NCBI GenBank assembly: GCA_003153375.1
Contig: PLYM01000121.1
Span: 28,615 to 67,069, forward strand
DNA from: Planctomycetaceae bacterium
GTDB taxonomy: Bacteria > Planctomycetota > Planctomycetia > Pirellulales > PALSA-1355
Direction: 5' to 3'
Length of the DNA stretch: 38,455 nt
The position numbers were made by a program, and so were the translations under genes. Shown here piece by piece: positions 1 through 38,455 of the stretch. How positions within the stretch are numbered: the first letter of the stretch is position 1; each line of letters begins with the position of its first letter. Under the pieces are notes generated by a model. It saw only the letters and a program-made list of their open reading frames with translations. It did not search any database and was not told the origin of the DNA.

Positions 1-274
1 GTGGAATGAGCGGCTCGGCCACCCGCCCTTTCGGGTCCTTATTTCACGAGGCTGCAAGGTTCACTTTATGTTGGGCCCGCGAACTCGCTCCGCTCCCAGA
101 GACCTTACGGCCCCCTAAGGGCTTTTGACATCCCGCTCGGACGACCAATTCTCACTCGTCGCCCGGGGATCTGCTACACGGCGCTCCGGCGCTTACCGCG
201 ACGGGACTTTCACCCGCAAGTCTGATACAGCACGATTCGCCCCGCTGTCGTGTGGCAAATCTTTCAGGACGCAC
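1..274 (-). mobile_element. Group II intron, 5' part (truncated by window edge)
   Basis: On the minus strand the sequence starting at 274 reads GTGCGTCC, matching the GUGYG 5' end of group II introns. About 60 nt in comes GGGTGAAAGTCCC, the hairpin-type motif seen in domain I of many bacterial group II introns, and further on a purine-rich stretch (AAAGTGAACC, then GTGAAATAAGGACC) of the kind found in the later part of domain I to domain III. Several compact hairpins are visible, for example GACGA/TCGTC around an 11-nt loop. No ORF fits this stretch; an intron-encoded reverse transcriptase would lie beyond base 1. The insertion point is 118 bp downstream of the aminotransferase stop codon. 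I could not identify a convincing EBS1/IBS1 pairing, so the 5' boundary and class are provisional. Confidence 0.68.
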
Positions 275-392
275 AATGTGTATCAGTGATCTAATGCACT
301 AGAATGGCCGCAAGCGAAATCCGAAATGTTGTTGTGGGTCGCCGCGGGGGCCGTGCCGCCGTGGGCGAGTGATGAACCGGCGACGCGGGCTC

Positions 393-1556
393 TCAGGCGA
401 CGAGAACCGAGATCAGCCGTTCGACGTCGGCGGAGCTGGTGTAGACGTGCGGCGCAATCCGCAACTTGCCACTGCGTGCGCTCAGCACGACGCCGGCCGC
501 GAGCGCCCGCTGGCGAACTTGCGCGGCGTCGTGGCCGGGCAGTTCGAAGGCTACAATGCCGGAGCGGTGCGGCCCGTCGTGAGGACTGACGACCACGCCA
601 CCCACCTCGCGCAGCCGCTCGCATGCCAGGTCGGCGATCTCCAACACCCGACGACCGACGTTGGCCGTGCCGAAATCCAGCAGGAGTTGCAAGCTTCGGG
701 CCAGGCCGATAAAGCCGACCATGTTCTGCGTGCCCCCTTCGTAGCGCTGGGCCGAGGGCTTGAGCGCCAGCTCGATGTGGCTGTAGTCTGTCGCATGCAC
801 GACGCTGTGCCAGCCCACGCCCACCGGCCGCAACAGGTCGAGATGTTCGCGGCGCAGATAGAACAAGCCGGCTCCCTCGGGTCCCAGCAACCACTTATGG
901 CCGTCGGCGGCCAGGAAGTCGATCGGCGTGGCGCGGACGTCGAGCGGAAACACGCCGAGCCCTTGAATGGCGTCGACGAAGACCAGTGCCTCCCTGCCCC
1001 GCGCCAGTTCGACGACGCGGTCGAGATCCAAACGCCAGCCGCTGAGGAACCCGACCCAACTTACGGAGATAATTCGGGTGCGGCTGTCGCAGGCCGCGGC
1101 CAGCCGATCGAGTTCGACGCGTCCGTCGTCGACCGGCACGCGTCGCGTTTCCACGCCCCGCGCGGCCAGGTTCATCCAGGGATAGAGATTCGAAGGAAAC
1201 TCGTTGGCCAGGGTGACGACGTTATCGCCCGCGCGCCAAGGAAAGCCCTCGGCGACGAGCGAAATGCCTTCGGTCGTGCTGCGCACCAGGGCGACTTCCT
1301 CGGGTTCGGCACCGATCAGCTGAGCACCGAGCGCGCGAGCCTTTTCAACCTGCCGGCTCCAAATGGGCCAGACGGTATCTCCCTCCTGAGCCGCCTGTTC
1401 GACCCAATGGGCGATGGCCTGCTGGCTGGGGGCCGGCAACGGCGCCACGGCGGCATGGTCGAAGTAGGCCCATTTCTGGGCGACCGGCATCTGCTCGCGA
1501 AAGCGCTGCCAGGGCTCGGCGGAGAGATCGGACGCAGGAGAAGATTCAGCGAACAT
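393..1556 (-). CDS. Aminotransferase class V-fold PLP-dependent enzyme
   Basis: The 387-aa product has the fold-type I, class V architecture of cysteine desulfurase/selenocysteine lyase and kynureninase relatives. The pyridoxal-phosphate lysine is in ADGHKWLLGPEGAG; the upstream FVDAIQGLGVFPLD carries the PLP-binding Asp and Gln. The N-terminal YFDHAAVAPLP matches the substrate-entry segment of this class, and VRSTTEGISL is the phosphate-binding loop. No cysteine lies in the usual mobile-loop position of IscS/SufS: the segment after the PLP lysine runs GVGWHSVVH and EGGTQNMVG. A classical desulfurase role is therefore uncertain, and a CsdA-like, isopenicillin-epimerase-like or kynureninase-like activity is possible. 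It is cytoplasmic and apparently monocistronic; the gene upstream on this strand is 88 bp away. Confidence 0.85.
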   Translation of the reverse strand: MFAESSPASDLSAEPWQRFREQMPVAQKWAYFDHAAVAPLPAPSQQAIAHWVEQAAQEGDTVWPIWSRQVEKARALGAQLIGAEPEEVALVRSTTEGISLVAEGFPWRAGDNVVTLANEFPSNLYPWMNLAARGVETRRVPVDDGRVELDRLAAACDSRTRIISVSWVGFLSGWRLDLDRVVELARGREALVFVDAIQGLGVFPLDVRATPIDFLAADGHKWLLGPEGAGLFYLRREHLDLLRPVGVGWHSVVHATDYSHIELALKPSAQRYEGGTQNMVGFIGLARSLQLLLDFGTANVGRRVLEIADLACERLREVGGVVVSPHDGPHRSGIVAFELPGHDAAQVRQRALAAGVVLSARSGKLRIAPHVYTSSADVERLISVLVA

Positions 1557-1643
1557 CGCGCAGGTCCGAAACAGGTCGCAAAGCGGTCAACTGACACGAT
1601 CCCCACCGACGGGTCAAGCCACGCGGCAGCGCCGATCATTCGG

Positions 1644-1901
1644 TCAAAAAAGTTGCACGACCGCGACCAGATTGGCCACGATCAGGCAGGCCGTAACCAA
1701 AACGAACCCCACCAACGCGCCCACCGCCGATCGCTTGAACAAAGTTCCGCTCAGGATGCAAAAGGCCACGACGCCGAAGACGAGATAGACGAATTCATCG
1801 GAAGTCTGCCACCAGGCACGCAGCATCGCGGCGCACACTCCAAACCACAACACCGCGAACAGGCCGCGACGGATCGTGATCTGAAACGGTGAGCGGTCCA
1901 T
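1644..1901 (-). CDS. Small integral membrane protein, unknown function
   Basis: An 85-aa product with basic residues at the N-terminus and about three hydrophobic segments (roughly residues 14-28, 36-52 and 60-83). The second segment begins right after WWQTSDEFVY, a polar/aromatic turn. No known domain is recognised. It is divergent from the small gene at 2083, and the 180 bp between the two starts holds a TATACT box that may serve the plus-strand gene. Size, composition and placement look like a real planctomycete membrane protein, but no function can be assigned. Confidence 0.6.
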   Translation of the reverse strand: MDRSPFQITIRRGLFAVLWFGVCAAMLRAWWQTSDEFVYLVFGVVAFCILSGTLFKRSAVGALVGFVLVTACLIVANLVAVVQLF

Positions 1902-2031
1902 GGCCGTTCATTCTAGCCGCTGGCCGAAAGTCGTGCGGATTGCAAGTCGTGGTCGAGAGCCGCCCGATTCATTTCCGAATCGCCCGGAATTTGCCGGTAT
2001 TTCCGGCGTTTCGGGCGCCCCTGGCGTAAAC

Positions 2032-2037
2032 TATACT
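2032..2037 (+). promoter_or_regulatory. Candidate -10 box for small gene at 2083
   Basis: TATACT in an otherwise GC-rich intergenic stretch, about 45 bp upstream of the ATG at 2083. No good -35 hexamer sits 16-18 bp upstream; the best is TTTCGG-like. Seen in sequence, with function inferred. Confidence 0.35.
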
Positions 2038-2082
2038 AGTGCGACCGACCGTTGCCTGTGCCGTTCCGAGGGATCAGCGAGA

Positions 2083-2265
2083 ATGCCGAAAGCGTTGTCC
2101 ATTTCAGGAATGGTCGTCGCCGCGCTGTTGGTGCTCATGTTCGGACTGGATCTGGCGATCGGCATCCCCTTCGACCATGCCAGCACGGCCATGGACATCT
2201 CGCTGCTCATTTGCGCGGCCCTGCTGGGCTACATGGGATGGAACACGTTTCGCGAGCAGGCCTGA
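2083..2265 (+). CDS. Small two-helix membrane protein, unknown function
   Basis: A 60-aa product starting at the ATG of MPKALSISG, with a GAGGG purine stretch about 12 nt upstream. Two hydrophobic helices (about residues 8-26 and 35-52) are separated by a short polar loop IPFDHAST. The C-terminus is short and charged (FREQA). No catalytic motif is visible. A longer in-frame reading upstream to 1900 has arginine-rich, proline-rich composition and no family support, so the short start is preferred. Function unknown. Confidence 0.6.
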   Translation: MPKALSISGMVVAALLVLMFGLDLAIGIPFDHASTAMDISLLICAALLGYMGWNTFREQA

Positions 2266-2284
2266 CGCGCGCCGGCCACTGGGC

Positions 2285-3070
2285 CTAGGCTGCCGGCCGC
2301 AGGATCGAATGCCTGGGCTGGCTCTGCTGCTGATTCGATAGCCGCTCGGCCAGCATCCGCAGGTTCGCTACTTCGAGTTCGCCCTGACGCGACCGGCGCT
2401 GGGCATATTGCAGCACGCGCTCAACGACTCGCTGCGCCGAAGGACCGCGCAACACCAAATGCGGAGCATCGATCGTCAGATGAAACAAGCCGCGGGCTTC
2501 GATCGCCCGGTCGATGCTGGCGCGAACGGCACGCAGGCCGCCGCCGCCCGGCAGCCAACGACTGGATCCCGGCAGCGTGTGCGAGGTTGGGAAACTCCAC
2601 AGGCCGTAACGCAGCGTTTGCGGTTGCCAACGTGCTGGCCGGCTCGCGGTTGACGAGGCCGCGGGGCGCACGGCCGTGATGCCGTGTTTGATCGCCAGGT
2701 CCGACAGTTCACCGAGCTCGCCGGAGCGCAGCACGAGCGTCGAAATCGGCGCTGCGTTATGGTTTTGCACGATTCGCCGGGCCATTTCACGGCCAAATCG
2801 TCCGCGGCCCGCTTCGCGACCCACCCAGGCTGCCTCGCCCAGGATCGCGAGCTCGTTCCGCGAACCCAAGGAGAGAATCCGCTCGCCGGTGGCCGAATTC
2901 GTCGGATCGGCCACGGCCCACGTCGCGGGCAGCTCACACTGATTGAGCACGTCAAGCAACCAAAACGCCACCTCTTCGACCGCACGGGGGGTGACTCGCT
3001 CTTGCTGGGTGCCTGCGACTTCCAAGTCGATTGAAACCGCCACAACGGCCCGGGATAAGCGAGTATTCAT
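2285..3070 (-). CDS. Polysaccharide deacetylase-fold protein (divergent)
   Basis: A 261-aa product. The N-terminal VAVSIDLEVAG (about residues 10-20) resembles motif 1 of NodB-type polysaccharide deacetylases, and PATWAVADP (about 49-57) resembles the following core strand. The C-terminal RRSRQGELEVANLRMLAERL has the appearance of the last helix in deacetylase-like proteins. The usual metal-binding H-x3-H motif is not obvious, so catalytic activity is doubtful and the assignment rests on overall pattern. The ATG at 3070 has GGAG about 11 nt upstream. It may act on cell-envelope glycans or be an inactive relative. Confidence 0.5.
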   Translation of the reverse strand: MNTRLSRAVVAVSIDLEVAGTQQERVTPRAVEEVAFWLLDVLNQCELPATWAVADPTNSATGERILSLGSRNELAILGEAAWVGREAGRGRFGREMARRIVQNHNAAPISTLVLRSGELGELSDLAIKHGITAVRPAASSTASRPARWQPQTLRYGLWSFPTSHTLPGSSRWLPGGGGLRAVRASIDRAIEARGLFHLTIDAPHLVLRGPSAQRVVERVLQYAQRRSRQGELEVANLRMLAERLSNQQQSQPRHSILRPAA

Positions 3071-3123
3071 CAGCAGAGGTTCTCCGCGTTCAGTTTGTCA
3101 AACCTGGTCTTTTATGGAAGTTC

Positions 3124-3198
3124 GGCAAACCAACGCCGCTGCCTGGACCAAAACCGCTGGCAGGTCGCTGCTGGCAGGCGCAAAAGGGACGCAAAGCC
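3124..3198 (+). other. GEMM/c-di-GMP-I riboswitch-like half motif (orphan)
   Basis: GGCAAACC at 3124-3131 and GGGACGCAAAGCC at 3186-3198 match the two conserved sides of the internal loop in domain P1 of c-di-GMP-I (GEMM) riboswitches. The sequence between can pair through CGCC/GGCG and CTGCC/GGCAG. A P2 domain with the usual tetraloop receptor is not evident downstream, and no plus-strand gene follows. It may be coincidence, a relic or a divergent RNA. Confidence 0.25.
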
Positions 3199-3272
3199 CT
3201 CCTGCCATGAGCCTTGAGAAGACGCCCCGAGAACCGAAGCTTTCGGGCGAGGGCCGTTAAACTCAACCGGTT

Positions 3273-4793
3273 TTAGCGGCTCGGCCGGCCGGCGTCGGCC
3301 GAGCAGATGGCCTCGACCAATCCGGCCATGGTGTACTGGCGGGCTTCGGCGGCGACCTGAAAGCCCAGCTCTTTGAGAACGCCCGCGGTCAACGGGCTAA
3401 TGGCCGCCAGGCGGGCTTTGTGCAGGTCGGCACCAAACAGGCCGGCGAGCGAACGGGCTATCGCGGAACTCGTCACCGTGATCCAATCGATCTCGCCGGC
3501 GGATAATTGGGCCGCGATCTCCTGATTCGCGTGGGCCACGTCGCGGCTGGTATAGACGACCACTTGCTTCACGCTGCCACCGGCGGCGGTCAACTCGTCG
3601 GCCAATACCTCGCGTCCGCGACTGGCGCGGGCCAGCAGAAATCGCTTGCCCAGTTGGGCCTCTTCGTGCAAGGCCGCGGCCAAGGCTTCGGCCTGATAGT
3701 GCTCGGGCATCAGGTCAGCGCGGAGATGGTAACGGGCCAATTCCGCGGTGCTGCCCGGACCAATGGCTGCCAGCCGCAGTCCGCCGAGTGCGCGCAGATC
3801 GCGCGATTCAAGCAAGCGGTCGAGCAAGGCTCGAACGCCGTTGGCACTGGAGAAAACCAGCCAGTCCAACTCATCCAAGTGGGCGAGCGCTTGATCGACG
3901 GGCCGCCAATCTTCGGGGGCCGCGATTTCAATGGCCGGTTGGACCAGGACTTGCGCCCCCAACTCGCTCAGCATCGAGATCAGTGCTGGGCCCTGTTGCT
4001 CGGCCCTGGTGACCAGCACCCGCTTGCCGAACAACGGCCGGTCGATAAACCAGCCGTGCTCGGGCGCCAGCGCAGCGACTTCACCGACTACGACCAGCGC
4101 CGGCGGGCGCAGCCGGCGAGCGTCAATCACTTCGCACAGCGTGCCCAAGGTGCAGAGAATCGTTTCCTGATCGGGCCACGAACAGCGGCGCACAATTGCG
4201 GCGGGCGTCGTGGCTGGCTTGCCGGCGGCGACGAGCGCGGCAGTCCAGTGGCGCGCGGTGGTGATGCCCATGTAAAACACCAGCGTGCCAGGAAAGGCGG
4301 CCAGGGCCGAATAATCGAGGGCCGAGGTTTGCTTGTCTTCGCGCTCTTGCGCCGTGACCAGGGCCACGGCCGAGGCGGCCTTGCCGTGGGTCAGCGGAAT
4401 GCCCGCATAGCTGCCGACGGCCAACGCGGCGGTGATGCCTGGCACGACTTCATAAGACACACCTGCCGCTTCGAGCGCGGCGACTTCTTCGGCCGCGTGC
4501 GCAAAGACGGCCGGGTCGCCCCCTTTGAGACGCACGACGCTGCGCCCCTCGCGAGCGAACCGCACGACGCGGGCGTTCACTTCCTCGGGCGACATGATGC
4601 GCTCGCGGCCGTGCCGGCCAAGGCAGATCAGTTCGGCTCCGGGGCGCGCGTGGGCGAGAATTTGCGGATTGACCAGATAGTCGTAGAGGATGACGTCGGC
4701 CCGCGCCAGGCATTGGCAACCGCGCAGCGTGATCAACCCGGGATCGCCCGGGCCACCGCCGACCAGAAACACTTTGCCGATACCTGACGCCAT
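3273..4793 (-). CDS. cobA-hemD: Uroporphyrinogen-III C-methyltransferase / uroporphyrinogen-III synthase fusion
   Basis: A 506-aa bifunctional enzyme. Residues about 1-245 are the SAM-dependent CobA/SUMT domain: VFLVGGGPGDPGLITLRG at the start, LKGGDPAVFAHAAEE, and VVPGITAALAVGSYAGIPLTHG are family signatures. Residues about 255-500 are the HemD domain, opening with LFGKRVLVTRAEQQGPAL, with VFSSANGVRALL and VVVYTSRD further on, and ITVTSSAIARSL near the end. HemD closes hydroxymethylbilane to uroporphyrinogen III; CobA then methylates C2 and C7 to give precorrin-2 for siroheme or cobalamin. The fusion channels the last common tetrapyrrole into the methylated branch. The gene is divergent from the TPR gene, with an inverted repeat (4876-4905) in between. 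Confidence 0.95.
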   Translation of the reverse strand: MASGIGKVFLVGGGPGDPGLITLRGCQCLARADVILYDYLVNPQILAHARPGAELICLGRHGRERIMSPEEVNARVVRFAREGRSVVRLKGGDPAVFAHAAEEVAALEAAGVSYEVVPGITAALAVGSYAGIPLTHGKAASAVALVTAQEREDKQTSALDYSALAAFPGTLVFYMGITTARHWTAALVAAGKPATTPAAIVRRCSWPDQETILCTLGTLCEVIDARRLRPPALVVVGEVAALAPEHGWFIDRPLFGKRVLVTRAEQQGPALISMLSELGAQVLVQPAIEIAAPEDWRPVDQALAHLDELDWLVFSSANGVRALLDRLLESRDLRALGGLRLAAIGPGSTAELARYHLRADLMPEHYQAEALAAALHEEAQLGKRFLLARASRGREVLADELTAAGGSVKQVVVYTSRDVAHANQEIAAQLSAGEIDWITVTSSAIARSLAGLFGADLHKARLAAISPLTAGVLKELGFQVAAEARQYTMAGLVEAICSADAGRPSR

Positions 4794-4875
4794 TTCGAAC
4801 TCGTGGCCTCGTTCACAGACTAACCAGCGATCGTCTTAATCAGCGCCCATCCGCACCGTCGGTTTCGACGGATTG

Positions 4876-4905
4876 CCGTGCGCAGGCCGAAAAAAGGGCG
4901 CACGG
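4876..4905. promoter_or_regulatory. Inverted repeat between divergent genes, possible operator
   Basis: CCGTGCGC at 4876-4883 and GCGCACGG at 4898-4905 are perfect 8-bp arms around a 14-nt A-rich spacer. The element lies 83 bp from the cobA-hemD start and upstream of the promoter at 4943. Geometry suits a dimeric regulator, or an RNA hairpin in the cobA-hemD leader. Confidence 0.4.
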
Positions 4906-4942
4906 ACACTCACCCGCGGGACGGGCGTCGGCAGTCGACTCG

Positions 4943-4971
4943 TTGTTTTAGCGAGCTGCGGCCATTAAAAT
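4943..4971 (+). promoter_or_regulatory. Sigma-70-type promoter of the TPR gene
   Basis: TTGTTT (4943-4948), 17-bp spacer, TAAAAT (4966-4971). Transcription would begin near 4978, making the TTG at 4983 an unlikely start and supporting the GTG at 5049. Confidence 0.6.
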
Positions 4972-5031
4972 AGAACGCGAACTTGCGCACCGTCGCAAGC
5001 AGCTATTATCACCAGACTTGCGTTCCTGAAA

Positions 5032-5039
5032 AAGGCGGA
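5032..5039 (+). promoter_or_regulatory. Ribosome-binding site deciding the TPR gene start
   Basis: AAGGCGGA lies 9 nt before the GTG at 5049. The upstream in-frame TTG at 4983 has no such site and would be almost leaderless. Confidence 0.55.
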
Positions 5040-5048
5040 AAAACCGAC

Positions 5049-6521
5049 GTGTCGCCCGAACCTGCCCAGCCCAACCCGACCGATGGACCCAACCGACAGC
5101 CGATTCCGCCGGCCATGCGTCGGCGTCTGCAGCAATGCTTCGAACACGGCACCAAAAGCGCGGCCAAAAGCGACTTCGATTATGCCACGAATATGTTCGA
5201 GCAGTGCGTGAAGGGTGATCCGGGCAACCCGATCTATGTCGGCAACTTCATCACGAATCTGGTCCGGAAATACAACGACAACAAAAAAGGCGCCGGCTTC
5301 ACCAGCGTCCCCAAGGTCAAACTGCTCCGCGGAAGCTTGCAGAAATCGTCGTACTCCAAGGACTGGGATGCGATTCTCAAGACGGGCCTGGAGGTACTCA
5401 AGCTCAACCCTTGGGAAGTCCCGACGTTGACCATGATGGCCGACGCTTGCGACCAGCTAAAGCTCGATGAGGTCGAGTTGGTTTACCTCAAGCAAGCGCT
5501 GAACTTCGACTCGAAAGACGCCGAAGTGAATCGCAAATGCGGCCGCGCGCTGGCCCGCCGAGGCGAGTTCGACCAGGCGATCGCCTGTTGGCATCGCGTC
5601 GAGCAGGCCAAACCCGGCGACGAGGAGGCGCAGCGGGCAATTGCCGATTTGGCGATCGAAAAAACCATCAGCCGTGGCGGCTATGAAGGGGCCGAAAACA
5701 GCACCGACGTGATGGCCGACAAGGCGGCCAAGGCCGATCGCCGCTCAGAGGCCAACAGCAAGCTCACGCCCGAGCAGCAACTGGAAAAGGCGATTACGAA
5801 AAAGCCCGAGGACGTCGCGCTGTACGTCGAATTGTCGGAATTGCACGCCCGCGAGGAGCGCTTTCGCGAGGCCGAGGAAGTGCTGACGCGTGCTCTGCAA
5901 GTCTCGGGCGGCGAAATTTCGGTGCGCGAACGACTGGAAGACGCCCAGTTGCGCCGCGGCCGCCACCAATTGAAGATCGCCGAGAAGAAGGCCCTCACCG
6001 ACAAGACCCCGGAAGCGGAAAAGCTGGCCAAGAACATGAAGGTGGAGTTCAACTCGGTCGAACTCGAGGTCTATGGCAAACGCAGCGAGCGTTATCCGAA
6101 TAACCCGGGCTTGCGATTCGAGCTGGGGCTGCGGATGAAGCGCGCCGGGCAATATGCCGAGGCGATCAAGTGCTTTCAGGACGCCCTGGGCGACGCCAAA
6201 CGTAAGGCCCAGACTCACATGGAGTTGGGCGAGTGCTTTCAGCACATCAAGCAGTACAAGCTAGCGCTGTCCAATTACATCGCCTCGGTCGAGGCCGTTT
6301 CGCCGCGCGAAGTTGACGCGCGCAAACTGGCCCTCTATCGGGCCGGCAACCTGGCCCTGGCACTGGCCGCGAAATACCTGGCTTCCGACAACGGGCAACA
6401 GGGCAAGGACGAGCTGGGCCAGGCCGAAAAATACCTCAATGAGCTGGCCGGGCTCGAATTTGGCTACAAAGACGTGCCCGCTCTACTGGACAAAGTGAAC
6501 AAATTGCGCCATAAAGGGTGA
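5049..6521 (+). CDS. Tetratricopeptide-repeat protein
   Basis: From the GTG at 5049 the product is 490 aa. It is all-helical with repeated TPR signatures: EVNRKCGRALARRGEFDQAIACW, ALYVELSELHAREERFREAEEVL, and LRFELGLRMKRAGQYAEAIKCFQ with the following THMELGECFQHIKQYKLALSNY. A charged linker rich in Lys, Ala and Glu (about residues 205-245) separates two TPR blocks. There is no signal peptide or membrane helix, so it is probably a cytoplasmic scaffold. The N-terminus is proline-rich and polar. It is followed 79 bp downstream by rpsT in the same direction, which may mean co-transcription. The binding partner is unknown. Confidence 0.85.
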   Translation: MSPEPAQPNPTDGPNRQPIPPAMRRRLQQCFEHGTKSAAKSDFDYATNMFEQCVKGDPGNPIYVGNFITNLVRKYNDNKKGAGFTSVPKVKLLRGSLQKSSYSKDWDAILKTGLEVLKLNPWEVPTLTMMADACDQLKLDEVELVYLKQALNFDSKDAEVNRKCGRALARRGEFDQAIACWHRVEQAKPGDEEAQRAIADLAIEKTISRGGYEGAENSTDVMADKAAKADRRSEANSKLTPEQQLEKAITKKPEDVALYVELSELHAREERFREAEEVLTRALQVSGGEISVRERLEDAQLRRGRHQLKIAEKKALTDKTPEAEKLAKNMKVEFNSVELEVYGKRSERYPNNPGLRFELGLRMKRAGQYAEAIKCFQDALGDAKRKAQTHMELGECFQHIKQYKLALSNYIASVEAVSPREVDARKLALYRAGNLALALAAKYLASDNGQQGKDELGQAEKYLNELAGLEFGYKDVPALLDKVNKLRHKG

Positions 6522-6600
6522 TTCGTCGGCCGCCGCGAGTCCTGTTGGGGCTCGAGCGACGCCCTGAATTCAATGAGTCACCGACTGCAAACCAGCGACT

Positions 6601-6876
6601 ATGCCGAATACTGAAAGCGCTAAGAAACGTCATCGCCAGAGCCTTGTCCGCCGTGCCCGCAACCGGGCCGCCAAGAGCACGATCAAAACCCACGTCCGCA
6701 AGGTGCGCGAACTGGTCACCGCTGGCGATGTTGCCGGTGCCGAGACCGAGTTTCGCCTGGCCGCCAAGAAGCTCGACAAGGCAGCCTCGGCCGGCGTCGT
6801 GCACGGCAATTTGTCGGCCCGCGTGAAGTCGCGCCTGTCGGCCGCGATCAAGGGCATCAAGCAGAAGAAAAAGTAG
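6601..6876 (+). CDS. rpsT: 30S ribosomal protein S20
   Basis: A 91-aa, very basic protein beginning MPNTESAKKRHRQSLVRR, the S20 signature, followed by KSTIKTHVRKV and ending in a lysine-rich tail (IKGIKQKKK). S20 binds the 5' and 3' minor domains of 16S rRNA during early 30S assembly. Length and composition are normal for the family. It converges with pyrK, and a hairpin lies between the two genes. Confidence 0.97.
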   Translation: MPNTESAKKRHRQSLVRRARNRAAKSTIKTHVRKVRELVTAGDVAGAETEFRLAAKKLDKAASAGVVHGNLSARVKSRLSAAIKGIKQKKK

Positions 6877-6903
6877 CCGCCCGCGCGAGCGCTCTTCTTC
6901 CCG

Positions 6904-6928
6904 GCGCAAGCTCTCTTTTCGCTTGCGC
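6904..6928. terminator. Hairpin between convergent rpsT and pyrK
   Basis: GCGCAAGC (6904-6911) pairs with GCTTGCGC (6921-6928) around a pyrimidine-rich 9-nt loop. There is no proper T-tract on either side, so it is either a weak bidirectional terminator or a 3'-end stabilising hairpin. Confidence 0.4.
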
Positions 6929-6954
6929 AAGCTCTCCTCCACGCAGTACGCTGG

Positions 6955-7824
6955 CTACCACTCGATGCTTGCCGCGTCGAATATCGGCCCTTCGACACAC
7001 GTGCGCCGGTAATCCCAGCCGCCCGCGTCGTCGCGGACTTTGGCCACGCAACTGAAGCAAATGCCAATTCCACAGGCCATTGGCGTCTCCAACGACACCT
7101 GGCACGGCACGCGCAAGCGAGCCGCCAGGTGCGCCACGGCTTCCATCATCCGCTCAGGTCCGCAACAAACGACGCGGGCCGCGGGCGAAGCCGCCAACAC
7201 CTGCTCGGCCACTTCGGTCACCAGCCCGTGATGGCCGGCCGAGCCGTCATCGGTGCTCACCAGCACTTCGATCCCGGCCCGCTCGAACTCGGGAATGCCG
7301 GCCAGATAATCCTTGTTGCGTGCGCCGTAGCAGAGCGTGACGCGGGCCACGGGGCGAACCTTGCGGGCAGGGTGGCCATAGTGACGCCGACCCAGGTGCT
7401 CGCGAGCCAGGGCCAAAAACGGCGTCTGCCCAATGCCGCCGGCGACCATTACCAGGTGTTCGCAGGCTTGCGGGGCGAAGCCATTGCCCAAAGGGCCCCA
7501 GACTTCAAGCTTTTGGCCGCTCGGGACCCGCGACAACAGGCCGGTCATTTTTCCGACGACCAGATAAACGACGTCGACTTCACTCGCCACGCCGTCGGGG
7601 CCATCGTGCGTGTCGTACAGCGCCATCGGCCGACCCAGCAACGGATCGTCGCAGCCGGCCAGACGCAACATGAGGAACTGGCCCGGAACAACGTGCCGGG
7701 CTAGCTTCGGACATTCGAAGCGGAGACGAAACGTGTCCCGCGCGATCCGAGTATTCTCCAGGATCGTGACCTGCTCGTGGCAGGCGCGGTGAGCGAAGTG
7801 CACGGCGTGCGCGAGTTCGGTCAT
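6955..7824 (-). CDS. pyrK: Dihydroorotate dehydrogenase electron-transfer subunit
   Basis: A 289-aa ferredoxin-reductase-type flavoprotein. The FAD-binding barrel contains PGQFLMLRL and LLGRPMALYD; the nucleotide-binding domain has VAGGIGQTPFLALA and VVCCGPERMMEAV. The C-terminal METPMACGIGICFSC-type segment (here ETPMACGIGICFSCVAK plus a later RRTC) supplies four cysteines for a 2Fe-2S cluster, the hallmark of PyrK. The subunit passes electrons from PyrD to NAD+ in pyrimidine synthesis; the partner pyrD is not in this window. It begins 14 bp after the pseudouridine synthase stop, so the two are probably co-transcribed. Confidence 0.93.
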   Translation of the reverse strand: MTELAHAVHFAHRACHEQVTILENTRIARDTFRLRFECPKLARHVVPGQFLMLRLAGCDDPLLGRPMALYDTHDGPDGVASEVDVVYLVVGKMTGLLSRVPSGQKLEVWGPLGNGFAPQACEHLVMVAGGIGQTPFLALAREHLGRRHYGHPARKVRPVARVTLCYGARNKDYLAGIPEFERAGIEVLVSTDDGSAGHHGLVTEVAEQVLAASPAARVVCCGPERMMEAVAHLAARLRVPCQVSLETPMACGIGICFSCVAKVRDDAGGWDYRRTCVEGPIFDAASIEW

Positions 7825-7838
7825 CGAAGCGGTTATCC

Positions 7839-8852
7839 CTACCGAGTCTTCTGGCGAACCGACGTCGACTTGCGGCGAGCCGGGAGGGGCTGTGGACGGG
7901 CCGTCGGCCCCCCCTTGGGCCGCTGCCCTCCGGTGGGTCGCTGACCGCCAGGTTTGCGGGGCCGCGGCGCGGGGGGCTGATCGCCGCCGATGACCGCGCG
8001 AACTTTGGCGGCCGGCTGGGCGGCCTTGGGCGCTTGTGGCTTGCGAGCTCGGCGGGGCGACTGAGCCTTGGTGTCGATACCTTGCGCCGCTTGCTTCAGA
8101 CGGCGCAGTTCGTCTTTTTCCAGCGGTCGCACGTGACCATCGGGCAGATCGGCCAGACGCACTGGTCCGAAGGCCACGCGGCGCAAACGTTCGACCTTGT
8201 GACCCACGCGGGCCAGGATGCGGCGAATCTCGCGATTGCGCCCCTCGTTGAGCACGATTTCCAACAAGGTGCTTTGCTTGTATTGCCGAATCACTTTGGC
8301 CGACACGACGCGGGCCACGCCCTCGGCCAGGTGTACGCCGCGGCGCAAGACGTCGAGCTCCTTGCGCTCGAGTACCCCGGCGACTTCGACCTGGTAGGTC
8401 TTCTCGACGCCATAGCGGGGATGTGTCAGCCGGTTGGCCAGCTCGCCATCGTTGGTCACCAGGATCAAGCCTTCGCTCGACATGTCGAGACGCCCGACCG
8501 TGAATAGCCGTCCGGTGTAGGCAATCATGTCAATCACGCGCGGCCGGCCCGAAGGGTCGGCGTTGGTCGAGAGCACGCCCGGCGGTTTGTTGACCATGAA
8601 GTAGACGAGCCGCGGCTGGGCCAACGGCACGCCGTCGACGCGAATCTCCTGGCTTTCGCGATCGGCCTTGGTGCCCAATTCGCGCACGGTTTTGCGATCG
8701 ACCTCGACGCGACCGGCCAGGATCAGCTCCTCGCAATGCCGACGGCTACCGAGACCGGCAGCGGCCAGGATTTTTTGCACGCGCTGCGGCCCGGCAAGTT
8801 CGGCCTTGTGGGGCGCGCGAGACGGGGACGGGCGATCGGTCGTTAGGGGCAT
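7839..8852 (-). CDS. 23S rRNA pseudouridine synthase, RluB/RsuA type
   Basis: From the ATG at 8852 (MPLTTDRPS) the protein is about 337 aa. An S4 RNA-binding domain (VQKILAAAGLGSRRHCEELILAGRVEVD) is followed by the RsuA/RluB/RluE catalytic domain with the aspartate in VGRLDMSSEGLILVTNDG and the closing NEGRNREIRRILARVGHKVERLRR. The last 75 residues or so are a disordered Arg/Pro/Gly/Lys-rich tail, absent from short family members, that probably adds RNA affinity. The exact rRNA target (RluB position or another) cannot be told from sequence alone. An upstream ATG at 8915 is possible, but the added residues are not family-like. It leads the pyrK pair. Confidence 0.9.
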   Translation of the reverse strand: MPLTTDRPSPSRAPHKAELAGPQRVQKILAAAGLGSRRHCEELILAGRVEVDRKTVRELGTKADRESQEIRVDGVPLAQPRLVYFMVNKPPGVLSTNADPSGRPRVIDMIAYTGRLFTVGRLDMSSEGLILVTNDGELANRLTHPRYGVEKTYQVEVAGVLERKELDVLRRGVHLAEGVARVVSAKVIRQYKQSTLLEIVLNEGRNREIRRILARVGHKVERLRRVAFGPVRLADLPDGHVRPLEKDELRRLKQAAQGIDTKAQSPRRARKPQAPKAAQPAAKVRAVIGGDQPPAPRPRKPGGQRPTGGQRPKGGPTARPQPLPARRKSTSVRQKTR

Positions 8853-9008
8853 GGCACGGTCAGCGGGAGTGAGAAGGCGAAGCTCGCCGGCAGCGGGCCA
8901 GCGGCAACCCATCATACTCGCCCAGTCCGGGGCGCGTCAGAGGCGAGGGCAAAAATTACCCATCCACTGGATCGCGATTCTCAGACGTGCCGGCAAGTCC
9001 GCGTGATC

Positions 9009-9440
9009 TTACTGCGGAGCCATCTGCACGGGCGCTGGATTGAAGGGAGGCACGCCCGGCGCGTTGAACGGAGACACCGCCGGAGGCGGCGGCAACACGC
9101 CGGGGGGCGGCAATGCGCCCTGAGGCGGCACGTAGGGAATCTGCTGGAGCTGGCGGCCGCCCGGCTCCTTATAAAGCCCTGGCGGTGGCAGCTGGCCGAA
9201 GCGCTCCTGGAACGTCAACGAGTCCTGGGAGCGTTGCGCTTGCGTCTGGGTCTGAATGTAGGCCAGTGGGCGGGCGGCCATGTCGGGCCCCGTATCGGAC
9301 AGCGGAAAAGGATCGAACTTCTGCGCTTGAGCTTGTTGGTACGAGGCCGGTCCAGGGTGCAAGATCGGCGAGACGCCCGTGCCCGCGCAGCCCCAGCAAC
9401 TCGCCAGCGCGGCCAACAACAGTATCTGGCGCCAAACCAT
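9009..9440 (-). CDS. Proline-rich putative lipoprotein
   Basis: From the ATG at 9440 (MVWRQILLLAALASCWGC) the product is 143 aa with a signal-peptide core and a lipobox-like LASC; the nearby WGC cysteine is an alternative. The mature part is low-complexity: a Gln/Ala segment (YQQAQAQ, IQTQTQAQRSQ) and a C-terminal Pro/Gly stretch with PPPG and PPF repeats. No domain is recognised. The upstream reading to 9560 would place the signal peptide internally, so the shorter start is preferred. Probably an envelope-anchored structural or linker protein. Confidence 0.6.
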   Translation of the reverse strand: MVWRQILLLAALASCWGCAGTGVSPILHPGPASYQQAQAQKFDPFPLSDTGPDMAARPLAYIQTQTQAQRSQDSLTFQERFGQLPPPGLYKEPGGRQLQQIPYVPPQGALPPPGVLPPPPAVSPFNAPGVPPFNPAPVQMAPQ

Positions 9441-9614
9441 GCCGATGTGCAACCGAGGGGAAGGGAGAGAGTCAGAGCGATTCGAGAACCGAAACGAGTC
9501 GTTCAGAGGGGCGGCGAATTGTAGGCGGGCGCCGCCGGAGAAAGAAGGCCATCGACTCATGGAACCTGACTCAGTGGACTGCTAGCAGACCGCCGGCGTC
9601 CCGTGGGCGCCAAT

Positions 9615-10577
9615 TCAGGGCAGATAGGCATCGAGGACAACCGCGTCGGCGGCGGCAGTGACAGCAACCTGCCCCACTTCGGCGGGCAGCAAGGCCACCG
9701 AACCTTTGGCGAGCGGCTGCCCGCTGGGGTCGCCGGCAATCGACACCTCGCCCGAGAGCACGGCCAGGATATGAAAGCCGTCGTCGCCGCCGGCCATCAG
9801 CTGGCCGGAGAACTTCCAGCGGTCGAGGACAAACTGGTCGCAGGCCACGAGGCGTTCGAGACCGCTGCGCCCCGTGTCGTGCGGCAGCTGCGCCGAGACC
9901 GGGCCATAATCGTAGTTGATCGCCTCCAGCGCTTGCTCGATGTGCAGCGCGCGCGGCTGGCCGTCGGGGCCGCGTCGATTCCAATCGTAGAGTCGGTACG
10001 TCGTGTCGCTGGACTGTTGAATCTCGGCGACCAGCAAGCCGGGGCCCAGCGCGTGTACCACGCCGGCCGGCAGAAAGAAGCAATCGCCGGCCGCCGGCTC
10101 GATGCGCTCGACGCACAGCTCGCAGGTTTGACGCTGCAATTCATGCACCAACGTCTCGCGGGTGATGCCCTGGCGCAGGCCGGCATACAAGAAGCTGCGC
10201 GGCGCCGCTTCGACGATCACCCAGGCTTCGGTCTTACCCAAATCGGGCGGATCGAGCAGCTTGGCGCGGGCGTCGTCGGGATGGACCTGCATCGAGAGAC
10301 GCGTCTGGGCATCGAGAAACTTGAACAAGAGCGGAAAGCGCGATGCGCCCTGGTGGCGCCCCATCAGCTCGCGCGGATATTGGCGCATCAAATCGCCGAG
10401 CTTGCGGCCGGCTAAAGGCCCAGCAGAGACCACGCTTTGCTCCTCGGCGCGATCGACAATCTCCCAGCTCTCGGCGTAGTCGTTGCCCTCGCCGAGGGTT
10501 TTTCCGAGCGTTTCCAAACGCCGCCCGCCCCACAGGTAGCGGCGCAGGATGGAGTGGAATCGCAAGGGATACAGCAT
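9615..10577 (-). CDS. manA: Mannose-6-phosphate isomerase, class I
   Basis: A 320-aa cupin-fold isomerase interconverting fructose-6-phosphate and mannose-6-phosphate for GDP-mannose supply. Zinc ligands are visible: Gln and His in MQVHPDD (about residues 96-101), Glu in LGKTEAWVI, and His in PAGVVHALG. The N-terminal YPLRFHSILRRYLWGGRRL and the LPLLFKFLDA-like strand (here FPLLFKFLDAQT) are typical. The short length fits the compact bacterial type. It is divergent from tatC across a 308-bp intergenic region. Confidence 0.94.
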   Translation of the reverse strand: MLYPLRFHSILRRYLWGGRRLETLGKTLGEGNDYAESWEIVDRAEEQSVVSAGPLAGRKLGDLMRQYPRELMGRHQGASRFPLLFKFLDAQTRLSMQVHPDDARAKLLDPPDLGKTEAWVIVEAAPRSFLYAGLRQGITRETLVHELQRQTCELCVERIEPAAGDCFFLPAGVVHALGPGLLVAEIQQSSDTTYRLYDWNRRGPDGQPRALHIEQALEAINYDYGPVSAQLPHDTGRSGLERLVACDQFVLDRWKFSGQLMAGGDDGFHILAVLSGEVSIAGDPSGQPLAKGSVALLPAEVGQVAVTAAADAVVLDAYLP

Positions 10578-10885
10578 GGGTTAGGACATCCTCAAGACCA
10601 GACTCCAAGGCAACGGTTTTCAACTATACGTCAGGAAACAGGTAGCCTATTGCATCGGCGTACACGCGAGAACCACCCGGCCGTGCTGATCCGGTTGATT
10701 AGGCGCTGATAGCCCGCGGGAAAACGGCGTTTCAAGCTGAGGGATCGAGGCGCCAAGCTTTGGTTGCCGAGGGAGCCAAACAGTGCTATTATCCTGATGA
10801 ACCCTCCCGACGGCACGTCTTGCCCTCGCTCAGGCATCTGGTTCCCTGACCTACCGCCCCCGGTTTTATTAGGGAGGTTGTTTCC
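10578..10885. other. Divergent manA-tatC intergenic region
   Basis: 308 bp without a gene. The tatC promoter lies at 10764-10792. On the minus strand a TATAGT-like box about 50 bp from the manA start is a possible promoter, but it lacks a -35. No repeat or RNA structure is recognised otherwise. Confidence 0.5.
10764..10792 (+). promoter_or_regulatory. Sigma-70-type promoter of tatC
   Basis: TTGCCG (10764-10769), 17-bp spacer, TATTAT (10787-10792). Predicted leader about 85 nt; the tatC ribosome site AGGGAGG at 10871-10877 follows, 8 nt before ATG. Confidence 0.65.
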
Positions 10886-12001
10886 ATGGCAGACAGCCGC
10901 GAAGACGATTTGTTCAAAGACACTTCGATGACCTTCGGGGAGCACCTGGAGGAGCTGCGCTCGAGCCTGTTCAAGGCCGTGCTGTGCCTGGTGGTCGGAT
11001 TCTGCATCGGGCTCTGGTTCGCGCCGGCGATCGTGCAAGGCATCCAGTCGCCGTTGGAAAACGCGCTGGAGAAATACTACTCGCAAGAAGCCATCGAGTA
11101 TGTCAATGCCCGGGTTCCCGACGACTTGAAGAACAACAAGTCGGCCCAGCAGCTGGTGCTCGACGACAAGCTGGTGCCGCAAGAGGTGTTCATCGCCCCG
11201 GGGCCGGTGCTCTCCGAATTGAAGAACAAATATCCCGAACAGTTCGGCAAGATCGAATTACCCCAGCCCCCGGCGCCCCTCGATCCAGAGGCTTCGACCG
11301 GCAATGAACAGACGGCTGGTGCCGCTGGGCCCACGCTGACCAAAAACGACTTGATGCGCGTCTTTTTGTGGCGGCCGATGTCGGACGACGAGCGGTTGAA
11401 GGTCAAAGCCCTCAACGTGCAAGAGTCGTTCATGATCTATATCAAGGCGGCGTTTCTGTTTGGCGCGCTGGTTTCCAGCCCATTCGTGTTCTACTTCCTG
11501 TGGAGCTTCGTGGCGGCGGGGCTCTATCCGCACGAGAAGAAGTACGTACACCTGTTCCTGCCGGTGAGCGTCGGGTTGTTCCTGTCCGGAGCGGCGCTGG
11601 CGTTTTTCTTCGTGTTCCCTCCGGTGCTGAACTTTTTCTTCAGCATCACGAAGTCGATGGGCCAGGGCCTCGAGCCGCGGATCAGCGAATGGTTGAGCTT
11701 CGTGCTGCTGCTGCCACTGGGCTTTGGCGTCAGCTTTCAATTGCCGCTGCTGATGTTGTTCCTGGAGCGAATCCACATTTTCTCGGTGCAGATGTACCTG
11801 AGCAAATGGCGGATCGCGGTGCTGCTGATGGCGGTCGCCTCGATGGTGCTCTCGCCGGGCGGCGACCCCTACAGCATGCTGATGATGCTCGTGCCGCTGA
11901 TCTGTCTCTATTTCGGGGGCATCGCGCTGTGCAAATGGCTGCCGTCCAACGGCAATCCAGGGAATGGCGAGCGCGAGCGAGGCCACTTCGGGCAGGATTG
12001 A
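10886..12001 (+). CDS. tatC: Twin-arginine translocase subunit TatC with enlarged periplasmic loop
   Basis: A 371-aa polytopic membrane protein. The signal-binding N-terminus FGEHLEELRSSL, the conserved glutamate in LYPHEKKY (about residue 217), and the final helices are typical of TatC, the receptor for folded Tat substrates. The oddity is the first periplasmic loop: TM1 ends near residue 50 and TM2 starts near 182, so the loop is about 130 residues against about 40 in E. coli. It contains a Pro/Ala-rich linker (about 126-150) and charged helices. A strong ribosome site (AGGGAGG, 8 nt spacing) supports the start. No tatA or tatB is adjacent; they must be elsewhere. Confidence 0.95.
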   Translation: MADSREDDLFKDTSMTFGEHLEELRSSLFKAVLCLVVGFCIGLWFAPAIVQGIQSPLENALEKYYSQEAIEYVNARVPDDLKNNKSAQQLVLDDKLVPQEVFIAPGPVLSELKNKYPEQFGKIELPQPPAPLDPEASTGNEQTAGAAGPTLTKNDLMRVFLWRPMSDDERLKVKALNVQESFMIYIKAAFLFGALVSSPFVFYFLWSFVAAGLYPHEKKYVHLFLPVSVGLFLSGAALAFFFVFPPVLNFFFSITKSMGQGLEPRISEWLSFVLLLPLGFGVSFQLPLLMLFLERIHIFSVQMYLSKWRIAVLLMAVASMVLSPGGDPYSMLMMLVPLICLYFGGIALCKWLPSNGNPGNGERERGHFGQD

Positions 12002-12029
12002 GAGGCGGGCGTGTCATGCGACAGGAGGC

Positions 12030-12377
12030 TCAAATGGCCTCGCCGCCGCGTTCGCCGGTGCGAATGCGCACGCAGTCGTCCATGGGCAGCACGAAGATCT
12101 TGCCGTCGCCAATTTCGCCGCTTTTGCCGGTGCGGCCGCCCTTGATGATGGCGTTGATCGTGGGTTCGACGAACTCATCATTCACCGCGATCTGCAACTG
12201 CACCTTGCGCAGCAGGTTGACCGCGATCTCGTGCCCCCGATAAACCTCGGTGTGCCCCTTCTGACGGCCGAAGCCTTGCACGTCCATAACCGTGAGACGA
12301 AAGACTTCGACCTCGGTGAGCGCGGTTTTGACGGCCTCGAGCCGCGTGGGCTGAATGATGGCGATAATCAACTTCAT
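12030..12377 (-). CDS. glnB: PII nitrogen-regulatory protein lacking Tyr51
   Basis: From the ATG at 12377 (MKLIIAIIQPTRLEAVK) the product is 115 aa, the normal PII length. FGRQKGHTEVYRG and IGDGKIFVLP are PII signatures. PII trimers sense 2-oxoglutarate and ATP/ADP and bind targets through the T-loop. Residue 51, the uridylylated tyrosine of enterobacterial PII, is isoleucine here (RGHEIAV); Tyr46 is kept. The B-loop (GGRTGKSGEIGDGK) has three more residues than E. coli GlnB. Upstream in-frame codons to 12506 look unlike the family and are excluded. No amtB or glnA is adjacent, which is unusual for PII genes. Confidence 0.9.
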   Translation of the reverse strand: MKLIIAIIQPTRLEAVKTALTEVEVFRLTVMDVQGFGRQKGHTEVYRGHEIAVNLLRKVQLQIAVNDEFVEPTINAIIKGGRTGKSGEIGDGKIFVLPMDDCVRIRTGERGGEAI

Positions 12378-12583
12378 CGAGACAATGCTCCGAAACGCCA
12401 GTAAACCAAGGATCAGGGAGGGGCCGAGCAAACCGAGGAACCGCCCGCGAGCCCGGGTCGGAGGTCGGCATACGTCCGAGGGGTCGAAACACCACTCGCC
12501 ACGCATGGGGCACGGCCCTGGTACTAGTTCTAACTCGGGGGAGGCGTTCGAGCAAACACGTGGGAATCCACGTTCGACAAGGT

Positions 12584-12640
12584 AAAAAAAAGACCCCAGG
12601 CTTCGGCAGGTTAGGCGGAAACCTACCGAAGCCAGTGGGG
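12584..12640 (-). terminator. Strong intrinsic terminator (second)
   Basis: On the minus strand a long stem (CCCC, then GGCTTCGG, then AACCT arms, with small internal loops) closes on an 8-nt loop and is followed by TCTTTTTTTT. It is about 340 bp beyond the porin's own terminator, so it probably ends a different transcript. Confidence 0.8.
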
Positions 12641-12979
12641 CATCCTTCAGGCCCAGGCAAGAGCCGAAGTTTCTTCCGAGTTCGCAGTCAGCCGTTCACA
12701 CCGGCAAGGGTTGGCGGGGTGAAGGCTTTCGTTTCGTCACTATTGCAAGGTGCGTGCCAATCCCATCGGTGGCACTTGCGAGAGCATTCATTGGCGCTGC
12801 ATCTCGCACTGCCGAAGCGGCTTAGGAAAATCGTGGCTAACGCGATCGGCACTGCCAGGATGCGTCTTCGGCCCTCAGCTTTGCTCAAAAACCCGTCAGG
12901 CTCCGCAGCGCTTTTATGCACCAGGCAGTCGCCCGCCACCTCTTGCCCGATGGCCATTGCCGTCGTTTCCGGCTCCGTC

Positions 12980-13026
12980 AAAAAAAGGAAGCGGGGCGCG
13001 GCCCTTTTTGGAAGCCACGCCCCGCT
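12980..13026 (-). terminator. Intrinsic terminator of the porin gene
   Basis: Minus strand: 9-bp stem with core GCGGGGCG/CGCCCCGC, 19-nt loop, followed by CTTTTTTT. It begins about 50 bp after the porin stop codon. Confidence 0.85.
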
Positions 13027-13078
13027 CAGGCGGTCTCGTGTTGATCCAGGCTTCCAGCGGAGGCCTGGCGATCGTTGA

Positions 13079-14596
13079 CTAGTACAAGGTAATCAAGTCG
13101 AAGCCCAGCAGCGTTTGGCTGTTGCCGAAGCCGCCGTCATACGGCCGTTCCGGGTTGCCGGCGACGCCGTTCGGATTCGCCGAGGTGCCGCTAAACCAGT
13201 CGAACCGCACATAGGGGCGGATCGTGGTGTTCGCGCTGAACTTGTAGTTGGCACCCGCCGTGATTTCATAGAAGCTACCCGCATAGCCGGCGCGGTCGCC
13301 CGACAAGCCACGTGTGCTCTGGGGTTGGCCGGGAACGCTTCCCAAGAAACCGCCGACTCGGAAGCCGTCCTGGTCGCGGAACCACTCAGCACGGATACCG
13401 TAAGTCAAGCAATCGCTGACCTTGTAGAACAGGTATTGGTTCAAGCCGTACCACTTGGCATTCTTGTTCTGCAAAGTGGCGTTGTCTTGCGTACCAAAGT
13501 CGCTCTGAGCAACGTAGGTCAACTTGTCGCTGATCTGCTTCAACGGACGGCTATAGACGTTCGTTTGCAGGTAGCGGAACGAGGTGCTGCCGGTGGCGTT
13601 GGGTTCGTTGCCGACCGTGTTGGCCAAGGCAATCGAGCTGCCATCCGAGAACTTCTCGTTGTAACCGCCAATGAAGCCCGCGTGCGGGTTGGCCTGGTTG
13701 TCGAAGTTGTCCCAACCGTGATTGATACCGGCGACGATCGTCGTATCAGCGTTGTACTGATACGTGCCCACGACGCCAGTCATGGTGAACGGTTCGCCGT
13801 ATTGGAAGGTCATAGGCAGGCTGGGGAAGAAGTTGGCGTTTGTCATCACCACTTCGTAGCCCACCGGGGCATACCAGTGACCGACCTTGATCTTCCAGTC
13901 ATCGATGGCGACTTCGCCATAGAACTGGGTGAACGCAGTGCCGTAAAAGCGCTGCGTGCTAACCCGCGGATTCTGGAACTCGACGGGACCGCGCGTTTCC
14001 AAACCACCTTCGGTGTTGAACCGGTAGTCGGTACCGAACATGATATCGCCACGATAACCGAAGTCGACGCCGCAACCGCCGGTGTTCGTGGTCTTCTCGG
14101 CGTACAAGTACAGCTGGTTGAGCTGGTACTCATTCGCACGATCGGTCCAGGTCACCGGACCGTTGAAGCGGTCCACCGGGTTTGACGGGTTCCAGGTATA
14201 GCTCTGGGCCATGTAACCCGCGATGTTGATGTTGTTGCACTTCAGGCACGGGCAATCGAAGATCTTCCATTGCTCGCCGAGATTGCAGCAAGGGTTGAAA
14301 ATCGATCCTGGGGAGAGCAGGCCGCAACCATCGTCGCAGCAGGCGTTCGCGCAGGTATTGCACGTTCCACCGGCGGCATTGCACGTGGTGCAGGTCCCGG
14401 CGGCGGCAGGCGCGGCTTCAGCCGGCTTTTCGGCTGGCGCCTTGGCGTCGTCCGCCGCGTAGTAACTGTTGTACTCAAATGCTGTCTCTTGCACGGTCGC
14501 GGGCGTAGGTTGCCCGGGTCCGGTCTGGGCAGAGGCGGTCGCCGCCGACAGCAAGCCGGCTATGGCACCGGCCAGCGCCAACTTCGAAAGGTTCAT
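13079..14596 (-). CDS. Outer-membrane beta-barrel porin, Bbp2/OmpL-like, with Cys-rich N-terminus
   Basis: A 505-aa exported protein. The signal peptide MNLSKLALAGAIAGLLSAATASA is cleaved near residue 23. An acidic/Ala-Pro linker (about 40-65) leads to a segment of about 55 residues with 12 cysteines, including CTTC, CNTC, two CC pairs and a CPCLKC cluster. The rest is barrel-like: alternating aromatic strands (YQLNQLYLYAEK, RFYGTAFTQFYGEV, TTIRPYVRFDWF) and a C-terminal tyrosine, as in outer-membrane barrels. The pattern GYMAQSYTWNPSNP with WYAPVGYEVV fits the Bbp2 (OmpL-like) family common in planctomycetes. Good ribosome site (GGAGA, 6 nt before ATG), its own promoter and terminator: a monocistronic, probably abundant envelope protein. 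Confidence 0.9.
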   Translation of the reverse strand: MNLSKLALAGAIAGLLSAATASAQTGPGQPTPATVQETAFEYNSYYAADDAKAPAEKPAEAAPAAAGTCTTCNAAGGTCNTCANACCDDGCGLLSPGSIFNPCCNLGEQWKIFDCPCLKCNNINIAGYMAQSYTWNPSNPVDRFNGPVTWTDRANEYQLNQLYLYAEKTTNTGGCGVDFGYRGDIMFGTDYRFNTEGGLETRGPVEFQNPRVSTQRFYGTAFTQFYGEVAIDDWKIKVGHWYAPVGYEVVMTNANFFPSLPMTFQYGEPFTMTGVVGTYQYNADTTIVAGINHGWDNFDNQANPHAGFIGGYNEKFSDGSSIALANTVGNEPNATGSTSFRYLQTNVYSRPLKQISDKLTYVAQSDFGTQDNATLQNKNAKWYGLNQYLFYKVSDCLTYGIRAEWFRDQDGFRVGGFLGSVPGQPQSTRGLSGDRAGYAGSFYEITAGANYKFSANTTIRPYVRFDWFSGTSANPNGVAGNPERPYDGGFGNSQTLLGFDLITLY

Positions 14597-14625
14597 ATCC
14601 GTTCTCCAATCCTTTGCAACGGGGA

Positions 14626-14647
14626 GAGTGTTCCAAGTAAAACACTC
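14626..14647 (-). promoter_or_regulatory. Hairpin in the porin mRNA leader
   Basis: GAGTGTT (14626-14632) and AACACTC (14641-14647) form a perfect 7-bp stem with an 8-nt loop, about 30 nt upstream of the porin start. It could stabilise the mRNA, or be an operator read as DNA. Confidence 0.45.
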
Positions 14648-14762
14648 GATCGGGCTGGATCAACAACGAGCAAAGGAAACAGCTAAACCGCCTGTTCGCT
14701 GTTTCGGCTCTGCAATGGTGCTATCGACGAGCCACCTAAAACGAATCCACCCGAAAGACTGC

Positions 14763-14792
14763 ATAATCCGGCCGCGAACGGCAAAGTGACAA
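14763..14792 (-). promoter_or_regulatory. Candidate porin promoter
   Basis: Minus strand TTGTCA (14787-14792), 18-bp spacer, GATTAT (14763-14768). Predicted leader of roughly 160 nt. Confidence 0.45.
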
Positions 14793-14943
14793 GCGCCTGG
14801 GAAAAGCTTGCGGGCTATAGCGATAACGCGCTGCGTCGGACGACCGGTTGTAGCGTGTCGCCGGCAAAGTCGCGCGCGAAACGACCGCCGGAAGCACCCG
14901 GCAGCCTGGCCGCAAAGTTTACCTGACCGGCACGCGCGGCTGA

Positions 14944-15882
14944 TTAGCGGCCCGCGGCCGGAGGCACCAGGTCCTCGAAGAGCGCCTCGACGAAGTCGTC
15001 GGGCACGAACAGCGTCAGGTCCTCGGGCCGCTCGCCGACGCCGACGTACTTGACCGGCAGCCCGACCTGCTGCCGAATGGCCACCACGACGCCGCCTTTT
15101 GCCGTACCGTCAAGCTTTGCCAAGACGATGCCGCTACAGCTTACCGCATCGGTAAAGTGCCGGGCCTGGCTGATGCCGTTCTGGCCCGTGGTAGCGTCGA
15201 GAACCAGCAACACCTCGTGCGGCGCGTCGGGTATCTGTTTGCCGATCACGCGATGAATCTTGGTGAGCTGCTGCATCAGGTTTTGCTGCGTTTGCAGCCG
15301 GCCCGCCGTGTCGATGATGCACACGTCGGCCTTGGACTCCAGGGCCACGGCCACGGCCCGATGGGCCACGCTGGCAGGGTCGCTCCCCTGCTCTCCCTTG
15401 ACGATCTGCGCGCCGAGGCGCCCGGCCCAGATCGAAAGTTGCTCAACAGCGGCGGCCCGAAACGTGTCGCCCGCCCCCAGCACGACCGTCTTGCCCTGGC
15501 TCAGAAAGAGTTGGGCGAGTTTAGCGATGGACGTGGTTTTTCCGGCGCCGTTAACCCCTGCGACCATGATCACGGTGGGCCCCGACGCGGCAAAGCGAAT
15601 CGGGGCCTCGTCTTGGGCCATCAATTGCTTGAGTTGCACCTTGATGTCGGCCAGCACCTCTTCCATCTGCATCACGCGGGCGCGAAACTTGACGCCGATC
15701 TGCTCGACGATTGCCGTGGCCGCCTGCACGCCCATGTCGGTTTTGATCAACACGCCCCGCAGTTCGTCGAGAAAGGCGTCGTCGATCAGCCGCCCCTGGC
15801 TCTTGAACAGGTCGCGGACGTCCGTGTTGAGCAGTTGCTTGGTCTTGGCCAGGCCCTGCTTGATCTTGTCGAAAAAACCCAT
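14944..15882 (-). CDS. ftsY: Signal recognition particle receptor FtsY
   Basis: A 312-aa NG-domain GTPase. The helical N domain begins at MGFFDKIKQGLAKTKQLL. GTPase motifs are GVNGAGKTTSIAKLA (P-loop), GDTFRAAAVEQL, IDTAGRLQ (G3) and AKLDGTAKGG (G4). The C-terminal GVGERPEDLTLFVPDDFVEALF is the FtsY ending. FtsY docks ribosome-nascent-chain-SRP complexes at the membrane. It lacks the long acidic A domain of E. coli FtsY, as in many bacteria. It is the last gene of the rho-ribH-nusB-ftsY run, 42 bp after nusB. Confidence 0.97.
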   Translation of the reverse strand: MGFFDKIKQGLAKTKQLLNTDVRDLFKSQGRLIDDAFLDELRGVLIKTDMGVQAATAIVEQIGVKFRARVMQMEEVLADIKVQLKQLMAQDEAPIRFAASGPTVIMVAGVNGAGKTTSIAKLAQLFLSQGKTVVLGAGDTFRAAAVEQLSIWAGRLGAQIVKGEQGSDPASVAHRAVAVALESKADVCIIDTAGRLQTQQNLMQQLTKIHRVIGKQIPDAPHEVLLVLDATTGQNGISQARHFTDAVSCSGIVLAKLDGTAKGGVVVAIRQQVGLPVKYVGVGERPEDLTLFVPDDFVEALFEDLVPPAAGR

Positions 15883-15924
15883 GGATAACTCGGGCTCGTG
15901 GGAGGTTGAAGGTGCGGGCTCGGC

Positions 15925-16332
15925 TTACGACTTCTCGTGGCCCACGAGCAAGCGGTCGAGAATGCCGTTGACGAACTGGGCCGATTGCTTCGAGCCGAAG
16001 CGCTTGGCCAGTTCCACCGCCTCGTTGATGGCCACGCGAAACGGGGTTTCGGAGTGCAGGATTTCGAAGGCGCCCAGCCGCAGCACATTGCGATCGGTGG
16101 CCGCCATCCGTTCCAGGCTCCAATGGTCGGCCGTCTGGGCCAGCACCTCGTCTAATTTGGCGCGGTTGGCGCGCACCCCCTTGATCAACGAGCCGGCAAA
16201 CTCAATCAGCTCGCCGGCCTGCAACCGGTTGCGCACGAACAGTTCGTCGTCAGCCGGGTCGTGTTGCGGATTCAAATCGTCCTGATAAAGGACTTGGAGC
16301 GCGACTTCACGAGCTCGACTTCGGCGGGCCAT
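15925..16332 (-). CDS. nusB: Transcription antitermination factor NusB
   Basis: A 135-aa all-helical protein opening MARRSRAREVALQVLYQ and carrying the family signature R(N)VLRLGAFEIL and PFRVAINEAVELAKRFGSKQSAQFVNGILDRL. With NusE (S10) it binds boxA RNA in rRNA leaders and prevents Rho-dependent termination. It sits between ribH and ftsY; ribH-nusB is a widespread bacterial pairing. Here rho itself is two genes upstream, so the terminator and its antagonist share a gene run. Confidence 0.95.
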   Translation of the reverse strand: MARRSRAREVALQVLYQDDLNPQHDPADDELFVRNRLQAGELIEFAGSLIKGVRANRAKLDEVLAQTADHWSLERMAATDRNVLRLGAFEILHSETPFRVAINEAVELAKRFGSKQSAQFVNGILDRLLVGHEKS

Positions 16333-16459
16333 CCATCAACTCCTGATCCTGAAAAACGCTGGTAGCAAGTCTTGGCCGTCCTGGAGGTCGTCGATCACGA
16401 ATGGGCAGGTTCGGTGCGATACGGCGTGGCGCTTTGTCTGCGTGGCACTGGCACCGGCA

Positions 16460-16918
16460 CTAGGCGAGCTTGGCGAGCAGATCGATCATCTCCAGTGCCG
16501 CCAAGGCGCATTCACTCCCTTTATTGCCTACGTTGCCACCCGAGCGGTGGATCGCTTGTTCGAGGTTATCGCAGGTGAGCACGCCGAACAAGACCGGCAC
16601 GCCCGAGTGCAGTCCGGCCTCGCCCAGGCCAACACTCACCGCGCGGTTGATGTGCTGGTCGTGTGTCGTCTCGCCACGAATGACCGCGCCCAGACAGATC
16701 ACCGCGGCATAGCGGCCGCTGTGTGCCATCGTATGCGCTACCAACGGAATCTCGAAGGCCCCCGGCACCCAGGCCACGTCGATTTGCGCGTCGCGGACGC
16801 CGTTTTCCAGCAACGTCTCGACCGCGCCGGCCAACAGCTTGCGCGTAATCGACTCATTGTAGCGCGACACCACGATCGCCACCGCCCCCTGGGGGGCCAC
16901 CAAGGCGCCTTCAATCAT
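16460..16918 (-). CDS. ribH: 6,7-dimethyl-8-ribityllumazine synthase
   Basis: From the ATG at 16918 (MIEGALVAPQGAVAIVVSRYNE) the product is 152 aa, the usual size. VPGAFEIPL, CLGAVIRGETTHDQHI (with the catalytic histidine) and PVLFGVLTCDNLEQAI are family signatures. It condenses 3,4-dihydroxy-2-butanone-4-phosphate with the ribitylamino-uracil to give the riboflavin precursor, usually as a 60-mer or pentamer. Upstream in-frame starts at 16969 and 17038 add non-family residues and lack ribosome sites, so they are rejected. It is followed by nusB. Confidence 0.95.
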   Translation of the reverse strand: MIEGALVAPQGAVAIVVSRYNESITRKLLAGAVETLLENGVRDAQIDVAWVPGAFEIPLVAHTMAHSGRYAAVICLGAVIRGETTHDQHINRAVSVGLGEAGLHSGVPVLFGVLTCDNLEQAIHRSGGNVGNKGSECALAALEMIDLLAKLA

Positions 16919-17069
16919 GCGGGGCACAACCAACCACCTTTCGCCCGGTGCCGGGCACGGCACCGCCATAAACGCCGTGACTTTTTGGCAAAATAGTTCC
17001 CGATCCGCGACGGAACATGGCGGCGCTCGTGCTCGCACGAGGCGATGCTGGCCGCCGCGACTCGGGGGG

Positions 17070-18503
17070 TCACGACTTCATGCTCATCAGGAATTCGGCG
17101 TTCGTTTTGGTCTTTTGCAAACGATTGACCAGCAACTCCATCGCGTCGGGCACGTTCATGTCGTTGAGCACGCGCCGCAGAATGCACACGCGGCGATACT
17201 CTTCGGGATCCATCAGCATCTCCTCGCGACGCGTGCCGCTGCCGGCGATGTCGATGGCCGGCCAGATCCGTTTGTCGACCAGCCGGCGATCCAGCACGAT
17301 TTCCAAATTGCCGGTGCCCTTGAATTCCTCGAAAATCACCTCGTCCATCTTGCTGCCGGTGTCGATCAGGGCCGTGGCGATGATCGTTAGCGAGCCGCCT
17401 TCCTCGACCTTGCGCGCCGAGCCGAAAAACCGCTTGGGCCGCTGCAGCGCGTTGGCGTCGACGCCGCCGGAGAGAATCTTGCCCGAGTGAGGGCATTCCG
17501 AGTTCCAGGCCCGTGCTAGCCGCGTGATCGAGTCGAGAAAGATGATCACGTCTTGGCCATATTCGACCATGCGCTTGGCCTTTTCGATCACCATCTCCGA
17601 AACCTGGATGTGGCGCGCCGACGGCTCGTCGAACGTCGAACTGATGACCTCGCAGTTCGGTCCCTTGACCTGCCGCTCCATGTCGGTCACTTCTTCCGGA
17701 CGCTCGTCGATCAACAGCATGATCACGTAGACTTCCGGATGATTGATCAGCACGCTTTTGGCCATCTTCTGCAGCAAGATCGTCTTGCCGGCTCGCGGCG
17801 GACTGACGATCAACCCGCGCTGGCCGAAGCCGATCGGCACGATCAGGTCGACGACGCGCATGGCCGTTTCCTCGGCGCTCGATTCGAGTACCACGCGTTT
17901 GTCGGGGTGCAGCGGGGTCAGGTCGTCGAAGAAGACTTTCTCCGACAACTGATTCGGATCCTGATAGTTGATCGCCTCGACGCGCAGCAGCGCGAAGTAG
18001 CGCTCGTTTTCCTTGGGCGGGCGGATCTGGCCCGACACTGTGGCGCCGGTCCGCAAGCCAAAGCGGCGAATCTGGCTGGGCGAGACGTAGATGTCGTCGG
18101 GGCACGACAGGTAATGGTAGTCAGGGCTGCGGAGGAATCCGAACCCGTCGGGCAGAATCTCCAACGTGCCCTCGCCGAACATCAACCCGTTGAGCTTGAC
18201 CCGTTCCTTGAGGATCTTGAAGATCAGGTCCTGCTTCTTGATGCCGGTGATTTCGGCCAGATTTTCCTTGCGGGCTTGTTCGATCAATTGCGGCATGGTC
18301 ATGCGCTGCAGTTCGGCAATGTGGATGTCGCCCTGCTTGATCTGCTCGTAACGGTCGTGCGTCTCATCACCCAGATGGGCGGCCTCGTCGGCCAGCTCCT
18401 CGGCCAGGCTCAGCGGTTCGCCCTCGGGCGGTTGGGTGTAGGGTTCGGTATGAACGTGCGGCTTGGCGGCCTTGCGAACGCCAGTGCTTCTGATTTCGGA
18501 CAT
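17070..18503 (-). CDS. rho: Transcription termination factor Rho
   Basis: A 477-aa hexameric RNA helicase. After a polar extension of about 60 residues comes the Rho N-terminal helical domain ([20 protein letters not shown]), the cold-shock-type RNA-binding domain ([22 protein letters not shown]), then the ATPase with P-loop [12 protein letters not shown], Walker [14 protein letters not shown], and Q/R-loop region [12 protein letters not shown] and [17 protein letters not shown]. The extension is longer than in E. coli Rho but much shorter than in actinobacteria. AGGAG lies 9 nt before the ATG. The gene is followed by ribH-nusB-ftsY. Confidence 0.97.
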
Positions 18504-18672
18504 GATTACCGGGCTCCTGAAAGGTCGTAAGCTGACACGCAGAAGGCGTCAGCGGCGGGCATAAGGGTCCTGTGCGACGGGAAGCTTGTGAGATGGAACG
18601 AAATGGTGTTGCTTTCTAACGGGCGCGACGGCCGCGCAACGGGCGGAAACGAAGACAAAAACCGCAAGACAA

Positions 18673-19323
18673 TCAGGGGGCGGGGCGGGGGCCGCGGGAG
18701 GCGGGCGAGCCAACAAGCGAATGCCAAAACAGCTCGATCTGAGCCGCGGTCGATTCCGGAGACCCGGAATTATCTATTACCACATCGGCATGCGCTCGTT
18801 TGCTTTCCAGCGATTCCTGGGCAGCCTCACGACGGGCAAAATCCTCCTGGGTCCAACCTCGCGCTCGTGCCCGCGCCAAGCGGACCTCGGGCGAAGCGTC
18901 GACAAAAACGATTCGATCGCAAACTTTGTTCCAACCCGACTCCAGCATCAGCGGCACGTCCAGCACGATGGCCGCGGTCGCCGAGTGCGTAACCAACTCG
19001 GCCACCTGCTCGCGCATTCGCTGGCCGATGATGGGATGGGTCAGTTGTTCCAGGTATTTCAATTCTCGCGGACCATCGGGGGGCGGAGCAAACACGATTT
19101 TTGCCATCGCCGCGCGATCCACCTGGTCGTCGGGGCCAAATACCTTCTCGCCCCACCGCTGGCGGATCGCCTGCTTCACGTCCTCCGACTTCAATACCTC
19201 GTGGGCCCAACGGTCGGCCGAAACCACCACCGCGCCCAGTCGCTCCAATTGCTCGGCCACGAAACTCTTGCCGCTGGCGATGCCACCGATAATGCCCAGC
19301 AGCGGTACTTTCGTCCCGTCCAT
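18673..19323 (-). CDS. coaE: Dephospho-CoA kinase
   Basis: A 216-aa P-loop kinase that phosphorylates the 3'-hydroxyl of dephospho-CoA, the last step of CoA synthesis. P-loop GIIGGIASGKSFVAEQL, the conserved SADRWAHEVL (Asp of the CoA-binding site), LTHPIIGQRM, and IVLDVPLMLESGWNKVCD with VFVDASPEVRLAR are family signatures. The C-terminal tail (SPASRGPRPAP) is low-complexity. It lies 88 bp after polA; polA-coaE-rho order is common in several bacterial groups, so the gene run may be conserved. Confidence 0.95.
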   Translation of the reverse strand: MDGTKVPLLGIIGGIASGKSFVAEQLERLGAVVVSADRWAHEVLKSEDVKQAIRQRWGEKVFGPDDQVDRAAMAKIVFAPPPDGPRELKYLEQLTHPIIGQRMREQVAELVTHSATAAIVLDVPLMLESGWNKVCDRIVFVDASPEVRLARARARGWTQEDFARREAAQESLESKRAHADVVIDNSGSPESTAAQIELFWHSLVGSPASRGPRPAP

Positions 19324-19411
19324 CGATCTGCATCGCGCTATCTCTCGCCGGAGGGGACCACGCTGCCCGCTTTGTCAGGCGACAACGGTCCTGTGTCTCG
19401 GCCAAAACGAA

Positions 19412-22288
19412 TTAACTCCACGCCTGGCAATCGGCCCAGTTGTCTCCCGATTTCAAATCGACTTTCAACGGCACCGTCAATTCGAGCACGCCCGACATCT
19501 CGTCAGACACCAGTTGCGCCACGTGGGCGAGTTCGTTGGGGGGAACTTCGAAGACCAGTTCGTCGTGAATTTGCAGCAACATGCGCGCGGAGAGTTGTTC
19601 TTCGCGCAACCGACGATGGATCTTGATCATGGCGAGCTTGATCAGGTCCGCCGCCGAGCCTTGGATGACCGTGTTGATCGCTGTGCGTTCGGGTAGGTTC
19701 CGCTGGCGAGACACGCCGCTTCGAATGCCGCGAATCGCGCGTCGCCGGCCGAGGATGGTACTAACATAGCCAGTCCGGGGGCACTCTTCCAGTATGCCCG
19801 CCAGGAATTCCTCGACCCCGCGATAGCGGTCAAAATACGCATCGATGAACGCCGCCGCCTGAGCCTGGTCGATATTCAATTGTTTGGCCAGGCCAAAAGG
19901 GCTTTGCCCATAAATCACGCCAAAATTCACCGCTTTGGCGCTCCGCCGCATCTCGGGTGTGACGCCCTCCAGCGGCACGTGGTAGACCTCGCTGGCGACG
20001 CGAGCATGGATATCCTCATCGCGAGCGAAAGCCTCGCACAGCGTGGCGTCTTGGGAAAAATGCGCCAGCACGCGCAGCTCGATCTGCGAGTAATCGGCAG
20101 CCAGCAATTTCCAGCCCTCGTGGCCCGGCAGGAAGGCGGCGCGAATCTCCCGCCCGCTGCCGCTGCGGACCGGAATATTTTGCAAATTGGGGTCGCTCGA
20201 GCTCAAGCGCCCGGTGGCCGCCACCACCTGGTTGAACGAAGCATGGACACGGCCCGTCTGGGGATGCACCAACAGCGGCAAGGCATCGACGTAGGTGTTC
20301 TTCAATTTGGCATATTGCCGATACTCGATGATCTTGGCCGGCAACGGATGCAGCCGGGCCAGCTCTTCGAGCACTTCCACGTCGGTGCTGCCGCCGCTCT
20401 TGGTCTTCTTCAAAACCGGCAGCTTGTGTTCTTCGAACAGAATCTGCTGCAATTGCTTGGGCGAGCCGATGTTGAATTCACGTCCCGCCAACTCATAGAT
20501 CTCGCGCTCCAGCTTCTCCAGCAGCACGCCGTACTTGCGGCTCAACTCGCCCAATAGCGCCACGTCGATCTTGATGCCGTTGAACTCCAACTCGACCAGC
20601 ACTTCGACCAACGGCATTTCGACAGTCTCGAACAGCTTGTCGAGCTTCGCCGCTTCGAGCCGCGGGCGCAACATCGGCCGCAGCCGCCAGGCGATGTCGG
20701 CGTCCTCGGCCGCGTAGTGCGTGATCTGGGCCAGCGGCACTTCGTCCATCCGCTTCTGAGTTTTGCCGCTGCCGATCAGCTCGGAGATCTTCGTGGTCTG
20801 ATGGTGCAGATAGCGCTGTGCGAGTTCGTCGAGATTATGATTGCGCTCGCCCGCGTCGAGCAGGTAGCTGGCCACCATCGTGTCAAACGCCGCGCCGGCC
20901 AATTCGGCTCCGGCCGATCGCAGCACGACCATGTCGTATTTCAGATTCTGTCCGACTTTGGCAATCGCCGGGTTCTCCAGCACCGCGCGTAGCGCCTCGA
21001 GCGTTTCGGTCGGGTCTAACTGGGGATCGCCCGCCGGCGCCCGCACCGGCACGTAAAACGCCCGGCAATCTTCCCACGAGAATGAGTAGCCGACGATTTC
21101 GGCAAAACGGGGCGACACGCTGGTGGTCTCGGTGTCGAACGAAAAGCTCTTCTGTCGGCCCAGTTCGCCCACCAGCCAGGCCAACCGCTCGGGCGTATCG
21201 ATCGACTGATAGTCGACCGCGGCCGCCGGCTCGACCTTTCGCTCGGGCAGATCGGCGAATTGCCGAGCCAGTGTGTGAAAGCCCAGCTCATTGAACAGCT
21301 CGAACAGCGCCGGGCGATTCACGCCCTCCACGCGGGCCGCGTCCCAATCGACGTCGATCGGCACATGACGTTCCAGCCGCACCAGGTTGCGGCTGAGCAA
21401 GGCCTGCTCGCGCATCGCGATCAGATTGTCCTTGCGTTTGCCCTTGGGCAACTCCTCGACGCGAGCCAACAGTGCGTCGAGCGTGTCGAACTTTTGCAGG
21501 TATTCGCCGGCGATCTTGGGCCCAATCAGCGGCACGCCGGGCACGTTGTCGACCGAATCGCCGACCAGGGCCTGAAAATCGACGACCTGGTCGGGCCGGA
21601 TGCCCCAGTCGGCCTTCAAGGCACAGGCGTCGTACATCTGATCCTTGCGGACGTTATAAACGCGAATCGAGTCGGTGATCAGTTGCCGCGCGTCCTTGTC
21701 GTTGGTAACGATGGTACACTCGCCCTCGAGCTCGCCGACGCGGTGCGCGATCGTGGCCAGCAAATCGTCGGCCTCGTACGTCTCGTAGGCCAGCACCGGC
21801 ACGTTAAGCGCCGCGAGCATGCGGCTGATCGGCTCGTACTGCGGCGACAAGTCCGTCGGCATCTCACTTCGGTGCGCTTTGTAGTCCTCGTACATCTCGT
21901 GACGGAAGGTCCGCTCCGGACCGTCGAAAGCCACGAACAGATAGTCGGGCCGCTTTTGCTCCAGCAAGTAGAGCATGTCGCGCGTGAAGCCGAACACGGC
22001 CGAAACCGGCTCGCCCCGCGGGCTGGTCATCTCCGGCAGCGCATGAAAGACCTGAAAGATCAGCGAGTTGGCGTCGACCACCCAAACCGACTGCCCCTTC
22101 AGGCTCGCGGGCGGGGTTGGCGGACTGACCGAAACCGGTCGCGCCACCGGCGCGGTTGATTTCGACTCCGCGGCACGCGATTGGACGGGCGTTGCACGAA
22201 CGACCGGCGCCGAAACCACGTCGGATGGGTGCGGCTGCAAGTCATTCGCCATGCCGGGAAGCACGCCTTGGCGCATTGTTTTGGCCAT
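19412..22288 (-). CDS. polA: DNA polymerase I
   Basis: A 958-aa three-domain enzyme. The 5'-nuclease (about 66-330) starts VWVVDANSLIFQVFHALP. The proofreading domain (about 385-570) keeps its acidic residues: FSFDTETTS (ExoI), GQNLKYDMVVL (ExoII) and HYAAEDADIAW (ExoIII). The polymerase domain has motif A (AADYSQIELRVLAHFSQD), motif B (RRSAKAVNFGVIYGQ) and motif C (QIHDELVFEV). It fills gaps and removes RNA primers. The first 66 residues are a Pro/Ser/Ala/Val-rich extension with no domain. The strong promoter at 22346-22375 supports the position; MANDLQPHP (13 codons in) is an alternative start. Confidence 0.96.
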   Translation of the reverse strand: MAKTMRQGVLPGMANDLQPHPSDVVSAPVVRATPVQSRAAESKSTAPVARPVSVSPPTPPASLKGQSVWVVDANSLIFQVFHALPEMTSPRGEPVSAVFGFTRDMLYLLEQKRPDYLFVAFDGPERTFRHEMYEDYKAHRSEMPTDLSPQYEPISRMLAALNVPVLAYETYEADDLLATIAHRVGELEGECTIVTNDKDARQLITDSIRVYNVRKDQMYDACALKADWGIRPDQVVDFQALVGDSVDNVPGVPLIGPKIAGEYLQKFDTLDALLARVEELPKGKRKDNLIAMREQALLSRNLVRLERHVPIDVDWDAARVEGVNRPALFELFNELGFHTLARQFADLPERKVEPAAAVDYQSIDTPERLAWLVGELGRQKSFSFDTETTSVSPRFAEIVGYSFSWEDCRAFYVPVRAPAGDPQLDPTETLEALRAVLENPAIAKVGQNLKYDMVVLRSAGAELAGAAFDTMVASYLLDAGERNHNLDELAQRYLHHQTTKISELIGSGKTQKRMDEVPLAQITHYAAEDADIAWRLRPMLRPRLEAAKLDKLFETVEMPLVEVLVELEFNGIKIDVALLGELSRKYGVLLEKLEREIYELAGREFNIGSPKQLQQILFEEHKLPVLKKTKSGGSTDVEVLEELARLHPLPAKIIEYRQYAKLKNTYVDALPLLVHPQTGRVHASFNQVVAATGRLSSSDPNLQNIPVRSGSGREIRAAFLPGHEGWKLLAADYSQIELRVLAHFSQDATLCEAFARDEDIHARVASEVYHVPLEGVTPEMRRSAKAVNFGVIYGQSPFGLAKQLNIDQAQAAAFIDAYFDRYRGVEEFLAGILEECPRTGYVSTILGRRRAIRGIRSGVSRQRNLPERTAINTVIQGSAADLIKLAMIKIHRRLREEQLSARMLLQIHDELVFEVPPNELAHVAQLVSDEMSGVLELTVPLKVDLKSGDNWADCQAWS

Positions 22289-22345
22289 CGATCCAGCGGC
22301 CGGGGGGACGGTGAGATGAGAAGAGCGGAGGAAGGGAACAACCGC

Positions 22346-22375
22346 AATGGTATTCCTGTCCGGCGCCGGCTGTCA
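22346..22375 (-). promoter_or_regulatory. Sigma-70-type promoter of polA
   Basis: Minus strand TTGACA (22370-22375, perfect consensus), 18-bp spacer, TACCAT (22346-22351). Leader of about 50 nt to the ATG at 22288. Confidence 0.7.
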
Positions 22376-22443
22376 AGCACGCGAAAAGCCGCGGCAAACC
22401 GCCGTCTCATGGGCGTCCGAGTCGCAATCGACAGCGGCAGGCA

Positions 22444-23052
22444 CTAAGTCAGCTCGGCGAAATTCTTCAGGATGCGCAGGCCGTCGCGCTGACTCTTCTC
22501 AGGGTGAAACTGGGTCGCAAACAGGTTGTCGCGCCAGATCATCGAGCAAAACGGGGTAGGATAGCTGGTTTCGGTGGCGATGATCGTGGGATCTTTGGGC
22601 ACCACGTAATAGGAATGGACAAAGTAACAATGCACCCCGTCGTCGAGTCCCGCCAAGATCGGGGGCCGGTGACGAATCGTCAGTTGGTTCCAACCCATGT
22701 GGGGCACTTTGTAGTCGCTGGGCAGATCGAACCGCACGACTTCACCGTGGAGGATTCCCAGGCCCTCGTGCCGGCCGCCTTCGTAGCCGACGTCGAACAG
22801 CAATTGCAGTCCCAGGCAGATGCCCAGGAAGGGCTTGCCCGAGGCGATGGCCTGGCGAATGGGTTCGACCAGCTCCCGTCGCCGCAGCTCGGCAATCGCG
22901 TCGCCAAAAGCGCCGACGCCGGGCAGCACGATCTTCTCGGCGCGGGCCAGTTCGGCCGGATCGCTGGTGATGGTCGCCTGATGGCCGACTTTTTCGAATC
23001 CCTTTTGGACGCTCCGCAAGTTGCCCATCTGGTAATCGATAATCGCGATCAT
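22444..23052 (-). CDS. hisH: Imidazole glycerol phosphate synthase, glutaminase subunit
   Basis: A 202-aa class I amidotransferase. The nucleophile cysteine is in [14 protein letters not shown], the His/Glu of the triad in [14 protein letters not shown]; the start [20 protein letters not shown] is typical. HisH supplies ammonia to HisF, making imidazole glycerol phosphate and AICAR in histidine synthesis. HisF is not in the window, so the gene stands alone between an OmpA-like lipoprotein gene and polA. A TATAAT box 130 bp upstream suggests its own promoter. Confidence 0.95.
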
Positions 23053-23181
23053 CAGCCCATCCGCACATCAAGGAGGAAACGGTCGTATGCACACCGACGG
23101 AGAGTCGGCGACGGCGCGCCCATGCGCCGTGCAACCATGCAAAGGGACCGCCCCTGCCCCGGGAAGGTTCGCAGCCGTGCC

Positions 23182-23187
23182 ATTATA
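23182..23187 (-). promoter_or_regulatory. Candidate -10 box of hisH
   Basis: A perfect TATAAT on the minus strand between the OmpA-like gene's stop and hisH; no convincing -35. Predicted leader of about 120 nt. Confidence 0.45.
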
Positions 23188-23208
23188 GTCGCGAGGCGGC
23201 CGACGTAA

Positions 23209-24036
23209 CTACCGGCCGGCGGCGGCCTTGTCGGGATACACGACCAGTTCCACCCGATTGTTGCGGGCCTTTCCGGCGGCCGTGGCATTCGAGACGACCG
23301 GCTGGTTGCTGCCGTGGCCGGCGATGTACATGCGGCCGGTAAACTGATTGCGGCTAATCAGGTATTGATAGACGGCCGTGGCCCGCGCGACCGACAGCGA
23401 CTGGTTGTCGCCGCCCGAGGGGCTGCGCACGAAGTCGGAATCGGTGTGGCCTTCGACGCCAATCTTCTGGTCCGGATACGTCTTCGCGATTTCGGCGGTC
23501 ACCATGTCGATCAGCGGAATCGCCGTGGGCTGCAGCGCCGTCGAGCCGCTTTGGAAGAGCCGCGCGGCGGGCAATTCGATCCGAACCACGTCGCCGTCGG
23601 TGCGCGTTTCGATGCCGGGCAGATTGAAGCCGGGCAGATTGCGCTGCAAGCTGCTGTTCGCCGTGATCTTGGCGCCCGTCTGCCGCCGCGTCGAGGCCAT
23701 CAAGGCTTCGGTTTGCTTGTCGCTGAGTTGTTTTTCGTCGCGCACCTGGCCCAGTTGGGCTGTGGCCGTGGCCAACTGATCGCGCACAGCGCCCAGTTGG
23801 TCTTCGAGCACCTTGCTCTGTTGACGCGTTTGAGCCAACAGGGTCTCGAGATCCTGATTGTCGCGGTCGAGTGTCGTGGCCCGCGCTTGCAACTCCTGAT
23901 TGCGCTGTTGCATCGTCAGTTGCTGTTGCTGCAGCGTCTGATTCTGAGTCTTGAGCGCATAGGAGTTGTTCGCGCAGCCGGAGAGTCCCGGCGCGGCAAG
24001 CAGCAAAAGCGAGCCCGCAATCGCGACGACTCGCAT
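23209..24036 (-). CDS. OmpA-family lipoprotein with coiled coil
   Basis: From the ATG at 24036 the product is 275 aa; GAGGAGG lies 6 nt upstream. The signal peptide MRVVAIAGSLLLLAAPGLSGC ends in the lipobox LSGC. Residues about 25-115 form a Gln/Leu-rich coiled coil (LQQQQLTMQQRNQELQARA and similar heptads). The C-terminal OmpA domain (about 150-270) has IGVEGHTDSDF, NQSLSVARATAVYQYL and ARNNRVELVV. In other bacteria this domain binds diaminopimelate of peptidoglycan, so a wall-tethering role resembling Pal is likely. Longer in-frame readings to 24219 lack signal-peptide sense and are excluded. Confidence 0.9.
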   Translation of the reverse strand: MRVVAIAGSLLLLAAPGLSGCANNSYALKTQNQTLQQQQLTMQQRNQELQARATTLDRDNQDLETLLAQTRQQSKVLEDQLGAVRDQLATATAQLGQVRDEKQLSDKQTEALMASTRRQTGAKITANSSLQRNLPGFNLPGIETRTDGDVVRIELPAARLFQSGSTALQPTAIPLIDMVTAEIAKTYPDQKIGVEGHTDSDFVRSPSGGDNQSLSVARATAVYQYLISRNQFTGRMYIAGHGSNQPVVSNATAAGKARNNRVELVVYPDKAAAGR

Positions 24037-24234
24037 GGGCGACCTCCTCAACAACACTGCGAAATGACCGAGTGCTTCAGATGGGAACGTACTGGTGAGC
24101 CGGTCGTGTGAGACCGGCTCCAGCCACGTGGCGCGTCCCCCGCTGGTGCGCGCGGCGGGGGGCGCAAGTTTTGACAAGGGCCGGATCGTAGCGTCGCAAC
24201 CGGAGGTAAACAAGGTCATTTTTCCAGCGGTCTG

Positions 24235-24750
24235 CTAGCAGGCGCCGACCGCGGCTCCGAGGGAGAGCACCTCGGGCCGAGGCGTGGGATAGACCCCGTA
24301 AAAGCGCTTGATGTAATGGCGGTGCCAAGCCTGGGGATGATGGGGCTGCCAGCCCCAGCGTGCCAGCAGCCGGTCCGAGATCCGACCGTTCCACACGTCG
24401 CACAGCAGCGCATCGGTTCCCTTCAGCCGGGCCACCTCGTCGAGCACTTCCAAGGCCCGGCGAAACGTGGCGTACGTGCAATCGCGGTGCGAGACCACAT
24501 ACTTGAGTGCCAGGAAGTTGGCGTGGCGGCGCGGCTGATTGTAATACAGCAAGCAGCGGTCGCCCGGTCGCTGGCGATGGGCCCGTTCGCCCCGCCACTG
24601 AATTTCCAGCGCCGAGATGATTTTGGGCCATCGCCGCAAGCGGATTGCCGCCAGGCGGCCGGCGCGGACGTCGATGACCCCATAGCGGCCGCGGCGCAGG
24701 ACCTCGGCGTCCGTCAGGGGATCGGCCAGCGTTTGCGTCAACCAGGGCAC
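24235..24750 (-). CDS. Conserved-looking hypothetical, possibly GNAT-like
   Basis: A 171-aa product rich in Arg and Trp, with no signal peptide. The middle (KYVVSHRDCTYATFRRALEVLDEVARLKGTDALLC in pieces) and the end (RISDRLLARWGW, HRHYIKRFYG) resemble the last half of acetyltransferase-fold proteins, where a W/F-rich strand closes the acceptor site. A canonical acetyl-CoA loop is not visible, so function is unassigned. It is the last gene of the aroDE-aroK-prepilin peptidase run, 92 bp after its neighbour. Confidence 0.6.
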   Translation of the reverse strand: MPWLTQTLADPLTDAEVLRRGRYGVIDVRAGRLAAIRLRRWPKIISALEIQWRGERAHRQRPGDRCLLYYNQPRRHANFLALKYVVSHRDCTYATFRRALEVLDEVARLKGTDALLCDVWNGRISDRLLARWGWQPHHPQAWHRHYIKRFYGVYPTPRPEVLSLGAAVGAC

Positions 24751-24842
24751 GGCGGTTTCAACTCGTGGGGCGTTTTTTCAGGGAACAGCCATCGGCTAAG
24801 CCGGCAAGCAGGTGTTTAAGTCTAGCTTTTGGTTCGGCGCCG

Positions 24843-26123
24843 CTAGTGGGGGGCGGCACGCTCGCGGATCGCGCGAAAACCCAGCAGCATGGCTCCCATC
24901 AGCACGACGCAGACGGCCAACGCCGCCACCAGCAGCGAGCCGAGGGCAAAAATGTCGCTGGTGCGGTCCCACAAGTCGTTCCAGAACACGATCACGACCA
25001 GAGTCGCCAGGCACAGGAACGGCCCGTAAGGGATTTCGTTATCGCGGTGTACAATCCATTGCAGCAGGCCGATCACGAGGCCGGCAAACGGAGCCAGGAA
25101 AAACACAATTAGTGCCCCTTGCCAGCCGATGAAGCTGCCGATCATGGCCATCAGCGTGACGTCGCCAAAGCCCATCGCCTCTTGCCGCAGCGCCAACCCG
25201 CCGACGATGCGGACGGCCCAAATAATGCCGCCCCCGGCCGCCATACCCACCAGCGCCGTGAGCAACGCGGCCCAATTCGCCGGCGGGGCCAACCAGGCGG
25301 CCAACGCCAGCGCCAGGCAACCGGCCAGCCAGAGGACCGCGATCCCGTAGGTGATGCGCTCGGCTCGCAGGCGGTGAAAGAAGACGCGCACCGCGGTCGC
25401 CAGTCCGCGCCGCGTGTTCCATCGCCGCGGCGTCAGGCCACCGCACCACAAGGTCCAGCATCCCAAGGCAATCGCCAACGGTTCGCGGCGCGGCCAGCCC
25501 CCCAACGCGTCGGGCCACGGACCGGGCGAGACGAACGTCAGCAGTTCGACTTGCGGCACGCCGGCCACGATCCAGTGCATGGCCGGCAGCAGCGTCCAGG
25601 GATCGACGGCCGCCAGGCCCAGGCCGATGATCGTGCCGGCCACGGTGATCGCGTCGGGAATGGTTTTTTCGTCGATGTCGATCAGCGAGGCCGCCAGCAT
25701 CAGCGCCACCAAAATCAGATGGCTGGCAAAACGAACGTGCGCGACGAGCGGCAAATCGGCACTCAAAAACATCGGTAGTGGCTCGCCCGCTGGAAGGAGC
25801 AAAAAAGGCACCGCCCGTTCGGTTTCCCAAACATAGAGTCCGGCAAACAGCAGCCCCGTCACGATTTCAACCGCCAGCGGACGTATCCAGAAGTGTGGGC
25901 CATGAAGAGCCGTCTCGCGCCACAGCCGGAACCAGCCAACCAAGGGCAGCCGATCGGGCCAACGACGCGATTGTCCTGGGGGCGCGGCGGACCAGGGGCT
26001 GATCAGTCGACGGTTCCAGGCCAGGCGATAGACCGCCAGATTGATGAATCCACCCACGAGCGTGCCCAGCGCAAACAGCGCGAACAGGCGCAGCCCCAGC
26101 TGGATGGAAAGAATCGCATTCAC
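24843..26123 (-). CDS. Prepilin peptidase, A24 family
   Basis: A 426-aa membrane protein with about eight hydrophobic segments. Both catalytic aspartates of type IV prepilin peptidases are present: SLIDIDEKTIPDAIT (about residue 168) and GFGDVTLMAMIG (about 318). The N-terminal cytoplasmic loop has the DRLPLVGWFRL and PLAVEIVTG landmarks but none of the four zinc cysteines. A long loop between the two catalytic segments adds about 100 residues over the usual 250-290. It would cleave and methylate prepilins or pseudopilins at the inner membrane. No pilin or secretion genes are nearby; it follows aroK by 68 bp. Confidence 0.88.
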   Translation of the reverse strand: MNAILSIQLGLRLFALFALGTLVGGFINLAVYRLAWNRRLISPWSAAPPGQSRRWPDRLPLVGWFRLWRETALHGPHFWIRPLAVEIVTGLLFAGLYVWETERAVPFLLLPAGEPLPMFLSADLPLVAHVRFASHLILVALMLAASLIDIDEKTIPDAITVAGTIIGLGLAAVDPWTLLPAMHWIVAGVPQVELLTFVSPGPWPDALGGWPRREPLAIALGCWTLWCGGLTPRRWNTRRGLATAVRVFFHRLRAERITYGIAVLWLAGCLALALAAWLAPPANWAALLTALVGMAAGGGIIWAVRIVGGLALRQEAMGFGDVTLMAMIGSFIGWQGALIVFFLAPFAGLVIGLLQWIVHRDNEIPYGPFLCLATLVVIVFWNDLWDRTSDIFALGSLLVAALAVCVVLMGAMLLGFRAIRERAAPH

Positions 26124-26191
26124 GCGCGTCGTGCCCTATCGCCCCGGCCATTCCCGCCACCCGAGCCGTCGCGACGACCCGAGGACTTATT

Positions 26192-26710
26192 TCAGCACAG
26201 TTTTGCCTGTGCAAGGATAGCCTCCGCCACTTCGTCGGGCGTTTTTCCTTGGGTATCGACTTCGAGCTGCGCGCACTGGCGGTAAATTTCGGCTCGGGCG
26301 TCGAGCGTAGCGATGATCTCGGTTATGCCGCCCTGCGGGGTCAGATTCGGCCGCCGCGGAGCCGTGGCCTGGTCGGCTTGAATGCGCTGCCACAGGGTCT
26401 CGGGCGAAGCCTGCAACCAGACGACGTGCCCCTGCCGCGCGATTGCCGCGCGATTTTCGGGGCGGACCACGGCGCCGCCGCCCATGGCCAGAACGCACTG
26501 GTCGATCGCCGCCAGCTCGGCCACGATCTTGCTCTCCCAATCGCGAAAGGCCGGCTCGCCGTCATCAGCAAAGATCTGCGCGATCGATTTGCCGGCGCGC
26601 GATTCGATGACCACGTCGGCGTCGAACGTGGGCCAACCAAGCCGGGCGGCCAGCAGCCTGGCAACCGTGCTCTTGCCGGTGCCTCGCGATCCGATCAGGA
26701 CGAGATTCAT
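26192..26710 (-). CDS. aroK: Shikimate kinase
   Basis: A 172-aa P-loop kinase that phosphorylates shikimate at O3. The start MNLVLIGSRGTGKSTVARLLAARL has the Walker A loop; FDADVVIESRAGKSIAQIFADDGEPAFRDWE matches the shikimate-binding segment (Asp, Arg, Glu); VLAMGGGAVVRPENR is the GGG loop. The lid Arg is in the ATAPRRPNL region. It starts 10 bp after the aroDE stop, so three consecutive shikimate-pathway activities are made from one transcript. Confidence 0.96.
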   Translation of the reverse strand: MNLVLIGSRGTGKSTVARLLAARLGWPTFDADVVIESRAGKSIAQIFADDGEPAFRDWESKIVAELAAIDQCVLAMGGGAVVRPENRAAIARQGHVVWLQASPETLWQRIQADQATAPRRPNLTPQGGITEIIATLDARAEIYRQCAQLEVDTQGKTPDEVAEAILAQAKLC

Positions 26711-26720
26711 GTCACCCCGA

Positions 26721-28208
26721 TCAATATTTGGCCGGCCCGGTGGCCCGCTTCAACACGTCGCGCATCAACTCGCTGGGGGCTTCCTGGCCGGTGAACAGTT
26801 TGAATTGCAGGCAGGCCTGGCGGACGAACATCTCGACGCCGGTGACCACGGTGCAGCTTTGGCTGCGGGCGTCCTTGATCAGCAGCGTGTTCTCGGGATT
26901 GTAGACCGTATCGAACACGACCATCGAGGGGCGCAGATGATGCTTGTCATAGGGCGTGGCATCGACGTTGGGGTGCATGCCCACCGGGGTGCAGTTGACC
27001 AGCAGGTCAGGCTGGAAGGCATAGCGATTGTTCCAATCGAGCGTTTTGCACTTCAGCCCATCGGCCAGTTGCTGGGCCCGTTGGCCGGTGCGGCCGGCGA
27101 TCGTAACCACGGCGCCCAATTGCTTGAGGCCGAAGGCGATCGCCTTGGCCGCGCCGCCGGCGCCCAGCACCAGGGCTGCCTGGCCTTCCAGCGAGCCCTT
27201 GCGGCCGTAGTGCGCTTCGAGGGCTTGTTCCAGGCTGTCGAGGGCCGCTTGATAATCGGTGTTGAAGCCGGCGATCTTGCCGTTATCGAATAGCAACGTG
27301 TTGGCCGCACCCACGCCGGTCATCGTGGCGTCGCTCGACGAGAGCTTCTTGAGCACGGCTTCCTTGTGCGGAATCGTGACGCTCAGTCCCTTGATGCCCA
27401 GCGCCGGAGCGTCTTCGAGAAACTGCGACAGGTGCTCGCGCGGCACGCGAAACGGAATGTAGACGGCGTTGATGCCCTGACGGCGAAACGCCGCGTTGTG
27501 CACCATCGGGCTCAGGCTGTGGCCGATCGGGTCGCCGATCACGCCATAGACGGTTGTCTGGGCGTCGATCTGGTCATAGTGATAGATATCCGTCATCTGC
27601 TGGTAGCTCAACTGGCCGGGGGCCAGCGTGCGCTCGTGATGAAACGTGGCGAACGTGAAGGGCGCGCCGAAGCGGCCGGCCAGCAGGCGCGACGGCGTGC
27701 CGATGTCGCCCATGCAGATGCCGACGGTGGGCACCTTCGAACGGGCCACGAGCTCGAGCATCCGCAGGTTGTCGTGCGACTGGTTGGCCGTGGTGGCCAG
27801 CTTGATGATGTCCGGATCGTGCGACGCCAGCCGGGCATGGATCTCGTTGAGATCGTCGGGCGTCTTGCGATAATCGTGCAGGCTGATGATCCGCTTGGTT
27901 TTGCCATAACGGGGAATCTGCGAGGCGATGTCATCCTCCAGATCGACGTACTCCACCCCCTCGGCGATGGCGCTGCGCAACAGCATCAACCGCTGCTCGT
28001 CGGTGCCCGCCCACTTGCCGCCGTCGCGCTCGCGGCGACAGGTGATCACGACCGGCGAGGGGCGATCGGCCAGCAGCCGTTTCAGGTTCACCTCGCCGCC
28101 GATGTAGTCGAGCCGCAACTCGACGAGTTGCGCCCCCTGTTGCACCAGGTGACGATGCTCGGCCATCACGTGCCGATGCCGGCCGCGAGCAATGCTGACA
28201 CAAATCAT
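26721..28208 (-). CDS. aroDE: Bifunctional 3-dehydroquinate dehydratase / shikimate dehydrogenase
   Basis: From the ATG at 28208 (MICVSIARGRHRHVMAEH) the product is 495 aa. Residues about 1-215 are type I dehydroquinase: the Schiff-base lysine is in DIIKLATTA and the catalytic histidine in IISLHDYRK. Residues about 220-495 are shikimate dehydrogenase: GDPIGHSLSPMVHNAAF, VTIPHKEAV (catalytic Lys), FNTDYQAAL (Asp) and NADP loop VLGAGGAAKAIAFGL. The domain order is that of plant AroDE and also occurs in Chlamydiae and planctomycetes. A 23-codon upstream extension is rejected. The strong promoter at 28314-28341 supports the start. Confidence 0.96.
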   Translation of the reverse strand: MICVSIARGRHRHVMAEHRHLVQQGAQLVELRLDYIGGEVNLKRLLADRPSPVVITCRRERDGGKWAGTDEQRLMLLRSAIAEGVEYVDLEDDIASQIPRYGKTKRIISLHDYRKTPDDLNEIHARLASHDPDIIKLATTANQSHDNLRMLELVARSKVPTVGICMGDIGTPSRLLAGRFGAPFTFATFHHERTLAPGQLSYQQMTDIYHYDQIDAQTTVYGVIGDPIGHSLSPMVHNAAFRRQGINAVYIPFRVPREHLSQFLEDAPALGIKGLSVTIPHKEAVLKKLSSSDATMTGVGAANTLLFDNGKIAGFNTDYQAALDSLEQALEAHYGRKGSLEGQAALVLGAGGAAKAIAFGLKQLGAVVTIAGRTGQRAQQLADGLKCKTLDWNNRYAFQPDLLVNCTPVGMHPNVDATPYDKHHLRPSMVVFDTVYNPENTLLIKDARSQSCTVVTGVEMFVRQACLQFKLFTGQEAPSELMRDVLKRATGPAKY

Positions 28209-28313
28209 GAAACGACCGCCGGCGACTGATGAAGTACGGGATGAGACGGCCCGCCACGCCAGAGCCTCGACCCCCAAGAACTCCGTTCCGCAGCGTGCGA
28301 ACCACTGGGATAG

Positions 28314-28341
28314 ATTATAACGGCAGTTGGCCCGCTGTCAG
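28314..28341 (-). promoter_or_regulatory. Sigma-70-type promoter of the aroDE-aroK run
   Basis: Minus strand CTGACA (28336-28341), 16-bp spacer, TATAAT (28314-28319). Predicted leader of about 100 nt before the ATG at 28208. Confidence 0.65.
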
Positions 28342-28350
28342 GCAAGTCGG

Positions 28351-28376
28351 CCGGACCGGGTCCGGTCTGCTAAAAT
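28351..28376 (+). promoter_or_regulatory. Palindrome and -10 box ahead of the methyltransferase gene
   Basis: CCGGACC-G-GGTCCGG, a 15-bp perfect palindrome at 28351-28365, ends 5 bp before TAAAAT (28371-28376). No -35 hexamer fits, because the palindrome occupies that zone. The arrangement suggests an operator, possibly for an activator. Confidence 0.4.
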
Positions 28377-28448
28377 CGGCCGCTGTGCTCAAAAATCCCT
28401 GTTTTTCTAGATCGCGCGGGCGCAATCCGCGCACTTGCTCGAGCCATC

Positions 28449-29156
28449 ATGAAATCCACCACCGATGAGATCCGTCAGCGCTTCGACGCCGACGTCGAAC
28501 GCTTCTCGAACCTGGAGACCGGCCAATCGGCCACGGTCGATGCCCCGCTGGCGATGCAACTCGTGGCCGATGCGGCCGCGGCCGCCACGCCCGGGGCCCA
28601 CAGCCTGCTCGACGTCGGCTGCGGCGCGGGCAACTACACGCTCAAGGTGCTCAGCGGCTTGCCGAACCTGGACGTCACGCTCGTCGATCTCAGCCGGCCG
28701 ATGCTCGATCGGGCGGTCGAGCGCGCGAAGGCAGCCACCCAAGGCAAGGTGACCGCCTGGCAAGGCGACATCCGCGAGATCGAACTGGGCGTCGAGCAGT
28801 TCGACGTCATCGTGGCCGCGGCCGTGCTGCACCATCTGCGCACTGACGACGATTGGGAGCAGGTCTTCTCGGCCTTCCACCGGGGGCTGCGGCCCGGCGG
28901 CTCGGTGTGGATTTTTGACCTCGTCGATAGCTCCGTGCCGGCCGTGCGGCAACTGATGCAACGCCGCTATGGCGAGTACCTGACGCAGTTGAAGGACGCC
29001 AGTTATCGCGACCACGTCTTCGCCTATGTCGAGAAAGAAGACACGCCGCGGCCGCTGACGTATCAATTGGATCTGCTCCGCGCCGTTGGCTTTGCACAAA
29101 CCGAGGTGCTGCACATGAACGTCTGCTTCGCGGCCTTTGGCGCCGTCAAGGCTTGA
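28449..29156 (+). CDS. Class I SAM-dependent methyltransferase
   Basis: A 235-aa Rossmann-fold enzyme. Motif I is SLLDVGCGAGNYTLKVL (about residues 56-72), the acidic end of strand 2 is VTLVDLSRPML, and the post-II segment is FDVIVAAAVLHHLRTDDDW. The motif WIFDLVDSS follows. The C-terminal part (YVEKEDTPRPLTYQLDLLRAVGFAQTEVLH) resembles small-molecule methyltransferases of the UbiE/Coq5-like and Cmo-like groups. The substrate cannot be told. It is divergent from aroDE and appears monocistronic. Confidence 0.88.
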   Translation: MKSTTDEIRQRFDADVERFSNLETGQSATVDAPLAMQLVADAAAAATPGAHSLLDVGCGAGNYTLKVLSGLPNLDVTLVDLSRPMLDRAVERAKAATQGKVTAWQGDIREIELGVEQFDVIVAAAVLHHLRTDDDWEQVFSAFHRGLRPGGSVWIFDLVDSSVPAVRQLMQRRYGEYLTQLKDASYRDHVFAYVEKEDTPRPLTYQLDLLRAVGFAQTEVLHMNVCFAAFGAVKA

Positions 29157-29201
29157 TTCTTCCGCGCCGTACTGGGGCAGACTGCGGCAGCTAGCGCGGG
29201 T

Positions 29202-31118
29202 TCAGGTGCGCTTGAATTGCTTGTCGAGTTCGTCGCGGCTGAAGTAGAGCGCCGTGGGACGTCCATGCGGGCAATGATGCGTGTCGCGGGCCAGGTGCCG
29301 CTGTTCCAGCAGCGCCGCGATCTCTTCGCCGCTCAGCCGGTCGCCGGCTTTAATCGCCGCCTTGCAGGAAATCATGTGCAGCAGCGAATCAAGAATGTCG
29401 CGACGATCGGGACGCTTGCCCCCGGCGAGCAGCTGATCGACCAGGTCGCGGAGAATTTCGCTGGGCCGGAAATTGGCGAGCATGGCCGGGTAACTGGAAA
29501 TCAGCAGCGTGTCGCCGCCGAACGCCTCGACCGTCAGCCCCAGTTGGGTCAACAGATCGCGTGCTTCCAGGGCCGCGGCGGCTTCGGCCGGCGCCAGGTC
29601 GACCGGCTCCGGCACGAGCAAGGCCTGCGACTCGAGCGCGCCGGAGAGCACCTTTTCGCGCAGATGCTCATAGAGAATCCGCTCGTGCAGGGCATGCTGG
29701 TCGATCACGACCATGCCGTCGTCGCACTCGGTGATCAGGTAGCGGTTGTGGAGTTGCAGCGCGGCCGGAGCCCGCGGGGTGGCCGCAACTGGGGAATCGA
29801 TGCGGTGGCTAAGCTCGGTATGCTTCGGCTCAGCATTTCCGGGTTCGGCGCGGCGCGGCTCGTCGTCATCCTCACGACTCGCGCCCACCGCTTGCCAGCG
29901 GCGGTCGAGCGTGGCCAGCTCAAGCGGCGCTCGCGGCGCGTCGGGCGTGTTGAGGCTGGACTGGCGAAACAGGGTCGCCTGCGATTCCGCGGGGCCGTTG
30001 TCACCATCGAAGGCGGCCAGGCGGCCCTTGGCCCAATCGACCAGTTCGCGACGCATCTGGTCAGCCCGCACGGGATCGACCGCGTCGGCCGCTTCGGTGT
30101 CGGCCGCCGGTTGCAGACGGGCGGTCAAGTCGGTGCTGAGGAACTTGGTGCGCAAGGTGCCGAGCAGCTGGCTGTAGAGCCGGCCCGAATCCTGGAAGCG
30201 AACTTCCAATTTCGTGGGATGCACGTTGACGTCGACCATCTCGGCCGGCATGTCGATCCGCAAGAAGGCGATCGGAAACCGGCCGGTCAGCAGCAGCCCC
30301 CGAAAGGCCTCGCCCAGGGCGTGTTGCAGCGAGCGATCGCGAATGGCCCGATTGTTGAGAAACAGGTACTGCAAACGGGCGTTAGCCCGGCTGTGGCTGG
30401 GGCTGGCCACGAAGCCGCTCAGTCGGACGTCGCCTTCGACGCTCGAGACCGCGATCAGGTCGGCGGCCAGATCGTGGCCAAAGAAGGCCGCGATCCGCTC
30501 GCGCAGGTCGGCCGAGGCGGGCAGATCGTAGATCGAACGGTCGTTGTGCTTGAGCGTGCAATGGACGTGCGGGTTGGCCAGCGCAACGCGCGTGAACGCT
30601 TCGCCCAGATGGCCCATCTCGGTCTGCGTGGTGCGCAGAAACTTGCGCCGCACCGGCGTGTTGTAAAACAACTGCCGGATTTCGACGGTCGTGCCCACCG
30701 CGCAGCCGCAGGGCGCGACGCCCGACGACTGGCCGCCGGCCACTTCGAGCTGCGCGCCCGAGGCGGCGTCGCGCGGACGGCTGCGGAGCGTGAAGCGGCT
30801 GATTTCGGCGATCGAGGCCAGGGCCTCGCCGCGGAACCCCAGCGTGCCGACGCAGAACAGGTCGTCGGCGTTGCGAATCTTGCTCGTGGCGTGGCTGGCC
30901 ACGGCCAACGTCAGTTGCTCAGCGGGAATGCCGCAGCCATCGTCGCTGACGCGCACCAGTTCCAACCCGCCCTGCTCCACCGCCACGTCGATCCGCCGCG
31001 CGCCGGCGTCGATCGCGTTCTCCATCAATTCCTTGACGGCGCTGGCGGGCCGTTCGATCACCTCGCCGGCGGCAATCTTGTTGATCACGCTGGGTGGCAA
31101 TTGCAGAATGTCGTTCAT
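29202..31118 (-). CDS. mutL: DNA mismatch repair protein MutL with endonuclease motif
   Basis: From the ATG at 31118 (MNDILQLPPSVINKIAAGEV) the product is 638 aa. The GHKL ATPase has ENAIDAGA, VSDDGCGIP, and TLGFRGEALASI. The C-terminal dimerisation domain carries DQHALHERILYE (about residue 470), matching the metal-dependent endonuclease motif DQHA-x2-E-x4-E, plus the SCKAAIKAGD and CPHGRPTAL segments that complete that site. So this MutL should nick DNA itself, as in organisms without MutH. The middle linker (about 360-440) is variable and acidic. It follows the response regulator by 63 bp. Confidence 0.96.
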   Translation of the reverse strand: MNDILQLPPSVINKIAAGEVIERPASAVKELMENAIDAGARRIDVAVEQGGLELVRVSDDGCGIPAEQLTLAVASHATSKIRNADDLFCVGTLGFRGEALASIAEISRFTLRSRPRDAASGAQLEVAGGQSSGVAPCGCAVGTTVEIRQLFYNTPVRRKFLRTTQTEMGHLGEAFTRVALANPHVHCTLKHNDRSIYDLPASADLRERIAAFFGHDLAADLIAVSSVEGDVRLSGFVASPSHSRANARLQYLFLNNRAIRDRSLQHALGEAFRGLLLTGRFPIAFLRIDMPAEMVDVNVHPTKLEVRFQDSGRLYSQLLGTLRTKFLSTDLTARLQPAADTEAADAVDPVRADQMRRELVDWAKGRLAAFDGDNGPAESQATLFRQSSLNTPDAPRAPLELATLDRRWQAVGASREDDDEPRRAEPGNAEPKHTELSHRIDSPVAATPRAPAALQLHNRYLITECDDGMVVIDQHALHERILYEHLREKVLSGALESQALLVPEPVDLAPAEAAAALEARDLLTQLGLTVEAFGGDTLLISSYPAMLANFRPSEILRDLVDQLLAGGKRPDRRDILDSLLHMISCKAAIKAGDRLSGEEIAALLEQRHLARDTHHCPHGRPTALYFSRDELDKQFKRT

Positions 31119-31181
31119 GGCACCCACGCGCCGTCATGGCGATTGACGCAACGGGCCGGGCGCGCGGGCCGCGACACGTTG

Positions 31182-32585
31182 CTAGAGATTGAATTCCTTG
31201 ATCTTCCGATACAGCGTGCGCTGGCCGATGCCCAGCATCTCGGCGGCCGCCTCGCGATTGCCGCCGGTTTGCTGCAGGGTCTCGGTAATGAACAGCCGCT
31301 CGACCTCGGCCAACGGCTTGCCCACCAGGCCGGCCAGGCTGCCGGTGCGCACCTCCTCGGTCGTCTCGCCGCTGGGGCTTAGTTCGCTGGGCAAGTCGTC
31401 GAGATCGAGCACGCCGTCGTAGTCGACCACGATCATGCTCTCGACGACGTTGCGCAGTTGCCGCACGTTGCCCGGCCACTCGAAGGCCATGAGCCGCCGA
31501 CGCGCCGCGGCCGACATGCTCTGCACGTTCTTGTGATGCCGCTTGGCAAACTGCTTCATGAAGTGCTCGATCAACAGCGGGATGTCCTGACTGCGATCGG
31601 CCAACCGCGGCAGGTCGATGGTCACGACCTTGAGCCGGTGGTAGAGATCGCTGCGGAAGCTCCCCGACTCGATCGAATCTTCCAGCTTGCGGTTCGTGGC
31701 CGACAGGATGCGAACGTTGACGTAGACCGCCTCGTTCGAGCCGACCCGCGTGATCTCGCTGCTTTCCAGCACGCGCAGCAGCTTAATCTGGGTGGCCATG
31801 GGCATGTCGCCCACCTCGTCCAGAAAGAGCGTGCCGCCGTCGGCGTACTCGAACTTTCCGACCCGGTCGGTCGAGGCATCGGTGAATGCCCCGCGCACGT
31901 GGCCGAACAATTCGCTTTCCAGAATGTTCTCGCTCAGCGCGGCGCAATTGAGTGCGACGAACGGCTTGTTCTTGCGGGGACTGTTCTGATGGATGGCCTG
32001 GGCAACCAGCTCCTTACCCGTGCCCGTGGCGCCCTGGATCAGGACGCTGGCGTCGGTGGGAGCGATGCGTTTGAGCCGGTCGATCACGTCGTGCATCTGG
32101 GTGCTATTGCCGACGACCCCTTCGAAGCCGAACTTTTCGTCCAGCCGCCGGTGCAGCTCGACATTCGTGCGCCGCAACCGCAGGCTCTCGGAGGCCCGAT
32201 CGGCCACGGCCCGCAACTGGCCCAGATCCAAGGGCTTGAGCAGATAGTTGAAAGCCCCCTGCTGCATGGCGCTGACGGCCGAGGGAATCGTGCCATGGCC
32301 GGTGACCAGGATCACCTCGGCGTCAGGCAGCTTTTCCTTGGCCTGGGCCAGGATCTGCAAGCCATCGACCTCGTTCATCTTGAGGTCCGTGATTACGATG
32401 TCGAAGGCATCCTGCTCGATGCGTTTGACCCCCTGGGGCCCGCTGGTGGCCACCGCGCAGTCGTACCCGACGCGCTCAAGGCTCTCGGCGACGGCCTGGG
32501 CGTGCGCGGCCTCGTTGTCGACGATCAGCACGCGAATGGGCGTGTTTTCGTGGGCCCCTCGCTTGGTCGCTTCAGCGCTCACCAT
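31182..32585 (-). CDS. Sigma-54-type response regulator (NtrC family) with GAFTDA loop
   Basis: From the ATG at 32585 the product is 467 aa. The receiver (about 17-130) has the phosphoacceptor Asp in [14 protein letters not shown] and the Lys in FNYLLKPLD. The AAA+ domain has Walker [12 protein letters not shown], Walker [13 protein letters not shown] and arginine-finger region [10 protein letters not shown]. The sigma-54 contact loop reads HVRGAFTDA, not the canonical GAFTGA. The C-terminal Fis-type helix-turn-helix is [25 protein letters not shown]. It forms a pair with the kinase 98 bp upstream. The 34 residues upstream in frame are low-quality and excluded. Confidence 0.94.
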
Positions 32586-32683
32586 GGTGGCCGATGATAC
32601 CGCAAAAGTGCCCCGGGGGGCAGTAGTCAAAAGGCGGAAGGAGGATGGCGGAAGGAGGAAAAAGAAAGCCAGACGGCCCCTCG

Positions 32684-33451
32684 TCACGATGGCCTGGCGG
32701 CCGTCAGACGCGGCGGCAGCGGCAGGTCGATCGTGAACTTCGTGCCGCGGCCGACTTCGCTCTCGACCGAGATGCGGCCGCCGTGGGCTTCAACCACTTT
32801 GCGGGTGGTGGGCAAGCCGAGCCCCGAGCCGCCGGGCTTGGTGGAGAAGAAGGCATCGAAAATCTGGCCGGCCGTTTTCTTGTCCAACCCGACGCCGGTG
32901 TCGATCAGTTCCAGGGCGACGCCCGTGGCCGCGGTGCGCGTGCGCACGACCAACTGGCCGCCACGGGGCATGGCCTGCTGGGCGTTGAGCACCAGGTTGA
33001 TCAGCGCGCCGTGAAATGACTCGCGGTCGAGCACCACGCTGGGCAGGTCGGGGTCGAGATACGCAACCAACTCGATGCCCGACTCCTGGGCCTTAGGCGC
33101 AAAGAACTCCAGCACGCGGCGAACTTCGGCGTTCAGATCCGAAGCTTCGAACCGCACCGTGCGCACCTTGGCGAATTGCAGGAAGTTGTCGAGCAAGCTT
33201 TGCAGCCGTTGGCATTCCTGCTGCACGACGGCGATCTTGGACAGGGCTCGGCGGTCGCGCGGCGTGGCGGCATCAGCAAAGTCCTCGGCCAACAGCTCCA
33301 TGTTCAGGCAGATCGTCGAAAGCGGGTTCTTGATCTCATGAGCCAACCCGCCCGCCAGGGTGGCAATCTCGGTGTACTGGGCGATCAGCCGCTGGTTGAC
33401 TTCTTCGGCGGTGGGAGGATGCGGTTGGTTCATCGTCAGACGCTGTTCCAT
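32684..33451 (-). CDS. Soluble sensor histidine kinase
   Basis: From the ATG at 33451 the product is 255 aa; an ATG at 33433 is also possible. It is a minimal kinase: H box [15 protein letters not shown] (about residues 36-50), N box [15 protein letters not shown]1 [10 protein letters not shown] box [16 protein letters not shown] and G2. There are no membrane helices and no PAS or GAF domain, so input must come through a partner protein or the short N-terminus. It is the first gene of the kinase-regulator-mutL run and belongs to the NtrB-like group that pairs with sigma-54 activators. Confidence 0.93.
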
Positions 33452-33553
33452 GGGCACGCTCTACAGCTCATTCGTCGGACTGGCAAATTGGCCGCGGTGC
33501 TCACCTGCGAGCCTGCTGGTCGATCAAACTCATGATAACGGGAAAGGCAGAGG

Positions 33554-33592
33554 AAAAAAAACGCCCGCTGGCCAAGAGCGGCCAGCGGGCGT
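33554..33592 (-). terminator. Intrinsic terminator of rpsO-pnp
   Basis: Minus strand 13-bp perfect stem (ACGCCCGCTGGCC with its complement), 6-nt loop, then TTTTTTT. It starts about 27 bp after the pnp stop codon. Textbook form. Confidence 0.93.
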
Positions 33593-33618
33593 TGCAAATC
33601 GTTTGACTTCGGGAGAGA

Positions 33619-35739
33619 TCACTCTGCGTCGCCGGTGGTCGCCTTTTCCAGCTCGCGCATCGCCTGCTTGCGGCTCAGCTTGACGCGGTCTTGCTCGTCG
33701 ATGGCGATGACCTTGACGGTCATCTCATCGCCCACGCTGCAAACATCGGCGACGCTGTTGACGTAGTCGTCGGCCAGTTCGCTGATGTGGCACAAGCCGT
33801 CCTTGCCGGGAATGATTTCGACAAAAGCACCGAAATCCTTGACGCTGGTGACGCGACCATAGTAGATGCGCCCCACCTGCACCGAGGCCGTGAGGGCCTC
33901 GACTCGGGCCAAAGCGGCCTGAGCGCTGGCGCCGTCGGCGCTGGCGATGGTCACCGTGCCGTCGTCCTCGACTTCCAGCGACGCGCCGGTCGATTCCTGG
34001 ATCGCGCGGATGTTCTTGCCACCCGGGCCGATCAGTGCGCCGATCTTGTCCGGCGGAATGTGCGTCCGCAGCAACCGCGGCGCCCAGGGAGAAATCTCCG
34101 CCCGGGGACGAGCGATCGCGGTCAGCATCTTGCGGAGGATCTCGATGCGGGCCTCGCGGCTTTGCGCCATCGTGGCCGTGATGATCTCGTCGCTGATGCC
34201 GTTGATCTTCAGGTCGAGCTGAATGCCCGTGATGCCGTTTTGCGTGCCGGCGATCTTGAAATCCATGTCGCCGAAGTGGTCCTCGTCGCCGATGATGTCG
34301 GTCAACAAGGTCCAGCCCGACTCTTCCTTGACCAACCCGACCGAAATGCCGGCCACGGGATTCGTGATCGGCACGCCGGCGGCCATCAGGCCCAGCGTGG
34401 CACCGCAAACCGAAGCCATCGAGCTCGATCCGTTCGACTCGAGGATATCGGAGATGACGCGAACGGTGTAGGGAAACGTTTCGGCGTCGGGTAGCACCGG
34501 CTTGACGCTGCGCTCGGCCAGGGCCCCGTGGCCAATCTCGCGACGGCCAGGACCGCGAATAGGACGCACTTCGCCGACCGAGAACGGCGGGAAGTTGTAG
34601 TCGAGCATGAACTTCTTCGAGTACTCGTCGATCAAGCCGTCGACCCGCTGCTCGTCGCGGCCGGTGCCCAGCGTGATCGTGATCAGGGCTTGCGTCTCGC
34701 CCCGCTGAAACACGGCCGAGCCGTGCACGCGCGGCAGAACGTCGATCTCACACTCGATCGCCCGTAAGGTCTTGTTGTCGCGACCGTCGGAACGGGTGCC
34801 GGCCAGGATCAGATCGCGAATGACCTTTTCCTCGAGCGTGTGCCACTCTCGCGCGAATGCATTGGGGCAGATGGCGCCGGGCGCCGCGGCGTCGGGAATC
34901 AACTCGGCCAGGGCGCGGGACTTGACCTCGGCAGCCGCCTCGGCGCGGGCTTGCTTGCCCGTCACCTGCTTGGCCTTGCGAAGGGTGTCGAAGTAGCGGC
35001 TCTTGATCTTGTCGTACAAGCCGTCGGGGGCGGGAACCTCATACTGGCGCTTTTCGACGCCGACCTTGGAGAACAACTCCAATTGCAGATCGCAGAGCGA
35101 CTTGATGATACGGTGCGCCTCGCGCAGGGCCTCGAGCATGCGAGCTTCCGGAAGTTCGCGAGCAAAGCCTTCGATCATCAAGATCGCATCCTTGCTGCCC
35201 GAGACGATCAAGTCGAGATCGCTGTCTTCCAACTCATCTTGCGTGGGGAACGGCACGAACTGGCCATCGATTTGACCCAACCGCACCGAACCCAAGGGGC
35301 CCTCGAACGGCAGATGCGACAGGCCCAACACGGCCGAGGCGCCGTTCATGGCCAACACGTCGCCATCGTTTTGCCGGTCGCTGGCCATCACGAAGCTTTG
35401 AATCTGCACCTCGTCGTGGAACCACGAGGGGAACAAGGGACGGATCGGACGATCCATCAATCGCGCGGTCAGGGTTTCCTTCATCGTGGGGCGGCCTTCT
35501 CGCTTGAGAAATCCACCCGGAAACTTGCCGGCGGCGGCCGTGCGCTCGCGATAGTCGCACGTCAGCGGAAAGAAATCGGAAACACCGGGTCGCGGCGGGC
35601 CATCGGCCACGGCCACGAGCACCACGGTTTCACCAAATTGCACCAGGCAACTGCCGGCCGCTTGCTTGGCCAGAAACCCGGTTTCGATCGAGAGCGTGCC
35701 AGATCCAACTTGTCGTTCGACGCGTACTTTTTCTTTCAA
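33619..35739 (-). CDS. pnp: Polyribonucleotide nucleotidyltransferase
   Basis: From a TTG at 35739 (KEKVRVERQVGSGTLSIETG) the product is 706 aa, normal for PNPase. Two RNase PH cores are seen: the first with GETVVLVAVADG and PLTCDYRER, the second with RGETQALITITLGT, SIMDVCGATLG-like SMASVCGATLGLMAAGVPI and TDIIGDEDHFGDMDFK. KH (IGPGGKNIRAIQESTGAS) and S1 (GRIYYGRVTSVKDFGAFVEI) domains follow. It is the 3'-5' phosphorolytic exonuclease of the degradosome. AAGGA 7 nt before the TTG fixes the start; the longer in-frame reading to 35922 lacks family likeness. Confidence 0.95.
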   Translation of the reverse strand: MKEKVRVERQVGSGTLSIETGFLAKQAAGSCLVQFGETVVLVAVADGPPRPGVSDFFPLTCDYRERTAAAGKFPGGFLKREGRPTMKETLTARLMDRPIRPLFPSWFHDEVQIQSFVMASDRQNDGDVLAMNGASAVLGLSHLPFEGPLGSVRLGQIDGQFVPFPTQDELEDSDLDLIVSGSKDAILMIEGFARELPEARMLEALREAHRIIKSLCDLQLELFSKVGVEKRQYEVPAPDGLYDKIKSRYFDTLRKAKQVTGKQARAEAAAEVKSRALAELIPDAAAPGAICPNAFAREWHTLEEKVIRDLILAGTRSDGRDNKTLRAIECEIDVLPRVHGSAVFQRGETQALITITLGTGRDEQRVDGLIDEYSKKFMLDYNFPPFSVGEVRPIRGPGRREIGHGALAERSVKPVLPDAETFPYTVRVISDILESNGSSSMASVCGATLGLMAAGVPITNPVAGISVGLVKEESGWTLLTDIIGDEDHFGDMDFKIAGTQNGITGIQLDLKINGISDEIITATMAQSREARIEILRKMLTAIARPRAEISPWAPRLLRTHIPPDKIGALIGPGGKNIRAIQESTGASLEVEDDGTVTIASADGASAQAALARVEALTASVQVGRIYYGRVTSVKDFGAFVEIIPGKDGLCHISELADDYVNSVADVCSVGDEMTVKVIAIDEQDRVKLSRKQAMRELEKATTGDAE

Positions 35740-36123
35740 TGTTTTGTCCTTACCTGCGTTGCAAGTTCTTCTCGGGCTGCGCGCTTGGAATGGTCGAGCG
35801 GGACACCGGGCGCCGCGTGGCGAACCGACTGCACGCGCTTCAACAAACGAGAGAAGGCGAGTCGCTGCTGTCCTGGGAGATTCCGCCTGAAACCAGGCTG
35901 GAATCAATTCACCCCGGAGCACATCCTAGACACGCTCACGCCGCCGGATGAACCGCCTGCTCCGCTCACCTGGCTCTGGGCACCGGCTTCTCGGAAAACC
36001 GTGACGTCTGGTCGGCGGAACGACCGCGATGGTCGCCCCCCCCACGTCAAGAAAGCCGCACTCTTTACGCTCAGGCAAAAGGCGCCCGCGCCGTCGCGCT
36101 CAGACCCACTTGCGCCCACCAGG
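35740..36123 (-). other. rpsO-pnp intercistronic region
   Basis: 384 bp without a gene, long for this pair. A short hairpin with GGCG/CGCC arms followed by TTTT (minus strand, about 36077-36090) may be a weak rpsO terminator. No pnp promoter is recognised. The pnp ribosome site is at 35747-35751. Confidence 0.4.
35747..35751 (-). promoter_or_regulatory. Ribosome-binding site deciding the pnp TTG start
   Basis: AAGGA on the minus strand, 7 nt before TTG at 35739. There is no ATG or GTG in frame near the family start. Confidence 0.6.
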
Positions 36124-36393
36124 TTATTTACGGATGTCGAGACGGCGAATGACGTCCAGGTAGCGCTGCGGATCCACCATTTTCAGGTAGTCCAACAGCC
36201 GACGCCGGCGACTCACCATCATCAACAGGCCACGCCGACTAGCGTAATCCTTCTTGTGCGTGCGCAGATGCTCAGTCAGCTCGCCAACACGAGTTGTCAA
36301 AATGGCGATCTGAATTTCGGGCGAGCCGGTATCATTTTCCGCTCGCTTGAAATCGCCAATCAAAACCTGTTTACGCTCTTTCGTGATGGACAT
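36124..36393 (-). CDS. rpsO: 30S ribosomal protein S15
   Basis: From the ATG at 36393 ([30 protein letters not shown]) the product is 89 aa, exactly S15 length. [35 protein letters not shown] (in pieces) and [17 protein letters not shown] are the signatures for 16S rRNA binding at the three-way junction in the central domain. The upstream extension to 36510 is excluded. The rpsO-pnp order is the common bacterial arrangement, in which S15 autoregulation and PNPase are co-transcribed. Confidence 0.97.
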
Positions 36394-36711
36394 CTGCGAC
36401 CGCGACTTCTCTTCGTCCGACCGTGCAGGCTGCTCGGGGCCCACTGCCCCTGGAACATCCACACTGCCAAACTGGCCAAGAACTTTTCCTACATTTATAC
36501 GGGTTACCAAACTAAGGAAGACAGTTTACCACCGCAAGCCGAGGTTGCAACTGCAAATCAAACGCGATTCGCAGCCCAGGATGCCGGGCGTGGCGGCGAG
36601 ACTCGGCGGCGTTGACCGCACAGCGGTCGCGTGGACCGCGAAAGATTGCGACCGCCGCCGCGCTGCCGGCTTGCGCCAGGCAGCGGGCGGCGTCGATGAG
36701 CCGGTGCTTTT
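36394..36711. other. rpsO leader and desaturase 3' region
   Basis: 318 bp without a gene. A TATAAA box (minus, 36494-36499) and an alternative TTGCGG-17-TAGTTT upstream of it could start rpsO, giving a leader of about 95 nt. A GC-rich hairpin (GCTGCC/GGCAGC, 36662-36684) without a T-tract follows the desaturase stop. Confidence 0.4.
36494..36499 (-). promoter_or_regulatory. Candidate -10 box of rpsO
   Basis: TATAAA on the minus strand, about 100 bp upstream of the rpsO start; the -35 is poor. Confidence 0.35.
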
Positions 36712-37755
36712 TCAGGCGGGTTTGGTGTGCTTGGGAACTTCCTTGACGACGTTCCAAGCCAGGCCCACTTTCTCCAAGGCCAGAATGGCCCAGTAGGTTG
36801 TGTCGATCTCCCACCACTTGTGACCTTGACGGGCCATCCGCTGGTAGGCGTGGTGGTTGTTGTGCCAGCCCTCGCCGAAGGCCAGCAGGGCGACCCACCA
36901 CAGATTGCGGCTGTTGTCGCTGGTCTCGTAATTGCGGTAACCCCACAGGTGGGTTGCCGAATTGACGAACCAAGTGACGTGCAGCACATAGACCAGCCGC
37001 ACGAACATGCCCCAGACGACGAAGGACCAGCCGGTGTACGCATCCCAGCCATAGTAGCCGATCGCGAACAGGATCGAGCCCATGATCACGTGGGCCGGCA
37101 GGAACATCGCGTGCAGGAAGTGCATCATCGGGTCTTTATCGAGATCGGGCGCGAAGCGGGCGAGCAAGGTGCGATAGTGCTTGCGGCCAAAGTTGGGCAT
37201 GAACCAGAACATGTGGCTCCACCAGCTGCCGTCGTTCGGCGTGTGCGGATCGCCATCGTGATCGCTATACAAGTGGTGCTTGCGGTGGTTGGCCACCCAG
37301 GTCAGCGCCGAGCCTTCGCCCGACAGCCCGCCGATGAACGCCAACAGCCAACGAATCGGCCGATAGGTGGCAAAGCTGCCGTGCGTGAGTTGGCGGTGAT
37401 AGCCCATGCAGACGCCGATGCTGCCGGTGAGCCAGGCCAGAAACGCACACAGGCCGACGGCCTTCCAAGTGAACACGAACGGCGCGGCCAGAGCTCCCAA
37501 ATGGACGACCGCGATCCAAATCACGATCGGCCAGTCGTAGCCCAGGGCCCAAGGGTCCTTGATCGTCAATTCGTCGTCCGGATGAACCTTGCGGTTGCCG
37601 GCGGCGACCGCCTGGGCCGGAGTTTGCTCGAGCGCGACGTCTGCGGCCATGACCTGCGAGTCGTCAAGCTGCGAACTGTCAAGCTGCAAACCGGCGACCG
37701 TCAACGTGTCGGTTTCGAATTCGGTTGCTTCCGCTGCTTCCAATTGGGGTGCCAT
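36712..37755 (-). CDS. Delta-9-type fatty acid desaturase
   Basis: From the ATG at 37755 (MAPQLEAAEATEFE; GAGGAG 9 nt upstream) the product is 347 aa. Three histidine boxes hold the di-iron site: HRQLTH (about residue 120), HRKHH in WVANHRKHHLYSDHDGDPHTP (about 157), and HNNHH in FGEGWHNNHHAYQ. Membrane segments flank them (PIVIWIAVVHLGALAAPFVF, CAFLAWLTGSIGVCMGY). The box spacing fits acyl-CoA/acyl-lipid delta-9 desaturases, which insert a cis double bond in membrane lipids using O2. The first 60 residues are an acidic Ser/Asp/Gln extension. A ferredoxin or reductase partner is not adjacent. Confidence 0.93.
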   Translation of the reverse strand: MAPQLEAAEATEFETDTLTVAGLQLDSSQLDDSQVMAADVALEQTPAQAVAAGNRKVHPDDELTIKDPWALGYDWPIVIWIAVVHLGALAAPFVFTWKAVGLCAFLAWLTGSIGVCMGYHRQLTHGSFATYRPIRWLLAFIGGLSGEGSALTWVANHRKHHLYSDHDGDPHTPNDGSWWSHMFWFMPNFGRKHYRTLLARFAPDLDKDPMMHFLHAMFLPAHVIMGSILFAIGYYGWDAYTGWSFVVWGMFVRLVYVLHVTWFVNSATHLWGYRNYETSDNSRNLWWVALLAFGEGWHNNHHAYQRMARQGHKWWEIDTTYWAILALEKVGLAWNVVKEVPKHTKPA

Positions 37756-38035
37756 ATCTGGGTGCTCCTCGCTGTACCGGTCCTGGGAAATTGACGCGCC
37801 GACTGCCTGCGGGTAGGTGGCTGGCCAGCGCGGGCTTTCTCTTAACATTCACTTCGACCAATTCTAGAAAAGCTTGCCAATCGCCGTGTCACGGCACAGT
37901 CGGAGAAATGTAAAAAGCTGGTAAAAAGCCGCCCAGGCCTGTCCACGACACCGGGAGCAAGCCTCGAAATGGCCTGCGTGGGGCCAGAAAGTCGCACGGA
38001 AGGGATTGTGACGCCAGCCTTTAGGTTGGCGTGCC
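37756..38035. other. Desaturase upstream region
   Basis: 280 bp without a gene. It contains a 13-bp palindrome GCCGTG-T-CACGGC (37883-37895), about 130 bp from the desaturase start, and the left part of the inverted repeat at 38008. A TAGAAT box lies near 37862-37867 on the minus strand, without a matching -35. Confidence 0.4.
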
Positions 38036-38057
38036 TCAGGCTTGCAGGCTGGCGGTC
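38008..38057. repeat. Compound inverted repeat
   Basis: ACGCCAGCC and GGTTGGCGT form a 9-bp stem with a TTTA loop (one G-T pair). A second CAGGCTGGCG arm a little downstream can replace the right arm by pairing with CGCCAGCC. It overlaps the end of the DUF1569 relic. It may be a terminator-like or dispersed palindromic element. Confidence 0.4.
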
Positions 38058-38233
38058 TGGGGCAGGATGAATCCCAGGTGCATCTCGGCATGACGCAGCA
38101 TCAACTCGTCCCATTCCTCGCGCGTGAGCCGGCCAAAGACCCCGTGTGGTTCGCGTTTCGCCTCGCTGCGCAGGCGTTGGACGGCTTGCTCGAGTTGGGC
38201 GATGCCCGTCGACGAGTCGGTTTGCGAGGGCAG
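38036..38233 (-). pseudogene. DUF1569 (DinB-like) C-terminal fragment
   Basis: In a minus-strand frame with no ATG, GTG or TTG start, 65 codons encode a peptide containing IAQLEQAVQRLRSE, HGVFGRLTREEWDEL and MLRHAEMHLGFILPQ. This is the C-terminal pattern of DUF1569 proteins (DinB superfamily: FGxLTxEEW then HxxHHLxFL-type). The family is normally about 150 aa; the N-terminal half is missing and an in-frame TAG lies about 31 codons further upstream. It is probably a decayed copy, though a frameshift joining it to another frame cannot be excluded. Confidence 0.5.
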
Positions 38234-38315
38234 TAGCGCCGCGCCCCCTTTAGCAGCGATTTTTCGAGCCCTATTTCTTGGACCTTTTGGCAGGGTGCGG
38301 CGGCCGGATGGCGCT

Positions 38316-38455
38316 TCATCGGAAGCGGAAGTCTAGTTTGAAGTCGTAGAGCCACGGAATCGAAGGGCTGATGCCTTCGGCTTCGAGCTTTTCGGGCAGG
38401 TTCTCGAAGCTTTGACGAAGCAAGTCCGCATCGGGCGCGTTGTAATAGGTGACGA
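38316..38455 (-). CDS. C-terminal end of an unrecognised gene (partial)
   Basis: An open frame enters from the right edge and ends at TGA 38316-38318, giving 45 codons: it includes TYYNAPDADLLRQSFENL, PEKLEAEGI and ends PWLYDFKLDFRFR. The balanced composition, the acidic/aromatic C-terminus and the absence of stops suggest real coding sequence. No family is recognised. The frame continues beyond the window. Confidence 0.55.
   Translation of the reverse strand, partial: VTYYNAPDADLLRQSFENLPEKLEAEGISPSIPWLYDFKLDFRFR

Follow-up and report, generated by a model that had tools for sequence, protein, structure and literature searches.

Group IIC introns insert after terminators or at attC. The available text of PMC4424553 presents the class C target as set by a genetic signal and not by a single long homing sequence, and states that introns without an endonuclease need another primer, for example one from the replication fork. 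Two further systems come close to the locus described here. C.te.I1 of Clostridium tetani has no reverse transcriptase (RT) of its own and start codons are annotated at its D5/6 motifs (PMC3919590, in the portion available); its 5' splice site lies away from GUGYG, 8 nt upstream (available portions of PMC3919590 and PMC4424553). TeI3 of Thermosynechococcus has multiplied as RT-less copies, some of which have a start codon of the same gene on either side (available portion of PMC2882425). We consider it probable that the intron at our locus is a copy, deleted for its RT, of a rare group II lineage whose usual site is a start codon with a -10 box directly ahead of it, the layout of a leaderless gene.

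The window, the whole stretch of 38,455 nt that we analysed, is C266:28615-67069 of a 6.7 Mb genome (G000) assembled in 291 contigs. The initial annotation had read its left end as the 5' end of a group II intron on the minus strand from position 274, cut by the window edge, and had suggested a search with the Rfam group II models. That search bears the reading out, with RF02003 (group-II-D1D4-4) matching 66..219 on the minus strand at 70.1 bits (E 1.5e-13, gathering score 49), the sole gathering-level Rfam match within the window. The motifs it had picked out could be placed on the same strand, GTGCGTCC, the canonical 5' GUGYG boundary motif (GTGCG at window 274), at 267..274 and GGGTGAAAGTCCC at 215-203, and in three other places of the same genome (C85, C172 and C33) similarity starts at this same 5' boundary. 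A scaffold gap of two Ns lies directly left of base 1. The 5' part of the intron fills 1..274 (minus strand), from GTGCGTCC to the gap, and the intron resumes beyond it in the same contig, where further intron sequence, D5-D6 and the end ..CTGAGGTCTACCTAT carry it to C266:28159 (L006 7545). Of the two features that the annotation expected to the left of base 1, D5-D6 is present ~370 nt away, but there is no RT body, and all that this copy retains of the intron-encoded RT/maturase is an N-terminal remnant. Its D5-D6, which ends in ..AT, scores 31.4 bits with RF00029, below the gathering score of 40 that other copies exceed (e.g. L011, L012, L073, L086 and L148). The assembled intron is 730 nt long; relative to the G055 intron, ~110 nt are absent at the NN gap, as are ~1180 nt of the RT. 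Group II introns without an RT are an accepted part of the class, and by its 5' boundary and D1-D4 core the window element is one of them.

The RT deletion is shared. An identical junction is found in C82 and C85 of the same genome, from which we conclude that the RT-less form has multiplied. The genome has two PF00078 matches, both removed by a motif and similarity filter for RTs of the lineage, and no match to the lineage RT at 1e-100 among the matches listed; the assembly may lack the partner RT. The AGC of D5 is the catalytic triad of group II introns. It is AGG in the window copy and AGC in 20/20 other aligned copies, a count made without G441, which also has no D5 AGC. Because of this alteration the window copy is probably splicing-dead.

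The position of the intron was established by comparison with relatives. The initial annotation had placed it intergenically behind an aminotransferase gene, 118 bp from the boundary; the distance is right (the open reading frame ends at window 393), but the intron sits in the start codon of a GntR-type gene on its other side. The intron end ..CTAT and one exon G form the ATG of this 133-aa gene (PF00392) with the reading frame intact. Intron-free orthologs exist in two genomes of the same family, G003 (78% identity) and G002 (77%), and these supply the empty site that had been sought in related genomes. Its common form is ..TACACTAATACAC-ATG-GC, reading GTGTATTGCTACACTAATACAC-ATG-GCC in G003 and GTGTATTACTACACTAATACAC-ATG-GCT in G002 (L118 and L119), while the occupied site in the window reads GTGCATTAGATCACTGATACAC-AT-[T-GTGCG..CTAT]-G-GCC. 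The intron therefore lies between the T and the G of the start codon (AT/G, the slash marking the junction), and its terminal AT rebuilds ATG in frame. Bases 1 and 2 of the interrupted codon are at 276..277 (minus strand) and its G follows the intron at L006 7544. GUGYG is preceded by one extra base, a T at 275..275 (minus strand) that is a G in most other copies. From these alignments the window copy is shown to be a group II intron that interrupts AT/G of the GntR-type gene and re-creates its ATG from the terminal AT and the exon G.

Directly ahead of the start codon, at 278..299 (minus strand), lies the decayed promoter-operator of the GntR-type gene, GTGCATTAGATCACTGATACAC; the relatives have GTGTATTGCTACACTAATACAC, with TACACT as the -10 box. 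The AGTG/CACT hairpin noted earlier was found inside a decayed palindrome at this place. In L118 and L119 the palindrome, GTGTATT-N8-AATACAC (window 278-299), overlaps the -10 box and abuts the start codon; it is perhaps the regulator's own operator. TATTA-type repeats similar to it stand ahead of several remoter homologs. The aminotransferase gene is not matched anywhere in the 3.4-kb loci that surround the GntR-type gene in the relatives G003 and G002. Behind the GntR-type gene, and left of the window, an ABC-transporter ATPase reading frame ends after ..VVGLLGK (the Walker A region) and gives way to unrelated sequence at L006 ~7020-7035 (C266 ~27635-27650), about where similarity to G002 also stops; the break could be the end of a mobile element or an assembly join. 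The annotation's failure to match the intron to class C is in line with our own count of terminator-like sites, which is zero on both strands of L006 8200-8600, the locus of the window copy, and for this copy we reject insertion of the class C type behind a terminator.

Given the gap, the two intron halves of C266 might have been misjoined: the Ns lie inside the intron, and other contigs start or stop inside the intron. We regard this as extremely unlikely, since in two relatives the operator seen here in the 5' exon stands together with the gene seen here in the 3' exon, and the same geometry is found in unbroken copies elsewhere.

We aligned 21 copies of the intron, leaving out G441 and G093 (D5 lost) and the minis described below. 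As typed from the junctions as read, the 3' end makes ATG in 19/21 and GTG in 2/21, that is, a start codon in 21/21; copies without a locus of their own (e.g. G074:C536, G286:C286 and a second place in G441:C57) stand outside the junction counts. TACCAATG is common to 15/21 aligned copies although D6 varies. The copies making GTG form a subtype with the 3' end ..CCGT/G (G074:C423, L090, and G219:C172, L095). The host genes are unrelated and include GntR, FAD oxidoreductase (DAO), TANGO2, protein kinase, HD domain, sulfatase, spermine-synthase domain and TPR protein genes, while further ones have signal-peptide-like starts as judged by eye. In the TANGO2 gene the match runs from residue 1 and profile position 1. 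The copy of G055 (C32, 2.0 kb) reads TAGAAT-GGCAAC-ATG/GTGCG..CTACCAAT/GAGCGA. Intron-free orthologs of the host gene on the megaplasmid of the actinomycete Embleya begin at the corresponding codon, with empty sites TACGCT-7-ATG ACC GAG ACC in Nonomuraea and TACGCT-6-GTG in Streptomyces. By contrast with these junctions, when 22 junctions from other group II introns were inspected by eye (sets of 6, 10 and 6), a start codon arose at none of them. The length of the open frame past the junction is a weak test of a gene start and we set it aside: frames of at least 60 codons are open at 17/22 junctions against 854/1848 random ATGs. By the junction alignments, the same AT/G geometry is shown to recur in related copies at unrelated genes.

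Upstream of the junction, TANNNT stands 6-7 nt ahead of the ATG in 12/14 readable 5' exons, compared with 11/1662 background ATGs and 1/138 first ATGs of long reading frames; the binomial figure against background is 6e-25, which overstates independence, as sites share genomes. The 14 leave aside G532 (the contig begins at the ATG), G180 and C192 (the 5' end was not located in the former and is absent from the latter) and four minis that have a common promoter. The two misses are G533, with its box at 9 nt, and the window copy, which has none; the orthologs of the latter carry TACACT 7 nt before the ATG. A TANNNT box close to the start is a mark of leaderless genes, and 12/14 exons have the predicted layout of such genes. 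Upstream exon bases otherwise differ among sites, apart from TANNNT and YAT/G (Y in 12/14), and the three inner bases of the box are themselves variable, so that on sequence grounds a promoter fits better than plain base pairing.

This variability bears on a reading to which we give a little less than an even chance, namely ordinary retrohoming, in which the intron finds a conventional site by pairing with the exon and by contacts of its RT, and splices every time. A splice one base before GUGYG would then restore AU+G, and the AUG at the intron end would be a by-product of the usual ..AU terminus. AY is indeed the usual end of group II introns, and a shift of the 5' splice site, by 8 nt, is known in C.te.I1 (both from the available text of PMC4424553); the copies that carry an RT have also kept the D5 AGC. 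Against it stand the broken triad of the window copy and the variation of the upstream bases outside TANNNT and YAT/G.

Survivor bias would explain the pattern differently: insertion would be wide, and only those insertions would persist that fall in a start codon and regenerate an in-frame AUG. One copy, in Pla86, does lie inside a gene (PAP2-like, named by eye), and at four further junctions only short frames are open (17 codons in G055 C32, 21 in G076, 24 in G286 C287 and 21 in G372); these exceptions also count against our main reading. Even so, the intragenic Pla86 site still has the box at the usual distance (TACCCT-CTGCCC-ATG), the exact AT/G register recurs, and survival alone would favour intergenic sites as well, which need neither box nor register. 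We therefore think survivor bias improbable. The Pla86 empty site gave no usable ortholog (2/41 genomes matched, one being Pla86 itself).

The genome of the window holds further copies in various states of reduction. A search with the 3'-end pattern, which itself requires ATG, finds 12 places, and the reversed pattern 0. Three are RT-less introns (C266, C82 and C85), five are minis (C230, C148, C94, C75 and C19) and four are stubs (C71 and three in C182). The minis, ~155-170 nt long, align to approximately the first 70 and the last 80-90 nt of the intron and lack the 5' side of D5. In the stubs the 3' strand of D6 is present and its partner strand absent; by eye, three of the four have 37-40 nt from a TAGAAT box to the ATG, and the fourth is preceded by coding-like sequence. 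As read from these alignments, the shortened copies are shown to retain the gene-proximal end and the ATG, and any of the genes behind them that is expressed would take its start from the intron end. That copies without parts of the ribozyme still keep the ATG also counts against ordinary retrohoming with obligatory splicing.

It could be argued that the short leaders of this genome are host leaders copied by the intron rather than relics of it. In support, 4/5 minis share sequence upstream of the promoter too (by eye), which we take to mean that the minis spread by duplication. The minis, however, align to both intron ends, and the stubs have the 3' strand of D6 without a partner strand, so we judge a host origin quite unlikely. 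Integron-like cassettes and an unrelated family of host leaders were likewise rejected for the small-gene leaders, which align to both intron ends. L038 4300-11500 (G000:C182) is an array of small genes with the common N-terminus RRWxRFTLRTLFVVVTVxxxWLGYELNWIRQRH, some with intron-stub leaders. Another group II type is represented by near-identical ~85-nt D5-D6 fragments at G000:C13:17374-17447 (L015) and G000:C56:1127-1200 (L016), with differing flanks and the same left end.

RT-bearing copies occur in 10 genomes or records, namely G055, Pla86 (CP036296, = G210), a MAG filed as Alphaproteobacteria (JAJFGV010000100), G489, G533, G532, G180, G076, G286 and the Embleya megaplasmid. Both intron ends are present in 9/10, G180 being without a 5' end; the Pla86 RT is damaged and G074 has a partial RT. 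The G055 RT (446 aa; TIGR04416, 429.5 bits) has RVT_1 and GIIM and no endonuclease domain by Pfam. The lineage is rare, being detected in at least 5/392 genomes of the phylum at 1e-100 and in 5/154 genomes of one class at 1e-120. The G055 intron is matched in 15/396 genomes of the order to which the window belongs at 1e-15, where matches outside G000, G001 and G055 lie within the RT gene only, and the 3' end alone as query gives 39/392 at 1e-3, many of them D5 only, from other introns. Introns of the lineage are found mainly in Planctomycete bacteria. In a tree of 18 RTs, a branch with weak support (65/15) separates the nine start-codon RTs from the rest. When Embleya and Streptomyces NBC_00857 are included and one long row is taken out, their two RTs pair and the tree requires two changes.

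In our preferred account, both the way in which the site is chosen and the reading of the host genes as spliced or unspliced transcripts are inferred. The endonuclease-less RT and the intron RNA would reverse-splice into the coding strand at the start-codon site, and the insertion would be tolerated because an AUG is present both before splicing (intron AU and exon G) and after it (exon AU and exon G). The latter would require the 5' splice site to lie one base ahead of GUGYG. The one-base offset may reflect exactly this, or a base added on insertion; Pla86, with its damaged RT, fits the canonical boundary instead, which preserves the PAP2-like frame where a one-base offset would not. Copies unable to splice, probably including that in the window, would persist as 5' leaders and provide the start codon from their terminal bases. 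A Shine-Dalgarno role for the GAGG is a weak candidate: GAGG is paired in D6 in the 3/4 folded copies that have it, and it is absent from several members.

More tentatively, and as a possibility that we think rather unlikely, the ribonucleoprotein would act at leaderless promoters, reverse-splicing between +2 and +3 into the coding strand that RNA polymerase exposes in its open complex, which would be a fourth target specificity for bacterial group II introns. The 5' exon in the RNA would then be AU only, replaced by the intron's own AU end; a leaderless gene would become leadered, and the minis and stubs ordinary 5' leaders. Targeting of this kind would account for a site that follows promoters and not one sequence. 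With the open complex as target, the site would be selected by transcription itself.

Among the open-access papers searched, we recognised none that reports group II introns lodged in the start codons of genes unrelated to one another; in PMC3552965 the terms 'start codon', 'insertion site' and 'target' do not occur. Also comparable are other RF02003-type introns (Leptospira, Paenibacillus, Streptomyces NBC_00857, E. coli, Azotobacter and Planctomyces SH-PL62 plasmids), which belong to the same Rfam D1-D4 family and have RTs that are 41-56% identical, yet differ in having no start codon after the 3' end (6/6, by eye). C.te.I1 differs in occupying one locus, in an S-layer gene array, where splicing fuses reading frames, and the portion of PMC3919590 available describes no promoter-ATG target for it. 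TeI3 has one fixed site, in another intron's RT gene (available portion of PMC2882425), whereas here the genes are unrelated and the start codon itself is entered. As to group IIC, the nearest solved RT is the GsI-IIC RT (PDB 6ar1, E 1.1e-62), the lineage RT is similarly endonuclease-less (only RVT_1, GIIM and RVT_N in Pfam), and the target would again be a genetic signal. Several steps of a retroelement becoming a 5' leader would be visible here inside one genome. Unlike that of group IIC, the signal here would be a -10 box with a start codon; a start codon that follows a promoter would add a fourth target to those of group II introns, offering a way into a gene without removing its start.
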